In this document: positions 1-64,000 of the stretch, one piece after another
Position numbering within the stretch: the first letter of the stretch is position 1
Layout: the number at the start of each line of letters is the position of its first letter
Assembly: GCA_009773185.1 (NCBI GenBank)
Contig: WPIF01000013.1
Span: 1 to 64,000 of the forward strand
Reading direction: 5' to 3'
Length of the DNA stretch: 64,000 nt
DNA from: Nitrospirota bacterium
GTDB lineage: Bacteria > Nitrospirota > Thermodesulfovibrionia > Thermodesulfovibrionales > UBA1546
The notes under the pieces: generated by a model
Told to the model about the DNA's origin: nothing
The model's input: the letters and a program-made list of their open reading frames with translations, nothing else
The model's database searches: none
Position numbers and translations under genes: made by a program

Positions 1-24
1 TCTCCTTTTACGCGCATGTTTTTC

Positions 25-93
25 CGGTAACATGCATTATGAGTCAACGATTCCTTTTTATCCTTTACTTCGGTAACATTTATTGTGAGGCAA
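25..93. repeat. Two 23-bp imperfect direct repeats upstream of the first gene
   Basis: Positions 25-47 and 71-93 match at 19 of 23 positions (both begin CGGTAACAT and end in CAA) and are 46 bp apart. They lie about 45-110 bp before a possible -10 box TATAAT at 138-143. They could be regulator binding sites for the exported protein gene at 196; that role is inference. Confidence 0.55.
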
Positions 94-195
94 TTCGCAC
101 ACGCTGAATATCAATGATAGAAGAAGCCAGGCCATGTTATAATAGCGGAGGTTACCGATGGTAATCAAACACAATCCAAGCACAAGGAGATTTGA

Positions 196-498
196 ATGAA
201 ACTTATTTCAATTTTGTCAATTATGGCTTTAGTTCTTGCGGCCCTGTTTGCAGGACAGAATGTTTACGCAGATGCTGTTTTATCAGGAAAGGTTGTTGAA
301 ACAATGGACAGCGGCGGATACACATATGTCTGCCTTGAAAAGAAAGGGAAGAAAACATGGGTGGCTGTACCGCAGATGAAGGTAAAAAAGGGGCAGAACA
401 TGTCTTTTCAGCCCGGCACCGAGATGGTAAACTTCAAAAGCAAAACCCTCAACCGCACATTTGACAGAGTTATTTTTTCCGGCGGGGCGATAAAGTAA
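196..498 (+). CDS. Small exported NrfJ-like protein
   Basis: A 100-residue secreted protein. Residues 1-26 are a clear signal peptide with cleavage expected around VYA-DA. The mature domain is beta-rich (SGGYTYV, WVAVP, a final FSGG) and resembles the small OB-fold-like NrfJ family, which in related bacteria occurs with c-type cytochrome and nitrite-reduction genes; no cytochrome gene is next to it here. It has no haem or metal motif. The ATG is supported by AAGGAG six nt upstream, and a hairpin terminator follows, so it is probably a single-gene transcript. Family assignment is by general resemblance only; the secreted location is well supported. Confidence 0.6.
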   Translation: MKLISILSIMALVLAALFAGQNVYADAVLSGKVVETMDSGGYTYVCLEKKGKKTWVAVPQMKVKKGQNMSFQPGTEMVNFKSKTLNRTFDRVIFSGGAIK

Positions 499-512
499 CA
501 AAAGTAAAACTC

Positions 513-539
513 TAAAGGGGAAAAACATTTCCCCCTTTA
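513..539 (+). terminator. Intrinsic terminator after the NrfJ-like gene
   Basis: TAAAGGGG (513-520) pairs with CCCCTTTA (532-539), and the stem can be extended inward through GGGAAA/TTTCCC with one bulged C. It begins 14 nt after the stop codon. There is no long T run, so efficiency is uncertain. Confidence 0.6.
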
Positions 540-621
540 TCTCCGGAACCGCTTCATTTATCCTTCAGAGGATGTTTCCCTGCTTGTCTGTCCTGTTGCT
601 CCCTTATGTTAAAATATCAGG

Positions 622-3435
622 ATGTCTGAGAGAGAGCTTATAATTGAAGGGGCAAGGCAGAATAACCTCAAAAATATAACTCTCCGGCTTCCGCATGACA
701 AGGTAATTGCCGTAACCGGTGTTTCAGGCTCAGGGAAGTCATCCCTTGCCTTCGACACAATCTTTGCAGAAGGGCAGTGGAGGTTTATCGAGTCTCTTTC
801 AACCTATGCAAGGCTTTTCCTTGAAAAACTTGACAGGCCTGATGTTGACGCAATACATAACATAAGGCCTGCAATAGCCCTTGAGCAGAAAAATCCGGTA
901 AAAGGTTCCCGCTCAACAGTCGGCACGCTCACAGAGATATATGACCTTCTCAGGGTCCTTTATTCAAAGATATCCGCTCCGTTCTGCCCTCAATGCGGCA
1001 ACGAGATAAGAAAATGGGACCCCTCACAGGTAAAAGAAGAACTTATCGAAAAGTATAATGGGAAAAAGGCAATAATTATTTTCGCCTCTGAAGAACCAGT
1101 GGAGGCCCTTAAGCAGAAAGGATTTCACAGAGCATGGATAAATGAAGAGATAACAGAGCTGTCAGCTATCAGCTATCAGCTATCAGCTAATTCACTTGAA
1201 ATCGTCCTTGACAGGCTCCTTATCAAAGATGAGCCCCGGCTTTCTGATTCAATAGAGATAGCATGGAAAACCGGCAATGGGAAAATGAAGGTTATTATCA
1301 TGAATGGTGCTGAAAGCTCGCATCTGTCAGCTGTCAGTTTTTCTTCTGAGAATGTATGCGATAAGTGCAATATTGAACTTCCTGAGCCGTCGCCGCTGCT
1401 CTTCTCTTTTAACCATCCCGTTGGCGCATGCCCTGAGTGCAAGGGTTTCGGCAATACCCTAATATATGATGAAGACCTGATAATACCTGACAAACACCTT
1501 TCCCTTGCAGAAGGCGCAATAGCCATATGGGAAAAGCCCATAGCAAAATGGTGGAAAAGGCAGATGATTGCCGGAGCTAAGAAGTCAGCCATAGATATAA
1601 AGAAACCTTACATTGAGCTTTCGCAGGCTGAGCATGAGAAGCTTTTCAAAGGCACTCCTGATTTTTACGGCATAGATGATTTTTTCGAGGAACTTGAAAC
1701 AAAAAGGTATAAGCTCCATGTGAGGGTATTCCTCAGCAGGCACAGAAGGCCTGTGACGTGCCCGTCATGTAATGGCAAAAGGCTCGGGAAAGAGGCTTTG
1801 TCATACAAGATTTCCGGCCTGGATATTGCAGAGGCATGCGATTTGCCGGTATCAGGGCTTATAAAATTTTTCGGGGATGCTGACATATCTTCTTTTCAAA
1901 GAAACCTCGCAAAGGAACTCCTCAGGCAGATTAACCTTAAACTTCAATTCCTCAACAGGGTGGGGCTTGACTACCTTGGCCTTAACAGGCAGGGGAAGAC
2001 ACTCTCTGGAGGAGAGTATCAGAGGGTGAACCTTTCGAACCAGCTAAGTTCACTTCTTACAGGGACACTGTATGTCCTTGATGAACCTACTGTCGGGCTT
2101 CATCCAAGAGACACTGAGAGGATTGCAAAAATAATGGCAGAGCTTTCAGGGCTTGGGAATACAATAATAGTTGTCGAGCATGACAGAGATATAATCAACT
2201 CGGCTGACTGGATAGTAGAACTCGGCCCAGGAGGAGGGCATCAGGGAGGAGAGGTAGTATTCTCAGGGCCAAAGGATAAATTTATTAAGACTGATACGCT
2301 AACTGCAAAATATATAACTGGCATAGAAAGAGTAGATCATCAGACAAGAGACCGGGTATCAGGCGCCGGGTTCCGGAACAAAAGAAAACTCATCCTCTAT
2401 GGCGCTGAAGGGAATAACCTTAAATCAGTTGACCTTAAAATACCTGTTGAGACACTAACAACAGTCACAGGTGTTTCAGGCTCCGGAAAAAGCAGCCTTG
2501 TCGTAGAGACACTCTATGGAGCGCTTGCAAGGCATTTCAAACTCGAACCTGAATTCCCGCTGCCGTACAAGGCTATAGAAGGCACGGAATACATCAGGAA
2601 TGTAAAGCTCATAGACCAGGCCCCGACAGGCAAAAGCCCCCGTTCAAATGCAGTGACATATCTGAAAATATTTGACCCCATACGAAAGATTTTTTCGGAA
2701 CAGCATGAGGCAAAGGCATATGGCTACACCCCGGGTTTTTTCTCGTTCAATGTCACGGGAGGAAGGTGCGAGGCATGCAAGGGAGAGGGTTATCAGAAAA
2801 TGGAGATGTACTTTTTCGAAGACCTCTATATAAAATGCGAGGAGTGCAACGGAAAACGATATAAACCCGAGGCATTGAGAGTCACTTATCAGGGCAGGAA
2901 TATAAATGATGTCCTGAGCATGACAGTTGATGAGGCAGCAGATTTTTTTTCTGACGTGCCGCAGATACAGGGTAAGTTCTCCCTGATGAAGGATATAGGT
3001 CTCGGTTATATAAGGATTGGCCAGCCTGCAACAACATTCTCAGGGGGCGAGGCCCAGAGGCTTAAGATATGCGCGGAACTGTCTCAGATGGGAGGGAGCA
3101 GGAAGCAGAGAGCGGGGATTAGTAAAACCAGAACCCCAAACTCTAAGCCCGGCTGTTTGTATATTCTTGATGAGCCTACGGTAGGCCTTCATTTCAGTGA
3201 TGTGAAAGCCCTTCTTAATATTCTTCAAAGGCTCGTTGATGCCGGAAATAGTGTTCTTGTCATAGAGCATAACCTTGATGTTATTCAGGCATCTGACTGG
3301 ATTATTGATTTAGGGCCTGAGGGCGGGGATAAAGGCGGAAGGATTATATTCGAAGGTACACCGGAGCAGATAATCAAGGCCAGGGAATCGTATACAGGGA
3401 AATATCTGAAAGAATCGCTGAAATACCGGAAGTAA
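622..3435 (+). CDS. uvrA: UvrA-family excinuclease ABC subunit A
   Basis: DNA-damage recognition ATPase of nucleotide excision repair, 937 residues as usual for UvrA. It has two ABC ATPase halves: Walker A GVSGSGKS near residues 33-40 and again near 616, signature LSGGEYQR near 459 and FSGGEAQR near 803, each followed by a LDEPTVGLH Walker B. Cys pairs fit the zinc modules (CPQCG, CDKC, CPECKG, and CEACKG/CEECNG near 716-745). The first signature is less canonical than in housekeeping UvrA, so a paralogue is possible. Two low-complexity insertions encoded by heptamer arrays (residues about 179-190 and 825-842) sit in poorly conserved linkers. No Shine-Dalgarno is visible; TAAAAT at 610-615 lies six nt before the ATG, suggesting a leaderless mRNA. 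Confidence 0.93.
1157..1189 (+). repeat. Heptamer array (AGCTATC) inside uvrA
   Basis: Four full seven-nt units (AGCTGTC then three AGCTATC) plus a partial unit. It is translated in frame as [10 protein letters not shown] in the linker before the DRLLIKDE strand of UvrA. The same unit occurs in dxs. A two-unit CTGTCAG array occurs again at 1324-1337. Confidence 0.85.
3096..3145 (+). repeat. Two-block heptamer array inside uvrA
   Basis: Block one is GAGCAGG, AAGCAGA, GAGCGGG (3096-3116); after an 8-nt spacer block two is AAACCAG, AACCCCA, AACTCTA (3125-3145). It encodes a basic, low-complexity stretch between AELSQMG and LYILDEP, where UvrA proteins normally have a short loop between signature and Walker B. 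Confidence 0.7.
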
Positions 3436-3453
3436 TTACTGAAGATCAGATAA

Positions 3454-3495
3454 CTGTCTCCTGCGGCAAAAACCCTGCATCGCCGCAGGAGACAG
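3454..3495. terminator. Strong hairpin between convergent uvrA and the 51-residue gene
   Basis: A perfect 14-bp stem: CTGTCTCCTGCGGC at 3454-3467 against 3482-3495, with a 14-nt loop. It lies 18 nt after the uvrA stop and 6 nt beyond the end of the opposing small gene. Neither side has a strong T run; the position suggests a bidirectional terminator. Confidence 0.6.
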
Positions 3496-3501
3496 TAAAA
3501 A

Positions 3502-3657
3502 CTATCCTTCGCAACACACGCGTCTCATTCTTTTCTTCCCTGATGCTGAAACAGCCAGAACAACTTCGATCTTTTTACCGCAGTTGCTGCAGCAGGCTGC
3601 CCTGCTCTTTGACTCAGCCCTTGCTGATACGTCTGTCTTAGACTTTTTCTCCGCCAT
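3502..3657 (-). CDS. 51-residue Cys-rich basic protein
   Basis: A short reading frame with good signals: AAAGGAGG ends about six nt before the ATG at 3657, and translation ends at a TAG at 3502. The product starts MAEKKSKTDVSARAESK, is strongly basic, and carries ACCSNCGKK near residues 21-29 and VCCEG at the end. This gives five cysteines in a Cys-Cys-x2-Cys ... Cys-Cys pattern that could bind a metal such as zinc, with a short strand (KIEVVLAV) and basic turn between. It may be a tiny zinc-ribbon nucleic-acid binding protein. I do not recognise a named family; function is inference. It converges on uvrA and appears to be monocistronic. Confidence 0.65.
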   Translation of the reverse strand: MAEKKSKTDVSARAESKSRAACCSNCGKKIEVVLAVSASGKKRMRRVCCEG

Positions 3658-3937
3658 AACTACCTCCTTTCAAGTTTTAAAGTTATACGTTAAACGCACA
3701 AGATTTCCCGTTCACATTTACCCTGTTAAAGGCCGCAGGCCTCCAACAGGCTTTACTATGCGAAAGCTTCCAACTTATTTTTTACCTTGATTGGTAAAGC
3801 AAGCGCAGGCTGGCAAAGGCACTGCAGGAAACTTCACAAGACTTAATAATATAATCCAATTTTGGGAATGTTGTCAAGAAAACCTGTACGCATTCCGCGA
3901 TATCCCATAGCTCCTCTCATTTTTGTATAATACCTCT

Positions 3938-4915
3938 ATGCTCTCTTATATATCCAAAAGGCTACTCCTCATGCTTCCCCTGATATTCGGGATAACGCTC
4001 ATAACATTCATAGTCATCCACCTTGCCCCTGGAGGGCCTGTTGAAGTCCAGACAGAGATGTCATTGAAGACATCTGCGCAGGCCAGGGAGAACCTTAAAA
4101 AACTCTATGGCCTGGATAAGCCCTTGCATGTCCAGTATTTTGAATGGATTACGAGGTTTGCAAAACTTGATTTCGGAAAGTCATTTGTTGACGGCAGGAA
4201 AGTGTTCGACAAAATACTCGAAAGGATTCCGGTAACATTAACCATAAATGTCCTTTCGCTTTTGCTGATATTGATTATTGCAGTCCCTGTAGGGGTGCTC
4301 TCAGCAACAAGGCAGTATTCATTATTCGATAAAATCTCAACCGTATTTGTATTCATAGGTTTTTCAACACCTACATTCTGGCTTGCCTTGCTCCTCATGA
4401 TTCTCTTCGGAGTAACCCTCGGCCTATTGCCTATTTCAGGCATTCAGAGCATAGACGTATCAGAGATGGGGCGAATTGAGAGACTTGCTGACTGGATAAA
4501 GCACCTGATACTTCCTGTCGGGCTCTCTGCGTTCGGAGGCATAGCAGGCCTGAGCCGGTACAGCCGCTCGAGCATGCTTGAGGTTATAAGACAGGACTAC
4601 ATCAGGACAGCAAGGGCAAAGGGATTAAAAGAATCCGAGGTTGTATTCAGGCATGCCCTCAGAAATGCACTCATGCCTATAGTTACAATCCTCGGGCTTT
4701 CTGTGCCAGGCCTGATCGGCGGCGGAGTCATATTCGAGACAATTTTTGCAATACCGGGAATGGGGCAGCTTTTTTATTCATCAACAATGTCGCGGGATTA
4801 TCCGACAATTATGGGGATACTTGTCATCGGCGCGATTCTGACATTAGTGGGAAATCTAATCGCGGACATATCATATGCCCTGGTTGACCCGAGGATACGG
4901 GTGAAAAAAGTTTAA
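3938..4915 (+). CDS. Oligopeptide/nickel-type ABC transporter permease, DppB-like
   Basis: Inner-membrane permease of the peptide/opine/nickel ABC importer family, 325 residues. It has the usual six membrane segments, an N-terminal [12 protein letters not shown] helix, the conserved APGGP loop after it, and the EAA coupling motif [13 protein letters not shown] ... [11 protein letters not shown] that contacts the ATPase. A start at the TTG at 3923 is possible, but ATG 3938 matches the family's N-terminus. TATAAT at 3926-3931 lies six nt before it with no Shine-Dalgarno, suggesting a leaderless message. The next gene is the partner permease. No substrate-binding protein or ATPase gene is nearby, so these must come from elsewhere; substrate cannot be told. 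Confidence 0.9.
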
Positions 4916-5763
4916 TGAGACTGCTCGGTGTTATAGCAAAAAGGTTTTCAAGAAACAGATTATCTGTCATAGGGGCGGCAACAGTTTTATGCCTGATAAC
5001 CATCTCCCTGCTCGCGCCTTTTATTGCGCCTTATGACCCTACAACAATTGATGTCCATAATGTGCTTTCCCCGCCGGACAAGTCCCACCCTCTGGGAACA
5101 GACGAGCTTGGAAGAGATGTTCTTTCAAGGATGATATGGGGGAGCAGGGTATCTCTAAAGGTAGGTTTTGTAGCTGTAGGGATTGCGATATTAATCGGAA
5201 TCATCATCGGCGCAATGGCGGGTTTTTATGGCGGAAAGGCAGACGCAGTGCTCATGAGGTTTGTTGATATCATGCTTGCATTTCCAACTTTTTTCCTGAT
5301 ACTCGCAGTAATCGCTATTCTTGAGCCGAGCATATTCACGATAATGATGGTTATAGGCATTACAGGGTGGATGGATGTTGCAAGGCTTGTAAGGGCTGAG
5401 TTTCTGACCCTTAAGGAGAGAGATTTCGTTACAGCAGCAAGGGCCCTCGGCGCAAATGACTTAAGGCTCATATTCAGGCACATGCTCCCCAATGCGCTTT
5501 CGCCTGTATTTGTAGCGGCAACATTCGGTATTGCAGGTGCGATCCTGACAGAATCAGGGCTTTCTTTTCTCGGCCTTGGAGTCCAGCCGCCCAATCCAAG
5601 CTGGGGTAATATCCTGACATCAGGAAAAGACAACATTGAGGTTGCATGGTGGCTTTCAGTATATCCGGGCCTGGCAATATTGATTACAGTCCTGAGTTAC
5701 AACCTTATCGGCGAGGGGTTGAGGGATGCACTTGACCCAAGGCTATGGGATATGGAAATATAG
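4915..5763 (+). CDS. Oligopeptide/nickel-type ABC transporter permease, DppC-like
   Basis: Second permease of the same importer, 282 residues, overlapping the preceding stop codon by one base (TAATG), so the two are translationally coupled. It shows the N-terminal OppC-type helix (RFSRNRLSVIGAA), the YDP...HPLGTDELGRDVLSR segment typical of DppC/OppC, and the EAA loop DFVTAARALGANDLRLIFRHMLPNAL. It ends at PRLWDMEI, a usual end for the family. It probably forms a heterodimer with the DppB-like protein. Six nt separate it from leuD, so leuD may be co-transcribed. Confidence 0.92.
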   Translation: MRLLGVIAKRFSRNRLSVIGAATVLCLITISLLAPFIAPYDPTTIDVHNVLSPPDKSHPLGTDELGRDVLSRMIWGSRVSLKVGFVAVGIAILIGIIIGAMAGFYGGKADAVLMRFVDIMLAFPTFFLILAVIAILEPSIFTIMMVIGITGWMDVARLVRAEFLTLKERDFVTAARALGANDLRLIFRHMLPNALSPVFVAATFGIAGAILTESGLSFLGLGVQPPNPSWGNILTSGKDNIEVAWWLSVYPGLAILITVLSYNLIGEGLRDALDPRLWDMEI

Positions 5764-5769
5764 ATAGCA

Positions 5770-6270
5770 ATGATAATCAAGGGCAAAAACTGGAAATTCG
5801 GAAATGATATTGACACTGACGCTATAATCCCTGCGCGTTATCTGAATACATCTGACCCGAAAGAACTTGCAAAACACATTATGGAAGATGCTGACAGGGA
5901 TTTCCCGTCCAAAGTAAAAATAGGCGATATTATTGTTGCAGGGAAAAATTTCGGCTGCGGCTCTTCAAGGGAGCATGCGCCTATAGCAATTAAGGCATCG
6001 GGGATCCAGGCTGTCATCGCAAGGAGCTTTGCAAGAATATTTTACAGAAACTCATTTAATATAGGCCTTCCCATTTTTGAATCTGAAGAAGCATCGGAAA
6101 AGATACAACAGGGTGATGAGATAGAGATTGATGCTGATAAGGGGCTTATAAAGAACATCACCAGAGGCGAATCCTATAAGGCCAATCCAATACCTCCGTT
6201 CATGCATGAACTCATTGCAGCAGGCGGGCTTGTTGAGTGGACAAAGAAGAAGCTCGCGGCAAAGAGTTAG
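5770..6270 (+). CDS. leuD: 3-isopropylmalate dehydratase small subunit
   Basis: Swivelling-domain subunit of the isopropylmalate isomerase of leucine synthesis, which pairs with the Fe-S subunit LeuC. The 166-residue length and motifs [16 protein letters not shown] and [15 protein letters not shown] are those of the short LeuD/HacB type found in archaea and many anaerobes. [11 protein letters not shown] is also conserved. A role in a related homoaconitase-type reaction cannot be excluded from sequence. No leuC is in the window. leuB lies 2.8 kb downstream, separated from leuD by toxin-like genes, suggesting the leucine cluster has been interrupted. No clear Shine-Dalgarno; it follows dppC by six nt. 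Confidence 0.9.
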
Positions 6271-6339
6271 CTGTCAAAAACTCTCTACAGAAACTTCCAC
6301 TGGATAACCTCATGAGCTTTCCTCTTGTAGTATCTGATA

Positions 6340-6371
6340 TGCTAAAATACGCTTAAAAGAAGGCTTAAGCG
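6340..6371 (+). promoter_or_regulatory. Extended -10 and operator-like palindrome before the TumE-type pair
   Basis: TGCTAAAAT at 6340-6348 is an extended -10 box. Immediately downstream CGCTTAA (6350-6356) and TTAAGCG (6365-6371) form a perfect inverted repeat, followed by AAAGGGG and the ATG at 6387. A palindrome between promoter and start is a typical autoregulatory site of toxin-antitoxin operons; the binding protein is inferred. Confidence 0.5.
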
Positions 6372-6386
6372 AAAGGGGTGAAAAAA

Positions 6387-6662
6387 ATGACAAGATTAGT
6401 CGTGGAAACAAATGATAATTGGACGAAGAAGAAGATAGCTGGCGCTATTCATACCGAAACTGATTTGCTCAGAAAGGCAGTCCAGAGAACTCAATCTAAA
6501 TTGCAGGAATTTGAGAATAAATACGGAAAGTTCGATAGAGATTCCCTCTATGGCAAAGTGGATGACATGGAGCTTGTCGAATGGGAAGGCGAACTCGAGA
6601 CACTGAAAAGATTAAAGACAAACCTGAAATCTCTTGAGGAAATAACTTTTGAATATAAGTGA
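6387..6662 (+). CDS. Putative antitoxin partner of a TumE-type toxin
   Basis: A 91-residue, highly charged, mostly helical protein (NWTKKKIAGAIHTE, then a long coiled-coil-like stretch to about residue 85). I recognise no named domain. ATG 6387 is preferred over GTG 6378 because it has AAAGGGG 8 nt upstream. It overlaps the next gene by 14 nt, the arrangement of toxin-antitoxin pairs, and has a palindrome at its promoter. Role as antitoxin is inferred from context only. Confidence 0.55.
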   Translation: MTRLVVETNDNWTKKKIAGAIHTETDLLRKAVQRTQSKLQEFENKYGKFDRDSLYGKVDDMELVEWEGELETLKRLKTNLKSLEEITFEYK

Positions 6663-7041
6663 TTATATTGCAGAATTAGAAGCTCTCATTAATTCCTCCA
6701 AAATAGTATCTTCATACAATTTAACCATTGACCGTAAAACAGCAGATATTGCCTTTGTCTCAGGAAAGATTGACTTCAGGGACGGGACAATACTTGATTT
6801 CAAAGAGTTTATAGAAGAATCCGAAGGCAGCATAGAAAAATATAAATATGGCTATAATTACCGTAAAGGGTCGGATAGTATTTTCAGATATGACAATGCC
6901 CCTGATCCATCTGCAAAAGGCATAAAAACATTTCCATATCACAAGCATCTACAAGATAAAACCATTGCCGAATCCAGCCATGTCAAGTTATCCGATGTCC
7001 TTAGCGAGATAGAAGAACTGTTTATTCCGGATAGTGGATAA
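6649..7041 (+). CDS. TumE-family (DUF6516) toxin-like protein
   Basis: A 130-residue protein resembling the TumE/DUF6516 family. It has an N-terminal helix (ISDYIAELEALI), a beta hairpin (DFRDGTILDFKEF), a KYGYNY tract, and the conserved RYDN...FPYHKHL segment with two close histidines near the C-terminus. Members are paired with small antitoxins, and this gene overlaps its upstream partner by 14 nt using a TTG start. The toxic activity of this family is poorly defined; a nuclease-like role is only a guess. It opens a toxin-rich island between leuD and leuB. Confidence 0.6.
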   Translation: MNISDYIAELEALINSSKIVSSYNLTIDRKTADIAFVSGKIDFRDGTILDFKEFIEESEGSIEKYKYGYNYRKGSDSIFRYDNAPDPSAKGIKTFPYHKHLQDKTIAESSHVKLSDVLSEIEELFIPDSG

Positions 7042-7150
7042 ATGAAAACACTGACTGAAAATTTCTGGATAACCTCAGGCATCTTTTCAAGCCATTATCT
7101 CTTCGAACGCTGCCGCAGATTGTTTATAAATTGTATAGATTGATGGAAGA

Positions 7151-7174
7151 GGAGATTGGGATTGTGGAGGGGAG
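7151..7174 (+). repeat. Leader repeat, copy 1
   Basis: A 24-bp stretch ending in GGAGGGGAG directly before the DUF2971 start codon. It matches positions 8044-8067 at 22 of 24 positions, where it precedes the Fic locus. It supplies the Shine-Dalgarno of the DUF2971 gene. Confidence 0.6.
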
Positions 7175-7180
7175 CTAAAA

Positions 7181-8002
7181 ATGGTTAATCCTTCGAGATT
7201 CTTATACAGATATTACAGTAATTTCGAATATATCTTAGATACTGTAATCAATAGGCGGATTTATTTCCTCTCACAGGAGGAGCTTAATGACCCTTTCGAT
7301 TGTCGTCTAAAATTTTCCTTACTTCACTGCAAGAAAGACCCGGAGGACGATTGGAAATCGTATCTATTTTATCTCGCAAAATGCGAATATAATGGAATTT
7401 CGGATGAAGAAACACGCAAACATGTAGACGCAGCGATTAACAAAAAATTGCATAAGGATAATAACTGGTTGATAAACAGTGACAAATCTATTAAAGACAG
7501 CCATAATGAGTGCCTAAACAGTTTTCGTATCTGCTCTTTTTCTAAATCTCCAAGAAATCAGATGATGTGGGCTCATTATGCTGATGACCACAAAGGGATG
7601 GTTTTGCAATTTAGATCGTCATATTTTCGTGACGATGCTTCTGGAGACTTTAGAGGATTTGATATAGATTATTATGAACAACCTATTCCTCTAAAAAAAT
7701 ATGTGGACGCTATTAAAAATACATCAGAAGGCGACAAGACTGCCTATGCGCGATTGATATGGTGTTCTAAATCAGACGAATGGAGTGGTGAGGATGAAGT
7801 AAGATTGTTCTCAACAAAAAAATATATGAGCTACCCTGAAGAAATTCTTACAGGTATTTCGATTGGAAGTGAATGTCCTTCTCACAGGATAGATTTGCTG
7901 CTAAAATCAATATCCTCATGGAAAAAGAAACCAAAGGTTTTCAAAGAAGCACCTGAGCGATCATCGTTGATAAAAATATATTTCAGTTTACTTGCTAAAT
8001 GA
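7181..8002 (+). CDS. DUF2971 domain protein
   Basis: A 273-residue cytosolic protein of the DUF2971 family. Diagnostic pieces are FLYRYYSN near the start, the RRIYFLSQEELNDPFDC motif near residues 27-43, SFSKSPRNQMMWAHYADDHKGM near 125-145, and a late EVRLF. Its function is unknown; members are frequent in accessory and defence-like regions. ATG 7181 has GGAGGGGAG six nt upstream. It stands between the TumE-type pair and the Fic locus and shares a 24-bp leader with the latter, suggesting the two arrived or are regulated together. Confidence 0.8.
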   Translation: MVNPSRFLYRYYSNFEYILDTVINRRIYFLSQEELNDPFDCRLKFSLLHCKKDPEDDWKSYLFYLAKCEYNGISDEETRKHVDAAINKKLHKDNNWLINSDKSIKDSHNECLNSFRICSFSKSPRNQMMWAHYADDHKGMVLQFRSSYFRDDASGDFRGFDIDYYEQPIPLKKYVDAIKNTSEGDKTAYARLIWCSKSDEWSGEDEVRLFSTKKYMSYPEEILTGISIGSECPSHRIDLLLKSISSWKKKPKVFKEAPERSSLIKIYFSLLAK

Positions 8003-8043
8003 CATGCTTTTTATGCGTATAGCACGGCCTCGCTCTGAGGGCG

Positions 8044-8067
8044 GGAGATTGAGATTGTGGAGGGGAA
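8044..8067 (+). repeat. Leader repeat, copy 2
   Basis: Second copy (22 of 24 identical) of the sequence at 7151-7174. Here the GGAGGGG is not followed by a start codon within 12 nt; the next ATGs are at 8090 and 8133. Confidence 0.6.
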
Positions 8068-8132
8068 AGGGTAAATCGAGGCTATTGCAATGAAAACTAA
8101 TAAATGTCAAAATAAAAGCAAGGAAGAAAAAA

Positions 8133-8351
8133 ATGACAAAGGCAAAGATAAAAAAATCTCAGAAAAGCACAATCGAGCAGTGGGCGATGCTTTCGCCGGA
8201 GGAAAAAAGAAAACTGTATCTGGAAAGCATTCCCGCACACGTAAGCGCGTCTATGGCGTTCGAGGGCGAGCACGTAAGCCTGAAGATGCTGAAAGAATAT
8301 CTGAAGAGCCTGCGGACTATTCCCCAGCCAGACGTTACACACGCTATATAG
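8133..8351 (+). CDS. Fic inhibitory antitoxin (class I-like), possibly N-terminus of a frameshifted Fic
   Basis: A 72-residue frame starting at ATG 8133 after AAGGAAG. Residues about 40-45 (SMAFEG) fit the Fic inhibitory motif (S/T)xxxE(G/N), whose Glu blocks ATP binding in the Fic active site, and flanking residues form amphipathic helices (LSPEEKRKLYLESI, LKMLKEYLKSL). The Fic catalytic domain follows in another frame. Either these are separate overlapping antitoxin and toxin genes, as in VbhA/VbhT, or one class II Fic gene has suffered a frameshift near 8300-8400. The other frame over this stretch is low-complexity and basic, so this frame is the natural one here. Confidence 0.65.
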   Translation: MTKAKIKKSQKSTIEQWAMLSPEEKRKLYLESIPAHVSASMAFEGEHVSLKMLKEYLKSLRTIPQPDVTHAI

Positions 8352-8419
8352 AGTCAAGCCTCGGCATCAAATCCTATTCTGAACTTGCGCCTCACCTTGC
8401 CAAAGGAGTAGAGCGAGTA

Positions 8420-8929
8420 ATGGCATCTCTCCTTGAGAAGTCTCCGGATGAATTGAGGGTAACACCTGAATTCCTCCGTAAACTACATAAGGATGCATTT
8501 GAAGAACTCTTCCCCTCATGGGCAGGGAGTTATAGAAACAGGGATGTGGCAGTTGGCATATATAACCCTCCGCCATATTTTGAAGTGCCTGTTTTGATGC
8601 AACAGTACTGCGACGATGTTGAATTCCGGCTGTCTTTTCTCGGGATAAAGCCACAAGTTAATGCTGCGCTTCTTGAAGCCCTCGCATTTGCAGAAGGCCG
8701 CCTGTTGAGCATACATCCGTTTCGTGACTTTAATGGCCGTGTCACAAGAATGTTTCTTTTTGCTTTGCTCTACAGGTTTGACCTTCCGCCTGTGCAGCTT
8801 GTCCCTGATGAGAAGGATGAAAAAGGAAAAAAAGAATATCTTGATGCCCTTTCAAGGGCGGATGGTATGGACTGGCAACCCCTCATGGAGGTCTGGAGAA
8901 AAAGATTCGAGATTAGAGGAAAAAAATAG
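8420..8929 (+). CDS. Fic-domain AMPylator/toxin
   Basis: Fic enzyme that transfers a nucleotide monophosphate (usually AMP) to a target hydroxyl. The core motif reads HPFRDFNGR, with catalytic His and the anion-binding Asn-Gly-Arg; Phe replaces the usual Gly after Asp, a variant seen in some families. VTPEFLRKLH...WAGSYR is the usual start of the Fic fold, and the beta-hairpin flap (GIYNPPPYFEVP) is present. ATG 8420 has AAAGGAG 11 nt upstream and gives 170 residues. The same frame stays open back to 8090, but that part is low-complexity and coincides with the antitoxin frame, so I do not think it is translated this way. Start is uncertain. Confidence 0.75.
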   Translation: MASLLEKSPDELRVTPEFLRKLHKDAFEELFPSWAGSYRNRDVAVGIYNPPPYFEVPVLMQQYCDDVEFRLSFLGIKPQVNAALLEALAFAEGRLLSIHPFRDFNGRVTRMFLFALLYRFDLPPVQLVPDEKDEKGKKEYLDALSRADGMDWQPLMEVWRKRFEIRGKK

Positions 8930-9039
8930 GAAACATATATATCATCCTTCGTGCAGAGGACACAAGTTGCTATGATTGTTTTTCTGCTATGCAAATCTTT
9001 ATAATATCGGTGAGATTAATTTAAGGAGAGCGATTAATT

Positions 9040-10098
9040 ATGAAATCATACAACATCGCAGTAATCCCCGGTGACGGGACAGGGCCTGAGGTAATAGCTG
9101 AAGGCATCAAGGTTTTAAAGACCGCTGAAGAGAAATTCGGGTTCAAGGTCAACCTTAAATATTATGACTATGGCGGAGAAAGATACTTAAAGACAGGCGA
9201 AGTCCTGCCTGAAAATGCAGTCTCTGAACTCAGAAAGCATGATGCGATATATCTGGGAGCAATAGGGCATCCTGATGTAAAACCCGGGATTCTTGAAAAA
9301 GGCATACTCTTACGATTGAGGTTTGAGCTTGACCAGTATATTAATCTGAGGCCCGTAAAACTCTATCCTGGTGTTGACTGCCCTCTGAAAGACAAAAAAC
9401 CCGAGCATATAGATTTTGTTGTAGTGAGGGAAAATACAGAGGGATTATATGCAGGCGCCGGAGGTGTACTGAAAAAAGGCACTCCTGATGAAGTTGCTGT
9501 GCAGGAATCCATAAATACAAGGAAGGGTGTTGAGCGCTGTATCAGGTATGCATTTGAATACTGCAGGAAGAGAAATAAGATGAAAAAGCTTACCCTCTGC
9601 GGAAAGACCAATGTCCTTACATTTGCATTTGACCTGTGGGAGAGGACCTTCTATGAGGTTGCAAAAGAATATCCTGATATAAAAGCAGATTATGCGCATG
9701 TTGATGCGATAACAATGTGGTTTGTGAAAAACCCCGAGTGGTTTGATGTGATTGTCACTGACAATATGTTCGGGGATATCATCACTGACCTTGGAGCCAT
9801 GATACAGGGGGGTATGGGCATTGCAGCAGGAGGAAACATAAATCCCCAGGGAGTCTCGATGTTCGAGCCAATCGGAGGCTCTGCCCCAAAATATAAAGGC
9901 CAGAATGTCATTAACCCTTTGGCTGCAATATGTGCCGGCGGGATGATGCTTGAATATCTGGGAGAAAACAAGGCAGGCAAGGCAATAGAGAATGCGGCCA
10001 TGACTGTCACCGGAAAACATCTAAAGAGCCTTGCAGCAGGGAAGATGGGCTTTTCAACTACCGAGGTTGGTGATATAGTAGTTAAATATATAAAATAG
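9040..10098 (+). CDS. leuB: 3-isopropylmalate dehydrogenase (LeuB family)
   Basis: NAD-dependent beta-decarboxylating dehydrogenase of 352 residues that oxidises and decarboxylates 3-isopropylmalate in leucine synthesis. Motifs: IPGDGTGPEV at residues 8-17, the substrate-binding RLRFELDQYINLRP with its arginines, VRENTEGLYAG, the catalytic Lys in CGKTNVL, VTDNMFGDIITDLGAMIQGGMG with the metal-binding Asp residues, and the cofactor-specificity loop EPIGGSAPKYKG. The sequence is of the broad LeuB/isocitrate/tartrate dehydrogenase type, so a related substrate is possible, but leuD nearby favours LeuB. AAGGAG lies 9 nt before the ATG. An FeS-protein gene converges on it. Confidence 0.85.
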   Translation: MKSYNIAVIPGDGTGPEVIAEGIKVLKTAEEKFGFKVNLKYYDYGGERYLKTGEVLPENAVSELRKHDAIYLGAIGHPDVKPGILEKGILLRLRFELDQYINLRPVKLYPGVDCPLKDKKPEHIDFVVVRENTEGLYAGAGGVLKKGTPDEVAVQESINTRKGVERCIRYAFEYCRKRNKMKKLTLCGKTNVLTFAFDLWERTFYEVAKEYPDIKADYAHVDAITMWFVKNPEWFDVIVTDNMFGDIITDLGAMIQGGMGIAAGGNINPQGVSMFEPIGGSAPKYKGQNVINPLAAICAGGMMLEYLGENKAGKAIENAAMTVTGKHLKSLAAGKMGFSTTEVGDIVVKYIK

Positions 10099-10122
10099 GC
10101 ATAATCTGTTTTATGGTTATGC
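10099..10122. terminator. Possible bidirectional terminator between convergent genes
   Basis: GCATAA (10099-10104) pairs with TTATGC (10117-10122) around a 12-nt loop in the 32-bp gap between leuB and the convergent Fe-S protein gene. The stem is short and no T run follows. Confidence 0.35.
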
Positions 10123-10130
10123 AGGTCTGT

Positions 10131-11150
10131 CTACGGATGTTCGAGCGTTGACGCCTCAGGAATTATGTGCCTGTACTCTTCCTGTGTTACTGCTGAATGC
10201 CATCTGCCTGTTATCATACCAATTCCTATTGTCCCGAAGAACAGGACAACAACCAATGCCGCAAATACTACCGGGTTCAAATCTCTTTTTTTTGCAAATG
10301 CAATATCGAGCGCTCCTTTTGCAGGGCAATGGCTGACGCATGTGAGACATCCTGTGCATTCAGGAGACTTGACCCTGATTTTTTTATCTACAGGCAAAAG
10401 CGCAGGACAATTTTTTGTGCACTTGCCGCAGTCAATGCATGTGTCCGTATTTCTTGTTATCTTCAACGGGCTGAAAAAACTTAAAAGTCCGAGCAAAGCT
10501 CCGTAGGGGCAAAGGTATCTGCACCAGAAATTCTTGTAAAATACCGAGCCGATAAACAATATTAAGAGCGTCACTAAAGTCAGCGTTGTCATTTCTGTAA
10601 AGAAATAGAGCATCTTAATATCTGCAACCTTATAGTAATCGCCTTCGAGGAATCTTAGAATCGCAAAAGAAGGCATTTTCATGACGATTATATAAATGAA
10701 AAACAGCATAAGAATATATTTAAGAGACCTTAAAGGATAATCAGCATACCTGTGCATTGTGAAATTCCTGTTGAATATCTTTCTGCCGAGTTTCCAGACA
10801 ACATCTGACAATGCTCCTACAGGGCATATCCAGCCGCAGAAACTTTTTTTAAGCAATAAGGCCATAAAGATAGCTGCAATAAATATTACAAGCCCTGCCG
10901 GATGGATCCGATCGAATATGCCTGTGGTAACCCATAGCTTGAATGCCATCAGAGCGCCGATTGGAAGAAAGCCTTCAACCGAGGGAGAACGCAGAGACAA
11001 AATGGTTTGAGGGGCCAGATTAGTGTCAGGAGAGATAAAATGCCCAACAAAGAGATAAAATTTGTATCCTGCATAACTGAGAAAGGAAAATATGCCCCAC
11101 TGGACAGCATATCTTACGTATCTCAGATATGTACGGTCAATCTTTTCCAT
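10131..11150 (-). CDS. NapH/YccM-type polyferredoxin membrane protein
   Basis: Membrane iron-sulfur protein, 339 residues, that probably passes electrons between the quinone pool and a redox partner. It has about five membrane helices and two membrane-edge Cys motifs, CGWICPVGALSD near residue 109 and CRYLCPYGALLG near 212. These are followed by two cytosolic 4Fe-4S ferredoxin clusters, CIDCGKCTKNCP and CTGCLTCVSHCP. The order matches NapH/CcoG-like proteins. A last helix follows the ferredoxin domain. It is the last gene of a run lemA, M48 peptidase, cysC on the same strand. Electron partner is unknown. Confidence 0.85.
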   Translation of the reverse strand: MEKIDRTYLRYVRYAVQWGIFSFLSYAGYKFYLFVGHFISPDTNLAPQTILSLRSPSVEGFLPIGALMAFKLWVTTGIFDRIHPAGLVIFIAAIFMALLLKKSFCGWICPVGALSDVVWKLGRKIFNRNFTMHRYADYPLRSLKYILMLFFIYIIVMKMPSFAILRFLEGDYYKVADIKMLYFFTEMTTLTLVTLLILFIGSVFYKNFWCRYLCPYGALLGLLSFFSPLKITRNTDTCIDCGKCTKNCPALLPVDKKIRVKSPECTGCLTCVSHCPAKGALDIAFAKKRDLNPVVFAALVVVLFFGTIGIGMITGRWHSAVTQEEYRHIIPEASTLEHP

Positions 11151-11194
11151 AGAAATATCTTAACTGATTTTTTGTTGGAGGGATATGATTTAAA

Positions 11195-11734
11195 TCAGCC
11201 CGGGATATTAACTTTCATCAGTTCCTTAATAAGTCGCACGCTTTCCTTCAATGAGACCTTATCCGTCTCTATCACAAGCTCCGGCTTTTCAGGCTCTTCG
11301 TAAGGCGCCCGGAGACCCGGCACCGGCCACCCTTTGGCGCCTTTTTTATAGATGCCTTTTGGCGCTTTGCGGGTCACTATCCTTTTCTTTTCCCTTTTTA
11401 CGCAGACTTCGAGAGAACACTTAAGATATATCTCGCCGTATTTTTGTATGAGCCTCCTTGCGAGTGTTCTCCACTTTCTGAGATTCCCTGTTGCATCTAT
11501 GATTACATCATGCCCATTCTCCGTCATAAGCTTTGCCAGGTATACAAGCGCCCTGTAGACAATATCCCTTTCTTCATCTGAATATGCAGGCTTTGGCGTG
11601 ACAATCTTTCTGAACTCATCCATCCTTAATACAATAAATCCAGGATATGCCTTTTTTATTTCATCCGCAAGGGTGCTTTTCCCGCTGCCGGGAAGCCCTG
11701 TTATCCACAAAGCAATGCCTTTTGCTTTTTTCAT
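11195..11734 (-). CDS. cysC: Adenylylsulfate (APS) kinase
   Basis: Phosphorylates adenosine 5'-phosphosulfate to PAPS. The 179-residue protein has a Walker A loop GLPGSGKST at residues 13-21, the LRMDEFRK and DATGNLRKWR substrate-binding segments, and the late VPGLRAPYEEPEKPELVI lid motif characteristic of CysC. No ATP sulfurylase gene is nearby. It overlaps the upstream peptidase gene by four nt (ATGA), so translation is coupled. Such stand-alone kinases can serve sulfation rather than sulfate reduction; which applies here cannot be told. Confidence 0.88.
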   Translation of the reverse strand: MKKAKGIALWITGLPGSGKSTLADEIKKAYPGFIVLRMDEFRKIVTPKPAYSDEERDIVYRALVYLAKLMTENGHDVIIDATGNLRKWRTLARRLIQKYGEIYLKCSLEVCVKREKKRIVTRKAPKGIYKKGAKGWPVPGLRAPYEEPEKPELVIETDKVSLKESVRLIKELMKVNIPG

Positions 11735-13359
11735 ACAGGTAATATACCGATATTGGGAATTATTTTATTCTCGATAAGACATTGAAGGATTTCGAGTTCA
11801 TCAGTATCAAACCATGTGAGGCAGCAGAGGCCGCATCTGTCTATTTCTATCAGATATGCAAGGCTGTAAAATGTTCTGAACATAACTCTTCTGCATTTTG
11901 GACAGGGCAAAGAAGATTTTGTCTTTGTATCAGCACTCCTCAATTTATTTATTGTGATTCTTCTCTGGTTATCTGTTAGCACAGCCTTTGCCAGTGATTT
12001 TAATCTGTCAGTGCAGGGGACTTCTCTTCTGGCAATTATCCGCGGTATCTTATCGTTCTCAACCAGAATCCCACTGCAGAAACGACACTGATATGCCCGG
12101 GTCTTTTCATAGGGTATAGTAATAAGCGCCTGATTACAATGCGGACAGACAATATCCGTTATTTCGTTTTCCTTCTGAGAAAGGCGGGCAGTAAATATAG
12201 GATCTATCAGCGGATTTCTCCATGCTCTATCAATAGTCTGTTCATCTACTGATTTGACCCACGTGAGAGGAGAAAGCCATGGCAAAGAAGAGAGATCTGC
12301 AATGCTGAAAGGACCCTGCCACTGCTGTTTCGGGTCAAGTGCATAATATACAGGTTCAGCGCTTCTTTTCATATTAGCGGTTGCTGCCTCCCGGTTTAAC
12401 TTTGCATCCAATTCTGCTATGTTCGTAGATGCCATGCTTAACAATATTTTCATCCTCTTCCTTATCGGAGGATGAGTAGACATCAGGTCTGCCCACCAAC
12501 CTTCAGACTCATTTAATGAAGTTGCCTGGGGACTTACAATGCAGAGCATTTCAAGGCCGTTCCCAATGAATCCTATGCCTGTCCAGTTTCGTGATATCAG
12601 GTGGAGCGCCTCTGCCATAGACAACGGATTTCTGGTCATGCGCACAGAAGCAGCGTCAGCCCTGTATTCCCGCTCTCTTGAAATAAACATGTTGAGTATC
12701 TGGCTTAGCTTTAATAAAATCCAGAAAAGCAAAAATGCAGGATGAAACCCTCTGCCGTTTTCTTCTCCAAAATCCTTAATCTTTTCGAGCATGGATGCAT
12801 ACATTCCAAAAAAACTGGCAGCAACAGTGGTCTCAAGACAGTCCCCTGAAAGTATATGATAGGCTTCGTGCGCCATCACGGCCTCAAGCTGGGTCCTTGA
12901 AAGCCTTGAAAGAAGCCCTTCTGTTATCATCACCGCGGCATCTCCATTCAGATCAGCCACTGCAAGGGCATTCATGGAAAGGCTTGGAACTACCATGCAT
13001 TTAATCTTTTTTTTATTGCCGGTTACAACATGTATTTCATCCATAATATTTATCAGGCGCTTGTGTATGTTGTCCTCAGCATCCGGAAAGGTCGCGCCCA
13101 GGTGATGCATTACAGATTTGACTGCACCAAAGGCTGAGAACAAAAAATGGATTGTTGCAAATGTGAGAGAGAAGGCCATTATTATTAGAAGATATGTCCA
13201 GTTTATACCTCCGAGGATAAAGACAGAGTGGAAAAAAACAAGGTAGAACCCCTGAATTAATGACAGTGTTATGCAAAAATACAAAAGCAGCAAGACAATA
13301 AAGAGGATGCCTATTCTCCAGTTTTTCTGCTTTTCTATTTCAATAAAGGTTAACGGCAT
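11731..13359 (-). CDS. M48 (HtpX-like) membrane peptidase fused to GYF-like and zinc-ribbon domains
   Basis: Membrane zinc endopeptidase, 542 residues. Two N-terminal membrane helices (about 15-40 and 55-80) precede an M48 domain with the zinc site HEAYH at residues 164-168 and the third ligand in SREREYRADAA. After about residue 335 there is an unusual tail: a stretch resembling a GYF-2-like domain (YYALDPKQQWQGPFS), then two Cys-rich zinc ribbons (CPHCNQA...CRFC near 404-432, and CPKCRR...CGLCCLTWFDTDELE near 487-525, the latter like the TFIIB-type family). It follows lemA by 42 nt, a conserved pairing of LemA with M48 peptidases in membrane quality control. Confidence 0.85.
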   Translation of the reverse strand: MPLTFIEIEKQKNWRIGILFIVLLLLYFCITLSLIQGFYLVFFHSVFILGGINWTYLLIIMAFSLTFATIHFLFSAFGAVKSVMHHLGATFPDAEDNIHKRLINIMDEIHVVTGNKKKIKCMVVPSLSMNALAVADLNGDAAVMITEGLLSRLSRTQLEAVMAHEAYHILSGDCLETTVAASFFGMYASMLEKIKDFGEENGRGFHPAFLLFWILLKLSQILNMFISREREYRADAASVRMTRNPLSMAEALHLISRNWTGIGFIGNGLEMLCIVSPQATSLNESEGWWADLMSTHPPIRKRMKILLSMASTNIAELDAKLNREAATANMKRSAEPVYYALDPKQQWQGPFSIADLSSLPWLSPLTWVKSVDEQTIDRAWRNPLIDPIFTARLSQKENEITDIVCPHCNQALITIPYEKTRAYQCRFCSGILVENDKIPRIIARREVPCTDRLKSLAKAVLTDNQRRITINKLRSADTKTKSSLPCPKCRRVMFRTFYSLAYLIEIDRCGLCCLTWFDTDELEILQCLIENKIIPNIGILPV

Positions 13360-13401
13360 AGATTGTTAAAAGAGGGTTGTTTGATTCTTTGACACCTTTG
13401 T

Positions 13402-13983
13402 TTATTTCTTTCGTATGCTTATATCTGCCATAGGCACAGCTTTATCATATTCTTCTGCTGAATAGTATTCTTCTCTCTGAAAACCAAACAGGGATGCAAT
13501 CATATTATTTGGAAAGATCTCGAGTTTTGTCCTGAAATTTGCAATAAGGTCGTTATATAATTGTCTGGCAAATCCAATTCTATTTTCTGTTGTTGTAAGT
13601 TCTTCCTGAAGCTGCATGATATTTTCATTGCTTTTGAGTGACGGGTAACTTTCAACGACTGCAAAGAGTTTGCCCAGTGCCTGAGTCAGCATATTTTCAG
13701 CGGCGGCCTTTTCCTGCGGACTTGTTGCGCCCACCGCTTTTGTCCTAGCGGATATAACTTTTTCGAGGGTGTCCTGTTCAAACTCCACAGCGCCTTTGAC
13801 AGTAGATACCAGGTTTGGGATAAGGTCATGTCTTCGTTTTAATTGCACATCGATCTGTTTCCATGCGTTTTGGACTTCATTGCGAAGTGAAATGAGACGG
13901 TTGTATATAAAAATCATCCATAAAATAAAAAACCCAAGCACTGATATCAAAATAGAAATTAAAATCAAGATCAAAGTAGCCAT
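13402..13983 (-). CDS. lemA: LemA family membrane-anchored protein
   Basis: A 193-residue protein with one N-terminal membrane helix (residues 2-25) and a helical LemA domain. Family marks are YNRLISLRNEVQNAWKQIDVQLKRRHDLIPNLV near 28-60 and the ending FPNNMIASLFGFQREEYYSAEE. LemA proteins are of unclear function but commonly occur with HtpX-like peptidases, as here. It is the first gene of the operon lemA, M48 peptidase, cysC, Fe-S protein. It has a GGAGGAGAG Shine-Dalgarno and a good promoter upstream. Confidence 0.9.
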   Translation of the reverse strand: MATLILILISILISVLGFFILWMIFIYNRLISLRNEVQNAWKQIDVQLKRRHDLIPNLVSTVKGAVEFEQDTLEKVISARTKAVGATSPQEKAAAENMLTQALGKLFAVVESYPSLKSNENIMQLQEELTTTENRIGFARQLYNDLIANFRTKLEIFPNNMIASLFGFQREEYYSAEEYDKAVPMADISIRKK

Positions 13984-14004
13984 CTCTCCTCCTTTTTTAA
14001 CGTC

Positions 14005-14013
14005 ATTATAGCA
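14005..14013 (-). promoter_or_regulatory. Extended -10 promoter of lemA
   Basis: On the minus strand TGCTATAAT reads from 14013 to 14005, a consensus extended -10, about 20 nt before the lemA Shine-Dalgarno. The -35 region is weak, as often for extended -10 promoters. Confidence 0.6.
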
Positions 14014-14181
14014 TGAAAGGCAGCAAAGAAAAGCCTCAAATATTGTTCACTGATTGTAAATTTTTCTCTTTGCCGGCATGCGGACTGAGAATATGGCAAT
14101 TCGATAAGATCCTGTGCTATGATATTTAGTCTTTTTAGAACCTTTTTCTCACGAAATATTAGTGCGGACAACCGGAGTGAA

Positions 14182-15424
14182 ATGGCTGAAATTATTCCTT
14201 TCAGAGGAATTCTCTACAATGTGTCCAGGGTTTCAGGAGAGGATACCGTTGCCCCTCCTTACGATATTATTACGCCTGAATACAAAGAAAAGCTTTACAA
14301 CAAAAGCCCATACAATATTGTCAGGATTGATTTCGGTAAAGAGCTTGCCGGAGATAATGAATCAGAGAACAAATATAAAAGGGCTTCTGAATTTTTTAAC
14401 TCCTGGCTGAAAGATGGGATATTGCTCAGAAGCAAAAACCCGGTATTTTATGCCCATGAAATAGAGTATAAAATTAAAGGAAAACTTAAAAAGCTCAGGG
14501 GATTTTTTAGTCTGGTCAGGCTCGAAGAACTCGGCAAGGGCAATATACATCCTCATGAGTGCACACACTCCAAACCCAAGGCTGACAGGTTAAATCTTAT
14601 GAGGTCATGCAAGGCAAACATCAGCCCGATATTTTCACTTTACAACAGCCCTGAGAAAAAGGCGTCAGAAGTTATAAAAAAAGTGGCAGACAGGGAAAAA
14701 CCCTATATTGAGGCTAAAGACCCTGATGGAGCAATGCACAGGCTCTGGATTATAGAAGATAAAAATGATATAGAGACCATAAAAAACGACCTTAAGGACA
14801 GGGCAATTTTTATTGCTGACGGCCATCACAGGTATGAGACAGCGCTGGAATTCCAGAAAGAGCAGAGAGCAAAGAGCAGGGAGCAGGGAGCAGAGAACAA
14901 GCCATGGGATTATGTATTGATGTTTCTTGCAAACATATCCGACGAAGGGCTGACGATACTGCCGACGCACCGGCTTGTCAGGGAGATGCCGGAAAATCCG
15001 TTAGATACGATCTCGGAATATTTTGATATAAAGGAGTTGCCAAAATCTGAGGATATTGCAAAAACCATATACGGGTATAAGAATGCTATTGGTTTTTGTA
15101 AATGCGAAGGGAATAAGAAATATATCCTTAAATATAAGGGCGCCGGGCTTGATGACCTGCATCCTGCCCTGAGAGGGCTTGATGTTACTGTGCTGCATGA
15201 ACTAATATTTAAGAAACTGCTCAAGGTTACCGATATAGCATATGAGATGGATGTCAGGGAGACTGTAAGGAAAGTTAATGATGGGCTTTATGACGCAGCA
15301 TTTTTCCTTAACCCCACAAAGGTTGAGGACGTTGAAAGGGTCGCCCTTTCAGATATGCGCATGCCGCCAAAGTCCACATATTTTTATCCAAAGCTTTTGA
15401 CGGGATTGGTTATAAATAAATTTT

Positions 15425-15426
<2 letters not shown>
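14182..15426 (+). CDS. DUF1015 family protein
   Basis: A cytosolic protein of 414 residues of the DUF1015 family (SerC-adjacent in many genomes, function unproven). Family motifs are the N-terminal AEIIPFRGILYN, APPYDIITPEYKEKLY, the HPHECTHSKPKADRLNLM segment, and the ADGHHRYETALEF box near residue 215. The frame extends back to 14119, but the family begins at MAEIIPFRG, so ATG 14182 is chosen; GGAG lies five nt before it. A heptamer array (14861-14902) inserts about 14 residues (QRAKSREQGAENK) right after the GHHRYET helix. The stop codon lies at the start of another array that leads into gap. Confidence 0.88.
14861..14902 (+). repeat. Heptamer array inside the DUF1015 gene
   Basis: Six consecutive seven-nt units related to AGCAGGG (AGCAGAG, AGCAAAG, AGCAGGG twice, AGCAGAG, AACAAGC), translated in frame at residues about 227-240. 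Confidence 0.8.
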
Positions 15427-16530
<1,104 letters not shown>

Positions 16531-16535
16531 TAGTT

Positions 16536-17774
16536 ATGGCGAGAAAGAGTAATGGCAATCCTGTCCCTATAAAGGACATATTGAACAAACTCACGATTGA
16601 AGAGTTGAATATCAAGGGCAAAAGGGTATTCATACGGGCTGATTATAATGTGCCGCTCGATGATAATCTCAGCATCACTGATGACCGCAGGATCCGCTCA
16701 ACGCTGCCTACCATAGACTATGCAATAGACGAAGGAGCAAAGGTCATACTCGCTTCCCATCTTGGAAGGCCAAAGGGAAAAGTTGACCCGCGGTTTACTC
16801 TTGCGCCTGTTGCAAAAAGGCTTCAGCGGCTGTTGGGCAAGGAAGTCATTTTCGCTCAGGACTGCATCGGCCCTCAGGTCGAGGGCCTTGTTTCCAAGAT
16901 GAAGGAAGGCGATGTTCTGCTGCTTGAAAATCTGAGATTCCATCCAGGCGAAGAAAAAAATGATGAGGAATTTGCAAAGGCACTCGCAAAACTTGCTGAC
17001 TATTTTGTGAATGACGCCTTCGGAGCTGCACACAGGGCGCACGCCTCAACTGTCGGAATTGCAAGGTTTCTTCCCTCGGCAGTAGGTTTTCTGCTCAGGA
17101 AGGAAATAGAATATCTTAAAGGCACGGTTCAGAATCCTGTCAGGCCTTTTGTTGCCATACTCGGCGGGGCAAAGGTCTCCGGCAAAATAGGAGTTCTAGA
17201 AAACCTTGTTGATAAGGTTGATAAGGTCATAGTAGGCGGCGGCATGGCATATACCTTTATAAAGGCCATGGGATATGAGGTGGGTGATTCCCTGGTAGAG
17301 ACAGAGATGCTCGAATTCGCAGATATGCTAAGGAAAAAGCTTATAAGGAATAATGTAAAGTTTTATCTTCCTGTTGACAGTGTGATAGCACAGAGCATGG
17401 AGGCAGGCTCCGAGACCAAACTTGTTACAACACAGGAGATTCCCAGGGGCTGGAGAGCCCTTGATATCGGGCCTGCATCTGCCAAACTTTTTTCAGAGGC
17501 AATTCAGGATGCAAAGACAATAATATGGAACGGCCCGATGGGTGTATTTGAGATGGATGCCTTTTCGAGAGGCACTTTTGCGATTGCGCATTCAGTGTCT
17601 GATGCATATGCCCTTACAATAGTGGGCGGCGGAGATACTGACCTGGCCGTGCACAGGGCAGGCGTATCAGACGCCATATCTTTTATATCAACAGGCGGAG
17701 GGGCATCCTTGCAATTGCTCGAGGGCAAGGAGCTTCCGGGAATTGCTGCGCTGACAGACAGGAAAGAAGAGTGA
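16536..17774 (+). CDS. pgk: Phosphoglycerate kinase
   Basis: Transfers phosphate between 1,3-bisphosphoglycerate and ADP. The 412-residue protein has the N-domain motifs RVFIRADYNVPLDD and DDRRIRSTLPTI, SHLGRPKG, LLLENLRFHPGEEKND, NDAFGAAHRAHAS, the hinge and C-domain motifs ILGGAKVSGKIGVLENL and WNGPMGVFE, and a final STGGGASLQLLEGKELPG. There is an N-terminal extension of about 20 residues before the usual LTIEELNIKGKRV start. GGAG lies about nine nt before the ATG. A repeat element begins nine nt after the stop codon. Confidence 0.97.
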   Translation: MARKSNGNPVPIKDILNKLTIEELNIKGKRVFIRADYNVPLDDNLSITDDRRIRSTLPTIDYAIDEGAKVILASHLGRPKGKVDPRFTLAPVAKRLQRLLGKEVIFAQDCIGPQVEGLVSKMKEGDVLLLENLRFHPGEEKNDEEFAKALAKLADYFVNDAFGAAHRAHASTVGIARFLPSAVGFLLRKEIEYLKGTVQNPVRPFVAILGGAKVSGKIGVLENLVDKVDKVIVGGGMAYTFIKAMGYEVGDSLVETEMLEFADMLRKKLIRNNVKFYLPVDSVIAQSMEAGSETKLVTTQEIPRGWRALDIGPASAKLFSEAIQDAKTIIWNGPMGVFEMDAFSRGTFAIAHSVSDAYALTIVGGGDTDLAVHRAGVSDAISFISTGGGASLQLLEGKELPGIAALTDRKEE

Positions 17775-17782
17775 GTAATGGT

Positions 17783-17894
17783 CAAGAAAGCAAGATACAT
17801 CATCTTCGCTCATTCTCGCTGCGCTCCGAGGTATTTTGCCTCTTTGCCCTATCGGCAAAATAAAACCGCTCAGATACTCTATCATGCTTTCTTG
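17783..17894 (+). repeat. Dispersed element with self-complementary ends, copy 1
   Basis: A 112-bp element directly after pgk. Its ends CAAGAAAGCA (17783-17792) and TGCTTTCTTG (17885-17894) are perfect inverted repeats. The core 17805-17845 (41 nt) and 17849-17872 (24 nt) are identical to 26911-26951 and 26979-27002. TTTTGCC/GGCAAAA (17834-17860) forms an inner stem. It may occupy the loop of the pgk terminator. Confidence 0.75.
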
Positions 17895-17912
17895 TAATTT
17901 GTGGTTGTAGCC

Positions 17913-17987
17913 GGGCGATTAGCTCAGTGGTAGAGCGTTCCCTTCACACGGGAAAGGCCGTGGGTTCGATACCCTCATCGCCCACCA
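17913..17987 (+). tRNA. tRNA-Val (CAC)
   Basis: Complete cloverleaf of 75 nt with encoded CCA. Acceptor stem GGGCGAT/ATCGCCC, D-arm GCTC-AGTGGTA-GAGC, anticodon stem TTCCC/GGGAA with loop TTCACAC (anticodon CAC), and T-arm GTGGG-TTCGATA-CCCTC. It follows a repeat element after pgk and precedes a convergent TPR gene. Confidence 0.96.
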
Positions 17988-17997
17988 TATAAGGAGC

Positions 17998-18609
17998 CTA
18001 TTCGTCCTGCTTCGGCACCAGTGGCTTGGATTGCCTGTCTCCAAGAAGAGATCTTAATTTTTTGCATGCAATCTTTAAATCAAGGCCGCAGGCCTTCTGA
18101 AAATCATCTATTGATTTTTCAGTGTAACCTGACAACGCATAAGCAAGGCCGCGGTGGTAGAAAGCAAATGCATATTTAGGATTTATCTCAATTGCCATGT
18201 CAAAATCTTTAACTGCATTGTCATACAAGCCTTTGTCGTAATATAAAAGTCCGCGGTTATAGTAGGCCTTATAATAGTCCGTGTTTATCTCGATTGCCTC
18301 CTTGAAATCCTCAATTGCCATGTCATTCTGGCCGCTTTTACTATGGGCCCGCCCCCGGTAATAGTAGGCATCTGCATTCCCGGGGTTTAAGGCAATTGCC
18401 CTGGTGAAATCCTTAATAGCCTCCGCTGTATCCCCTGATTGGGCGTGAGCAAGGCCGCGCTTGTAGTATATATCTGAATTTTTTGGATTAGCGGCAATTG
18501 CCTTATTTAAATCTTCAATAGACGCGCCGCCTGTTTCTTTTATTTCAGCAGAACAAAAAACCGGCAAAATCAAAAAGGCAATTAAAATAATAATTCTTAT
18601 AAATAGCAT
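17998..18609 (-). CDS. Exported TPR-repeat protein
   Basis: A 203-residue protein with a signal peptide (MLFIRIIILIAFLILPVFCSA) and four to five tetratricopeptide repeats of about 34 residues (NPKNSDIYYKRGLAHAQSG and so on), ending in a DLKIACKKLRSLLG segment typical of small TPR proteins. It is expected in the periplasm or bound to the membrane, as a protein-interaction scaffold. ATG 18609 is chosen over the upstream 18639 because GGGAGGTC lies five nt before it and the signal peptide then begins correctly. It starts 10 nt beyond the convergent tRNA gene. Partner proteins are unknown. Confidence 0.82.
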   Translation of the reverse strand: MLFIRIIILIAFLILPVFCSAEIKETGGASIEDLNKAIAANPKNSDIYYKRGLAHAQSGDTAEAIKDFTRAIALNPGNADAYYYRGRAHSKSGQNDMAIEDFKEAIEINTDYYKAYYNRGLLYYDKGLYDNAVKDFDMAIEINPKYAFAFYHRGLAYALSGYTEKSIDDFQKACGLDLKIACKKLRSLLGDRQSKPLVPKQDE

Positions 18610-18748
18610 TCTGACCTCCCGGGCTGCTATATCAATCAAATAATATCAAAAACAGGACATAAATACAAATGCCGCGAGGTTAAAGCGCTGCATGCAGGCT
18701 AACCTTATTGATTTGGGAACAGATATCCATGCTTTACATTAAACTATA

Positions 18749-18780
18749 CAGGCAGATGCAGCAAGAGCTGCATCTGCCTG
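18749..18780. terminator. Terminator of the tol-pal operon
   Basis: A perfect 14-bp stem CAGGCAGATGCAGC (18749-18762) against 18767-18780 with a four-nt loop, 60 nt beyond the end of cpoB. On the minus strand it is followed by an AT-rich TATAGTTT tract. Confidence 0.7.
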
Positions 18781-18839
18781 TGATGTATATGCAAACTGCC
18801 CATTCTGACAAATCCGTATCTAAATCCCGGGAGCCTTCT

Positions 18840-19715
18840 TTATTTGCCCTTTTTGTTCATGTCCTCTAATTTTCTCTTTGCAAGCTCGACTTCTTTAGAT
18901 TTAGGATATTTTTCCATCAGCTGTTCGAGTATCCCTTTGGCTGCCTTTTTATCGCCCATTTCGATAAATGCATACCCTTGCTTCAAAAGCGCCCCTATGG
19001 CTTTTTCGCTGTTCGGATAATTCCTGAGCAGGGCATCGTATTCGACAATTGCACCTGCATAGTCTTCTTCGGCATAATAGCTCTCGCCTATCCAGAACTG
19101 GGCGTTGCCGGCAAGGCTGTCCCTGGGAAATTCTTTAAGGAATGCCTCAAACTTTTCTCTGGCCTCTTTAAATTTTTTCTCCTTGAAGGTTGAGTAGGCT
19201 GCCTCATATATTTTTGCAGGGTCTTTTATTTCAGGCTTTGCCTCAGGTGTTTTTGCCTCCTCCGGCTCGGACTTCTTTTCTTTCTTTACGTCTTGCCTGC
19301 CTTTTGTCTTGCTGTCTGTTTCTGCCCTTTTTCCACCCTGTGACTCCTTCACTTGCGTTTCAAGTGCGGTTATCTGCAGGCGGAGCAGCTCTATTTCTGC
19401 AGACTTATCTTTCAGGGACTTGTCAATAAAATATTTGTTCTCATCAAACCTGCCGGTTATGGTCTGAAGGTCTTTTGAAATTCCCGAAACCTCTGAGCGG
19501 AGCGAGGCCTCGCTCTCCCTTATAGCATTGAAGGCATCTTCCTTAACCGCACCTGCCTTCAATTCAGCTAAATCTGCCTTAAGCTCGGAAGACTCTTTCC
19601 TTGCGTCATAAGAATCTTTCTTGAGCTGATTCATATCAGCCTTGAGCATCTCGAAATCAGCTGTTGTTGCGCATCCTGAAACGAGCAATAATAGAACTAA
19701 AAAAATCTTTTTCAT
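18840..19715 (-). CDS. cpoB: Tol-Pal system protein CpoB/YbgF
   Basis: Periplasmic coordinator of outer-membrane constriction and cell-wall synthesis. The 291-residue protein starts with a lipoprotein signal (LLLLVSGC), then a long heptad-rich coiled coil (about 20-125), a charged linker rich in Lys, Glu and Pro, and a C-terminal TPR domain (about 165-285) with the CpoB pattern AYSTFKEKKFKEAREKF...AQFWIGESYYAEEDYAGAI. A lipobox is not universal in CpoB; here it implies membrane anchoring. It overlaps the stop of pal by one base (TAATG) and is the last gene of the operon. Confidence 0.9.
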   Translation of the reverse strand: MKKIFLVLLLLVSGCATTADFEMLKADMNQLKKDSYDARKESSELKADLAELKAGAVKEDAFNAIRESEASLRSEVSGISKDLQTITGRFDENKYFIDKSLKDKSAEIELLRLQITALETQVKESQGGKRAETDSKTKGRQDVKKEKKSEPEEAKTPEAKPEIKDPAKIYEAAYSTFKEKKFKEAREKFEAFLKEFPRDSLAGNAQFWIGESYYAEEDYAGAIVEYDALLRNYPNSEKAIGALLKQGYAFIEMGDKKAAKGILEQLMEKYPKSKEVELAKRKLEDMNKKGK

Positions 19716-20290
19716 TATTTTCTGGATCCTTCAGCTGCGTTTTTAATTACAAACTGGGCCCTTCTGTTTTTCTGCCAGCACTCTTCAGTCTGCTCCTTGC
19801 AGAGCGGCCGCTCTTCGCCAAAACTTATCATCTCAAGCCTGTCTTTTCCCACGCCTGATGATACAAGATAATCCCTTGTTGACTTTGCCCTTCTTTCTCC
19901 AAGCGCAAGGTTATACTCGTTTGTGCCCCTTTCATCGCAATGCCCCTCTAAAAGCATTTTTGCTGACTTGTTCTTTACGAACCAGTCTGATACACCCCGA
20001 AGCACCGGTTTTGCATCATCCCTTATGTTGTACTTGTCAAAATCAAAATGAATGTTTTCAATTGCGACTACTCCGGGTTTTGTTTCGACAACCTCTGTTA
20101 CCGGGACTGTCTCTACTCTTTTAGGTTCCTCTTTTGCTGCAACCGGTGCCGGTTCTGCCTTCGCTTCAGGTGCAGCAGCCTTTTGAGTTGTTTCCTGTGT
20201 TGCCGGCTGTTCAGGCTTTACTACCTGTTTTTCAGCACATCCCGCAAAGATAAATCCAAAAGCTAATACTAATCCAAAAAACCTCTTCAT
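19715..20290 (-). CDS. pal: Peptidoglycan-associated lipoprotein
   Basis: Outer-membrane lipoprotein that binds peptidoglycan and TolB. Residues 1-18 carry the lipobox (IFAGC), followed by a Pro/Ala/Glu-rich linker and an OmpA-like domain from about residue 75. Peptidoglycan-binding signature: IHFDFDKYNIRDDA, LEGHCDERGTNEYNLALGERRA and the conserved Asp/Arg pair; the domain ends NRRAQFVIKN. A short extra loop with two cysteines (PLCKEQTEECWQ) is typical of Pal. 25 nt separate it from tolB. Confidence 0.95.
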   Translation of the reverse strand: MKRFFGLVLAFGFIFAGCAEKQVVKPEQPATQETTQKAAAPEAKAEPAPVAAKEEPKRVETVPVTEVVETKPGVVAIENIHFDFDKYNIRDDAKPVLRGVSDWFVKNKSAKMLLEGHCDERGTNEYNLALGERRAKSTRDYLVSSGVGKDRLEMISFGEERPLCKEQTEECWQKNRRAQFVIKNAAEGSRK

Positions 20291-20315
20291 AAAAACCTCC
20301 TTCTACAGATTTAAA

Positions 20316-21617
20316 TTAATTTGGCGACCACCGTGGGCCAAAGGCCCTTAACCATGCAGGTGTTATCCTTTTTTGAGATTCTCCGTTTGCTCTCATTATG
20401 TAAATGCCGTTTACCCCTTCCCTGTCAGACGAGAATATTATAAACCTTCCGTCAGGAGAAAATGAAGGGTCTTCATTATTCCCCCTGTCTGTAAGCTGTT
20501 TGAGCCCTGCCCCGTCAGGATTTATAGTGAATATATGATGTTTGCCGGAGCTCCTGCCGACAAAGACAATGTTTTCCCCTGTTGGCGACCAGGCCGGAGA
20601 AGTATTGTATGAGCCTTCAAATGTCAGCCTTCTTACGTCATACCCGTTTTTATTCATTATATATATCTGAGGGGTTCCTCCCCTGTCAGACACGAATACA
20701 ACCAGCTTTCCGTCTGGCGAAACAGAAGGGGAAACCTCTATCCATCTTGTTGAGATTATCCTTATAAGTCTCGAGTCAGAAATCCTTAAGCTGTATAAGC
20801 CATAAGTTTCATCCTTTGATGATGAAAGCATAATCTCGTCTCCGTCAGGGAAAAAGTTGCCGGTCATGTTCAGCCCCTTTGCTTCAAATATATTCCTTTC
20901 TGTCATTTTTGTAAAGTCTAGCAAATATATTCCCCATTTTCCACCCCTCTCGGAAGAATAAAGGAGTTTAGTGCCGTCTTTTGACCAGTGGGGAGTGAGG
21001 ACAAAGTCTCCCTTGATTCCCAGTCTTTTTATCCCTGTACCATCCCAGCCCATTATATAAAGCCCCTTTTTGTCCTCATCCTCTGCAACAAAGGCAATCC
21101 TTGTCCTGAATATCCCGTTTTCTCCTGTTATATGTTTGTATATATCATTCGAAATAGAATGGGCAAGCTGCCTTACTGAACCTTTTTCTCCCTTGTACTC
21201 TTTTTTGAACAGTTCTCTGTTCTCGAATACATCATAGAATGATGCAGTCACTATAAGATTTTGTTCTCCGTTGACATTTCCTTTTACGACAGCCTCTGCG
21301 CCAACAACGGTCCAGTTTTTGGAATTAAATGCCTGTAAAGAACTCTCTATGTACATAGCCCTGTCAAGGCACAGAAAGAAACCCGTGAACTCAAGGTCCT
21401 CTTTTATTATATCCGCAATATTTTTCCCTTCCTTCCCGTTGAATTCCTGAATGGCAATAGGAAGTTTTTTTACTTCAGGAGAGGTTATGTCAACGTATAC
21501 CTTGGCATCGGCAGAATGCAGAATACAGAATACAGAATACAGAATGCAGAATATAAAAAATAATTGTTTTTTATTTCTGACTCCTGACTCCTGACTCCTG
21601 ACTTCTGCGCTCTTCAC
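20316..21617 (-). CDS. tolB: Tol-Pal system beta-propeller protein TolB
   Basis: Periplasmic hub of the Tol-Pal complex, 433 residues. An N-terminal domain (DITSPEVKKLPIAIQEF... as in TolB) is followed by a six-bladed propeller with repeated SPDG/WSPD motifs (PHWSKDGTKLLYSSERGG, VSPDGKLVVFVSDRGGTPQIY, FSPDGRFIIFSSDREG). The start is GTG 21617, overlapping tolA by four nt. Very unusually, residues 4-37, including the hydrophobic core of the signal peptide (FCILYSVFCILHSA), are encoded by two heptamer arrays. The normal TolB sequence resumes at about residue 38. Confidence 0.93.
   Translation of the reverse strand: MKSAEVRSQESGVRNKKQLFFIFCILYSVFCILHSADAKVYVDITSPEVKKLPIAIQEFNGKEGKNIADIIKEDLEFTGFFLCLDRAMYIESSLQAFNSKNWTVVGAEAVVKGNVNGEQNLIVTASFYDVFENRELFKKEYKGEKGSVRQLAHSISNDIYKHITGENGIFRTRIAFVAEDEDKKGLYIMGWDGTGIKRLGIKGDFVLTPHWSKDGTKLLYSSERGGKWGIYLLDFTKMTERNIFEAKGLNMTGNFFPDGDEIMLSSSKDETYGLYSLRISDSRLIRIISTRWIEVSPSVSPDGKLVVFVSDRGGTPQIYIMNKNGYDVRRLTFEGSYNTSPAWSPTGENIVFVGRSSGKHHIFTINPDGAGLKQLTDRGNNEDPSFSPDGRFIIFSSDREGVNGIYIMRANGESQKRITPAWLRAFGPRWSPN
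21511..21609 (-). repeat. Paired heptamer arrays encoding the TolB signal peptide
   Basis: On the plus strand, six units of GCAGAAT/ACAGAAT (21511-21552), a 22-nt AT-rich spacer, then five units of TTCTGAC/TCCTGAC (21575-21609). CAGAA in one block is complementary to TTCTG in the other, in register, giving a periodic imperfect hairpin. The whole element lies in the tolB 5' coding region. Confidence 0.85.
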
Positions 21618-22291
21618 GGCGTAAACCTCAACCCTATTTCCACCTCATACGGAGGCCTGGAAACAGGGCTTGCCTTGCTGATAGCCTTTAAAACAGAGCG
21701 GTCGAAAATAATATTGCCGGAACTCTTCTCAACCTTGTTTATTCTGATAGTTCCATCCTGCATAACTGTTACAGAAATTATTGTCTCGAGATTCTTGCCT
21801 TTTATCTCCGGCATTATTGTGTAGTACTGCCATATCTCCCTGCCTATTTTCATCTCATAACTGACAAGCACGCCGCCTTCTTCTCCATCCTCTCCGGCCC
21901 CGGATATCCCTGTTATGTCTCCTTCTGAATCACCGGAGCTTTTTATGGAAATGATATTTCTCAGTTTTAAAATGTCCCTTGCCCTTTTTGTTGCTTCCAT
22001 CGCTGCAATCCTGTTTTCTGCATATTGTTTTGTATCATCAGCTGGTTTGAGTTTTTTGGGAGTTTTCGAAGGCAGGCTCATCTGAGGAGCTGCCTCCTCC
22101 TCACTCACTGCTGCAGCCCCTTTCCCCGGGGCGCCTGTATCAGCAACCTCTGTGCTGACAAGGCTGACGATATACGGAGAAGGCATAATAAAATGCCTTG
22201 ACTGTTTCATCAGCATGAACGCCATAAAGAAAAAACTTATATGTATCACAAGCGAAAGGATTGCGGTTATCTGAAGGCTGGGTTCCTTCAT
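21614..22291 (-). CDS. tolA: TolA/TonB-like periplasm-spanning protein
   Basis: A 225-residue protein in the TolA position. It has one N-terminal membrane helix (SLVIHISFFFMAFMLM), a charged middle region, and a C-terminal TonB-like domain (ISVTVMQDGTIRINKVEKSSGNIIFDRSVLKAISKASP). It links TolQR in the inner membrane to Pal and TolB, using the proton gradient during constriction. It is shorter than E. coli TolA because the long helical domain is reduced. It overlaps tolR and tolB by four nt each. Confidence 0.88.
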   Translation of the reverse strand: MKEPSLQITAILSLVIHISFFFMAFMLMKQSRHFIMPSPYIVSLVSTEVADTGAPGKGAAAVSEEEAAPQMSLPSKTPKKLKPADDTKQYAENRIAAMEATKRARDILKLRNIISIKSSGDSEGDITGISGAGEDGEEGGVLVSYEMKIGREIWQYYTIMPEIKGKNLETIISVTVMQDGTIRINKVEKSSGNIIFDRSVLKAISKASPVSRPPYEVEIGLRFTP

Positions 22292-22695
22292 TTCTCATCT
22301 ATATTTATCTTCGGCTCGGTTATCATCCCGAGCTTCTCTATCCCTGCCTCCTTTATTTCAGCCATGACCTCAACAACAAGGCCATACGGGACGTCCTTAT
22401 CAGCCCTGAGAAAGATATTAGGATTAGCTTTGCTTATTGCATTAAGTTTTTGCTTTACCTCAGGAAGAGACATCGGGATATCATTCATGTAAATAATCCC
22501 GTCTCTTTTTATTACAATGTTTATTCTTTCTTCAGGAGGCAGCTCCTTGCCTTTTGCCTTTGGCAGGTTTACATCAATTCCCTGCTGAAGGAGCGGCGCT
22601 GTAACCATAAATATTATAAGCAGGACCAGCATTACGTCTACGAACGGCGTTACGTTTATCTCTGACATAACACCCCTGTTTCTTTCAGTTCTCAT
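22288..22695 (-). CDS. tolR: Biopolymer transport protein TolR (ExbD family)
   Basis: 135 residues, one membrane helix with the essential proton-conducting Asp in PFVDVMLVLLIIFMV, then a periplasmic domain (GIDVNLPKAKG, IVIKRDG, LRADKDVPYGLVVEVM). It forms the proton-driven motor with TolQ. Four-nt overlaps with tolQ and tolA show translational coupling. Confidence 0.95.
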   Translation of the reverse strand: MRTERNRGVMSEINVTPFVDVMLVLLIIFMVTAPLLQQGIDVNLPKAKGKELPPEERINIVIKRDGIIYMNDIPMSLPEVKQKLNAISKANPNIFLRADKDVPYGLVVEVMAEIKEAGIEKLGMITEPKINIDEK

Positions 22696-23318
22696 TTAGC
22701 TCCCTGTGAGAAGAAGTCAAGCAGTTCCTCCGCAAAATCCTCCATCTCTATAATCGCCTGCCTTGCCCTGCTCAGATAATAGTTATATGCAATTACAGCC
22801 GGGATTGCTGCTGCAAGCCCTGCTGCTGTTGTTATTAATGCCTCTGCAATGCCGGGCGCAACAACTGCAAGGGATGCCGACCCGGCAGCGCCTATTCCCC
22901 TGAAGGCATTCATTATCCCCCATACAGTTCCAAACAGCCCTATGAATGGCGTAGTAGAACCAGTAGTGGCAAGAAAGCTGAGGTATCTCTCAAGCTTGGC
23001 TGTCTCCAGGGCCTCATATCTCCTGAGCAATCTTTTGATTTCAACCCTGTCACGAACTTCTTCTGTAAATGTATATTTGAATATATTCGCAAAGGGGCTT
23101 AGGTTGAGAGTTTTTGCAACGCTCAGGAGGCCTTTTACATCACGCCCCGCATTGTATGTCCTGAGGAACATGTCTGTTTCTTTGCCTGCCTTTGACAGGT
23201 AACGATGCTTATAAAAAATTATTGCCCATGAGACAATGGAAAAAAACATGAGAATGAGCAATACAGCCTTAACAACATAGCCTGCCTGCAGTATTAATTG
23301 TATAGCAGAGTTTTGCAT
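22692..23318 (-). CDS. tolQ: Biopolymer transport protein TolQ (MotA/TolQ/ExbB family)
   Basis: 208 residues with three membrane helices: near 12-35, then GLFGTVWGIMNAF around 125-150, and VAPGIAEALITTAAGLAAAIPAVIAYNYY around 155-185, the motif that lines the proton channel. It is the first gene of tolQ-tolR-tolA-tolB-pal-cpoB on the minus strand. A purine-rich GGGAGAGAGAGGGA precedes the ATG. Confidence 0.95.
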   Translation of the reverse strand: MQNSAIQLILQAGYVVKAVLLILMFFSIVSWAIIFYKHRYLSKAGKETDMFLRTYNAGRDVKGLLSVAKTLNLSPFANIFKYTFTEEVRDRVEIKRLLRRYEALETAKLERYLSFLATTGSTTPFIGLFGTVWGIMNAFRGIGAAGSASLAVVAPGIAEALITTAAGLAAAIPAVIAYNYYLSRARQAIIEMEDFAEELLDFFSQGAK

Positions 23319-23432
23319 AAATCCCTCTCTCTCCCCCTTAATCTTAACTTAAACCTTCTCTTTTATAACTTTTAAACTTTAAAAGAATTTGAGCTAAAAG
23401 TCAAATCAAAGGGATATTGGACAGCGCTGGTT

Positions 23433-24113
23433 TTAATGCGGTTTTCTTGACTGCACAAGTTTTTTTGCTCCTGTACGGAGCGCCTCTGCAACATTTTTAT
23501 TCTTTTCGATTGTAGCAAGGTCTTTCAGTTTCAGACCGCTCAAAAGCGGAATTGCAATTCCCGCAGGCGTCTTGGGATTAGTTATAACCGCAAATAATAC
23601 ACTATAGTTTTTCATCCAATCCCTGTTTTTTGTAATTGCCCTTAATGCGTCGTCAGGAATAGAGCGTGAGTGGGCAAATATTTCAACTTCTGATTCTGTG
23701 ATCTTCGGATTATCAAGGACAGCCATTATGATCTGTTTGTTTGTATCTTTTAGAAGAATAGACCTTACTTCGCGTCCGCCTCTCATTGCCAGCAGCCTGC
23801 GTTCAGATACAGTCAGGTTCTGCACTTTCTGCATTACGGTCTGTGTATGCACCTCCGGAGTCTCTTCAGTTTTCCTAACAGCTCCGCCTGCCTTTACAGG
23901 GACCTGAAGGAGTTTCCCGGCTTCTTCTCTTACATTTTCAGGGGTATCAGGGTTTTCAATTAATATCTTAATGATCTCCGGCCTCTGCATATTGGCCCTT
24001 AATATCTCTTCGTATGTGGCCGGCTCTATTGCCTCTGCAAGCAGGGCCTCTATCATTTCCCTGGATGCAATCGAAAGGTCAACTCCTAAAACTTTTTGTT
24101 CCTGTTCTTCCAT
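23433..24113 (-). CDS. Conserved hypothetical helical-repeat protein
   Basis: A 226-residue soluble protein without signal peptide. It contains repeated 'xNPxxP/T' turns between helices (IENPDTPENVREEAG, LDNPKITESEVEIF, ITNPKTPAGIAIPLL), the pattern of HEAT- or leucine-rich-variant-like helical repeats, and a middle linker with Val/Gln/Thr. It ends basic (KKLVQSRKPH). I do not recognise a named family. It follows tlyA by five nt and so is the last gene of the guaA-ispA-dxs-tlyA run. Confidence 0.7.
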   Translation of the reverse strand: MEEQEQKVLGVDLSIASREMIEALLAEAIEPATYEEILRANMQRPEIIKILIENPDTPENVREEAGKLLQVPVKAGGAVRKTEETPEVHTQTVMQKVQNLTVSERRLLAMRGGREVRSILLKDTNKQIIMAVLDNPKITESEVEIFAHSRSIPDDALRAITKNRDWMKNYSVLFAVITNPKTPAGIAIPLLSGLKLKDLATIEKNKNVAEALRTGAKKLVQSRKPH

Positions 24114-24118
24114 TTTAT

Positions 24119-24850
24119 TTATCCTTTTTTCATATATAAGAAATACTCTATATTGCCTTTCTGCCCGGTGACAGGCGATTGGAACATGCCTGCTGTCTGA
24201 AGCCCTGTATCTTCAAGGCTAATTTTAACAGATTCTACTGCCTGAAGTCTTTTTTCTTCTTCCCGTACAATGCCGCCTTTCCCGACTTCTCCTTTTCCGA
24301 CTTCAAACTGGGGTTTTACGAGTGCAAGTATCTCACCGCCATTTCTTAAAAACTCTGCCACGCCCGGAATAACTTTTGTGAGGGATATAAAAGAGACATC
24401 CGCTGTTACGATATCAATTACATCAGGAATCTTTTCTTTCCCGATGTATCTTACATTGGTCCTTTCAAGGAGAACAACCCTTGGGTCATTCCTTAACTGC
24501 CATGCAATCTGCCCGTAACCTACGTCAATGCAATAGACCTTTTTTGCTCCCATCTGGAGCATACAGTCTGTAAAGCCTCCTGTTGATGAACCCACATCCA
24601 TGGCTATTTTATCTTTAAGGCTTATGTTGAAGAAATCTATGGCAGCCTTAAGTTTCAGCCCTCCCCTGCTTACAAAAGGGATGTCTTCTTTTTTCAGGCT
24701 AACCGAAAAATCACTGCTTATCATTGCGCCTGCCTTTGTAACAGCAACGCCGTCAACCAGAACAGCGCCTTCCATTATCAAGGCCTTTGCCCGCTCCCTG
24801 CTTTTTACAAGCCCTCTGTCAACAAGGATTTTATCGAGTCGTTCCTTCAT
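24119..24850 (-). CDS. tlyA: TlyA family rRNA 2'-O-methyltransferase
   Basis: Methylates ribose in rRNA (annotated as haemolysin A in older work). An S4 RNA-binding domain (residues 1-60: ERLDKILVDRGLVKSRERAKALIMEGAVLVDG) precedes a Rossmann methyltransferase with MDVGSSTGGFTDCML as the SAM site and VTADVSFISL and LVKPQFEVGK as catalytic KDKE-type elements. ATG 24850 gives the family's usual MKERLDK start; ATG 24874 adds eight residues and overlaps a TATAAT box (24861-24866), so the shorter form is preferred. Confidence 0.92.
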   Translation of the reverse strand: MKERLDKILVDRGLVKSRERAKALIMEGAVLVDGVAVTKAGAMISSDFSVSLKKEDIPFVSRGGLKLKAAIDFFNISLKDKIAMDVGSSTGGFTDCMLQMGAKKVYCIDVGYGQIAWQLRNDPRVVLLERTNVRYIGKEKIPDVIDIVTADVSFISLTKVIPGVAEFLRNGGEILALVKPQFEVGKGEVGKGGIVREEEKRLQAVESVKISLEDTGLQTAGMFQSPVTGQKGNIEYFLYMKKG

Positions 24851-24910
24851 AAGCACATCAATTATAACAGACATGGAACTTGTCTAAAAACTGTCATTTC
24901 AATATAAAGC

Positions 24911-24935
24911 CGTCATTCCCGCTCGTCGGGAATCC
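24911..24935. repeat. Short REP-like hairpin between dxs and tlyA
   Basis: Contains ATTCCCG and CGGGAAT arms around a short loop, preceded by CGTC. Sequences of this GTCATTCCCG type recur in this window at 62569-62638 and are widespread dispersed elements in bacterial genomes. Confidence 0.55.
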
Positions 24936-24976
24936 TTCTTTCAGCCCCGGATGATTCACTGAGGAGAAAAAATTAT

Positions 24977-26863
24977 TCAGTGAACTGATGCGAGAGTGGA
25001 GAGAAATGCCTTGCAGTTTTGGTAAATCCCTTCTTCATCAATCCCGTATTTCTTTCTCAGTATCGCCTGAGAACCCTGCTCTACGAATTCGTCCGGTATT
25101 CCGAGCATCTTTATTTTTATATCATGAATATCCGCGCTGTTAAGATATTCAAGGACTGCGCTGCCAAAACCTCCGGCAATTAAATTCTCCTCTATCGTTA
25201 CTATTTTTTTTATTCTTGATGCAATTGAAAAAATAAGCCCCTTATCCATCGGCTTAACAAACCTCGCATTTATGACCGCAGCCTTTATGCCGTCCTTTTC
25301 CAGCCTTGCTGCTGCATTGAGCGCCGGATAAACAGTATTGCCTATGGCTATCAGCGCTATGTCCTCTCCCTCTTTTAAAATCTCCGCCTTCCCTGTTTCG
25401 ATAGCTGATGGCTGATAGCTGATGGCTGATAGCTGACTAACCTTCCCCCTCGGATATCTTATTGCTGACGGCCCGTTGTATTTGAGACTGAAGTCCAGCA
25501 TGTCCTTAAGTTCATGTTCATCCTTTGGAGCCATGACAGCAAGGTTCGGGATATGCCTGAGATAGGAGATATCAAAGACCCCCTGATGGGTCGGCCCGTC
25601 TTCTCCCACGATACCGGCCCTGTCTATTGCAAAGACAACAGGGAGATTCTGGAGACAGACATCATGTATAATCTCATCATACCCGCGCTGGAGAAAAGTA
25701 GAGTATACCGCAACCACAGGCCTCAGCCCCTGAACTGCAAGGCCGGCTGCAAATGTCACGGCATGAGGCTCTGCGATGCCTACATCATAAAACCTGTCCG
25801 GATATTTCTCTGCAAAACACTCAAGCCCTGTCCCTTCCCTCATCGCTGCCGAGATAGCAATAATCCTTTCATCATGCCCTGCAAGTTCTGTAAGGACATG
25901 CCCGAATATTTCACTGTATGAAGGGATTTTCTTATTGCTTATGGGGTCTCCTGTTTCCACCTCAAACGGCCCGACGCCATGAAATATGCAGGGGTCTTTT
26001 TCAGAGAACTCATAGCCTTTGCCTTTTTTTGTGATAACATGCACTAGTGTAGGGGCATCTGCATTTTTTATCTTTTTAAATGTCTCGATGAGGAGTTCTA
26101 TATTGTGCCCGTCTATGGGGCCGATATAATTAAACCCGAGTTCTTCAAATAATATCCCGGGCAGGAAAAGCCCCTTTAGTGTCTCTTCTGCCTTCTTTGC
26201 TATTTTGGAGAAAGGCCCTCCAAGCTTGGGAATGCTTTCGATGAATGACTTTGTTTCCTTCTTGAATTTCTGATACAGGTCGCCTGTCAGTATTCTGTTG
26301 AGATATTCAGATAAGGCCCCGACATTCTGTGATATGGACATCTCGTTGTCATTTAAAACTACAATCAAGTCCTTCTTCAGATGCCCGGCATGGTTCAGTC
26401 CTTCAAAAGCAATCCCTGCTGTTAAGGCGCCGTCTCCTATCACAGCTATTACCTTAAAATTCTCTTTCTTTTTATCCCGTGCCGTTATAATGCCAAGTGC
26501 AGCAGATATTGATGTTGAGCTGTGCCCTGTTCCGAAAGAATCATGGATGCTCTCATCTATCTTCGGGAAGCCTGAAATTCCTTTATGCTTTCTGATTGTC
26601 GGGAATTTTTCAAATCTTCCTGTAAGGAGCTTATGGGTGTATGACTGGTGCCCTACATCCCATACAATCTTGTCAGACGGCGAATCAAAAATATAGTGAA
26701 GCGCCAGTGTCAGCTCTACAACTCCGAGGTTTGAGGCAAGATGCCCTCCGTTAATGGATACACGCTCTATTATTATCTCTCTCAGTTCTTCAGCAAGGTC
26801 TTTTAACTCTGCGGGAGACAGGGTCTTGATGTCGGTAGGTGATTTTATGTTTTCTATAGGCAT
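24977..26863 (-). CDS. dxs: 1-deoxy-D-xylulose-5-phosphate synthase
   Basis: Thiamine-diphosphate enzyme of the MEP isoprenoid route; condenses pyruvate and glyceraldehyde 3-phosphate. 628 residues. Motifs: GGHLASNLGVVELTLALHYIFDSP, WDVGHQSYTHK, the GDGALTAGIAFEGLNHAG ... LNDNEMSIS cofactor motif, the transketolase core RAGIVGEDGPTHQGVFDISYLRHIPN, and the C-terminal transketolase domain. A heptamer array inserts [11 protein letters not shown] at about residues 476-488, between PRGK and the TGKAEILKEG strand, where other DXS proteins have a short linker. It lies downstream of ispA, separated by a repeat element. Confidence 0.97.
   Translation of the reverse strand: MPIENIKSPTDIKTLSPAELKDLAEELREIIIERVSINGGHLASNLGVVELTLALHYIFDSPSDKIVWDVGHQSYTHKLLTGRFEKFPTIRKHKGISGFPKIDESIHDSFGTGHSSTSISAALGIITARDKKKENFKVIAVIGDGALTAGIAFEGLNHAGHLKKDLIVVLNDNEMSISQNVGALSEYLNRILTGDLYQKFKKETKSFIESIPKLGGPFSKIAKKAEETLKGLFLPGILFEELGFNYIGPIDGHNIELLIETFKKIKNADAPTLVHVITKKGKGYEFSEKDPCIFHGVGPFEVETGDPISNKKIPSYSEIFGHVLTELAGHDERIIAISAAMREGTGLECFAEKYPDRFYDVGIAEPHAVTFAAGLAVQGLRPVVAVYSTFLQRGYDEIIHDVCLQNLPVVFAIDRAGIVGEDGPTHQGVFDISYLRHIPNLAVMAPKDEHELKDMLDFSLKYNGPSAIRYPRGKVSQLSAISYQPSAIETGKAEILKEGEDIALIAIGNTVYPALNAAARLEKDGIKAAVINARFVKPMDKGLIFSIASRIKKIVTIEENLIAGGFGSAVLEYLNSADIHDIKIKMLGIPDEFVEQGSQAILRKKYGIDEEGIYQNCKAFLSTLASVH
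25400..25435 (-). repeat. Heptamer array (AGCTATC/AGCCATC) inside dxs
   Basis: Five alternating units AGCTATC and AGCCATC on the coding strand. It uses the same unit and the same translated phase (LSAISYQ) as the array in uvrA. Confidence 0.88.
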
Positions 26864-26893
26864 TATTAACAGTTACCCTTTGTTTGCAATTTT

Positions 26894-27019
26894 ATGCAGG
26901 ACATAATATTTTCGCTCATTCTCGCTGCGCTCCGAGGTATTTTGCCTCTTTATTTTAATTATATATACTACTGGTGGACTATCGGCAAAATAAAACCGCT
27001 CAAATACCATGCCCTGCGT
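26894..27019 (+). repeat. Dispersed element with self-complementary ends, copy 2
   Basis: Between ispA and dxs. Its core matches copy 1 exactly over 41 nt (26911-26951) and 24 nt (26979-27002), but holds a 27-nt AT-rich stretch where copy 1 has 3 nt. Its ends (ATGCAGGACAT at 26894-26904 against ATGCCCTGCGT near 27009-27019) differ wholly from those of copy 1 yet are again complementary. The last part overlaps the 3' end region next to ispA, whose stop codon is at 27033. Confidence 0.72.
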
Positions 27020-27032
27020 ATTGCTTATAATC

Positions 27033-27920
27033 TTAATTCTTTCTTTTAAGAAAATACCCCGCAATTTCCCTCAATGGCTCTGCCTTGCCTGAAAAATCCT
27101 TAATTGCAAAGATTGCTTCTGATATAAGTCCCCCTGCTTTTCCCCTGGATTGCTCTATGCCGTAGAGGGCAGGATAGGTCATCTTCTTTTTCCTCTCATC
27201 AGAACCGGCAGTCTTGCCGAGTTCTTCCGTGTTCCCTTCAATATCAAGTATATCATCTATGACCTGAAAGGCAAGGCCGATGTTCTCGCCGTATCTTGTA
27301 ATGGCACTCAGCGAGGGCTTAGTGCAGTTTGCAAGGATTGCGCCTGCTCTTAAAGAGCCTGATATTAATGCCCCTGTCTTATGCTTGTGTATAAAGGAAA
27401 GCGTTTCCTTGTCAGGTTCCGCATCCTCTGAAAGAAGGTCCTGCGCCTGCCCGCCGACCATACCATGAATGCCTGATACAAAAGCTATTTCCTTTATCGC
27501 CCTTATCAAGGCCGTGTTTTTTATATTTTTATTAGACAGAGAATTTGACATCATATAAAACGCCTCTGTCAATAACCCGTCTCCTGCAAGTATTGCCATG
27601 CCTTCTCCGAATACCTTGTGGTTTGTAGGCTTCCCTCTTCTGAGGTCGTCATTATCCATGGCAGGAAGGTCGTCATGTATAAGGGAATATGTATGAATGA
27701 GTTCTATGGATGATGCAAATTGGATTATATCTTCAGAATCGCCATCGCATGCCTCATAAGCTGCAAGGCAGAGTACCGGCCTTATCCTTTTCCCGCCTGC
27801 AAAAAGTGAGTAGGCGAGAGATTCGCCGAGTATTGCAGGAGTAGACGGTGAAGAGAAGTATTCTTTAAGGAACGAGTCTACAAGCTCCTTTTTTTCTTTG
27901 AGATATTTCTTTATGTCCAT
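27033..27920 (-). CDS. ispA: Polyprenyl (farnesyl/geranylgeranyl) diphosphate synthase
   Basis: Chain-elongating trans-prenyltransferase, 295 residues. It carries the first Asp-rich motif LIHDDLPAMDNDDLRRG with the GKPTNHK follow-on, the second motif QVIDDILDIEG, and the late GSDERKKKMTYPALYG typical of the IspA/farnesyl type. It supplies prenyl chains made from DXS-derived precursors, which fits the neighbour dxs. It starts three nt after the guaA stop codon. The usual xseB gene upstream of ispA is absent here. Confidence 0.93.
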   Translation of the reverse strand: MDIKKYLKEKKELVDSFLKEYFSSPSTPAILGESLAYSLFAGGKRIRPVLCLAAYEACDGDSEDIIQFASSIELIHTYSLIHDDLPAMDNDDLRRGKPTNHKVFGEGMAILAGDGLLTEAFYMMSNSLSNKNIKNTALIRAIKEIAFVSGIHGMVGGQAQDLLSEDAEPDKETLSFIHKHKTGALISGSLRAGAILANCTKPSLSAITRYGENIGLAFQVIDDILDIEGNTEELGKTAGSDERKKKMTYPALYGIEQSRGKAGGLISEAIFAIKDFSGKAEPLREIAGYFLKRKN

Positions 27921-27923
27921 GGG

Positions 27924-29486
27924 TTATTCCCACTCAATCGTGCCCGGAGGTTTCGAGGTAATGTCGTAGACAACGCGGTTTACGCCTTTGACTTCGTTTA
28001 TTACCCTGTTTGAGATCTTGCCAAGAACGTCATACGGAATCTGTGCCCAGTCAGCAGTCATGCCGTCAACGCTGGTTACAGCCCTTACTGCAATAACATT
28101 ATCGTAGGTCCTTTCGTCTCCCATAACGCCGACACTTTTTACAGGAAGCAGGACTGCGAATACCTGCCAGATTTTATCATAGAGGCCTGCTGCCCTTATC
28201 TCTTCAAGGACTATCACATCTGCCTTTCTCAAAATATCCAGCCTTGTTTTTGTTATGTCGCTTATGCATCTTATTGCAAGGCCCGGGCCCGGGAACGGGT
28301 GACGGTTTATTACCTCATCCGGCATGCCGAGTTCATGGCCCAGTACCCTTACCTCGTCTTTAAACAGTTCCCTTAACGGCTCGATGAGTTTCAGTTTCAT
28401 CTTCTTTAAAAGCCCCCCGACATTATGATGGCTCTTTATTGTTGCTGACGGGCCTTTAAAAGAAACACTCTCTATTACATCCGGATATAATGTCCCCTGT
28501 GCAAGGAAACTTACATTTTTAATCTTCATTGCCTCTTCGTCAAAAACCCTTATGAACTCATTGCCTATTATCTTCCTTTTTTTCTCAGGGTCTGATACGC
28601 CCTTTAGTTTTTTAAGGAACCTCTCTGAGGAATCAACGTATTTTATCTTCATGTGGAAACTTCTCTTCAGCATGCTTTCCACTTTTTTTGCCTCATCATG
28701 CCTCAGGACGCCGTTATCAACAAATATGCATGTGAGTGCATCGCCTATGGCCTCATGGACAAGCACTGCTGTGACAGAGGAATCCACGCCTCCGCTTATT
28801 CCGCATACAACCCTCTGGTTCCCGACTTTTTCCCGTATCTCTTTTTTGGCAGTTTCTATAAAAGACTTCATTGTCCATGCCGGCTTGCTTCCGCATATCC
28901 TGAAAACGAAATTCCTTATTATCTCTCTGCCTTTTTCTGTATGGACTACCTCGGGGTGGAACTGGAGCGCATAGAATTGCCTCTTCCTGTTCGCCATTGC
29001 CGCTACAGGAGAGTTTTCTGTATGCGCTATCGCTGTAAAACTTTCAGGGTATTTTTCTATCCTGTCTCCGTGGCTCATCCAGACAACGGTTTGGCGTTGA
29101 GCGTTCAGCGTTGAGCGTTCAGCGATGCCACTGAATAAGTCTGAATCATCATCAACCAAAAGTTCTGCCCTGCCGTATTCCCTTTTAGCTGCCTTGGCGA
29201 CCTTCCCTCCAAGCATATGCGCCATAAGCTGCATGCCATAGCATATGCCTAATATCGGTACGCCAAGCTCGAATATCTTCATATCAGGTATCGGAGCGTC
29301 TTTGCCATAAACGCTTGAAGGCCCGCCTGAAAGTATTATGCCTTCAGGCCTGAAGTTTCTTATTTTTTCAAGAGATGCATTATAAGGAAATATCTCTGAG
29401 TAGACGTTATTTTCCCTAACGCGCCGCGCAATGAGCTGGGTATACTGTGAGCCAAAGTCCAATACAAGGATTTTATCTTCAAGCAT
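27924..29486 (-). CDS. guaA: GMP synthase (glutamine-hydrolysing)
   Basis: Converts XMP to GMP. The class I glutaminase domain has the nucleophile in [15 protein letters not shown] (about residue 83) and the His/Glu pair in [13 protein letters not shown]. The ATP pyrophosphatase P-loop is [12 protein letters not shown] near 224-235, followed by FVDNGVLR, and the dimer domain ends GTIEWE as usual. 520 residues. A heptamer array adds [12 protein letters not shown] near residue 120-131, in the loop before [14 protein letters not shown] at 29495-29500 (minus strand) ends eight nt before the ATG and no Shine-Dalgarno is seen, suggesting a leaderless message. Confidence 0.97.
29094..29128 (-). repeat. 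Heptamer array inside guaA
   Basis: Units GCGTTGA, GCGTTCA, GCGTTGA, GCGTTCA and GCGATGC on the plus strand; translated in frame on the minus strand between the GAT domain strand and VVWMSHGD. Confidence 0.85.
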
Positions 29487-29564
29487 GGTTAGTAATTATA
29501 AAAGATTAGAGGGTGAAAAGTCTAAGGGAGGCCTTTTGGCATTAAATACCCTTCCTGCTTCAGC

Positions 29565-29659
29565 AGTTTTTGGGGGCAGATATATAATGTTTTTGTTGAA
29601 ATGAAGGGGGGCATGAAGGTAGCGTATTTTTACTGAAAGGAGATATGTTTTTTGTCAGG
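29565..29659 (+). repeat. Repeats A and B on the left of the RelE module
   Basis: Segment A (29565-29607) resembles 30438-30482, sharing a GGGGGCAG box and GAAATGAAGG. Segment B (29635-29659) resembles 30321-30345, sharing AAGGAGATAT and a following T-rich run. Both partner copies lie on the other side of the toxin-antitoxin pair, in the same orientation. Confidence 0.5.
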
Positions 29660-29661
29660 CG

Positions 29662-29973
29662 CTATCCTTCCAGGATCTGCATATCAAGCAGCCTTGCCCC
29701 ATGTATAATTCGCATTATAATTACCCGTGACCCGTCTATCCTGAAGATAGTTCTGTAATTGCCATAAATTAGGTGACGATACTTTTCGCTCAATTCGTGC
29801 GCTTCAGGTATAACAGCACAGCGCATGGGGGAGGTCTCGAGTGTTTCTATCTGGCGTTCGATTTCATCAATCAATTGGATAGCTGCTGCCTTACTGTCTG
29901 CAGAAATATAGTCAAAGATATCCTTAATGTCGGCCTCGGCTGACCGTGTAATCTCAACTTTATGCCTTAGCAC
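29662..29973 (-). CDS. RelE/ParE-family toxin
   Basis: A 103-residue type II toxin of the RelE/ParE superfamily. It has the family's start EITRSAEADIKDIFDYIS, the central ETSPMRCAVIPEAHELSEKYRHLIYGNYRTIFRID, and the final VIIMRIIHGARLLD where catalytic basic residues usually lie. A RelE member cuts mRNA on the ribosome, a ParE member poisons gyrase; sequence alone does not decide. GTG start overlapping the antitoxin gene by 14 nt. Confidence 0.82.
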   Translation of the reverse strand: MLRHKVEITRSAEADIKDIFDYISADSKAAAIQLIDEIERQIETLETSPMRCAVIPEAHELSEKYRHLIYGNYRTIFRIDGSRVIIMRIIHGARLLDMQILEG

Positions 29974-30238
29974 TTCGCCTAAGCTCCTTTAAAAATTCCC
30001 GCGCAGGCCTGGTGCGCCTTTCCCTGACGTCAGTTTCAGCCACCGCTATCAGGGCGCTCATGTTCAGCGCCTTGAGTTTTTTCTCGAAGACCCCGACATC
30101 AATCAGCACGGCATCAGGTTTGCCGTTGACCGTGACAATTATCGGCCTGCCCGTGCGGTGAAGCTGCTTAAAGATATCGCCTGTTTTTTTCTTTAAATCA
30201 GAGACCGTCTTAATATCCTCGGTAATGCTTACAGACAT
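29960..30238 (-). CDS. Phd/YefM-type antitoxin
   Basis: A 92-residue antitoxin: TEDIKTVSDLKKKTGDIFKQLHRTGRPIIVTVNGKPDAVLIDVGVFEK is the Phd/YefM fold, which binds the operator as a dimer, and a C-terminal Arg-rich tail (VRERRTRPAREFLKELRRS) probably wraps the toxin. It is the first gene of the module on the minus strand, the usual order. Confidence 0.85.
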   Translation of the reverse strand: MSVSITEDIKTVSDLKKKTGDIFKQLHRTGRPIIVTVNGKPDAVLIDVGVFEKKLKALNMSALIAVAETDVRERRTRPAREFLKELRRSAKA

Positions 30239-30748
30239 CTCTTATCACATCCTTTCTGATACTAAATTTGATATGAAATATAATACCATAATTAACGAAA
30301 AGATGGGAGCTGATTTTTTTGGAAGGAGATATTATTTTTGTAGGGTGCGCTTAAAGGTCAACCCATAAGAGCATTATCGGATAACAGAAGTTGCTGCGAT
30401 AGTGATAGCCAGGACGGATGCCATTGCCTGCACCGGAAGTTTTTTTGGGGGGCAGCTATGCAATGTTTTGTCGAAATGAAGGACAGGCACGCAGGCTGTT
30501 TATTTTTTTGCAGAGGCCGGCGTAGACTCGATTTATTTTATTATTTGTTTACTTTGAAAATTGCACCCGCAAGGCAACAGTTATAGAAAGTCGGATTGAT
30601 TGTGGAGTACGTGGAGAAATATGCATCGTATGTCCATCAAACTCAAGTACTATTGCCCTGTCTATTTCTTATTGACCAGACAAAAGTCAAATGTAAAGAC
30701 CTGACCCTCACTTCCTCCCACTATCCCGCACCTGGACATCCGAAGAGT
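30239..30748. other. 510-bp gene-poor stretch
   Basis: No convincing gene. It holds the promoter region of the Phd-type antitoxin (minus TATTAT near 30280), repeat B (30321-30345), repeat A (30438-30482), and at about 30687-30706 a REP-like sequence related to 49951-49970. A frame at 30596-30805 lacks signals and protein-like composition. Confidence 0.5.
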
Positions 30749-31705
30749 TTATCGCCCGGTGCAGGTCTTATATCCTTTCGAAAGACGTTCGAGTATTTCC
30801 CGTAAGAGCAACTCTCCGACAGACTGCCGCTTTCCGCGCTTCAATTTATTCCAAACATTCAACATCCCAATCAAAGCTTTTGTTTTTAGCGAAACTATTT
30901 GGATCTCCGGAATACGTAAACCGGTATCTTTTAAGACCACCGAAGAAAGGTAATCAATATCATTTAGTTTTTCGCTATTTTCCTCAAATAATTGCCACCA
31001 GGTGTTCCATGTCAGAACAGCCTTATCCAGAATGCTCTGGGCCTCGTCCCCGTAGATATAGCCGAAATGCGACAGGCAGACGCTGTCATAGTCGATTTTG
31101 CTGAGCTTTTCGATAGAAGCAATAAATGCAGCTGGATTGCAGGAAGGCGGCATGAACGCGGGCAAAAAGACATGATCATGGATGTTGTCCCCAATTGCGT
31201 CTCCCAGAAACAGGTTTTTATTTTTCTCATCCAGAATCGCGATATGATCGTCGCAATGTCCCGGAACCTCATATATCCGGAGAGTCGTGCCGCCGAGATC
31301 AACCGTGTCTCCCTCCTTTAGCGGGATTATTGCTTCGATTTTTTCAAGCGGTCCCTGATTAAAGACTTTATTGTAAAATGGATCGTCAAGCAAACGAATC
31401 GTCTTCTCAGAAGCCATAACCTGGATTTGCTTCTGCTCCCGCGCTGCCTGCTTTATTAAATAGGGAATGCCCTGGACATGATCGTAGTGGGCATGAGTAG
31501 CTATTATGATATCGAGGGGGAATGAATTAAGCTCTCTCAGGGTCCTCACGAGCCGAGGGGCTTCAGAGCGAGTACCTCCGTCGATAAGGCATTTCTTCTC
31601 GCCCTCCATCAAATAAACAGCGGCGGCACCGGCAATGCCGTCCATCCCTGTGTCGATCAATATCGTGTTTCCATTTATTCTTCCCGGCTGCCTGATTGAA
31701 GCCAT
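30749..31705 (-). CDS. Metallo-beta-lactamase fold hydrolase
   Basis: A 318-residue hydrolase of unknown substrate. Zinc-binding motif THAHYDH near residues 70-76, further ligands in VPGHCDDHIAI, LFLGDAIGD and the LSHFGYIYGDEA His near 212. N-terminal strands read TILIDTGMDG ... AVYLMEGEKKCLIDGGTR as in glyoxalase II-like proteins. The C-terminal 90 residues are helical. GGGGGGAG lies six nt before the ATG. It stands alone between a toxin module and an HExxH protein. Confidence 0.85.
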   Translation of the reverse strand: MASIRQPGRINGNTILIDTGMDGIAGAAAVYLMEGEKKCLIDGGTRSEAPRLVRTLRELNSFPLDIIIATHAHYDHVQGIPYLIKQAAREQKQIQVMASEKTIRLLDDPFYNKVFNQGPLEKIEAIIPLKEGDTVDLGGTTLRIYEVPGHCDDHIAILDEKNKNLFLGDAIGDNIHDHVFLPAFMPPSCNPAAFIASIEKLSKIDYDSVCLSHFGYIYGDEAQSILDKAVLTWNTWWQLFEENSEKLNDIDYLSSVVLKDTGLRIPEIQIVSLKTKALIGMLNVWNKLKRGKRQSVGELLLREILERLSKGYKTCTGR

Positions 31706-31825
31706 GCTGCTCCCCCCTGATTCGTAAAGTTTACAGCTAATGCGGCGCTAACCCGTTCATCGGGTTGAGGGACTGGTTGGAGCCCATGTCCCGTGTCGCA
31801 AGTTGCTTAATTTTGGTATCTATAG

Positions 31826-32587
31826 TCATTTATTTGGAAAGCAAAAAATTGGCCACTTCTCAGCCGGAATTCCAAAGTGTGTATCTAAGATTCTTAAAAC
31901 CGCACAGTATTGCGCTATAAAGCTTTGCGGGTCCTTTGTTCCCGCAAGTTCTTTAACGATAAGAAACACGCTATCTGCAATGTTCTTTACATCTGGCGCT
32001 TTTTTTGAATAAGCCTTGTGTAAGCTCTCCAACCAGTAAGGATCATCTGCCTCTACTTCGTATTTGATGTAGTTCAGTACTAATAATAACTTTTCTTGTG
32101 TAGATTCGTTTCCTAAGTTGGGCAATTGTTCCCTAATGAAACGATTTAACCTTTCATTTCCTGTTTTGTAGAGGTCAATCTGATACTTATCTTTTATCAA
32201 GGGGTAAAAAACTGCATGTTCCATAAAATCACGTAAAGGCGAAAAAAAGGTATCCCAACTCGCCTGTCTATCCGGATCACTACTTTTATTTTCTGAAGGC
32301 AGGCCATGAAATAGCAACCACAGGTGGCCCAGTTCATGAGCAATATTATCCTGCTCTTTAATGCCTATTATATCTATACGCTTTATGAAAATAATGTATC
32401 GATCCAGGAACGGATTAAAACATGCGTCCATTTCCGCTGGAAAAGGCATACCCTTAATAGCCTTGAATTCTTGTTCATCACCAAACATAAGCGGACGCGG
32501 ATCGTTAGCCGCTGACAGAATATCATTTAAAAGGCTCTGTAAGTTTGAAGTGCTCTGTGCCCTAATCTCGTCAACAGTTCTTAACAT
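31826..32587 (-). CDS. HExxH-motif protein of unknown family
   Basis: A 253-residue soluble protein with a zincin-like HELGHLW near residues 84-90, preceded by a strand (YIIFIKRIDIIG) as in metallopeptidases. A candidate third ligand is His/Glu in FMEHAVFYPLI about 35 residues later. The rest is helical. I do not recognise the family; a peptidase-like activity is inferred from the motif only. No obvious Shine-Dalgarno, and no operon partner apart from a doubtful small frame upstream. Confidence 0.65.
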   Translation of the reverse strand: MLRTVDEIRAQSTSNLQSLLNDILSAANDPRPLMFGDEQEFKAIKGMPFPAEMDACFNPFLDRYIIFIKRIDIIGIKEQDNIAHELGHLWLLFHGLPSENKSSDPDRQASWDTFFSPLRDFMEHAVFYPLIKDKYQIDLYKTGNERLNRFIREQLPNLGNESTQEKLLLVLNYIKYEVEADDPYWLESLHKAYSKKAPDVKNIADSVFLIVKELAGTKDPQSFIAQYCAVLRILDTHFGIPAEKWPIFCFPNK

Positions 32588-32605
32588 TGTGCACCCATCA
32601 TCACG

Positions 32606-32791
32606 TCATACCAACGAGCTATTAGATAGTTTCTCGATAACATCGGAATTCCCATGTAACACCAAGGGAAACATAAAACCTGCCCTGATGTAACTTCCTA
32701 AGTTCATTATATTTATCGGGTTGAATAACATTCCGTTTGTCATGTTATCCAGTTTTCTGGTTAACATGCTCTGTTCAACATACCGGAACAT
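32606..32791 (-). CDS. Doubtful 61-residue reading frame
   Basis: Open for 61 residues (ends SNSSLV) just upstream of the HExxH gene and on the same strand, with an 18-nt gap. There is no Shine-Dalgarno and no recognisable domain; the composition is not clearly protein-like. Listed because the 340-bp stretch between the HExxH gene and the WYL remnant is otherwise empty. Confidence 0.25.
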   Translation of the reverse strand: MFRYVEQSMLTRKLDNMTNGMLFNPINIMNLGSYIRAGFMFPLVLHGNSDVIEKLSNSSLV

Positions 32792-32910
32792 ATTTTAACG
32801 CAGTATAACAAGACAGCTTGGAAGTAGGCAAGGCGCAGAAGTGAGGCGTTTATACCGTCTTTCTCCACATAGCCCACAATTATGAAGTTTTCGAAATTTG
32901 AGAATTCCTT

Positions 32911-32930
32911 TGCCAGCATCATGACAGTTT
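32911..32930. repeat. TGCCAGC palindrome, copy 1
   Basis: TGCCAGCATCATGACAGTTT, overlapping the end of the WYL reading frame. Copies 2 (33938-33957) and 3 (35183-35202) differ at two to four positions. Confidence 0.55.
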
Positions 32931-33857
32931 AGGCTAGCTTTTTCATGGCGTCTTTCAATTCTCTTTTGCTTTCTTCTTTAAGTTCCGTTGGTTCAACCAC
33001 TTCAACATTCGGTATCCAATGATATATCCACTGCTTTATTCCTTCAATACCGTTAACCTTGAATCTCAACTCAACTCTGCCGTCTTTAAGCTCTTTTTCT
33101 TTCTGGCTCTGACGCCACTTCTTCTAAGAACCCGCTCCTTGACCTCTTCATCAAAAATTAAAACTACCTCTACTGGTTCGCCGTCAAGCCAAGTTCCAAA
33201 AGACGCAGAAAGTTCATCTTCAGGCAGGACTTTTTTAGGAAGGAAATGTTCATTAAGAACCTTAAGCGAAGTTATCCTGTCGAGGGCAAAGGTTCTCAGC
33301 GCCTTATCTGTATGGCAATAACCCCTCAAATACCAAAAGCCTTCATTGAAGAAAAGATAGCAGGGGTCTACTTTCCGCTGGCTTTTTGCCTTTGAATGAA
33401 GGGCATTGTATTTAATCTCAACTTTTTGGAAGTTTGTTATCGCCCCATGAATAATCCCGAGATATTTTTCAGTTTCAGGCGGCAGGGCTGTGCCTGATAA
33501 AATAATATGCTTTGGCAGGGATGCAGATTTTGTTGAGATTTTATCTTCAATCCTTTTAAGGCTCTGTTCCATGCCTGCCCCAAAGTTTCCGAGAAGTTTT
33601 TTTGCTAGCGCAAAGGCAGGAGTTTCCTCTATAGAAAGATTTGGCTTTCTGAGGCTGTATCCTTCGCTGAAAGCATAACTGTTTTTCTTTCTCTCATAAA
33701 TAATTGGATATCCTGCCACCTGAAGTGTCTGGATATATCTGAATGTGGTTCTCTGGCTTATTTCGAGGTCATCCATCAATGAATTGACTGTAACCGGCTC
33801 CCTGCCATCAAGTTTTCTGAGAATTGTTATTAATGAGTCGAATTTGTAGATTTGCAC
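32929..33857 (-). pseudogene. WYL-domain transcriptional regulator, frameshifted near its C-terminus
   Basis: An HTH-WYL regulator. Residues 1-60 form the winged HTH (TVNSLMDDLEISQRTTFRYIQTLQVAGYPI); the WYL domain includes PCYLFFNEGFWYLRGYCHTDKALRTFALDRI. The intact frame stops at 33066 after 263 residues, with a nonsense-like end (RRSGVRARKKKSLKTAELS). One frame over, from about 33105 to 32929, the expected WYL C-terminus continues (ELKDGRVELRFKVNG, then KQWIYHWIPNVEVVEP). So one nucleotide has been gained or lost near a GAAAGAAAAAG tract at about 33095-33110. It could be a real inactivation, a sequencing error in an A-rich tract, or slippage. Confidence 0.75.
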
Positions 33858-33868
33858 CTCACTAAATC

Positions 33869-33914
33869 AGATTGCCACGTCGTCCCGATTTTGTCGGGAC
33901 TCCTCGCAATGACA
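33869..33914. repeat. Dispersed REP-like element
   Basis: A stretch containing ATTGCCACG at one end and CGCAATGACA at the other, with an inner stem GTCCCGA/TCGGGAC (33882-33900). This type of sequence is dispersed in many environmental bacterial genomes. Here it lies between the WYL remnant and the DUF4143 ATPase gene. Confidence 0.6.
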
Positions 33915-33937
33915 TACTAACTGTATCATACCATCCC

Positions 33938-33957
33938 TGCCAGCATCATGGCAGTAA
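33938..33957. repeat. TGCCAGC palindrome, copy 2
   Basis: TGCCAGCATCATGGCAGTAA: a small hairpin (TGCCA/TGGCA) in the divergent gap between the WYL remnant and the ATPase gene. Confidence 0.55.
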
Positions 33958-33993
33958 ATTTGCATTAATTTATGGATTGTCATTCCATATATT

Positions 33994-34022
33994 TTGACAA
34001 ATTTGTGGAGTTATGCTAACCT
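33994..34022 (+). promoter_or_regulatory. Promoter of the DUF4143 ATPase gene (leaderless type)
   Basis: TTGACA at 33994-33999, a 17-nt spacer, and TAACCT at 34017-34022 with a TG at 34014-34015 (extended -10). The ATG is at 34031, eight nt after the -10 box, so the predicted transcript starts at or next to the start codon. Confidence 0.6.
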
Positions 34023-34030
34023 AAGCCAGA

Positions 34031-35155
34031 ATGATTAAACGTGCTTATAACCTTGGAGACTTGGTTCAGCCTAATAAAGTGCTTGTTATTTATGGGCCGA
34101 GGAGGGTTGGCAAAACCACGCTCTTAAATACCTACCTTTCAGGAATTAAAGCAAAGTACAAGCTTGATTCCGGAGATAATATAAGAGTCCAGCAGGCTTT
34201 AAGCTCCCAGGACTTTAACAACATAACTGAATATGCGTCAGGATATGACCTGATAGCAATTGATGAAGCACAGCAGGTTCCTAATATCGGCATGGGACTA
34301 AAAATTATTGTTGATCAGATTCCCAACATTAAGGTAATTGCAACCGGTTCTTCATCGTTTGATCTTGCCGGTGCCGTAGGCGAGCCGCTAACAGGCAGAA
34401 AGACAACGATTACTCTTTATCCTATTGCCCAGATGGAACTTATTTCCAAGTATAACAGACATGAATTAAAGGAAAAACTTGAAGAGTTTCTCGTCTTCGG
34501 CTCTTATCCTGAAGCTGTCACCGCGAAAAGCCGCAAGGATAAGATTACCATTCTTGAAGAGCTCGTCAGTTCTTATTTGCTTAAAGATGTTCTTGCCCTT
34601 GACAGGGTAAAGAGCTCAAAGGTTCTTCTCGATTTGCTGAAACTTATCGCCTTTCAGACAGGCAGTGAAGTCTCGCTAAATGAATTAGCCACACAGCTAA
34701 AGCTTGATGTTAAGACCATAGGCAGATATCTGGATATTTTTGAAAAGGCATTTATTATTAAACGCATAGGCGGATTCAGCAGAAATTTGCGCAAAGAAAT
34801 CGTAAGCAAGGCAAAATATTATTTTCTGGATAATGGCGTCAGGAATGCCGTCATCTCTCAGTTTAACCCTCTTGACAGCAGAAACGATATAGGTATTTTA
34901 TGGGAAAACTTCATGGTAACAGAGCGGATTAAAAAATGCGCTTATCAAAATATTTACGGATCATTCTACTTCTGGCGCACATACGACAGACAGGAAGTGG
35001 ATATGGTTGAAGAACGCGAAGGGAAACTTTACGGATATGAATTCAGGTGGTCAGCCAAAGATAAAATGAAGGCACCCAAGGACTGGCAGAAAACATATGC
35101 TAATGCGGAACTTAAGCTGATTAACAGAGAGAACTATCTGGATTTTATACTGTAA
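34031..35155 (+). CDS. AAA+ ATPase with DUF4143 domain
   Basis: A 374-residue P-loop ATPase of the AAA_14/DUF4143 family. Walker A GPRRVGKTT near residues 22-30, Walker B LIAIDEAQQ near 76-84, sensor ATGSSSFDL near 107-115. The C-terminal DUF4143 part holds a winged-helix-like ELATQLKLDVKTIGRYL and the restriction-nuclease-like strand pair FYFWRTYDRQEVDMV...YGYEFRW. Such proteins are common and of unknown function; some views link them to mobile or toxin-antitoxin contexts. It diverges from the WYL remnant. Confidence 0.85.
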   Translation: MIKRAYNLGDLVQPNKVLVIYGPRRVGKTTLLNTYLSGIKAKYKLDSGDNIRVQQALSSQDFNNITEYASGYDLIAIDEAQQVPNIGMGLKIIVDQIPNIKVIATGSSSFDLAGAVGEPLTGRKTTITLYPIAQMELISKYNRHELKEKLEEFLVFGSYPEAVTAKSRKDKITILEELVSSYLLKDVLALDRVKSSKVLLDLLKLIAFQTGSEVSLNELATQLKLDVKTIGRYLDIFEKAFIIKRIGGFSRNLRKEIVSKAKYYFLDNGVRNAVISQFNPLDSRNDIGILWENFMVTERIKKCAYQNIYGSFYFWRTYDRQEVDMVEEREGKLYGYEFRWSAKDKMKAPKDWQKTYANAELKLINRENYLDFIL

Positions 35156-35182
35156 TTTTTTGTTTCACCTGTCAGCCTCCCC

Positions 35183-35202
35183 TGCCAGCCTTATGGCAGT
35201 TT
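35183..35202. repeat. TGCCAGC palindrome, copy 3
   Basis: TGCCAGCCTTATGGCAGTTT, 27 nt after the ATPase stop codon. With copies 1 and 2 it brackets both the WYL and ATPase genes. Confidence 0.55.
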
Positions 35203-35241
35203 GAAGATATAGTCTTTTTAGTGCTTTTAAAGATATCCCTC

Positions 35242-35295
35242 TTGACAACATGGCCAGCTAGTGATAAAGTAACACTAATCTACAAAAAGTAACAC
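35242..35295 (+). promoter_or_regulatory. nikR promoter with repeated GTAACAC half-sites
   Basis: TTGACA (35242-35247), 17-nt spacer, TAAAGT (35265-35270). AAAGTAACAC occurs at 35266-35275, over the -10 box, and again at 35286-35295, just before the nikR ATG. The two GTAACAC boxes are in direct orientation with 13 nt between them. An outer palindrome TAGTG...CACTA spans 35259-35277. GTAACAC matches, as I recall it, the half-site reported for NikR in deltaproteobacteria, so nikR autoregulation of the metal-transport operon is likely. Confidence 0.65.
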
Positions 35296-35296
35296 G

Positions 35297-35713
35297 ATGG
35301 CTATAACGAGATTCGGCATATCACTTGAGAAGGCATTAATCGAACGGTTTGATTCCCTTATAAGAAAAAAGGGTTATGCAAACCGGAGCGAGGCAATACG
35401 CGACCTTATCAGGGACAGCCTTGTCATGGAAGAATGGGAAGCCGGGAATGTAGAGACAGTCGGCACTATCACGCTTGTATATTCCCATCATACAAGAGAG
35501 CTGGCAGACACCCTCACTGACCTCCAGCACCACTACCACACCGCTATTATCTCTGCCATGCACATACACCTTGACAAGCACAACTGCCTTGAGGTCCTTG
35601 TTGTAAAAGGAAAAGGGAAGGACATAAGGAAGATTTCCGACAGGCTGACAGGAACCAAGGGTGTAAAACACGGGAAGCTCACTGTTACAACAACCGGCAA
35701 GCATTTGAAATAG
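35297..35713 (+). CDS. nikR: Nickel-responsive regulator NikR
   Basis: A 138-residue ribbon-helix-helix repressor. Residues 1-45 are the DNA-binding part ([37 protein letters not shown]); the C-terminal ACT-like domain holds the nickel site [24 protein letters not shown], with His residues near 77, 88 and 90 and Cys near 96. It controls nickel uptake genes, and here starts the cbiM-cbiQ-cbiO cluster, which argues that the transporter carries nickel. No Shine-Dalgarno is visible; the region before the ATG is a possible operator instead. Confidence 0.95.
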
Positions 35714-35721
35714 GATGGCGG

Positions 35722-36438
35722 ATGCATATACCTGACGGATATTTAGGGCCTTATACTTACGGCGGATTGTGGGCAGCTATAGTGCCAATCTGGATTTACG
35801 CCTCAGGAAAAATCAAAGAGACCTTAAAGGCATCTCAGGTTCCGTTCCTTGCATTAAGCGCTGCGTTCAGTTTTGTCATCATGCTGTTTAATGTGCCGAT
35901 ACCCGGAGGCACAACAGGGCATGCAACCGGCGCAACCTTGATTGCTATATTAATCGGGCCATGGGCTGCCATTATTGCAGTTTCAATTGCTTTAATAATC
36001 CAGTCATTCATGTTTGGAGACGGCGGGATTACTGCCATTGGCGCAAATTGTTTCAATATTGCATTTGCAGATGTGCTTGTTGGGTATGGGATATACAGAT
36101 TAGTAGCAGGGGTTAGGGGTCAGTCTCCTCAGGCGACCCGCCGAGGCGGGGGGTCAGGGGTTATAAGCACTCGTCATCTGATAGGTGCAGGCGCAGGCGC
36201 ATATATAGGCATTAACCTGGCTGCCTTCCTTACTGCTTTTGAACTCGGCATACAGACTGTTCTCCATGTTGGCACTGACGGAAGGCCCTTATACAGCCCT
36301 TTTCCATTGGCAGTTACAATTCCTGCTATTATGATTGAACATGCAGTCCTGTTCGGGATTGTAGAAGCGGTGATTACCATATTTGTATTAATCTATCTGA
36401 GAAAGTCACATCCTGATTTAATAGGAAGGGGATTATGA
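35722..36438 (+). CDS. cbiM: Energy-coupling factor metal transporter S component CbiM/NikM
   Basis: Membrane substrate-binding component, 238 residues, about seven helices. The N-terminal MHIPDGYL supplies the metal site (His2 with the free amino group), with further ligands in GGTTGHATGATL. A heptamer array with a nested GC-rich module (36109-36163) inserts GVRGQSPQATRRGGGSGV at about residues 130-147, in a loop between helices. nikR upstream favours nickel over cobalt. Eight nt follow the nikR stop; GGCGG is a weak Shine-Dalgarno. Confidence 0.93.
   Translation: MHIPDGYLGPYTYGGLWAAIVPIWIYASGKIKETLKASQVPFLALSAAFSFVIMLFNVPIPGGTTGHATGATLIAILIGPWAAIIAVSIALIIQSFMFGDGGITAIGANCFNIAFADVLVGYGIYRLVAGVRGQSPQATRRGGGSGVISTRHLIGAGAGAYIGINLAAFLTAFELGIQTVLHVGTDGRPLYSPFPLAVTIPAIMIEHAVLFGIVEAVITIFVLIYLRKSHPDLIGRGL
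36109..36163 (+). repeat. Heptamer array with nested GC-rich module in cbiM
   Basis: Two units (GGGGTTA, GGGGTCA), then a 27-nt GC-rich stretch (36123-36149, with CCTCAGGCGA and CCGAGGCGG arms), then two mirror-ordered units (GGGGTCA, GGGGTTA). The GC-rich stretch is related to 37624-37652 in cbiQ. Confidence 0.82.
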
Positions 36439-36788
36439 TAAATTTTAGTAAAAAATTTCAGGCATCCCCTTATAAAAAACTCTGGATAGGAATTGGAATA
36501 TTGATACTCCTTTCTCCTCTGGGCATAATTCTCCCTGAGCTATTTAAGTCAGGAGGCGCATGGGGAGAATGGGGGGCAGAGGGGCTTGAAAAGATAACAG
36601 GATATATTCCGGAGGGGCTGAAAAAGCTGTCTGGCCTGTGGAAAGCTCCGATACCTGCTTATGGATTTTCAGGATGGAAAGGGCTTTTTAAGAGTTCTGC
36701 CGCATATATAATCTCAGGAATAATCGGCGTGGGCCTTGTTGTTCTGGTCTCAATATTAATAGGGAAATTTCTTGCGAGGAAAAAATGA
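36435..36788 (+). CDS. PDGLE-domain metal transporter component (CbiN/NikN-like)
   Basis: A 117-residue protein with an N-terminal helix (IGIGILILLSPLGIILP), a periplasmic PDGLE-like segment (GAWGEWGAEGLEKITGYIPEG) and a C-terminal helix (IISGIIGVGLVVLVSILIG). Such two-helix proteins act with CbiM in metal capture. Four-nt overlaps with cbiM upstream and cbiQ downstream show coupled translation. Confidence 0.85.
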   Translation: MINFSKKFQASPYKKLWIGIGILILLSPLGIILPELFKSGGAWGEWGAEGLEKITGYIPEGLKKLSGLWKAPIPAYGFSGWKGLFKSSAAYIISGIIGVGLVVLVSILIGKFLARKK

Positions 36789-37747
36789 CAATTCCTGAGT
36801 GGCTCAAACAAAAAACAGAGCATGGCGCACAGAGCAGAGAGCATGGGAAGGCAAAGGAACGGTTTCTTGATAAGACACTGAGGGACATAGTCTCTTTCAC
36901 GGAAAATACAATGTTCAATGAGACGACTTCTTTAAAAAATGGGTTTTTACAGAGCGTTGAAACAAGGCTTAAGGTTCTGACCATCATGTTTTTTATAATA
37001 TTATTAAGCCTTCAAAAAAGCATTCTCGCCATAGCAGTATTTTCCCTGGTCTCATTGGCATTAGCCCTTATCTCAAGAATACCAATGCTCCTTTTTATAC
37101 AGAGAATTCTGCCTGCTTTCTTTTTTACGCTTTTAATTTCTCTGTCTGCAACCCTGAATGTAATTGTACAGGGCGAACCTTTTGCAAATCTTTACAGGTT
37201 CAGCAAGTTATACAGCATTGGAGGCCTCACAATCCCCCGGGAAATCTATATCACAAAACAGGGGCTCTTAAGCAGCCTTACTCTTCTATTAAGAGTAACA
37301 GCATCTGTTTCCCTGGTTTTTCTGCTTACACTGACAACCCCGCCAAATAAATTTATCAAAGCGGTTTCATCTTTTATGCCGGGCACATTCAAGTCAATCG
37401 TGTCGATGAGCTACAGGTACATATTTTTTCTTGTAAGGAAGGTTGAGCAGTTTATAATGGGCTTTAAATCAAGAAACATATCAGCGGCATCTTACGGAGT
37501 CACCGGCCGGAAATGGGTTGCCTCAAGGATGGGGCTTTTGTTTTCGATAAGCCTCAAATTGAGCGCAGAGCTTGGGCAGGCCATGGAATCAAGGGGATAC
37601 AGGTATGAAAATTTCAAATTTTTCGCCTCAGGCGAACCCGTCCGAGGCGGGCAAATTTCAGATTTCAAATTTTCAATGGCTGATATAACGTGGATAATCT
37701 TCAGCGTAATATTTACAGGAGCAATAATTTGGAAATCTTTGATGTAG
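36785..37747 (+). CDS. cbiQ: Energy-coupling factor transporter transmembrane protein CbiQ
   Basis: T component of the ECF metal importer, 320 residues. Four to five helices (ETRLKVLTIMFFIILLSL, VFSLVSLALALISRIPM, then FFFTLLISLSATLNV and so on), and the coupling motif region RYIFFLVRKVEQFIMGFKSRN...AMESRGYRYE. Two in-frame insertions come from repeats: one at residues about 11-22 (heptamer array 36819-36846) and one near residues 275-297 with a nested GC-rich module. It overlaps cbiO by 19 nt. Confidence 0.92.
   Translation: MTIPEWLKQKTEHGAQSREHGKAKERFLDKTLRDIVSFTENTMFNETTSLKNGFLQSVETRLKVLTIMFFIILLSLQKSILAIAVFSLVSLALALISRIPMLLFIQRILPAFFFTLLISLSATLNVIVQGEPFANLYRFSKLYSIGGLTIPREIYITKQGLLSSLTLLLRVTASVSLVFLLTLTTPPNKFIKAVSSFMPGTFKSIVSMSYRYIFFLVRKVEQFIMGFKSRNISAASYGVTGRKWVASRMGLLFSISLKLSAELGQAMESRGYRYENFKFFASGEPVRGGQISDFKFSMADITWIIFSVIFTGAIIWKSLM
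36819..36846 (+). repeat. Heptamer array near the 5' end of cbiQ
   Basis: Four units AGCATGG, CGCACAG, AGCAGAG, AGCATGG, in frame as part of TEHGAQSREHG ahead of the first conserved segment. Confidence 0.75.
37609..37673 (+). repeat. Heptamer array with nested GC-rich module near the 3' end of cbiQ
   Basis: AAATTTC-type units (37609-37623), a 29-nt GC-rich stretch (37624-37652, CGCCTCAGGCGA ... CCGAGGCGGG), then AAATTTC, AGATTTC, AAATTTT (37653-37673). The organisation mirrors that in cbiM. Confidence 0.82.
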
Positions 37748-38784
37748 AAAAAATATCATACACCTACAAAAACGGCAAAAAGGCTGTTGATGATGTATCG
37801 TTCAGGGTTAAAGAAGGCGAGAGCCTTACAATAATAGGCACGAACGGCTCCGGCAAATCAACGCTCCTGTATCTGCTTAACGGACTTATAACTCCGGAAT
37901 CAGGCAGCATAAAAATATACGGCAGGGATTCAGAAAATGGTTTTTCATCTGAACTGAGGCAGAGGATATCGCTTTTATTTCAGAACCCGCATGCACAGCT
38001 TTTTTTATTGAGTGTATGGGATGAGCTTTGTTTCGGGCCTTCACAGCTTGAACTTGATAAACCGGGGATACGGAAAAGAGCAGAGGATATACTCGGGTTG
38101 CTCGGGATAGAACATCTGAGGGACAGAGGGCCGTGGGATTTAAGCGGAGGAGAGATGAAAAAAGTTGCATTGGGCACATGCCTCAGCATCAACCCTGATG
38201 TGCTTTTACTTGACGAGCCGACAACAGGCCTTGACCCGAAAAGCCAGGTTGAATTTGTGGATTTAATAAATGAACTGAGACATGCGGGAAAGACCGTAAT
38301 CACAGCGACCCATGACCTCGGCATTATCGAAGATATCTCTGACAGGACGATTGTCCTTGGCGAAGACCACAGGGTATTGCTCGAAGGCAAACCCTGGGAT
38401 ATAATGGAGAATACAAATGCACTGCTTCATGCAAATCTCATACATAAACATGTTCACAGGCATACATGGTATGTGCATGAGCACAGTCATTTCGGGACTC
38501 ATGAACACGAGCATGTGGTTCTGAATGAAGTGTCAGATGCAGGTTACACAAAGAATGAAACAAGGGAGGCGGCCTTTATGATGACAGATATGGAGAAACT
38601 TAAAAAGCTTCTGACTCACTGGGCAGAACATAATGAGGAGCATGCAAAGACATATCTTGAATGGGCAGAAAAGGCCAGGGAATCAGGAGACAAAGAGATA
38701 TACAATATCCTCAAAGAGATTGCCGAGAATACAAAGAGACTGGATGGGTTGTTTGAGAAGGCAAGGAAGATTGTCGGGAAATAG
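37729..38784 (+). CDS. cbiO: Energy-coupling factor ATPase CbiO with His-rich C-terminal extension
   Basis: ATPase of the metal importer, 351 residues from TTG 37729, chosen because AGGAG lies seven nt upstream and the protein then starts MEIFDVEKISYTYKNG. Walker A GTNGSGKST near 37-45, Q-loop LLFQNPHAQ, signature LSGGEMKK, Walker B VLLLDEPTTGLD, H-loop TATHDL. After the ABC domain (about 230) there is a His-rich stretch, with 11 His in 29 residues (234-262), followed by a helical domain with His at i, i+4 and i+8 (297, 301, 305). The tail probably binds Ni or Co and may store or sense it. Confidence 0.93.
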   Translation: MEIFDVEKISYTYKNGKKAVDDVSFRVKEGESLTIIGTNGSGKSTLLYLLNGLITPESGSIKIYGRDSENGFSSELRQRISLLFQNPHAQLFLLSVWDELCFGPSQLELDKPGIRKRAEDILGLLGIEHLRDRGPWDLSGGEMKKVALGTCLSINPDVLLLDEPTTGLDPKSQVEFVDLINELRHAGKTVITATHDLGIIEDISDRTIVLGEDHRVLLEGKPWDIMENTNALLHANLIHKHVHRHTWYVHEHSHFGTHEHEHVVLNEVSDAGYTKNETREAAFMMTDMEKLKKLLTHWAEHNEEHAKTYLEWAEKARESGDKEIYNILKEIAENTKRLDGLFEKARKIVGK

Positions 38785-38785
38785 G

Positions 38786-39343
38786 ATGGAAATTAAACTG
38801 CCGGATGGATTTGATAACAGGGAAGAGGCAATCGGGTCAATCATAAAAAAAGAGATTGAAGCCGGAGAGTCTGAGCTTGTTGTTATTAAAAAAGGCATCG
38901 GGGAATTCCTGATTAACAATAAGGGTTATTCCAAAGACGAGGTTGAGGCAGACAGGGAATTCGCTGTTGAGGCAGGCAATGAGAAATGCAAATCAAAGGC
39001 AGATATTGTTGTCAGCATAGACGGGAAAAGGCTGATGATTGTTAAGTGTTCTATCGGAGCATTGGTTTCGAGAGAGAGACAAGCTGTTGCCTGTGCGCGT
39101 TTAATGGATTCTTATCAGATACCTTTTGCTGTTGTGACAGACGGAAATGATGCAATACTGCTTGACACCCTGACAGGCAAGGCAATAAACGAAGGCATTG
39201 AAAAAATTCCTTCAAGGGATGAGCTAAAGGCGATGACGGAGAAAATTGAATTTAAAAAACTGTCTACTGAAAAACTGGAAAAAGAAAAACGCATCCTGCT
39301 TGCCTTCGATTCGATAAAATGCTCTATTATTCATGGAGAGTAA
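38786..39343 (+). CDS. Stand-alone HsdR-N-like (PD-(D/E)xK fold) protein
   Basis: A 185-residue protein resembling the N-terminal nuclease-like domain of type I restriction R subunits (HSDR_N_2) without the helicase. Motifs: DREFAVEAGNEKCKSKADIVVSIDGKRLMIVKCSIGAL, where the active-site Asp is kept but the usual Glu-x-Lys reads Val-Lys, and VACARLMDSYQIPFAVVTDGNDAILLDTLTG. The altered core suggests weak or no cleavage. ATG 38786 overlaps nothing and follows cbiO by one nt; the frame is open further upstream but that part is in the cbiO shadow. Co-transcription with the nickel transporter is likely. Confidence 0.75.
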   Translation: MEIKLPDGFDNREEAIGSIIKKEIEAGESELVVIKKGIGEFLINNKGYSKDEVEADREFAVEAGNEKCKSKADIVVSIDGKRLMIVKCSIGALVSRERQAVACARLMDSYQIPFAVVTDGNDAILLDTLTGKAINEGIEKIPSRDELKAMTEKIEFKKLSTEKLEKEKRILLAFDSIKCSIIHGE

Positions 39344-39346
39344 ACC

Positions 39347-39529
39347 TCAGAACAGGCCTTTCTGTTTTTCGCCGGCATCCCTGTTCCTGTTTCTTTCATA
39401 TCTTTCCGCAATCCTGAAGAGCCTTTCCTTAAGGGTTTCATCATCAATAAGCCCGACCTTGAAATCTGATACAACAAAATAGAAGGCTTCAACAAGTTCT
39501 TCGTTCAGAGATGTCTTTGTTTCGCCCAT
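39347..39529 (-). CDS. Small conserved-looking protein downstream of cysK
   Basis: A 60-residue acidic-then-basic helical protein (NEELVEAFYFVVSDFKVGLIDDETLKERLFRIAERYERN). It starts five nt after the cysK stop codon on the same strand and converges on the HsdR-N-like gene with a four-nt gap. I recognise no family. The composition and tight spacing support a real gene. Confidence 0.55.
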   Translation of the reverse strand: MGETKTSLNEELVEAFYFVVSDFKVGLIDDETLKERLFRIAERYERNRNRDAGEKQKGLF

Positions 39530-39534
39530 AAATA

Positions 39535-40443
39535 TCAGGGTGTTTCCTGAGCAAAAAGGCCTGTGCTTAAATAGCGGTCTCCCCTGTCAGGCAATATTAC
39601 AACAACCTTTTTCCCCTTGCCGAGTTTTTTGGCAACCTTCAATGCTGCCCGGACTGCTGCCCCTGATGATATTCCGCACAGGAGCCCTTCCTTCAGGGAC
39701 AATTTCCTTGCTGTATCAGCAGCGTCAGAATCAGTTACCTGAATGACTTCATTATAGATTTTTGTGTTCAAAACTCCGGGATAAAAACCTGCGCCTATTC
39801 CTGCAATCTTGTGAGGCCCGGGATTCCCGCCTGAAAGGACAGGTGATGCCGCAGGCTCAACAGCCGCTATCCATACATCTGATTTTTTATCTCTCAATGC
39901 CTCTCCAACTCCTGTTATGGTCCCGCCTGTGCCGACACCTGCGACAAATCCGTCAGGAGCAGTTCCAAGGGCTTCAAGTATCTCAACTGCGGTTGTCTTT
40001 TTATGTATCTGGGGATTTGCAGGATTTTCAAACTGCTGCGGCATAAAGTAATCAGGGTTTGCTTTTGCTATCTCCTCTGCCTTTTCAACAGCGCCCATCA
40101 TGCCTTTTTTGCCTTCTGTTAAGACAAGCTCTGCCCCATAGGCCTGAAGCAGCTGTCTTCTTTCCATCGTCATGGTCTCCGGCATAGTCAGGATTAATTT
40201 ATACCCTTTAACTGTTGCTACCATTGCAAGCCCTATCCCGGTGTTGCCGCTTGTGGGCTCTATAATTATTCCGCCCGGCTTAAGCCTTCCGTCTTTCTCT
40301 GCTGTCTCTACCATGGAAAGGGCAATCCTGTCTTTTACAGAGCCGCCGATATTATACCCCTCGAGTTTTGCCCATATCTCAGCATCGTCTGCTGAACACA
40401 GATTATTGATTTTTACCAGGGGCGTGTTGCCGATCAGTGTCAA
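39535..40443 (-). CDS. cysK: Cysteine synthase (O-acetylserine sulfhydrylase)
   Basis: PLP enzyme that makes cysteine from O-acetylserine and sulfide. About 302 residues: LIGNTPLVKINNL, the PLP lysine in GSVKDRIALSM near residue 36-42, TSGNTGIGLA, VAGVGTGGTITGVG for the phosphate, and GISSGAAVRAALK. The start given is TTG 40443, but the protein would lack the usual few residues before NILTLIGNTPL; a CTG at 40462-40464 has GGAGGGG about five nt upstream and would restore them (LKLNKNILTLIG). A stop codon just above excludes an earlier ATG. Confidence 0.92.
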   Translation of the reverse strand: MTLIGNTPLVKINNLCSADDAEIWAKLEGYNIGGSVKDRIALSMVETAEKDGRLKPGGIIIEPTSGNTGIGLAMVATVKGYKLILTMPETMTMERRQLLQAYGAELVLTEGKKGMMGAVEKAEEIAKANPDYFMPQQFENPANPQIHKKTTAVEILEALGTAPDGFVAGVGTGGTITGVGEALRDKKSDVWIAAVEPAASPVLSGGNPGPHKIAGIGAGFYPGVLNTKIYNEVIQVTDSDAADTARKLSLKEGLLCGISSGAAVRAALKVAKKLGKGKKVVVILPDRGDRYLSTGLFAQETP

Positions 40444-40450
40444 TATGTTC

Positions 40451-41380
40451 TTATTCAGTTTCAGGGCTGCCCCTCCTCATTATTAACTGAAAAAGCATGT
40501 CTGCCATTTTACTGTCCATATCCTTCAATATCACATATTCCTTTGTCGCAAGTTTAATCTCTCCAAGATTTACATACGCTGTTCCAAGGCCGTAACGGGC
40601 ATCAGCATGTTTAGGATTTATCCTTACGGCCTCCTTAAATGAGTCTACAGCTTCATCAAAGCTTCCCTTTGCAAGCATAGCATACCCAAGGCCATTATGA
40701 AAATCAGCGCTCCCCGGTTCTATAGCTACCGCCTTCCTGAATTCCAGGGCCGCCTGCCCGGCATTACCCATCTCAAGCATTGCAATGCCCATCCAGCCAT
40801 GAAGTTCGGAACTATCAGGCTCTTTCTTGAGCGCATCCCGCAGTATTTTTAAGGCCTTATCGTAATCACGCGCCTCAATATAGCCTTTCACTGCAGAGAT
40901 ATTATCCCCGGAAGAAGTTCTCTCCTTATTGTCACTTTTTATACTCTTTTCACCGGACCGGGTAATTTGAAGATTTTTTGTAAAATCAAGTATAACCTTA
41001 ACAGGCATTACCTCAAATAAATTGCCTGCCTGTGATTGCCTGTAAACCATGCCTATGATTTTGTTGCCAAAAAATAACGGCGCACCCGGCACAGGTGCCT
41101 CCTGGAACTCAATAAGCATATATGTTGTATCATCGCGGTTTTTTTTAATTCCGCTGATTACACCGCCTATCTTTTTCACTGCCTCGCCATCTGCCTTGAA
41201 TGTATAGACCTTTTCACCGACTGATGCCGCATAGTCACTGTTAAATACAGGGGATTGTGTGTCGAGGACATCTGAGAAGCAGGAGTTTTTAAGCCATATC
41301 ACCTGACTAAGAAAAAATAATAGGAAGATTACTGAAAACCTTACAAGTTTCATACCGGCTTTCTGTGCCCTATCTTTCAA
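40451..41380 (-). CDS. Exported TPR protein with trypsin-like remnant
   Basis: A 309-residue protein with a signal peptide or anchor (residues 10-30, LVRFSVIFLLFFLSQVIWL). Residues 50-120 resemble the last strands of a trypsin-like fold (ADGEAVKKIGGVISGI ... APVPGAPLFFGNKIIGMVY), where Ala replaces the second Gly of GGPL and no catalytic Ser is seen. Residues 165-300 form four TPR units (AVAIEPGSADFHNGLGYAMLAKG). It may be a degenerate protease-TPR fusion acting as a scaffold. It overlaps the preceding gene by 11 nt. Confidence 0.7.
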   Translation of the reverse strand: MKDRAQKAGMKLVRFSVIFLLFFLSQVIWLKNSCFSDVLDTQSPVFNSDYAASVGEKVYTFKADGEAVKKIGGVISGIKKNRDDTTYMLIEFQEAPVPGAPLFFGNKIIGMVYRQSQAGNLFEVMPVKVILDFTKNLQITRSGEKSIKSDNKERTSSGDNISAVKGYIEARDYDKALKILRDALKKEPDSSELHGWMGIAMLEMGNAGQAALEFRKAVAIEPGSADFHNGLGYAMLAKGSFDEAVDSFKEAVRINPKHADARYGLGTAYVNLGEIKLATKEYVILKDMDSKMADMLFQLIMRRGSPETE

Positions 41381-43211
41381 CCTCTAAGAGCTCTTTGCCT
41401 TCTCTTATCTGTTCCAGCGCAGTGCTGTCAAAACCTTTATCTTCAAAATATTCCTTTTCTATGGTCTCGATGTAGAACCTGTCAAGCCCGCTGTTTTTAA
41501 GGAAATCCTCTCTCAGGTTTATATCCTTCTTCTCTATGATTGCCGGCAGAAGATGATTGAGATAAAAAGATTCTTTCCTGAGGTCCAAAAGTGTCTTGTC
41601 AAACAGTTTTTGCGGCACCTTTAACGCAATGCCTCTTTCGGAGAGCTCTTTTTCTATGTCCTCTCTTATCTCATCCCTTCCCTCTCTGGCATTAAGCCTT
41701 GGATAGAAACTGCGCATCCTTTCCTTAAGCGCGCTGTGCACATGATGATAAAGCCTTTCCTCGTCCCTGATCATTTTCAGCTCAGCGACAACATCCCTGA
41801 GAGAGGCATCCCCTGCGGATACCTTCGCAATCCCCTTTGATATTGCGCTAATCTTTCTTCTGCCATAGGCTGTTATGTATTTATTATGAAGAATCTCTTT
41901 TACGGTAACCTCATCGAAAAGCGCTGTGTCAATCTTATCAAACTCCTTTTTGTTGCCTATAAGGCTCCTGAGGGAATCCTCTGTGAAATCCACATTCTCC
42001 ATAAATGCCATCTGGCTGAGCAATGCCTGAACATTATCGTATCTGTCAAAGTATGTGACTATGGAGCTGAATTCCTCAAATATGCTGAAATCATTGGTCT
42101 CCCGCGCTATCTCATCACATGCCTTGCCTGTATCCAGGAGTATCTGCTCAAAGCCCATATCACTCTGGGAATAGGCCCTGTGCTTTGCCTTTACCAACCT
42201 TGCTATGTCTTCATTTATTATGTGCTTCTTCAGGGATGAGTCTTTAAAAAACAGGTTTTCAAGTATTGACCTTGCCTCTTTGAGATACTCGGGTTCTTTT
42301 ATTTCCTGTATCTTCTTGCCCCTCAGCAGAAGTTCATCAAGTGTATCAAAAAGAACACTCGGAATATTATTCCTGATGCTGAGCGTTCTCAGCCTTCTCA
42401 GCCTTGCAATCTCTGAATGTTCGAGGCTGTCCTTAAGGATGCTCTTGAGGAGGATGTCCCTGTATTCATCAACTACGCGCCTGTTCTCAGGGTGCTTGTA
42501 CATTACATTAATCTTCATCCTCTCCTGCTGATAATTGTCTATCTTGTATCTTGCTACGATATCTTCAATATACAGTTCTTCCTGTGATGTAAGCGCTCTT
42601 TCATTGGAATAAAATTTTTCAAAGGCCCTGTAGAATTCCTCGTTTTCCTTATGGATTAATTTGAATATGAATACTGTTGATTTTTGTTCGTTCAATTCGC
42701 TCAGAAAATCGTCCAAAAGTTCAGTATCTTCATCCTTCCCGATTAATTCCGTTCTTTTCAGAAACTTGCCGACGGCCCTTACTATCTGTTTCTGCCTCCT
42801 TTTATATTCGCCGCGATAGTCTGAAGATATGAAAAAATAATAGTTCTTTACTGCGTTGCCCTGGAGAAAAAGCCTGTAGAACGACTCATCTCCTTCAATG
42901 GCATCTGTAAATACAATCTTCTCGGCAGCGTCGAGAAACGCGCCAAACATAATCAGCCTGTTGGAAACTTCCCCCTTTACCATATCCTTAAGCGGCTTCT
43001 CCACGCCAAACATGTATTCGCAGAAGCTTCCGCCCGTGCCTTTATAGTGGATGCCCTCTTTGGATACTGTAAACTCATTGCCCTTTGAGAAAAATCTTAT
43101 GTGGGAGGCCGTTTCCTCGTAGAAATACGTGCTTTCAACGCTGGCTCCACTTACAAATGCAAAGAACTCTACAGGGCCGAGCTTACCATGAAGCCTGAGG
43201 TCTCTAATCAT
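41370..43211 (-). CDS. Conserved hypothetical protein, about 613 residues
   Basis: A large, charged, largely helical cytosolic protein. It opens with beta strands (LRLHGKLGPVEFFAFVSG) and a segment FFISSDYRGEYKRRQKQIVRAVGKFLKR near 127-155, followed by long helices without membrane segments. General shape and length resemble a family of uncharacterised deltaproteobacterial and Nitrospirota proteins (possibly TIGR04442), but I cannot confirm this by eye. It heads a small operon with the TPR protein and cysK, and diverges from the transglycosylase gene. Confidence 0.65.
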   Translation of the reverse strand: MIRDLRLHGKLGPVEFFAFVSGASVESTYFYEETASHIRFFSKGNEFTVSKEGIHYKGTGGSFCEYMFGVEKPLKDMVKGEVSNRLIMFGAFLDAAEKIVFTDAIEGDESFYRLFLQGNAVKNYYFFISSDYRGEYKRRQKQIVRAVGKFLKRTELIGKDEDTELLDDFLSELNEQKSTVFIFKLIHKENEEFYRAFEKFYSNERALTSQEELYIEDIVARYKIDNYQQERMKINVMYKHPENRRVVDEYRDILLKSILKDSLEHSEIARLRRLRTLSIRNNIPSVLFDTLDELLLRGKKIQEIKEPEYLKEARSILENLFFKDSSLKKHIINEDIARLVKAKHRAYSQSDMGFEQILLDTGKACDEIARETNDFSIFEEFSSIVTYFDRYDNVQALLSQMAFMENVDFTEDSLRSLIGNKKEFDKIDTALFDEVTVKEILHNKYITAYGRRKISAISKGIAKVSAGDASLRDVVAELKMIRDEERLYHHVHSALKERMRSFYPRLNAREGRDEIREDIEKELSERGIALKVPQKLFDKTLLDLRKESFYLNHLLPAIIEKKDINLREDFLKNSGLDRFYIETIEKEYFEDKGFDSTALEQIREGKELLEVER

Positions 43212-43257
43212 AGCTAAAATATAACATACGCCGGTTAAAATATTCTATCGCCCTTTA

Positions 43258-43287
43258 TTGCCGAAATAGCATGTGTTTGGTTATCAT
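43258..43287 (+). promoter_or_regulatory. Promoter of the transglycosylase gene (leaderless type)
   Basis: TTGCCG at 43258-43263, an 18-nt spacer, and TATCAT at 43282-43287, five nt before the ATG at 43293. No Shine-Dalgarno. Confidence 0.5.
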
Positions 43288-43292
43288 AGTTT

Positions 43293-45194
43293 ATGAAGAA
43301 GAAATTTCTGCTTATCGCATTATCCCTTTCTTTTCTTGGCCCTACATCAGGCGAGGGAATAGACGGCAGGTCCCTTCTCCTCAGGGGTAAAGATGCCATG
43401 GATGCCGGCCGGTATCCCGAGGCAATTGAGAGCCTTTCTGCAGCGCATGAGAAGGTCCCGGTTATGGGGGATTACATACTTTTCTGGCTTTCAAAGGCCT
43501 ATCAGGAAGCCGCGGATATCAATGAATCGAATAATAAGATACAAGAACTGCTCGCGGGTTATCCTGATTCACCTCTAAGGAAAAAGGCCCGCTCAATGGA
43601 GATAAAAAATATTATCGCCTCAAATGAAATACCTCCCGGGCTGAAGGTCTTTGAAGCGTATATAAAAGACTACCCTGAAGATTATGATATAAAATTTTTG
43701 TTCGGCCAGGCGCTCAAAAGCCAGGGGAAGGCAGAAAGGGCAAAAACAATCTTCAGGGATATCTATGTCAACAGCCCGGGGATATCTTCAAAGGCAGCGC
43801 ACAATGAACTGGCGCCCTCTGATATCACTGCATACGACCTTATTGAAAAGGCGTCAAATCTTATAAATGCGATGGAATTTGCAGAGGCTGAAGCTGTACT
43901 CAGGGCAGCCCTGCTTAAAGATGACGGCCAGCGCAAACTCGAAATCCTTAAAAAACTGGGGCACTCGGTGTTCAAACAAAAAAGGTATAAGGAATCAGCA
44001 GAGATATATGAAAAAGCAGGGGATAATTACTGGAGGGCAATGGCTCTTTACAGGGCAGGAGACAAGGCTGCATTCGGCTTAACTCTAAAAAAACTGGCGC
44101 TGACAGGAGACAAGAGAACAGGCTCGCTGCTGCTGCTGGCGGCATCTGATAAGAGAAGGAACAACGAGATTGATGAAGCCCTAGGCATGTATAAAACCCT
44201 GAAAGCAAACTATCCTTCAGAGGCTGAGAATTCTATGTGGGGTATTGGATGGACTTATTATCTCAGCAATGACTATCAGAAAGCCCTTGACGCCTTTACA
44301 GAACTATGCAGCGCTTATGGCAGCCCAAAATATCTCTACTGGAAGGCGCAGGCATTGGAAAAACTGGGCAAGGATGCAGCCCCTATCTACAGGCAGATTA
44401 TAGAGAAAGAACAGGATTTTTACAGTGTGCTTGCACGTATAAAAAATAATCAGGTTCCGGGTTTCAGGTCTCAGGGATTAGAGGTCAGGGCCAATCCCCA
44501 ACCCCCACCCACTAAACCCTTCCCTTCCGAGAGAATAGATATCCTTTTAGAACTCGGTATGAAAAAAGAAGCTGTTTCAGAACTCGCTGCTATCGCCAGA
44601 AAAGCAGCCACGCCTGATGAGCTTTTGTCCATTTCCATGAAACTTCAGGATGCAGGCGAATACAGGCTAGTGATAACTCTGGTATCAAGGCTCCCCAACC
44701 GAGAAATAAACCATGATATCCTGTATCCTCTTGCCCACTGGGCTGTTGTTAAGGAAGCATCTGACAGATACGGGGTTGACCCTTTTATTGTCCTTTCTGT
44801 CATGAGGGAAGAAAGCCGCTTTGATTCTGAAGCGCGCTCTGCTGCAGGAGCGCTCGGCCTGATGCAGATGATGCCGCAGACTGCCTCTGCAATGGATAGA
44901 AATATAAAATCCAGGGCTCAGTTATACAATGTAAAAACAAATATATATCTCGGTTCACGCTACCTAAACTCTCTCATAAAAGAGTTTGGTTCTCTGCCGG
45001 CAGCGATTGCAGCATATAATGCAGGAGAGGACGCTGTAAGAAAATGGCAGAACGCAGGCAAATACAGCTCTGTTGATGAATTCATCGAGGATATTCCTTA
45101 TGGCGAGACAAAAAATTACGTTAAGCGCGTCTTAACGACTTATTTTGAATATCTCAAACATTCAGACAAGAAAGAGATGCCCAAGATACTCTGA
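43293..45194 (+). CDS. slt: Soluble lytic murein transglycosylase
   Basis: Periplasmic enzyme that cleaves peptidoglycan glycan strands; 633 residues with signal peptide (FLLIALSLSFLGPTSG). A long superhelical TPR-like domain (residues 25-480) precedes the SLT catalytic domain: VDPFIVLSVMREESRFDSEARSAAGALGLMQMMPQTA with catalytic Glu near 508, AAIAAYNAGEDAVRKW, and the end IPYGETKNYVKRVLTTYFEY. A heptamer-array insertion (VPGFRSQGLEVRANPQPPP) sits near residues 387-409 in the superhelix. The gene stands upstream of zapB-zapA, linking wall turnover and division. Confidence 0.92.
   Translation: MKKKFLLIALSLSFLGPTSGEGIDGRSLLLRGKDAMDAGRYPEAIESLSAAHEKVPVMGDYILFWLSKAYQEAADINESNNKIQELLAGYPDSPLRKKARSMEIKNIIASNEIPPGLKVFEAYIKDYPEDYDIKFLFGQALKSQGKAERAKTIFRDIYVNSPGISSKAAHNELAPSDITAYDLIEKASNLINAMEFAEAEAVLRAALLKDDGQRKLEILKKLGHSVFKQKRYKESAEIYEKAGDNYWRAMALYRAGDKAAFGLTLKKLALTGDKRTGSLLLLAASDKRRNNEIDEALGMYKTLKANYPSEAENSMWGIGWTYYLSNDYQKALDAFTELCSAYGSPKYLYWKAQALEKLGKDAAPIYRQIIEKEQDFYSVLARIKNNQVPGFRSQGLEVRANPQPPPTKPFPSERIDILLELGMKKEAVSELAAIARKAATPDELLSISMKLQDAGEYRLVITLVSRLPNREINHDILYPLAHWAVVKEASDRYGVDPFIVLSVMREESRFDSEARSAAGALGLMQMMPQTASAMDRNIKSRAQLYNVKTNIYLGSRYLNSLIKEFGSLPAAIAAYNAGEDAVRKWQNAGKYSSVDEFIEDIPYGETKNYVKRVLTTYFEYLKHSDKKEMPKIL
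44451..44518 (+). repeat. Two-block heptamer array inside slt
   Basis: Block one, CAGGNNN-type units (CAGGTTC, CGGGTTT, CAGGTCT, CAGGGAT, TAGAGGT, CAGGG); block two, CCAATCC, CCAACCC, CCACCCA, CTAAACC. The GG-rich and CC-rich blocks are of opposite polarity, as in the other paired arrays. Confidence 0.72.
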
Positions 45195-45232
45195 TGGCAT
45201 CCCCGGTTCTTTCTCATTTCAAGCAGGTATCC

Positions 45233-45270
45233 TAACTCCCCTCCTTAGCTAAGGAGGGGCAGGGGTGGTT
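45233..45270. repeat. Dispersed palindrome between slt and zapB
   Basis: Contains a perfect 22-bp palindrome at 45238-45259 (arms CCCCTCCTTAG / CTAAGGAGGGG, no loop) followed by CAGGGGTGGTT. Sequences of this kind are dispersed in many environmental genomes. It may act as a terminator for slt. Confidence 0.65.
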
Positions 45271-45292
45271 TGATTAGAATGAATTTCTCCCC

Positions 45293-45321
45293 TTGAAATA
45301 CCCCATCACATTTGTTATCTT
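45293..45321 (+). promoter_or_regulatory. Promoter of zapB-zapA
   Basis: TTGAAA at 45293-45298, 17-nt spacer, TATCTT at 45316-45321, and the ATG at 45329, seven nt later. The predicted transcript would begin at the start codon. Confidence 0.55.
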
Positions 45322-45328
45322 AAACATC

Positions 45329-45652
45329 ATGGGCAAAAACAAAAGTCTGTTTGATGATGACAATCCGCCTTCACCAACAGCAGCCAGGGCGGCACGCAGA
45401 GAAGCCGGCAGTAAAAAGGAGGGCACACCATTGGAGAGGCTCAAAAATCTCGAAGATAAAATAGCAGACGCAATAGAAAAAGTAAAAACATTAAAAGAGG
45501 AAAAGACAGCCCTTGAAAAAACGATAAAACAGCTCGAGGCAAGGCTTGATGCCCAAGGACGGGAGATAGAAAAACTGCAAACGGAAAAAACATCAATAAA
45601 GAACCAGGTTGAACGCCTGCTTAATGAAGTTGACACCTTAGAGGTTGTGTAA
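45329..45652 (+). CDS. ZapB-like coiled-coil protein
   Basis: A 107-residue protein: a disordered, Pro- and Ala-rich head (KSLFDDDNPPSPTAARAARREAG) then a continuous coiled coil from about residue 33 (LERLKNLEDKIADAIEKVKTLKEEK) to the end. Coil and position directly before zapA suggest a ZapB-type partner that links ZapA-FtsZ to other divisome parts. Coiled coils are poor family markers, so the name rests on context. A TTG at 45293 in the same frame is the -35 box, not a start. Confidence 0.7.
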   Translation: MGKNKSLFDDDNPPSPTAARAARREAGSKKEGTPLERLKNLEDKIADAIEKVKTLKEEKTALEKTIKQLEARLDAQGREIEKLQTEKTSIKNQVERLLNEVDTLEVV

Positions 45653-45653
45653 T

Positions 45654-45941
45654 ATGGGAAGTATGGACGTCTATATCCTCGGCCAGAAATACACCATAAA
45701 GGGCGAGGCTTCCGAGGAATACATAAAAAAAGTCGCTGCCTTTGTTGATGCAAAGATAAAAGAAGTATACAGCAATGCCCCGAATATCACGCCTTTGAAG
45801 GCCTCCATCCTTGCATCCCTCAATATAGCAGACGAACTTCACAGGCTTAAGGCCGACCAGAAATTCCAGGATGATATTGCAAAACATCTCGGGCATATAG
45901 AAGAAAGGGCCAATGCCCTGAGCGGATTGTTTGAGAAGTAA
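45654..45941 (+). CDS. zapA: Cell division protein ZapA
   Basis: A 95-residue FtsZ-associated protein: GSMDVYILGQKYTIKGEASEEYIKKVAAFVDAKIKEV is the ZapA fold, with ITPLKASILASLNIADELHRLK as the dimer helix and a C-terminal coiled coil. It cross-links FtsZ filaments. ATG 45654 lies one nt after the zapB stop codon, so the two are co-translated; the upstream TTG 45645 is less likely. Confidence 0.88.
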   Translation: MGSMDVYILGQKYTIKGEASEEYIKKVAAFVDAKIKEVYSNAPNITPLKASILASLNIADELHRLKADQKFQDDIAKHLGHIEERANALSGLFEK

Positions 45942-46010
45942 CCTGCCCTATTGTATTTCATTTAGTTAGAACCGTTGTCCCCTTTTTTTATTATTCTCTT
46001 ACCACAAAAA

Positions 46011-46046
46011 TAAGGAGCAGGCTGTCGAATTGAAGCCTGCTCCTTA
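46011..46046. terminator. Strong bidirectional terminator between zapA and the surface protein gene
   Basis: A perfect 13-bp stem (TAAGGAGCAGGCT at 46011-46023 against 46034-46046) with a 10-nt loop. On the minus strand it is followed by a TTTTT run, so it mainly ends the surface-protein transcript, whose stop codon is 18 nt away. Confidence 0.85.
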
Positions 46047-46064
46047 AGATGAATTTTTGATCCC

Positions 46065-47642
46065 TTAGTGAGTGATAATGTAGTTTGCAGCGTTAATAAG
46101 TATGGCCGCGGCACCAGGGCTGATATGCTGTCCTGACTGTGCGCTAACCTGATTGATAAACGCCTGCATTATATTGTCCGATGTATTATCGTTTGGAGCC
46201 TTCGAGACGTTTTCAATTTTTGAGAGCAAGCTGTTTGCTATGCCTGGATTATCTATCTGGCCTGAGGTAAGTATCTGCTGAATCAATGTTGCAAGCCCGT
46301 CTGTTGTTGCGATAACATTGTATGCCACGCTTGTGGTTGTTGTATTCCCTGCATTATCCAATGCTGTTACAGTATATGTGAAGATGCCCAGACCAAGGCT
46401 ATCACCGCCTGTGAGGCTCGCATTGCTTGTGGCAACACCTGACAGTGCGTCTGTTACTGTATAGCTCGCAGTTGGCGCTAAACCAAGCGCATAGGTTGCG
46501 CCGTTAGAAACTCCGGTTATAGCGATAACAGGAGGTGTTTTGTCTATGCTGATAGTTGCAGGATGCGCTGTCTCCAGGTTGTTTGCATTATCCACTGCCC
46601 AGAAACTCACATTATGTATCCCATCTCCGCTAATTGTGAAACCGGCTGTGGAACCGGAGATGATTGTCTCTGTCCCATCAAGAATATAGTGTATCTCTTT
46701 GACGCCGGAGCAGTTGTCTGCGGATGTTAAGCTCACATTCACATCTGATTTATACCAGCCGTTGTTGCCTGATGTGCCTGTTATGGCTACGCTCGTTGAA
46801 GGAGGAGTTTTGTCCGCCACTGTAATATTAACTGTATCTTCTGCTGTTCCGCCTTTTCCGTCATCTACTTTAAGGGTAACAGGATTAGTCCCCATTGGAA
46901 TTTGGACAGAAGGGTTAACCCCCAATGCTGTCCCAAAGGGACCTGTCCATGCATATGATAGAACGTCTCCATCAGGGTCTAATGATTGCGAACCATCGAG
47001 TGTTGTAATTGCACCATTTGACCCGAGACAGCTCAAAATCTGATCAGGCCCTGCATTTGCAACAGGAGGTTGGTTGGATACTGCACATATAACAGATTGG
47101 GTCATACTTGTATCAGTCACTACGGCACTGCTTATCTGTGGAGAGATATTAGTATTTTGTCCTGATACAGGTAAATTACTTATAGTTGCATTAGTATTAG
47201 TAACTGTTGCGTTAGAATCCTTTATCAATCCTGCCGGACAACCAGAAATATTTCCATTGGTATCAAATTTCAATACCCATGCATCTCCATAAACTGCACC
47301 AAGAGCTTGAGTATAACCGGCAGCTATATATCCACCATCAATACTCTGCTGAATAGACCAGATCAAATCATAACCACTACCACCATACGTTTTCTGCCAT
47401 TCAATATTACCATTTACATCAAGCTTCAATACTAATCCATTCACACCAGCTACTATGTACCCACCGTCTAAGGTTTGCCGAATAGGATATGCAGAATCAT
47501 ACCCGCTATTTCCATAGGTCTTAGCCCATGTTGTGATAGCATTAATGTTGGCATAAGCAATGCCTGAGAAATGAAAAACAAATATTGACATAAGTAGAAA
47601 TGTTTTCACTATGTTTTTCTTTGCTCTCAACAATTTCTTCAT
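46065..47642 (-). CDS. Secreted PKD/Ig-like repeat protein with FIMAH-like tail
   Basis: A 525-residue secreted protein. Signal peptide to about residue 32 (FLLMSIFVFHFSGIAYA). Residues 35-130 contain two copies of a beta-propeller-like repeat (WAKTYGNSGYDSAYPIRQTLDGGYIVAG and WQKTYGGSGYDLIWSIQQSIDGGYIAAG). A PKD domain follows (NQPPVANAGPDQILSC, then SLDPDGDVLSYAWTGP), two Ig-like domains with TPPSTSVAITGT and TPPVIAITGVS, and a helical tail (LATLIQQILTSGQIDNPGIANSLLSKI) like the FIMAH module. Probably displayed or released at the cell surface. No cell-sorting signal is visible. Confidence 0.85.
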   Translation of the reverse strand: MKKLLRAKKNIVKTFLLMSIFVFHFSGIAYANINAITTWAKTYGNSGYDSAYPIRQTLDGGYIVAGVNGLVLKLDVNGNIEWQKTYGGSGYDLIWSIQQSIDGGYIAAGYTQALGAVYGDAWVLKFDTNGNISGCPAGLIKDSNATVTNTNATISNLPVSGQNTNISPQISSAVVTDTSMTQSVICAVSNQPPVANAGPDQILSCLGSNGAITTLDGSQSLDPDGDVLSYAWTGPFGTALGVNPSVQIPMGTNPVTLKVDDGKGGTAEDTVNITVADKTPPSTSVAITGTSGNNGWYKSDVNVSLTSADNCSGVKEIHYILDGTETIISGSTAGFTISGDGIHNVSFWAVDNANNLETAHPATISIDKTPPVIAITGVSNGATYALGLAPTASYTVTDALSGVATSNASLTGGDSLGLGIFTYTVTALDNAGNTTTTSVAYNVIATTDGLATLIQQILTSGQIDNPGIANSLLSKIENVSKAPNDNTSDNIMQAFINQVSAQSGQHISPGAAAILINAANYIITH

Positions 47643-47874
47643 TCAAAAACCTCCCTTTCTTTTAATCTTTGCAGAAAGACTAAAACCTTACTTAATAGTA
47701 TCTACACTCTGAAGATTTACGCTGATTTTCACCTCCTTTTGTCTAAGCATAAAGGATATATCTCACTTTATTTAAGGGAATTTAAGGGGAAAGTGTTCGG
47801 TAAAAACTGATGAGAGTGCCTCATTGTTAATAATCTTCATTGAACCATAAAAATGAGTAGTGTTATAGTTATCC

Positions 47875-49923
47875 ATGGGAAAGGCTCCAAGAAAGAAAAG
47901 CACTGTATCCAATGCAATCTCCCTTGCTAAAAGCAGACGTTCCGGATTGCTAACATCCATCAAAAGAGGTATTCTGTACAATCCAATCTTTCATATCCTG
48001 TTGATTGCTATTATTGGCCTTATATCTTACTCCAACACCTTTAATGTGCCGTTTCATTTTGATGACACCGCCACTATTGTTGCAAACTATAAACTCAAAG
48101 ACCTAACCAACTTCTGGCCCCCGTCCGGTTCAAGGTGGTTCGGTTTTCTCACCTTTGCCTTGAACTATTATTTCGGAGGACTGAATGTTACCGGGTATCA
48201 TATAGTCAATCTTGCAATACACGTTTTCAATGCAATTTTTATCTATTGGCTTGTAGTTCTAACATTTAGGACGCCGTTTTTCATGGTTCGACAAGCTCAC
48301 CATGACACCACCGTCACCCTGAGCCATGAGCCTGTCGAATGGTCGAAGGGGCATCATTCACCCATTCACCCATTTACCTATTTACCCTTGTTTATTGCCT
48401 TAATCTTTGTCTCCCATCCCGTCCAGACCCAGGCAGTAACATACATTGTTCAGAGATTTGCGTCACTTGCAACCTTCTTTTATCTGCTGTCGCTTATCAT
48501 GTATATAAAATTCAGGAATCAGCAGTTAGCAATCAGCGGTCAGCAAAAACTGTACGCTACCCCCTATACGCTATACGCTGTCTCACTCATTTCAGCCGTC
48601 CTTGCCATGAAGACAAAGGAAATTTCCTTTACGCTGCCGGTAATAATGGTTTTTTATGAATTTATGTTCTTTGAGGGGAAGTTCAAGAAAAGGATTTTAT
48701 ATCTGCTTCCACTACTTCTTACAATGCTCATCATACCTTTGAGCATGATTGGAATTGATAACCCAATAGGAGATGCAATTGGAGAGCTAAGAGAGGCAGC
48801 ACAGGAGACAGAGGAGATTCCAAGATGGAGCTATCTCTTTACACAATTCAAGGTAATTGTTACATACATAAGACTCTTGGTTCTTCCGATAAATCAGAAC
48901 CTTGATTATGACTATCCGCTATATCATTCTTTCTTTGAGCCGAATGTATTTTTATCTTTTTTGTTTCTTCTTTCTCTTATCGGGCTCGGTATTTATCTTC
49001 TTTACCGTTCACGTTTCACGTCTCACGCCTCACGCTTTTTAGCTTTCGGCATCCTCTGGTTCTTCATAACCCTCTCTGTTGAATCATCAATTATCCCTAT
49101 AAGGGATATAATAAATGAACATAGGTTATATCTGCCGAGTGTCGGAATCATTATTGCCTTCACATCATCTGCTTTTTATGTTTTACAGTTCACAATTCAC
49201 CGTTCACGGTTCATTGCTTATGCCTCGCGTTTCTCCCTGCCTGCTGCCTGCTCCCTACTGACTGCTATTATCATTGCTCTTTCAATTGCCACTTATAAGA
49301 GGAATACTGTCTGGCAAGACGAGGTGAGTTTTTGGGAGGATGGGGTGAGAAAAAGTCCTAAGAAAGCGCGAAGCTATAATTTATTAGGTACTTCTTATGC
49401 AAAGCAAAAACAATTCGAAAAAGCTATACAGCAATTTCAAACTGCCCTAAAACTAAAACCTGCCTATCCCCTTGCTTATTACAACATGGGTCTTACTTAC
49501 GTTGAGCAAGAGCAAATAGATAATGCCATACAAGCATTTCAGGCTGCATTAAATCTGCAACCTAAATATGCAGAGGCATACAATGATATTGGGATAGCTT
49601 ATGACAAAAAGGGGATGATAGATAATGCCATACAGGCATTTCAGGCTGCATTAACCTTGCAATTAGATTTTCCAAACGCACATAACAACATTGGAATTGC
49701 ATATGTAGAAAAAGGATTAATTTACAATGCCATAGAGCATTACAAAATTGCCTTAAAGTTGGACCCAAATAATGCAACAATTCATTTAAATCTCGGGATT
49801 GCTTATCAGCGTATAGGGGATACCGATAATGCACGCAAAGAAGTAGAGAGAGCATTACAAATAGATCCCAGCCATTATCAGGCTCTACAGTTTTTGGATT
49901 ATATTTATGAAATTTCCCATTAA
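47875..49923 (+). CDS. Multi-pass membrane TPR protein, TMTC-like
   Basis: A 682-residue protein: about ten to eleven membrane helices (55-485) and four to five C-terminal TPR repeats (NLLGTSYAKQKQFEKAIQQFQ ... ALKLDPNNA). The first loop carries FHFDDTATIV, with the paired Asp of GT-C glycosyltransferases, and a later EHRLYLPSVGI is found in TMTC-type O-mannosyltransferase-like proteins. Sugar transfer is inferred. At least four repeat-derived patches (residues about 136-170, 213-236, 378-386, 438-464) interrupt loops between helices. No Shine-Dalgarno is clear at ATG 47875. It overlaps no neighbour. Confidence 0.78.
   Translation: MGKAPRKKSTVSNAISLAKSRRSGLLTSIKRGILYNPIFHILLIAIIGLISYSNTFNVPFHFDDTATIVANYKLKDLTNFWPPSGSRWFGFLTFALNYYFGGLNVTGYHIVNLAIHVFNAIFIYWLVVLTFRTPFFMVRQAHHDTTVTLSHEPVEWSKGHHSPIHPFTYLPLFIALIFVSHPVQTQAVTYIVQRFASLATFFYLLSLIMYIKFRNQQLAISGQQKLYATPYTLYAVSLISAVLAMKTKEISFTLPVIMVFYEFMFFEGKFKKRILYLLPLLLTMLIIPLSMIGIDNPIGDAIGELREAAQETEEIPRWSYLFTQFKVIVTYIRLLVLPINQNLDYDYPLYHSFFEPNVFLSFLFLLSLIGLGIYLLYRSRFTSHASRFLAFGILWFFITLSVESSIIPIRDIINEHRLYLPSVGIIIAFTSSAFYVLQFTIHRSRFIAYASRFSLPAACSLLTAIIIALSIATYKRNTVWQDEVSFWEDGVRKSPKKARSYNLLGTSYAKQKQFEKAIQQFQTALKLKPAYPLAYYNMGLTYVEQEQIDNAIQAFQAALNLQPKYAEAYNDIGIAYDKKGMIDNAIQAFQAALTLQLDFPNAHNNIGIAYVEKGLIYNAIEHYKIALKLDPNNATIHLNLGIAYQRIGDTDNARKEVERALQIDPSHYQALQFLDYIYEISH
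48287..48387 (+). repeat. REP-like hairpin followed by an octamer array in the TMTC-like gene
   Basis: TTCGACAAGCTCA (48287-48299) faces TGAGCCTGTCGAA (near 48327-48339) with one mismatch, a very widespread REP-like element. Immediately after come four eight-nt units (ATTCACCC twice, ATTTACCT, ATTTACCC; 48356-48387). All of it is translated in frame (VRQAHHD, then SPIHPFTYLP). Confidence 0.8.
48511..48584 (+). repeat. Paired heptamer arrays in the TMTC-like gene
   Basis: TTCAGGA, ATCAGCA, GTTAGCA, ATCAGCG, GTCAGCA (48511-48545), then after a short spacer CTATACG twice and CTGTCTC (48564-48584). AGC-centred units face GCT-bearing units, again opposite polarity. Translated as QQLAISGQQKLYATPYTLYA. 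Confidence 0.8.
49007..49034 (+). repeat. Heptamer array (TTCACG) in the TMTC-like gene
   Basis: Four units GTTCACG, TTTCACG, TCTCACG, CCTCACG; translated as RFTSHASRF in a loop between membrane helices. Confidence 0.8.
49187..49266 (+). repeat. Two heptamer blocks in the TMTC-like gene
   Basis: AGTTCAC, AATTCAC, CGTTCAC, GGTTCAT (49187-49214), then after 24 nt GCCTGCT twice, CCCTACT, GACTGCT (49239-49266). Translated as FTIHRSRF and PAACSLLTA. Confidence 0.78.
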
Positions 49924-49946
49924 GGCTACTTAAAGCGTTAGGGCTT

Positions 49947-49973
49947 GGGGTCGGGTCTTGCGTTTTGACATCT
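49947..49973. repeat. REP-like sequence after the TMTC-like gene
   Basis: GTCGGGTCTTGCGTTTTGAC matches the reverse complement of 30687-30706 at about 15 of 20 positions. Sequences of this kind are common in genomes that carry REP-associated transposases; no such gene is seen here. Confidence 0.5.
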
Positions 49974-50144
49974 CATATTTTTCACAACCTTCCCCACAAT
50001 ACTATAAGATCCCCAATTTCCCCCTCAATATTACCCCACGCAAGAGGGAAAGTGCAATAGTGCAGAAGGCAGGGTTCACGGGGCCGAAGGTTCAAGGGTT
50101 AAAGCGGGAAAGCGGGGAAGAATGAAAATACGCAGACCTATTTG

Positions 50145-50755
<611 letters not shown>

Positions 50756-50788
50756 TTAGTCTATATCAAAGTAACCGTTTTTTCTAAC

Positions 50789-51454
50789 CTACAGCTTAAT
50801 CAATCCCTTTGTAATCGCGAATTTTATGAGGCCTGCGCGTGTATGTATGTCGAGCTTTTCGGAAAGATTTGTCTGATGGGCTACTGCTGTCTTGGCGCTT
50901 ATGCCGAGAATATCGGCAATCTCCTTGCTTGTATGGCCTTCTGCTATGAGTTTCAAGACCTGTTTTTCCCTGTCAGTGAGCGCCTCATAAAGGTCTTCTG
51001 ACGCCTCATTTTTATTGCCGCCTACATACTCATCAATAACGCTTGCTGCAATGGAAGGATGCAGGTATGCCTCACCGCTGGAAATGGCCTTTATTGCGTT
51101 CAAGAGGTCAAGGCCAACTGCCCTTTTCAGCATATAACCTGATGCGCCTGCCTTCAGAAACCGCTTTATATATTCCTTGTCTTCATACTGTGTCAGGACC
51201 AGGACTTTGGCGTCAGGGTTAATCTTCTTAATCTCTACAAGCGCCTCCAGCCCGCCGAGCTTTGGCATTGCTATGTCCATGATTACAATATCAGGATTAA
51301 GTTTTTTAACGCCCTCTATGGCCTCTATCCCGTCTGCCGCCTCCCCGACGACTTCTATATCGGATGACATCTTGAGAAACGCAGCTATCCCCTCTCTTAC
51401 GAGTGCATGGTCGTCAACTATCATCACTCTTGTTTTAGACATGTTTATTCCCAT
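50789..51454 (-). CDS. NarL/FixJ-family response regulator
   Basis: 221 residues: receiver domain with phosphorylation Asp in IVIMDIAMPKLGG (about residue 59) and acidic pair VDDH, then a LuxR-type HTH (LTDREKQVLKLIAEGHTSKEIADILGISAKTAVAHQ). It works with the sensor kinase whose gene it overlaps by 20 nt. Probable target is the adjacent cytochrome operon or other respiratory genes. The start could also be the ATG at residue 5 (MSKTRVMIVDD). Confidence 0.92.
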   Translation of the reverse strand: MGINMSKTRVMIVDDHALVREGIAAFLKMSSDIEVVGEAADGIEAIEGVKKLNPDIVIMDIAMPKLGGLEALVEIKKINPDAKVLVLTQYEDKEYIKRFLKAGASGYMLKRAVGLDLLNAIKAISSGEAYLHPSIAASVIDEYVGGNKNEASEDLYEALTDREKQVLKLIAEGHTSKEIADILGISAKTAVAHQTNLSEKLDIHTRAGLIKFAITKGLIKL

Positions 51455-53261
51455 ATTCAGGCAGGGGAATCCAGAGGCTGAGCCTTGTTCCGTTGCCCGG
51501 GGTTGAACATATCTTCAGTTTCCCGTCCACAAGATACGCCCTTTCCCTCATTCCCATTATTCCAAGCCCCCTGACATCATCAGTATGTTTCAACACATCT
51601 GCCGCATCAAACCCTTTACCATCGTCCTCCATATGAACAGCTATGGAATCAGACATGTATTGTAATACTATAAAGACATTTTCTGCTGAGGCATGCTTGG
51701 AAATGTTGATTACTGCTTCCTGTATTATCCTGAACAGCGCTGTTTCAATCCGGTGGTTGAATCTTTTCTCTTCAGCGCCCATGACATTAAAATCACAGGC
51801 TATTCCTTTTTCAGCCAGATGCTTGTCAAGAAGCCATCTGATGCCTGCCTCAAGCCCGAGGTCATCCACTACTGTAGGCCTTAGGTTCTGTATCAGGCTG
51901 TGAATCTCGTCCAGAGTTTTAAGAGCAATATTCCTCATCTCATCTATCTTTTCTGAAGGGAGATGTTCGGCGTACATCTTGCTGCACATATCAATCTTCA
52001 TTAAAAGCGCTGAAAGTGACTGCATTGTCTCATCGTGCAGGCCGCGTGCTATTCTTTTTCTTTCTTCCTCTTCTGCTGATATGACCATCTTAAGAAGGTT
52101 TTCCACTTTTTTCTGACTGGCCTTTATCTGTTTTGTCCTTTCTACGACGCGCTCTTCAAGCTGAACATTATAATGCCGAAGGCCTTCCAGTGAATCCGCA
52201 AGCTTGACCCTCATGACTTCAAAGCTGCTGCTCAGTATCCCGATCTCGTCTATGCCTCCGAATGCTATGGACTTTGACATATCTCCATCTGCAATCTTAT
52301 TGGTGGCATCAATAAGTTTATGCACGGGCTTTACTATGCTTTTGCTCATACCGATTGCAATTATAAGCGCAATGCATATTGAGCCCAGGCTAAAAGCAAT
52401 AAATGTTGTTCTCAGTTTTTCAGAAGGGGCAAAGACATCTTTTTCAGGCTGGATTATAGAAACGCCCCAATGCGCCATCTTCAACGGCGCAAACGCAAGG
52501 ATATCTGTTGAGCGTTCATCGCCTTTTCCCCCTGCGCCTGAATGGCACCTGTGGCACGTCCTTATCTCGGGTTTCTTCTGCGCTATAAGGTTTTCCATGA
52601 ACCGGTTATGGTCACTGCTCAGGAATACCCTCTTGGGATTATTGGACACTATTATAATGCCATGGCTGTCAATTATTTCCAGATAGGTGTTAGGCTCCCT
52701 TGGCATTCCCTCGATGCTCTGGCTGAGCCTGAAACTGGTCGGATCAATCTCCCCCCCTACCACGCCGACAATATCTCCATGCTTGCTCTTAAGAGGCACC
52801 ATGGCATATATAACTTTTTTCCCGGTCGGCTCTACAGTATGTATATCGGATATTACAGGCTTGCCTTCCATGATAATCTTACTCACGTAAGGATTGCTCA
52901 GGAGATTTTCGTGATTTTCAAGCCTGCTGGGATAAGTCAGGACTATATTGCCTGTTCTGTCCATGAGGAAAATGCCGTCTGTAAATATTGAGTACTGATA
53001 GGCTATCTGAAGAGCTTCTTTTTCAGGTTTCCAGTTGTTGTCCTTCAGGTCTATTTTCCCTGAAAGTGAAATGTCATAGAGCCTGTTGAGGCTCCTCTCT
53101 AAAAGAAGGTCTATATTGTTTGCTATTATTCCGGCTAATGTCAGCCTGCTGTGCAATGAGCGGTCTATGCTTTGATTAATTGTTAAGTGGCCGATTATCC
53201 CAAGCCCTGCCGACAGGATAATGACATTGATAATTATCGCAATAATTATCTTTTTCTGCAT
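51435..53261 (-). CDS. Membrane sensor histidine kinase with CxxCH haem motif in its sensor domain
   Basis: A 608-residue NarX/NreB-type kinase. Membrane helix 5-25, a periplasmic Cache-like domain (26-284) with VIYAMVPLKSKHGDIVGVVGGEIDP, helix 286-307, HAMP 308-360, a dimerisation helix with phospho-acceptor His409 in RIARGLHDETMQSLSALL (HisKA_3), and an ATPase domain (ALFRIIQEAVINISKHA, DDGKGFD, GLGIMGMRERA). The periplasmic part contains C236-H-R-C239-H240, a c-type haem site. It could sense redox state or NO/O2 through haem. It shares an operon with a multihaem cytochrome and cytochrome b. Confidence 0.9.
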   Translation of the reverse strand: MQKKIIIAIIINVIILSAGLGIIGHLTINQSIDRSLHSRLTLAGIIANNIDLLLERSLNRLYDISLSGKIDLKDNNWKPEKEALQIAYQYSIFTDGIFLMDRTGNIVLTYPSRLENHENLLSNPYVSKIIMEGKPVISDIHTVEPTGKKVIYAMVPLKSKHGDIVGVVGGEIDPTSFRLSQSIEGMPREPNTYLEIIDSHGIIIVSNNPKRVFLSSDHNRFMENLIAQKKPEIRTCHRCHSGAGGKGDERSTDILAFAPLKMAHWGVSIIQPEKDVFAPSEKLRTTFIAFSLGSICIALIIAIGMSKSIVKPVHKLIDATNKIADGDMSKSIAFGGIDEIGILSSSFEVMRVKLADSLEGLRHYNVQLEERVVERTKQIKASQKKVENLLKMVISAEEEERKRIARGLHDETMQSLSALLMKIDMCSKMYAEHLPSEKIDEMRNIALKTLDEIHSLIQNLRPTVVDDLGLEAGIRWLLDKHLAEKGIACDFNVMGAEEKRFNHRIETALFRIIQEAVINISKHASAENVFIVLQYMSDSIAVHMEDDGKGFDAADVLKHTDDVRGLGIMGMRERAYLVDGKLKICSTPGNGTRLSLWIPLPEYGNKHV

Positions 53262-53323
53262 TTAGGTTAGCATGGCTATAAGTATAGATTTTGTCTAACC
53301 ATAACCGTTACTGCCGCTGTCTG

Positions 53324-54055
53324 TCAAGTCGTCGTTCTCTCTTCCGGTGCGTTCTCATCCTCCGGACTTTTAAGAGATACGCCAAAAAGCCTTTCATATT
53401 CCAGAGGGTGTTCATGTATCATGCGTTCTTTTGAAATCTTGCCTGTAAACATTACCGTGTCTATCGGGAATACCTCGGGGCTGAATACCGCATTGTAGAT
53501 ATGCCAGATAACAATGACAAGGAATGCCAGTAATGCCTCGTTTGTATGAAGGGCCTTTGCAGCGGGAATAAATTCCCCGGGCAAAAACCTTGCCGCAACA
53601 GTCGGTATCCATAGCAGCGCTCCTGTAACAATCATCAGTATGCCTCCCACAACAACGCCCCAGTATTCGAATTTTTGCTTGTAATCGAATCTGTCGCACC
53701 TTGCCGGATGTTCTTCCAGTCCGAGGTAATATCTTATATTGACTATGGCATCTCTGAAATCATTTTTATGTATGATTATTGACGGCTGCCACTTCAGGAA
53801 CAAAAATCCAAATGACGCTGCCAGGATATGCGGGATTGTCAGCCCTGCAAAGATTATCCCTGTATATCTGTGGATAATCCTTGTGGCGTCAATTCCGCCC
53901 AGGGTCATGACTATCCACTGCGCTGCGCTGTAGTCATGGAATTTCTGCGACAGGCCCGTTAATACCAGGACTGCAAATACTATGGCATTAAGCCAGTGCT
54001 CTATTATCCTGGCTGAACTAAATCTCCTGATATATTCATCGCCAAACTTTTTCAT
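53324..54055 (-). CDS. Cytochrome b561/formate dehydrogenase gamma-type membrane subunit
   Basis: A 243-residue, four-helix b-type cytochrome that would exchange electrons with the quinone pool. Haem-ligand histidines sit in RIIEHWLNAIVFAVLVLTGLSQKFHD, IIHRYTGIIFAGLTIPHIL, and near the third and fourth helices LHTNEALLAFLVIVIWHIYNAVF. The C-terminal segment RMIHEHPLEYERLFG is typical of this family. It follows the 13-haem cytochrome gene by 14 nt, so the two likely form a quinol:cytochrome module. Confidence 0.9.
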   Translation of the reverse strand: MKKFGDEYIRRFSSARIIEHWLNAIVFAVLVLTGLSQKFHDYSAAQWIVMTLGGIDATRIIHRYTGIIFAGLTIPHILAASFGFLFLKWQPSIIIHKNDFRDAIVNIRYYLGLEEHPARCDRFDYKQKFEYWGVVVGGILMIVTGALLWIPTVAARFLPGEFIPAAKALHTNEALLAFLVIVIWHIYNAVFSPEVFPIDTVMFTGKISKERMIHEHPLEYERLFGVSLKSPEDENAPEERTTT

Positions 54056-54069
54056 TTTAAAATTCCTCC

Positions 54070-55461
54070 TTATCTGTTAACAGCATAACGCCAGATGTGC
54101 AGAATAATCTGGAGTATGAGCCCGATTATCATAAACGGAATAAAAACCTTATACCCAAAGTTGATCATATAGACCAGGGGCGCCTTTTTAAGGCTGGGCT
54201 TATAATGAGAAACCCAGCTGTCAGGAAAATTAGCTGTAGCAGCCGGATGACATTTCTGGCACCGCTTTACAAGGTTTGCCTTTATCATGGGCGCATTGGG
54301 CGCATTAACCTTGGTTATATCATGTATGCCGTGACAGTCTATACAGACAGCTATCGGCTTTACGGATTTCCCCTGCTGCTTATAGAACTTCAATGTAACC
54401 CCGTGGAAGTCCTGGAGGTATGTATCAACAACCGCAGTTGAAAGCCCGTATTTTTTCATTAAATCCTTGTCTGCATGACAGTTGCCGCACATCTGCGGAA
54501 CGGCATTACGAAAATCCGTTGTCCTTGGGTCAGTCATATCATGGGCCTTGTGGCAGTCCGAACATATCGGGACATCCTCGTTATGCTCCAGTATCAATGC
54601 GCCTCCATGAACGCTCTGCGTATAGACCTTATATACCTCGGGATGACACCGCTCGCATTTCTTTGCATTAGCAAGTTTTTCCTTTCTGCCCGAATAAACC
54701 GAATGAGCGCCGTGACAGTCTGTACAGACAGGCGCATTCAGGTTGCCATGCGTCAACAGGTTATAATGTATGCCTTCCAGTGTCCTTGAATACTTGTCAA
54801 AATGACATCTCCTGCAGCTTTCCGACATCGCGATCGAATAATCCCTCTTGCTCTTAAATATCCTGAGGGGATGTTCTTCTGATGAAAAACCAAAATGGCA
54901 GTCGGTACAGCTCAGGTTCTTGTGGACCGAGATATTGAGGATAGATTCGTTTATATGAATTGACTGTTTCTCTCCAGTCTTGAATGTTATGCTTAATTCA
55001 CGTTGATGACAGTTCAGGCAGTAATGATTGCCCTTTGACAGTTCACGCGCGCGCTGAATGGAATGAAAACCGTGACAATCTGAACAAACAGTTCCTTTTG
55101 GCGATTGACTCAATAATTTTTCATGGATTTTAGTTTTGTGCGAAACATGGCATTGCGTACACACCTTGGCGGAAAATGCAGTGTACTGCCGGTGGTTTTT
55201 AAAGGTCCTTTTAGGATGCTGGTCTGCTGTAAACCCGTGGCAGTCAGAGCAGCTTATTATCCTGTGAACAGACCGCCCGAGTTCTTCGGTATTAACTTTA
55301 AGCGATACCTTTTCTCCGGCGTCAAAGGTCAGGTCCTGCTCCTGACTGTGGCACATCATGCATGTTTGATCTGCTGCTGATACGCTGCTTTCTGCTGAGA
55401 AACCATTTGAAGGAAATGCTGCAAGAACAAGTAAAATTCCTAAAACGTACCTACATAGCAT
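54070..55461 (-). CDS. 13-haem c-type cytochrome with C-terminal membrane anchor
   Basis: A 463-residue exported cytochrome with 13 CxxCH motifs (CMMCH, CSDCH, CTQCH, CSDCH, CLNCH, CTDCH, CRRCH, CTDCH, CERCH, CSDCH, CGNCH, CIDCH, CQKCH), a signal peptide (VLGILLVLAAFPSNGFSA), and one C-terminal helix (VFIPFMIIGLILQIILHIW). The spacing of pairs resembles NapC/NrfH-like or Nrf-type decahaem donors, but the count is different. It probably carries electrons from cytochrome b across the periplasm. The final acceptor is unknown. Confidence 0.93.
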   Translation of the reverse strand: MLCRYVLGILLVLAAFPSNGFSAESSVSAADQTCMMCHSQEQDLTFDAGEKVSLKVNTEELGRSVHRIISCSDCHGFTADQHPKRTFKNHRQYTAFSAKVCTQCHVSHKTKIHEKLLSQSPKGTVCSDCHGFHSIQRARELSKGNHYCLNCHQRELSITFKTGEKQSIHINESILNISVHKNLSCTDCHFGFSSEEHPLRIFKSKRDYSIAMSESCRRCHFDKYSRTLEGIHYNLLTHGNLNAPVCTDCHGAHSVYSGRKEKLANAKKCERCHPEVYKVYTQSVHGGALILEHNEDVPICSDCHKAHDMTDPRTTDFRNAVPQMCGNCHADKDLMKKYGLSTAVVDTYLQDFHGVTLKFYKQQGKSVKPIAVCIDCHGIHDITKVNAPNAPMIKANLVKRCQKCHPAATANFPDSWVSHYKPSLKKAPLVYMINFGYKVFIPFMIIGLILQIILHIWRYAVNR

Positions 55462-55487
55462 ATAAACCCTCCTTAACAGGTCGTAGA

Positions 55488-55564
55488 CCCCGTTAGAAGC
55501 TTACCTCTAAGCGGGGCAAACAAAATACTGAGGGGGTCTTGAATAAGGCCGACAAAACCCCCTC
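55488..55564 (-). terminator. Two hairpins between the small membrane protein and the 13-haem cytochrome
   Basis: CCCCGTTAGA/TCTAAGCGGGG (55488-55516, one bulge) and GAGGGGGT/ACCCCCTC (55530-55564). On the minus strand the second is followed by ATTTTGTTTG. They may terminate, or attenuate or stabilise, part of the operon mRNA. Confidence 0.5.
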
Positions 55565-55573
55565 GTCCTGAAT

Positions 55574-55966
55574 TCATTCACTGTCTCCAGTGCCTTTATC
55601 CGCGTCTTTTTTGGCTTCTTTATCCTCTGCAGCTTTTTTATGCCTTTTGCCCGCGAGGTATGCCTCTGAAGGCCTCCAGTTGAATACTGCAAGCTTTGAC
55701 ACTCCTTCCATAACGCCGCCGAACAGCTTTGTCATTACAACCTTCAGCAATACTGCAATCCCTATGAATGGCAGAAATGTCGCATACACAAGGCCAAGCA
55801 CCGGGCCCGCCAGCAATATTATAGCAGGATGGGCCTTGTAATATGTTGTTGAACTGCCGCCAGGAAGAATTCCACCTGTTTCAATGGTTACGCGTTCGCC
55901 TGTTGAGAAGTTCCAGTAATTCCCTCCCTTTACTCTTTCTCCGCCTATGTGTCTCAGTTTTAACAT
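55574..55966 (-). CDS. Small membrane protein, first gene of the cytochrome operon
   Basis: A 130-residue protein with two hydrophobic segments (AIILLAGPVLGLVYATFLPFIG and IAVLLKVV), a charged Lys/Ala/Asp-rich C-terminus and an N-terminal GGNYWNFSTGERV motif. No family name is known to me. It may help assemble or anchor the multihaem cytochrome. AGGGACT-type purine signal precedes the ATG. It is 112 nt upstream of the cytochrome, with two hairpins between. Confidence 0.65.
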   Translation of the reverse strand: MLKLRHIGGERVKGGNYWNFSTGERVTIETGGILPGGSSTTYYKAHPAIILLAGPVLGLVYATFLPFIGIAVLLKVVMTKLFGGVMEGVSKLAVFNWRPSEAYLAGKRHKKAAEDKEAKKDADKGTGDSE

Positions 55967-56106
55967 TTTAAGTCCCTCCTTCCTTTATTTTTATAACTGC
56001 CTTCCGTCCACTGCCTAAGCCCTCTTTTTTCTCACCTCCTTTTATTTTCTTGAGTATAGGCTAACAGGAAAGCAGGCCACATACAATTGGAAGAAGTTCC
56101 TATTTT

Positions 56107-56211
56107 AATGGGTTAACTTATCCTATATGAGATAGGAAAACTACTGAAAAAGAGCAAGGAACCAATAAATATGTTTATATTTCAAGAAGTTAACCCATTT
56201 AGAAATATTTC
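56107..56211. promoter_or_regulatory. Cluster of palindromes upstream of the cytochrome operon
   Basis: AATGGGTTAACTT (56107-56119) and its perfect inverse AAGTTAACCCATT (56187-56199) are 67 bp apart. Between and beside them lie TCCTAT...ATAGGA (56121-56137) and GAAATATTTC (56202-56211), and a third GGGTTAA near 56216. The region lies 140-250 bp before the first gene of the operon. It probably holds regulator sites, for example for the NarL-type or NtrC-type regulators nearby. Confidence 0.55.
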
Positions 56212-56236
56212 TACAGGGGTTAAACAAAAATAAAGG

Positions 56237-56791
56237 TTAAGAGTCAGGAACCATACTGCGCGCTATTCTTATCAGGTCCCTCTGAGAGTCCTTTCCAATC
56301 ACTGTGAGTAAAAAGTTCCCTTCCCGCCATGACACCTGATTGCACGGAGTATCATCTTCGCATGCCGCAGTAATAAGTATTCCAGCCCTGTCTTTAATCA
56401 GGACCTTGCTTTCTTTTTTAATCTGGCTGAGTTTTATTTTAGACTCAGGGCGGTAATTGGACCTTGCGTCTACCTGATGAACAATAAGGCCAAGCTCCTT
56501 TGAATCACGCTGCTGGAAATGCATTATTACCATTACAAACGGTTTTTTCTGAGCGTATATCTCTGCCGGCGGCCACTTAAGATTTAAATCCTCCGGAAGG
56601 TAAGCAGGGATGTAAATCCTTTCAATATGGAGCTTTCTTTTAACCAGTTCAATGGTCTTGTATTTCCTTAAACTTTCTGTTTCAATTATGGACGGCGCCC
56701 AGTTTATCAGCTCCAGGACAACCAGCAATAAAATTATCAGAAGGGCAAAGGAAAATCCCATTTTAAGCTGCCGTGTTATCTTGATGTGCAT
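56237..56791 (-). CDS. Membrane-anchored hypothetical protein
   Basis: A 184-residue protein with one N-terminal membrane helix (MGFSFALLIILLLVVLELINWA) and a periplasmic domain with AYLPEDLNLKWPP, FQQRDSKELGLIV, two cysteines in AACEDDTPCNQVSW, and a helix at the end (DLIRIARSMV). This resembles domains of DUF4367-type or RseB-like proteins that monitor the envelope, but no clear match is possible by eye. It starts one nt after the M56 peptidase gene and so is probably co-transcribed and regulated with it. Confidence 0.65.
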   Translation of the reverse strand: MHIKITRQLKMGFSFALLIILLLVVLELINWAPSIIETESLRKYKTIELVKRKLHIERIYIPAYLPEDLNLKWPPAEIYAQKKPFVMVIMHFQQRDSKELGLIVHQVDARSNYRPESKIKLSQIKKESKVLIKDRAGILITAACEDDTPCNQVSWREGNFLLTVIGKDSQRDLIRIARSMVPDS

Positions 56792-56792
56792 T

Positions 56793-57776
56793 CTAAACCA
56801 CCATGTAATTAATTTTAAGAATTATAAGCGTTGTTAAAATAAATTTCACCCAGCCGAATCCAGGGGTGTCCTCAATTTCTTTTTCCTGTATCTTAACTAT
56901 CCTTTCTTTCAGGAGCAAATTGTGACTATGGCTTTCTATAGTATCCTTCATAACTGATACCTTTGACCGAGCATCTTCTTTCGGATGAGAGTAAAAGGCC
57001 TTAATTGCAGATATGAGGGCCTCCGGTTTTTTTGTGAGAGAAACAGTTATGTCATCACAAATAAACTCATCATCCTGAACAAGCCTTCGGAACTCTATAA
57101 GGCTTACAGGATTATAAAACATCAGCATCCTCAATATATATATAATCTGGGTCTTAATGCTGCTGCCTCTGACAATATGGACTATCTCATGTGCCAGTGC
57201 GCTTTCCATCTGGTCATCGGTAAACTTGTCCAGGAGCGCCTTTGACAGAATTATTACATGGTTTTTTATCCCTGTTGTGAACAGCATCGGATATGGTTCA
57301 TCCACAATCCTGACAGATGGTTTTGAGGTGCCCAGTTTTTTGCAAAGCCCTTCAATCATCCCGATTATGTCCCTGTGCGGAACTACATATGACACGTAAC
57401 CGGGTTTGGGAAGTTTTTCTCTTACAATAGGGAATATCTCCTGCAGGAAAAAAATAAGCGCTGTCCCTGAAAGAAACGCAAGAAATAACGAATAGACAGG
57501 TATTATATCCCATAGCTTTATTGCCAGCCACCCGTTAAAATTAAGTATAGCGGTATTCTCCCTGAAATACATGGACCCCCTGTCAGGGTTTATCAGCTGG
57601 TAAACCGGGAAGACAAAGATTGGAAGGATTAATACCAGAAGCCTGTATCTGAATTTTGCCAGATGGTCCCTGATTTCCCATGAATAAAATGCAATCTCAA
57701 TAATTACAAGGGTCATGAATGAATGCAGCACCGATTGGGCAATGAACATGCCGATGTATGAATCAAAAAACCTCAA
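56793..57776 (-). CDS. M56 (BlaR1-like) membrane metallopeptidase
   Basis: A 327-residue membrane peptidase. About four membrane helices, with the zinc motif ALAHEIVHI near residues 194-202 and the following glutamate-rich DEFICDD near 240 as third ligand. The family includes BlaR1/MecR1 signalling proteases. There is no sensor domain of beta-lactam type, and the neighbour is a membrane-anchored protein rather than a BlaI repressor. Nine nt separate it from the NtrC-type regulator upstream, suggesting a joint signalling unit. Confidence 0.82.
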   Translation of the reverse strand: MRFFDSYIGMFIAQSVLHSFMTLVIIEIAFYSWEIRDHLAKFRYRLLVLILPIFVFPVYQLINPDRGSMYFRENTAILNFNGWLAIKLWDIIPVYSLFLAFLSGTALIFFLQEIFPIVREKLPKPGYVSYVVPHRDIIGMIEGLCKKLGTSKPSVRIVDEPYPMLFTTGIKNHVIILSKALLDKFTDDQMESALAHEIVHIVRGSSIKTQIIYILRMLMFYNPVSLIEFRRLVQDDEFICDDITVSLTKKPEALISAIKAFYSHPKEDARSKVSVMKDTIESHSHNLLLKERIVKIQEKEIEDTPGFGWVKFILTTLIILKINYMVV

Positions 57777-57785
57777 GGTTCCTGC

Positions 57786-59165
57786 CTAACCGTGCAAGCC
57801 ATATTTCTTCATCTTGTTAAAAAGGCTCTTTCTGCTGATTCCAAGATGGGCCGCTGCATCTGTTCTTTTCCATCTTGCCTCTGTGAGGGCATCTATTATA
57901 AGCCTCTTCTCTTCCTCTGACTTTATGGTTTCTATCCTGTCTTTCGCATTTATTTCTCCAGCCATGGCCTTATCCCCGCCCCCGTATATAAGTTCTGTGA
58001 CTGTTTTCCCTGTGATTGTATTGCTGCCCTCAAGGATTATGGCCCTCTGAATAAGATTCTCCATCTCTCTCACGTTCCCGGGCCAGTTATAATTCAGGAA
58101 AAACCTTATTGCAGAAGCAGAGATGCCTTTAAATTTTTTCCCGATGGCGCTGCTGTATTTCCGTAAAAAATAATCCGCCAGGAGAGGGATATCGTTTTTC
58201 CTTTTTCTGAGCGGAGGGACAATAATCTCGAATACCCTTACCCTGTAAAGAAGGTCATCCCTGAATCTTCCTTCGGCTACAGCAGCATTAAGGTCCTTGT
58301 TGGTTGCGGAAATCAGCCGCAGATCGACCTTTACAGTCTTTGTGCCTCCAAGGCGCTCTATCTCCTTCTCCTGCAAAACCCTTAAAAGTTTTGCCTGCAG
58401 CCCTAATGAAAGGTCTCCAATCTCATCCAGGAAAATACTGCCGTTAGCCGCCCTTTCAAATTTGCCGATATGCTGCCTCGTTGCGCCTGTAAATGCGCCT
58501 CTTTCATACCCGAAGAGCTCTGATTCTAGCAGCGTTTCAGGGATTGCCGCGCAATTCACGCTTATAAAGGGATTTTCTCTTCTATCGCTAAGCCTGTGTA
58601 TGGCCTTTGCAATAAGCTCTTTGCCGGAACCGCTTTCACCTGTCACCAGGACTGTGACATCTGTTTCAGCAACCTTTTTTGAAAGCTCGATTGCCCTCTT
58701 CATCTCGTCGCTTTCAGCTATGATTTCATCCTTAAGGTTTTTCCCGAGGCTTTCTGTCTTCAGGGCCTCAATCTCTTTCTGAAGTTCGTATTTTTCGATT
58801 GCCCTGCTTATGACCGTTCTGACAATTTCTATATCAACCGGCTTTGTGAAAAAATCATAGGCCCCCTCTTTGAGGGCCCTTATTGCGAGATCTTTCGAAC
58901 CATAAGCGGTTATCATTATCACAGGCATGGTATAGCCCTCTGCCTTTATATGCCCGAGGACCTCAATGCCGCTCATGCCTGGCATCTTTTCATCAAGGAG
59001 CACAAGGCTGTAGTCGTTATTTTTTAAAAGGGCAATAGCCTCAGGGCCTGTTTCTGCTATATCAAACTGGAAGTTTTCCTTTTTCAGAAGCTCCCCGAGA
59101 AAGAACCGGATGCTGGTGTCATCATCAACAATCAGTATCTTATGTTCGCTTGCAATAAATGCCAT
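57786..59165 (-). CDS. NtrC-family sigma-54-dependent response regulator
   Basis: 459 residues. Receiver domain (residues 8-125, phosphorylation Asp in LVLLDEKMPGMSG near residue 58), AAA+ domain with Walker A GESGSGKELIAKAIH, the sigma-54 contact motif GAFTGATRQ, Walker B FLDEIGDL, the arginine-finger region, and a Fis-type HTH (AAAHLGISRKSLFNKMKKYG). No partner histidine kinase is adjacent, so it may be an orphan or use a distant kinase. It is followed on the same strand by the M56 peptidase and the anchored protein. Confidence 0.95.
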   Translation of the reverse strand: MAFIASEHKILIVDDDTSIRFFLGELLKKENFQFDIAETGPEAIALLKNNDYSLVLLDEKMPGMSGIEVLGHIKAEGYTMPVIMITAYGSKDLAIRALKEGAYDFFTKPVDIEIVRTVISRAIEKYELQKEIEALKTESLGKNLKDEIIAESDEMKRAIELSKKVAETDVTVLVTGESGSGKELIAKAIHRLSDRRENPFISVNCAAIPETLLESELFGYERGAFTGATRQHIGKFERAANGSIFLDEIGDLSLGLQAKLLRVLQEKEIERLGGTKTVKVDLRLISATNKDLNAAVAEGRFRDDLLYRVRVFEIIVPPLRKRKNDIPLLADYFLRKYSSAIGKKFKGISASAIRFFLNYNWPGNVREMENLIQRAIILEGSNTITGKTVTELIYGGGDKAMAGEINAKDRIETIKSEEEKRLIIDALTEARWKRTDAAAHLGISRKSLFNKMKKYGLHG

Positions 59166-59214
59166 ATATTTCCTTTAATCTAAGCGATATTCTATCACAG
59201 ATAGGGAACGGCAG

Positions 59215-59242
59215 TTGACAGAAAATATCATTTAAGTAATGA
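59215..59242 (+). promoter_or_regulatory. Promoter of the cardiolipin synthase gene
   Basis: Consensus TTGACA at 59215-59220 and TAATGA at 59237-59242 after 16 nt; the ATG is at 59250, seven nt further. The divergent NtrC-type gene begins 50 nt away. Confidence 0.45.
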
Positions 59243-59249
59243 TTTTATA

Positions 59250-60425
59250 ATGCAGACCGGAAATGGCATAAAACCTGTCTTCACAAGGCCTGAGATAGAA
59301 AGGCTGTATGGCAGCAGCTTTACAGACGGCAACAATGTTCAGCTTTTGTGGAAAAGCAAGGAATTATTCAAGATGATATTTGATTCAGTTTCCAAAGCAA
59401 AGAGGCTTATCTGCCTTGAGTTCTATATATTCCGCAACGATGAAACCGGAACTGAACTTGCGAGGTTGTTAAAAAAGAAAGCACGCGAAGGCGTTTACAT
59501 ATATATCCTTTATGACCATTTTGGTTCCTTTGGAACGCCGCGGAAATTTTGGGAAGAACTGAAAAGGGCCGGGATAAATGTAAGAGGGTCACGGCCTTTC
59601 AAATGGACTGCGCCTCTCATGTATGCCCACCGCGACCATAAAAAACTTATTATCATAGACGGAGAAAAGGCCTTCACCGGCGGACTGAATATTGCAAATG
59701 AATACAGCGGATATTATTTCGGGAGGCTTAAAAAGCGCAAGGAGGGCTGGAGAGATACAGGGATAATGCTCGAAGGCCCGATAGCCCTGACACTGCTCAA
59801 TACATTCAGGAAAGGCTGGGTAATATGGGGCGGCGAGCCAATTGTCTGTGAAGGCATAAGCACCCGTGAAAGCAGCGGCCTTCCTGTACTGCCCATATTT
59901 GCAAGCTCGGCAAGGGGCAGGAGAAAGCTGAGAAGGCTTTTATATTACAGCATCAACCATGCACGCCGGAGCATATTCCTTACAACCGCTTATTTTACCC
60001 CGAGCAGGAGGATGGTGCATATCCTATCGGAGGCAGTTAAAAGGGGAGTGGATGTTAAACTCCTCCTGCCGTCTGCAAGCGATATATCTGCCGCGCATTA
60101 TGCAGGCAGGGCATCCTTTAAAAAACTGCTCAAAGCTGGCGTTGAGATATATAACTACAGGGGAGAGATACTGCATGCAAAGACATCCGTATTTGATGAG
60201 CGCTGGAGCATTATAGGTTCTGCAAACCTTGATTTCCAGTCCCTGAGGAGAAACGATGAGGGCAATGTCGGGATACTCGATGAAGGGTTCGGCCGGCAGA
60301 TGCTGGATATCTTTCATGAAGACCTGAATCAATCCGTAAAGATAGAACTGGACCACTGGATGAAAAGAGAGTTCTGCGAAAAATTCAAGGAACAGTTCTT
60401 TGCGTTGTTCAGGAGGAGGCTGTAG
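59250..60425 (+). CDS. Cardiolipin synthase (phospholipase D family)
   Basis: A 391-residue membrane-associated phosphatidyltransferase that makes cardiolipin from phosphatidylglycerol. Two HKD motifs: HRDHKKLIIIDGEKAFTGG near 128-146 and LHAKTSVFDERWSIIGSANLDFQS near 308-330. There is no N-terminal membrane-helix pair, so it is of the short ClsB-like form. No neighbouring partner. The ATG follows a consensus -35 and weak -10 with no Shine-Dalgarno. Confidence 0.88.
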   Translation: MQTGNGIKPVFTRPEIERLYGSSFTDGNNVQLLWKSKELFKMIFDSVSKAKRLICLEFYIFRNDETGTELARLLKKKAREGVYIYILYDHFGSFGTPRKFWEELKRAGINVRGSRPFKWTAPLMYAHRDHKKLIIIDGEKAFTGGLNIANEYSGYYFGRLKKRKEGWRDTGIMLEGPIALTLLNTFRKGWVIWGGEPIVCEGISTRESSGLPVLPIFASSARGRRKLRRLLYYSINHARRSIFLTTAYFTPSRRMVHILSEAVKRGVDVKLLLPSASDISAAHYAGRASFKKLLKAGVEIYNYRGEILHAKTSVFDERWSIIGSANLDFQSLRRNDEGNVGILDEGFGRQMLDIFHEDLNQSVKIELDHWMKREFCEKFKEQFFALFRRRL

Positions 60426-60468
60426 GGCTTATTTCAAAGGATTGAGCGCATCAAAAATTCAGGTTGCA

Positions 60469-60492
60469 TTATGGTATTCTTTATGGTATTCT
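60469..60492 (+). promoter_or_regulatory. Tandem operator-like repeat before the MazF module
   Basis: TTATGGTATTCT occurs twice in immediate tandem (60469-60480, 60481-60492), just ahead of an AT-rich -10-like tract (TATAAAAT near 60499) and AAGGAGG. Exact duplication suggests two binding sites for the CopG-type antitoxin. Confidence 0.6.
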
Positions 60493-60527
60493 CAATTATA
60501 TAAAATAGTATTACCAAGGAGGCATAA

Positions 60528-60803
60528 ATGCCGGTTGCAAAACTCGGGATAAGCTTTCCAACAGAACTCGTTGAAGAAATAGACAAAATATCCAAAGGCT
60601 TGAAAAAGAGCAGGAGCGAAGTTGTCAGAGATGCTATAACCAGAATGATTAATGATTATAAAAAGCAGCAGGCTGTTGAGAAAGCCGGAAAAATTTATAA
60701 GGCGATAGAAGAAGACGACAAGCGCCTTGCAGAAGATTTTTTAAGTATCTGCGCCGAGCCTGTCGCAAAATATAAAACTGTAAAAAAATCAAAAAACAAG
60801 TGA
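60528..60803 (+). CDS. CopG/ribbon-helix-helix antitoxin
   Basis: A 91-residue DNA-binding antitoxin: PVAKLGISFPTELVEEIDKISKGLKKSRSEVVRDAI is a ribbon-helix-helix, followed by a helical, charged C-terminus that probably binds MazF. AAGGAGG precedes the ATG. It overlaps the toxin gene by four nt (GTGA). Confidence 0.85.
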   Translation: MPVAKLGISFPTELVEEIDKISKGLKKSRSEVVRDAITRMINDYKKQQAVEKAGKIYKAIEEDDKRLAEDFLSICAEPVAKYKTVKKSKNK

Positions 60804-61159
60804 AACAACCCAGGAGAGGCGAGATATATTTTCTTGATTTCAGCCCTTCAAAGGGCAAAGAAATAAGAGGCCCCCATCCGGCCCTTGTCATTCAAAATGA
60901 TGTCGGCAATAAAGCCGGAGGCCTTACAATAGTTGCGGCAATAACAAGTAATCTCAAAGTCGCTAATCTTCCGGTTGGCATATTGATAAAACCAAAAGAA
61001 AGCGGGCTCCCCCATGAATCCGTTATTCACCTTGGGCAGATATATACCATTGATAAAGAGAGGCTTGAAAATCTTGCCGGCGCACTTCCCGAGCATAAAA
61101 TGACAGAAGTTGATAAGGCGATAAAAATAAGCCTTGGATTGAAAGAGTTTTGGGAATAA
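60800..61159 (+). CDS. MazF/PemK-type mRNA interferase toxin
   Basis: A 119-residue endoribonuclease of the MazF fold: RRGEIYFLDFSPSKGKEIRGPHPALVIQND with the catalytic Arg near 28, AITSN, GLPHESVIHLGQIYTIDKERL. It would cut mRNA at short sequences when freed from its antitoxin. GTG start at 60800. Confidence 0.9.
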   Translation: MKQPRRGEIYFLDFSPSKGKEIRGPHPALVIQNDVGNKAGGLTIVAAITSNLKVANLPVGILIKPKESGLPHESVIHLGQIYTIDKERLENLAGALPEHKMTEVDKAIKISLGLKEFWE

Positions 61160-61191
61160 GATGTTTTTGGTGCAGAGGCTGGGGGAAAAAA

Positions 61192-61452
61192 TTATGGTTT
61201 TCTCAAGACATCGTCATGAGGGCCGATTCGTCTGAAAAGATAATGGTCTTCATGCATTTCAAAAGTAAAGCGATAAAACATGGTAATACTTCCTTCCCAT
61301 CTGTTTTCATGCCCCTGCATTTTCTTAACCCTTAAAGACGGATGGTTAATATTCTGCATGAAGATTCTTAATTTGTTTTCAAATATCTTTTGTATATGAG
61401 AAGGCAATTGCTGATAGTCTTTCTTGAAAGAATCGGTCCTGACTATCTTCAT
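61192..61452 (-). CDS. RelE/YafQ-type toxin
   Basis: An 86-residue RelE-superfamily toxin: MKIVRTDSFKKDYQQLPSHIQKIFENKL, LRVKKMQG, RWEGSITMFYRFTFEM, and a final FRRIGPHDDVLR. Ribosome-dependent mRNA cleavage is typical of the group. It overlaps its antitoxin gene by four nt and converges on the mazF gene with a 32-nt gap. Confidence 0.78.
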   Translation of the reverse strand: MKIVRTDSFKKDYQQLPSHIQKIFENKLRIFMQNINHPSLRVKKMQGHENRWEGSITMFYRFTFEMHEDHYLFRRIGPHDDVLRKP

Positions 61453-61712
61453 GCCTTGAGGTCAGCAAGAAAATCATCTACAGAGGAGAAACCTTTAACT
61501 TTCCCGGATTTAATCTCAACATCGGCCTCTTTTTCAGCCCTCTTCCAGTCAAAGTCCTTAAAATAAGGCGGAAGGGTTATGGCATATTCCAAAAGCTTGC
61601 ATACTGCTTTCTTGGCGTCAGAAATATGAGCCTTCTTTCTAAAGTCAGTTATTTCTTCATATAGCTCATCAGGAATCTCCAGTGTTATCTTATGCCCAGC
61701 TTTCATTTGCAA
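61449..61712 (-). CDS. Ribbon-helix-helix-like antitoxin
   Basis: An 87-residue protein: KITLEIPDELYEEITDFRKKAHISDAKKAVCKLLEYAI at the start resembles a ribbon-helix-helix, with an acidic C-terminal part (EADVEIKSGKVKGFSSVDDFLADL) likely to cover the RelE-type toxin. AAGGGGG precedes the ATG by seven nt. Confidence 0.75.
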   Translation of the reverse strand: MQMKAGHKITLEIPDELYEEITDFRKKAHISDAKKAVCKLLEYAITLPPYFKDFDWKRAEKEADVEIKSGKVKGFSSVDDFLADLKA

Positions 61713-61836
61713 CCCCCTTTTTTGTATTTAAGACTATCATGGAAAGGCAGCTTTTTTCAATCTTTTGTATAATTTGAGTAGTGAGGCGGGGGAGAGGATG
61801 GGGGAGAAGGTTTTTACCTTTTAAATCTTTAAAATT

Positions 61837-62067
61837 TCAGGAGGCTGCAAGTTCAGCTTTGACCGGAAGAGTTTTGACGTCTTTTGCATCTCTAAACCAC
61901 TTTCTGAAATTCAAGACCGAAAATCCAACCACTTCACCGCTAACAGGATTAACCCTGAGAAAAAAGTCATCTTCTATTTCTTTAGAAACAGCTTTTTCAG
62001 CGGCGCCTATTGAAATGTCAAGAATGTCACCCTCATCATCATAAGCCATCCTTATTTCTTTTCCCAT
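61837..62067 (-). CDS. DUF2283 family protein
   Basis: A 76-residue DUF2283 protein: MAYDDEGDILDISIGAAEKAVSKEIEDDFFLRVNPVSGEVVGFSVLNF is the characteristic motif set. Members commonly act as partners of small toxin-like proteins. It overlaps the upstream gene by 16 nt, and may be the antitoxin half of the pair. Confidence 0.78.
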   Translation of the reverse strand: MGKEIRMAYDDEGDILDISIGAAEKAVSKEIEDDFFLRVNPVSGEVVGFSVLNFRKWFRDAKDVKTLPVKAELAAS

Positions 62068-62357
62068 ATGGTTTCTCCTTTCTTTATTATATCAGTAATA
62101 TAACAGGTAAGGATAAATGAACGCAAACCTGTCTTGGCAGCTACAAGCAAATATTTTCCATCAAAAAGGTCACCATAAAACTTATAGTAAAGCAATACTT
62201 CCGCATCCCTTTTACTTTTCTTTACGTAGTCAGGCAATAACAAAACCTCCTGTACTTTTCCCTTATAAGGCTCAACTTCAGGATGTTCTCTGGTAATATG
62301 AGACCATCTCTCGTCAGTAAGCTCAATTGCATTGTTAAAAATATCTTTTATTAACAT
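62052..62357 (-). CDS. Small nuclease-like protein paired with DUF2283
   Basis: A 101-residue protein: IELTDERWSHITREHPEVEPYKGKVQEVLLLPDYVKKSKRDAEVLLYYKFYG ... LLVAAKTGLRSFILTCYITDIIKKG. The pattern (His in HITREHPE, then a strand pair and a Thr/Tyr-rich end) resembles the phage-type Barnase/EndoU/ColicinE5-RelE-like nuclease group. Together with DUF2283 it forms a likely toxin-antitoxin pair; biochemical activity is inferred. Confidence 0.65.
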   Translation of the reverse strand: MLIKDIFNNAIELTDERWSHITREHPEVEPYKGKVQEVLLLPDYVKKSKRDAEVLLYYKFYGDLFDGKYLLVAAKTGLRSFILTCYITDIIKKGETIWEKK

Positions 62358-62568
62358 AATATTTTTTACTTTTAAGGCGCTGGTAAGACATTATATCATA
62401 TTGGAGATTGCCGGGAGGTGAGATAAAAGCGGATTGAGGGAGAGGATGGGGAGGGAGAAAATAGAACCCCTGTCCTGAGAAAAAATTATGTATTTACCGC
62501 TTATTGCTGCATGATATTAAATGAACTTTGAAGGCACGACTCTCAACTTTCTCTCAAGTCATAATATC

Positions 62569-62638
62569 TGTCATGCCCGAAGTTCTTAATCGGGCATCCA
62601 ATATTTTTCTCTGGATTCCCGCCTGCACGGGAATGACA
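62569..62638. repeat. REP-like element with inverted ends
   Basis: TGTCATGCCCG at 62569-62579 and CGGGAATGACA at 62628-62638 are complementary at 10 of 11 positions. Inner arms TCCAATA and CTGGATTCCCG lie between. It is related to the element at 24911-24935. Confidence 0.65.
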
Positions 62639-62703
62639 AAATGTGAGGCTTTACTAATGAACTCCTTAGTATGTTCAGGGCAATGTGCTCTTCATTAATG
62701 GAC

Positions 62704-62730
62704 GCTTCCGCCGGAAGCACACATTTTTTG
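62704..62730 (+). terminator. Short hairpin with T run
   Basis: GCTTCC/GGAAGC around a three-nt loop at 62704-62718, followed by ACACA and six Ts. It looks like an intrinsic terminator, but no gene ends near on this strand. Confidence 0.35.
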
Positions 62731-62769
62731 TTATAATCCAAAATAACCCGCTACCTTATTTTCCCCTCT

Positions 62770-62877
62770 GTTGTCAGAGAAGTCTGCAAGTATTATAATG
62801 AAGCAGGGTGAATTATTACAGATGTAAGCGTTGGAAAAGAAGTCGCTGTTGAGGCAGCCGATAGCGAGAGCCTATAA
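62770..62877 (+). pseudogene. Possible coding relic
   Basis: Read in one frame this encodes VVREVCKYYNEAG, a stop, then IITDVSVGKEVAVEAADSESL and a stop. The second half looks protein-like and lacks a start codon. It could be the remains of a small accessory gene. Confidence 0.25.
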
Positions 62878-62929
62878 ATAGAAAGTTGGTATAATCATAA
62901 GTTATGTGCATGAATAGGAGGTATTCTTA

Positions 62930-63214
62930 ATGCTCGAATGGCTTGGTTTCGTATATGGAATTGCGAAAGATTTAAAGGACTATCTTGAGTATGAAGAAGA
63001 AAATAAATTAGTTGACCAAAGTTGGCCAACAAAATCAAGCTTCGATGAAAAATGGAAAGAGAAAGGCTATAAACTTAGGTGGTCACGTCCCGATAAAATT
63101 GAATCGAGACGTCTTGACGGTTGGGAGATTCTTTATGAGGTTGACAAAATAAAGCGTGTGCGGCGACGTATAGTATTAAGGGACGGCATGGTACTAATTG
63201 GTAAAATACTCTAA
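62930..63214 (+). CDS. Hypothetical 94-residue basic protein
   Basis: A charged, likely cytosolic protein: MLEWLGFVYGIAKDLKDYLEYEEENKLVDQSWPTKSSFDEKW, then many Arg/Lys with Trp residues. A good ATAGGAGG Shine-Dalgarno lies eight nt before the ATG. I recognise no family. It stands alone in a stretch rich in repeats. Confidence 0.6.
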   Translation: MLEWLGFVYGIAKDLKDYLEYEEENKLVDQSWPTKSSFDEKWKEKGYKLRWSRPDKIESRRLDGWEILYEVDKIKRVRRRIVLRDGMVLIGKIL

Positions 63215-63319
63215 TTTTCCCGTAATAGGATAAAATGTGCCTGATTTTTTTATTCTGCCTTCGAAAGGCTACAGCCCATCATCGATTTCTGAAGTGGTTT
63301 TGATTATAATTAAAAAACG

Positions 63320-63703
63320 ATGCGTACAATATTTGAATTGCTATCAACTGTTTTTTATGGCTGGCTGATACTCTCCATAGCCATTTGGGTATTCTGGATA
63401 TTCTATCCTCACAAAAGAGACAATATCCCCGACAAGATTGACACTTTAATTGTGATTGGTGCAGCACTTGGCGTTATCTCATTTTGCATAAAAGGTTTTT
63501 ATGAAATACTATATTTTATTCCGTCCTGGCTTGGGTTCGATGCTGAGGACGGGGGTTTTGAGACCCTCAGAAGTTCGTTATCCAGCTTTCTCGGCCTTTG
63601 TGCCAGTGCATACATAATCTGGCTTATAGTTGATAGGGAAAAAGTTCTTCAGGAAAACAAAAAACTTCGAGATAAACTTAGGCATGACGATAAGGAAGAA
63701 TAG
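63320..63703 (+). CDS. Small membrane protein with coiled-coil tail
   Basis: 127 residues with three hydrophobic helices (LLSTVFYGWLILSIAIWVFWIFY, LIVIGAALGVISFCI, LCASAYIIWLIV) and a C-terminal coil (REKVLQENKKLRDKLRHDDKEE). No family recognised. The ATG lacks a strong Shine-Dalgarno. It starts a short run with the next, partial gene, which begins 10 nt after its stop codon. Confidence 0.6.
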   Translation: MRTIFELLSTVFYGWLILSIAIWVFWIFYPHKRDNIPDKIDTLIVIGAALGVISFCIKGFYEILYFIPSWLGFDAEDGGFETLRSSLSSFLGLCASAYIIWLIVDREKVLQENKKLRDKLRHDDKEE

Positions 63704-63713
63704 CTAACTCGCC

Positions 63714-64000
63714 ATGAGAAATTTTTCAACAATAGCAAGAAGCATCTCAGCAGTTTTGTTATTTTTGGCGTTTGGCGATCATCCTTATGGTTATTATCAA
63801 TTGCTTCGATGGGTAACCTGCGGCACATCTACTTATTCTGCATTTATTGCACACTCAATCGGCAAAAAGTTTTGGATTTGGGTCTTTGGAATTACCGCTT
63901 TGCTTTTTAATCCGCTCATCCCGTTTCATCTCAGCAGAGATATATGGAGCATAATAGATGTTGCTGTAGGGATTTTGTTTTTGGTTTCTATTTTCACAGT
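63714..64000 (+). CDS. DUF6804-like membrane protein (partial, runs off the window)
   Basis: Open from ATG 63714 to the window end (95 codons seen). The product has about three membrane helices and the pattern DHPYGYYQLLRWVTCGTSTYSAFIAHSIGK ... FGITALLFNPLIPFHLSRDIWSIIDVAVGILFLV, which matches the small DUF6804 family in general form. It begins 10 nt after the stop codon of the preceding gene. Function unknown. Confidence 0.65.
   Translation, partial: MRNFSTIARSISAVLLFLAFGDHPYGYYQLLRWVTCGTSTYSAFIAHSIGKKFWIWVFGITALLFNPLIPFHLSRDIWSIIDVAVGILFLVSIFT

Follow-up and report, generated by a model that had tools for sequence, protein, structure and literature searches.

A probable very small double-hairpin mobile element nested in phase within heptamer arrays of cbiM, cbiQ and other genes of a Nitrospirota bacterium

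The SDR elements of Nostoc, as reportedly described by Elhai et al. 2008, are 21-27 nt long and form hairpins with compensatory changes; they are also said to be often embedded in tandem heptamers and to have been inferred to be recently mobile. To our knowledge, such smallest of mobile elements were previously known only from (heterocystous) cyanobacteria. In other groups, the Rickettsia palindromic elements (RPE) are palindromic repeats lying in frame in housekeeping genes, the double-hairpin elements (DHE) and GC clusters of mitochondria are short GC-rich double hairpins that are thought to be mobile, and elements of the IS200/IS605 type carry hairpins and insert without duplication through the single-strand transposition of a Y1 transposase. 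Precise insertion into a pre-existing sequence has been described for SDR5, which lies between the third and fourth bases of HIP1 (PMC4390886), and the palindromes of REP/RAYT systems, with sizes of 20-40 nt, reach high copy numbers (PMC3733652). Heptamer arrays as such are already known from several phyla, including TAACTGA in Beggiatoaceae (PMC4679880), GGGAATC in Xanthomonas and GGGGA(C/T)T in Nostoc (PMC4692102), and GGACCGG in Geobacter (PMC2700814).

The stretch of DNA analysed here (the window, 64,000 nt of contig WPIF01000013.1 from a Nitrospirota bacterium) holds two neighbouring cobalt transport genes, both on the + strand as are all their features, in which a short GC-rich module interrupts a heptamer array. 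The first gene, cbiM (35722..36438), was identified by Pfam (PF01891, E = 3.1e-54) and orthologue alignment as encoding the substrate-specific membrane subunit of cobalt transport. Its period-7 array has the left half GGGGTTA GGGGTCA (36109..36122), continues in phase with GGGGTCA GGGGTTA (36150..36163; sequence and phase scoring), and is unbroken in the orthologue of the related genome G001 (L057). Between both halves lies module 1 (36123..36149), a 27-nt copy of the GTC type, GTCTCCTCAGGCGACCCGCCGAGGCGG, that matches our covariance model with 45.8 bits, keeps the phase and is exactly missing from the G001 orthologue; it is made of a first palindrome, GTCTCCTcAGGCGAC, and a second, CCGCCgaGGCGG, and codes for part of GQSPQATRRGG. 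The second gene, cbiQ (36785..37747; Pfam PF02361, E = 9.5e-22, and orthologue alignment), encodes a cobalt transport membrane protein and has the left array half AAATTTC AAATTT (37609..37621; period 7, with a module-free array in G001, L028) and the right half C AAATTTC AGATTTC AAATTTT (37652..37673), in phase according to sequence and phase scoring. Module 2 (37622..37651), of the TTC type and 30 nt long, TTCGCCTCAGGCGAACCCGTCCGAGGCGGG, matches the model with 52.6 bits, is common to genome G002 and not present in G001, consists of TTCGCCTcAGGCGAA and CCCGtCCgaGGCGGG, and codes for FASGEPVRGG; as a single strand it folds into two hairpins (-9.9 kcal/mol, z = -2.46). Removing the modules leaves the cbiM and cbiQ arrays in register, and both reading frames stay open through the inserts. 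The original prediction of modules lying inside these heptamer arrays, with array on both sides and both genes in frame, was thus borne out, with one correction to the stated length of 27-29 nt, the modules measuring 27 and 30 nt.

The arrays are a true feature of the host genome and not the product of chance. A 462-kb sample, on which all array statistics are based (motif and covariance-model searches were genome-wide), contained 28 period-7 arrays against none in Markov shuffles, while periods 2-6 and 9-13 gave 0-1 arrays each and period 8 gave four. Like the STRR of cyanobacteria and the heptamer arrays of other bacteria, these are short arrays of seven-base units found in many places of the genome; unlike them, they comprise many different heptamers per genome, are often found in genes and hold a nested element. 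An unbiased scan of the sample for arrays resuming in phase at period 7 after an insert returned four GC-palindromic inserts, namely both window copies and those at C20:63121 and C20:132695, together with three AT-rich or low-complexity inserts; the same scan of the sample at periods 5, 6, 9, 10 and 11 gave no match with a GC-palindromic module.

The module belongs to a dispersed family. In the window CCTCAGGCGA occurs twice, against 0.10 occurrences expected from shuffles, and the exact motif has six occurrences in the 2.79-Mb host genome, where a search with a covariance model built from twelve module variants (CM R1) detected about 55-59 copies. The model also found matches in 15 of the 16 genomes of the host's bacterial family (Thermodesulfovibrionales, Nitrospirota), many of which are draft or environmental assemblies; some of the model's distant matches, those scoring under about 20 bits, may be false positives. 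Forty-five genomes sampled from other families of the order did not contain the exact motif. In a scan of 85k genomes the low-GC matches with array context belonged to Nitrospirota; many of the matches fetched came from high-GC genomes, and chance GC-rich matches were set aside. As far as seen, the family is confined to Nitrospirota.

The unit of the family is a pair of abutting GC-rich palindromes. Copies of the TTC type, 28-30 nt long, have the palindromes TTCGCC..GGCGAA and YCCGCC..GGCGGR, and those of the GTC type, 27 nt plus a following G, have GTCNCC..GGCGAC with a one-base overlap with the second palindrome. Compensatory changes in the outer stem pairs support the two hairpins: in a set of 56 distinct sequences, palindrome 1 has TA as its outer pair in 36, GC in 15, CG in three and AT in one, pair 1 of palindrome 2 is TA in 27, CG in 25 and GC in two, and its pair 2 is CG in 43 and TA in 13. 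Palindrome 1 commonly has a T.C mismatch at its fourth pair, a weak point of the stem. Two adjacent GC-rich hairpins make the module similar to the mitochondrial DHE, with the reservation that the minimum-energy fold of the GTC type is an alternative single hairpin; DHE and GC clusters are organellar and lack heptamer arrays, whereas the module is bacterial.

Nesting within arrays was examined on 59 copies, whose joined flanks were scored for a period of 7 or 8; 20,000 random places handled alike served as the null. Twenty of the 59 copies split a phased period-7/8 array at a null frequency below 0.005 (0.3 expected), and 17 did so at the stricter threshold of 0.001 (0.06 expected). The phase offset that best joined the flanks was the same within each type in all 20 cases (GTC 13/13, TTC 7/7), even though the host arrays have unrelated units (GGGGTCA, AGAATTC, AAATTTC, AGCTCTC, AAGTCAG, GATTTGA, GCAGCTT, AGCTATC and GGGCTGA). 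By eye, the junctions are the same for copies in other genera (L248, L249, L259, L271, L272). Three of the 20 arrays holding a module have period 8 and are equally clean, so that a fixed 7-bp target duplication masked by the array period can be ruled out; empty sites, moreover, do not lack a unit.

The orthologues provide such empty sites at base resolution. In G001 the cbiM array reads GGGGTTA GGGGTCA AGGGTCA GGGGTTA, is exactly 27 nt shorter and has no module, while in the same loop G008, G007 and G025 have no array and G003 has, on the other strand, an independent module (L270). In cbiQ, G001 has an AAATTTC-like array without the module that the host genome (G000) has in common with G002. 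The aroE module was found in the host genome only among the family members aligned; module-free arrays are present in eight relatives, comprising G001 and G003, which are exactly 30 nt shorter (GGCTCTCAGCCCT|CAGTCC... and AGCTATCAGCTAT|CAGCTATCAGC), and six others, whose arrays repeat either the same unit or different ones; four further relatives have neither array nor module. Likewise the queC module is restricted to the host genome among the family members aligned, and G003 reads GGGGTTA GGGGTCA AGGGTCA GGGGTCA there, with the 27-nt module missing. Because orthologues keep the array without the module, and some more distant relatives have no array at all, these comparisons directly support the predicted order of events, array first and module second, the module-free arrays proposed as a check being found in cbiM, cbiQ, queC and aroE. 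Some copies must predate the split between the host and G002, since these two genomes have in common the modules of cbiQ and of the CCA/poly(A) polymerase gene. The comparison of orthologues shows, so far as aligned sequences can record the event, that modules were gained at sites already holding a period-7 array and were joined in cleanly, without duplication or deletion of the target site and with the array register kept.

Within genes this joining respects the reading frame. Seventeen of the 20 array copies lie in long open frames and all 17 have a length that is a multiple of three, extending to the family what had been predicted for the two window genes. The proportion among copies that are noncoding or unclear is 15 of 32 (P = 1e-4), coding status having been judged by open reading frames and backed by Pfam for twelve genes. 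All in-gene array copies, including those in DnaX, AroE, QueC and TrpE, are 27 or 30 nt long. The hosts confirmed by Pfam are, in addition to CbiM and CbiQ, shikimate dehydrogenase, QueC, a family 3 glycoside hydrolase (NagZ-like), CCA/poly(A) polymerase, a lipid A acyltransferase, anthranilate synthase component I, DnaX, a radical SAM enzyme of the CofH/MqnC type, uracil-DNA glycosylase and a heptosyltransferase. GTC-type copies on the coding strand usually encode SPQATRRG. The three remaining array copies, C11:9905, C31:122 and C41:74798, seem noncoding. Insertion in frame within protein genes is a trait in common with the RPE, which are several times longer than the module; we know of no RPE nested in heptamer arrays.

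Taking these results together, we consider it probable that each module is one copy of a tiny mobile element, dispersed in the host's bacterial family, that was gained cleanly at pre-existing arrays and that, from its behaviour, would be among the smallest mobile elements known. Under this explanation, the element would move in trans as a folded single strand, of DNA or RNA hairpins, a form suggested by the fact that stem pairing is kept by compensatory changes despite sequence drift and by duplication-free joining. No cellular function would be needed, and the module would most likely be a selfish or neutral passenger.

The closest known counterparts of such an element are the Nostoc SDR elements. 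Like them, the module has hairpins kept by compensatory changes, is often found in tandem heptamers and was precisely inserted into pre-existing sequence, as the empty orthologue sites attest. Its usual length of 27-30 nt is slightly above the range reported for SDR elements; unlike these, it is found in another phylum, is built of two abutting palindromes and often lies in frame in housekeeping genes. The module would then work like an SDR element, of which it may be a Nitrospirota double-hairpin variant. Titles and abstracts of the literature on Nitrospirota heptamers and palindromes yielded nothing relevant. SDR-like elements would thereby extend to a second phylum, distant from the first, in which empty sites are resolved to the base and many relatives are at hand, and it would become directly testable how a gene-less 30-nt element without target duplication moves. 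The finding would also describe how essential bacterial proteins may acquire peptides in two steps, a heptamer array being followed by a hairpin module.

Why arrays are favoured is a separate question. The original prediction held that the module targets arrays, which accords with the very strong enrichment in phased arrays and with the exact motif, all six genomic occurrences of which lie in arrays (five with a clear period of 7, one with a weak period of 8), but not with the two thirds of all copies that lie outside phased arrays; that modules occur mostly outside arrays is therefore literally the case for the diverged family, though not for copies with the exact motif. Copies outside arrays are located within other repeats or in plain intergenic DNA. 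Some are cleanly inside other repeats, three times between CCTCCTT and AACCAAGGAGGGG and twice in GTCATTCCCG...CGGGAATCCAG, and in relatives modules are found within a GTCATTGCGA..GCAATCTC repeat. We also noted modules nested in the dispersed repeats GTCATTCCCG..CGGGAATCCAG and GTCATTGCGA..GCAATCTC at L226, L237, L009, L010 and L013. Of 25 distinct sites holding the TTC type, 11 are T^CA or T^AA, where 4% would be expected (P = 1e-9); the count includes array sites, which are not independent of array composition. TCA precedes five of 16 GTC-type copies. Because heptamer arrays in this genome are often TCA-rich and lie in dispensable loops, we favour a preference for the site combined with tolerance as the likely cause of the enrichment. 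Two features would make arrays frequent recipients of the element: they are rich in the site that it appears to prefer (T^CA in the TTC type, often TCA^G in the GTC type), and they lie in dispensable loops where an insert of 9-10 residues may be tolerated.

A simpler reading invokes tolerance only, insertion taking place at short TCA/G-like sites anywhere and arrays merely marking dispensable loops, with no targeting of arrays. This reading, which is compatible with the mobile-element explanation, is a real contender that we rate at somewhat less than even. Copies outside arrays and within other repeats speak for it, as do the visible frame filter and the position of in-gene array copies in variable loops, of unequal length from one orthologue to the next. 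Two facts sit less easily with it: three array copies look noncoding even though arrays make up a very small share of the genome, and most in-gene copies are in arrays and not in other kinds of loop. More tentatively, and we would lean against it, a dedicated and so far undescribed Nitrospirota process may precisely join 27-30-nt double hairpins into heptamer and octamer arrays serving as landing pads, thereby writing new peptides of 9-10 residues into essential proteins.

With regard to what moves the putative element, duplication-free insertion is a property in common with elements derived from IS200/IS605, and together with the hairpins it would fit single-strand transposition by a Y1 tyrosine transposase, of which the host genome has three genes (Y1_Tnp). 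Beside the left end, where such elements have a fixed tetra- or pentanucleotide target, the module has the base preference given above, T^CA or T^AA for the TTC type and a preceding TCA in five of 16 GTC-type copies. It nevertheless seems improbable that the module is a REP/RAYT or IS200/IS605-type element moved in this way. No module flanks any of the three Y1_Tnp genes, and no RAYT gene flanked by modules was found, nor any association of such genes with the modules across the family. There is no conserved tag beside the palindromes, inspection by eye of the flanks of all copies having revealed neither GTAG nor CGTC at a palindrome end as in REP/RAYT systems, and the module is intragenic where REP sequences are extragenic. 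Across the family, G010, G014 and G009 have 34, 20 and 15 matches with no Y1_Tnp detected, their incompleteness being a caveat, whereas G004 has seven Y1 genes but five matches. Lacking flanking modules and any association with copy number, a Y1/RAYT transposase was rejected as the mover. A reverse transcriptase was rejected as well, RVT_1 being undetected in the module-rich genomes G001, G007, G010, G011 and G014; in G010 and G014 neither gene was detected, with the same caveat of incomplete genomes in both comparisons. Separately, a Y1 transposase-like gene at L088 (C30:47697) adjoins a long tandem array whose units resemble AAATTTGAGGGTCAAAGAG.

Less probable still is ectopic gene conversion between arrays, copying the whole block of array, module and array. 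The near-identical blocks of cbiM and queC (GGGGTTA GGGGTCA, module, GGGGTYA GGGGTTA) are what such copying would produce, but most copies lie in unrelated heptamers (AAATTTC, AGCTCTC, AAGTCAG, GATTTGA, GCAGCTT) with the same junction, and relatives hold a module-free array at the same place. An ancestral origin of the modules, followed by loss in relatives, is very improbable: it would suit the cbiQ and CCA/poly(A) polymerase copies common to the host and G002, but not the aroE and queC modules confined to the host among the family members aligned, and it would need exact, register-restoring excision many times over. That the modules serve the cobalt operon as a functional RNA or as a terminator hairpin, to which the GC-rich hairpins might point, is scarcely credible, given that the modules lie in frame within open genes of unrelated function, have no T run after the stem, no Rfam match to a known RNA family, and no conserved position or structure in the cobalt operons of relatives.

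Some minor observations concern the arrays themselves. Module-free period-7 (and period-14) arrays occur in the window at 1157-1189, 14857-14900, 21511-21607, 25400-25436 and 29094-29124, and a degenerate heptamer stretch, GAGCATGGCGCACAGAGCAGAGAGCATGG, at the N-terminus of cbiQ (36820-36850) codes for EHGAQSREHGK, with unrelated sequence there in G008 and G003. One and the same orthologue loop may hold arrays of very different units in different genomes, as seen in aroE (L297-L307), cca (L276-L286), queC (L310-L323) and cbiM (L057-L068), where the units include TCAGCTA, TCAACCT, TTCAAAG, TTCACTA, GGGGTCA and a six-base TAAGGC array. It looks as if arrays were repeatedly rewritten in place, a process for which we know of no mechanism. 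Another palindrome, CTCCCGATATTCATCGGGA, lies in phase within an AAATTTC array in the cbiM of G009 (L060), and further hairpin families may thus nest in arrays. In the queC of G015 (L316) a single palindrome, TCCGCCGCGGCGGA, is found within a TTCAAAG array.
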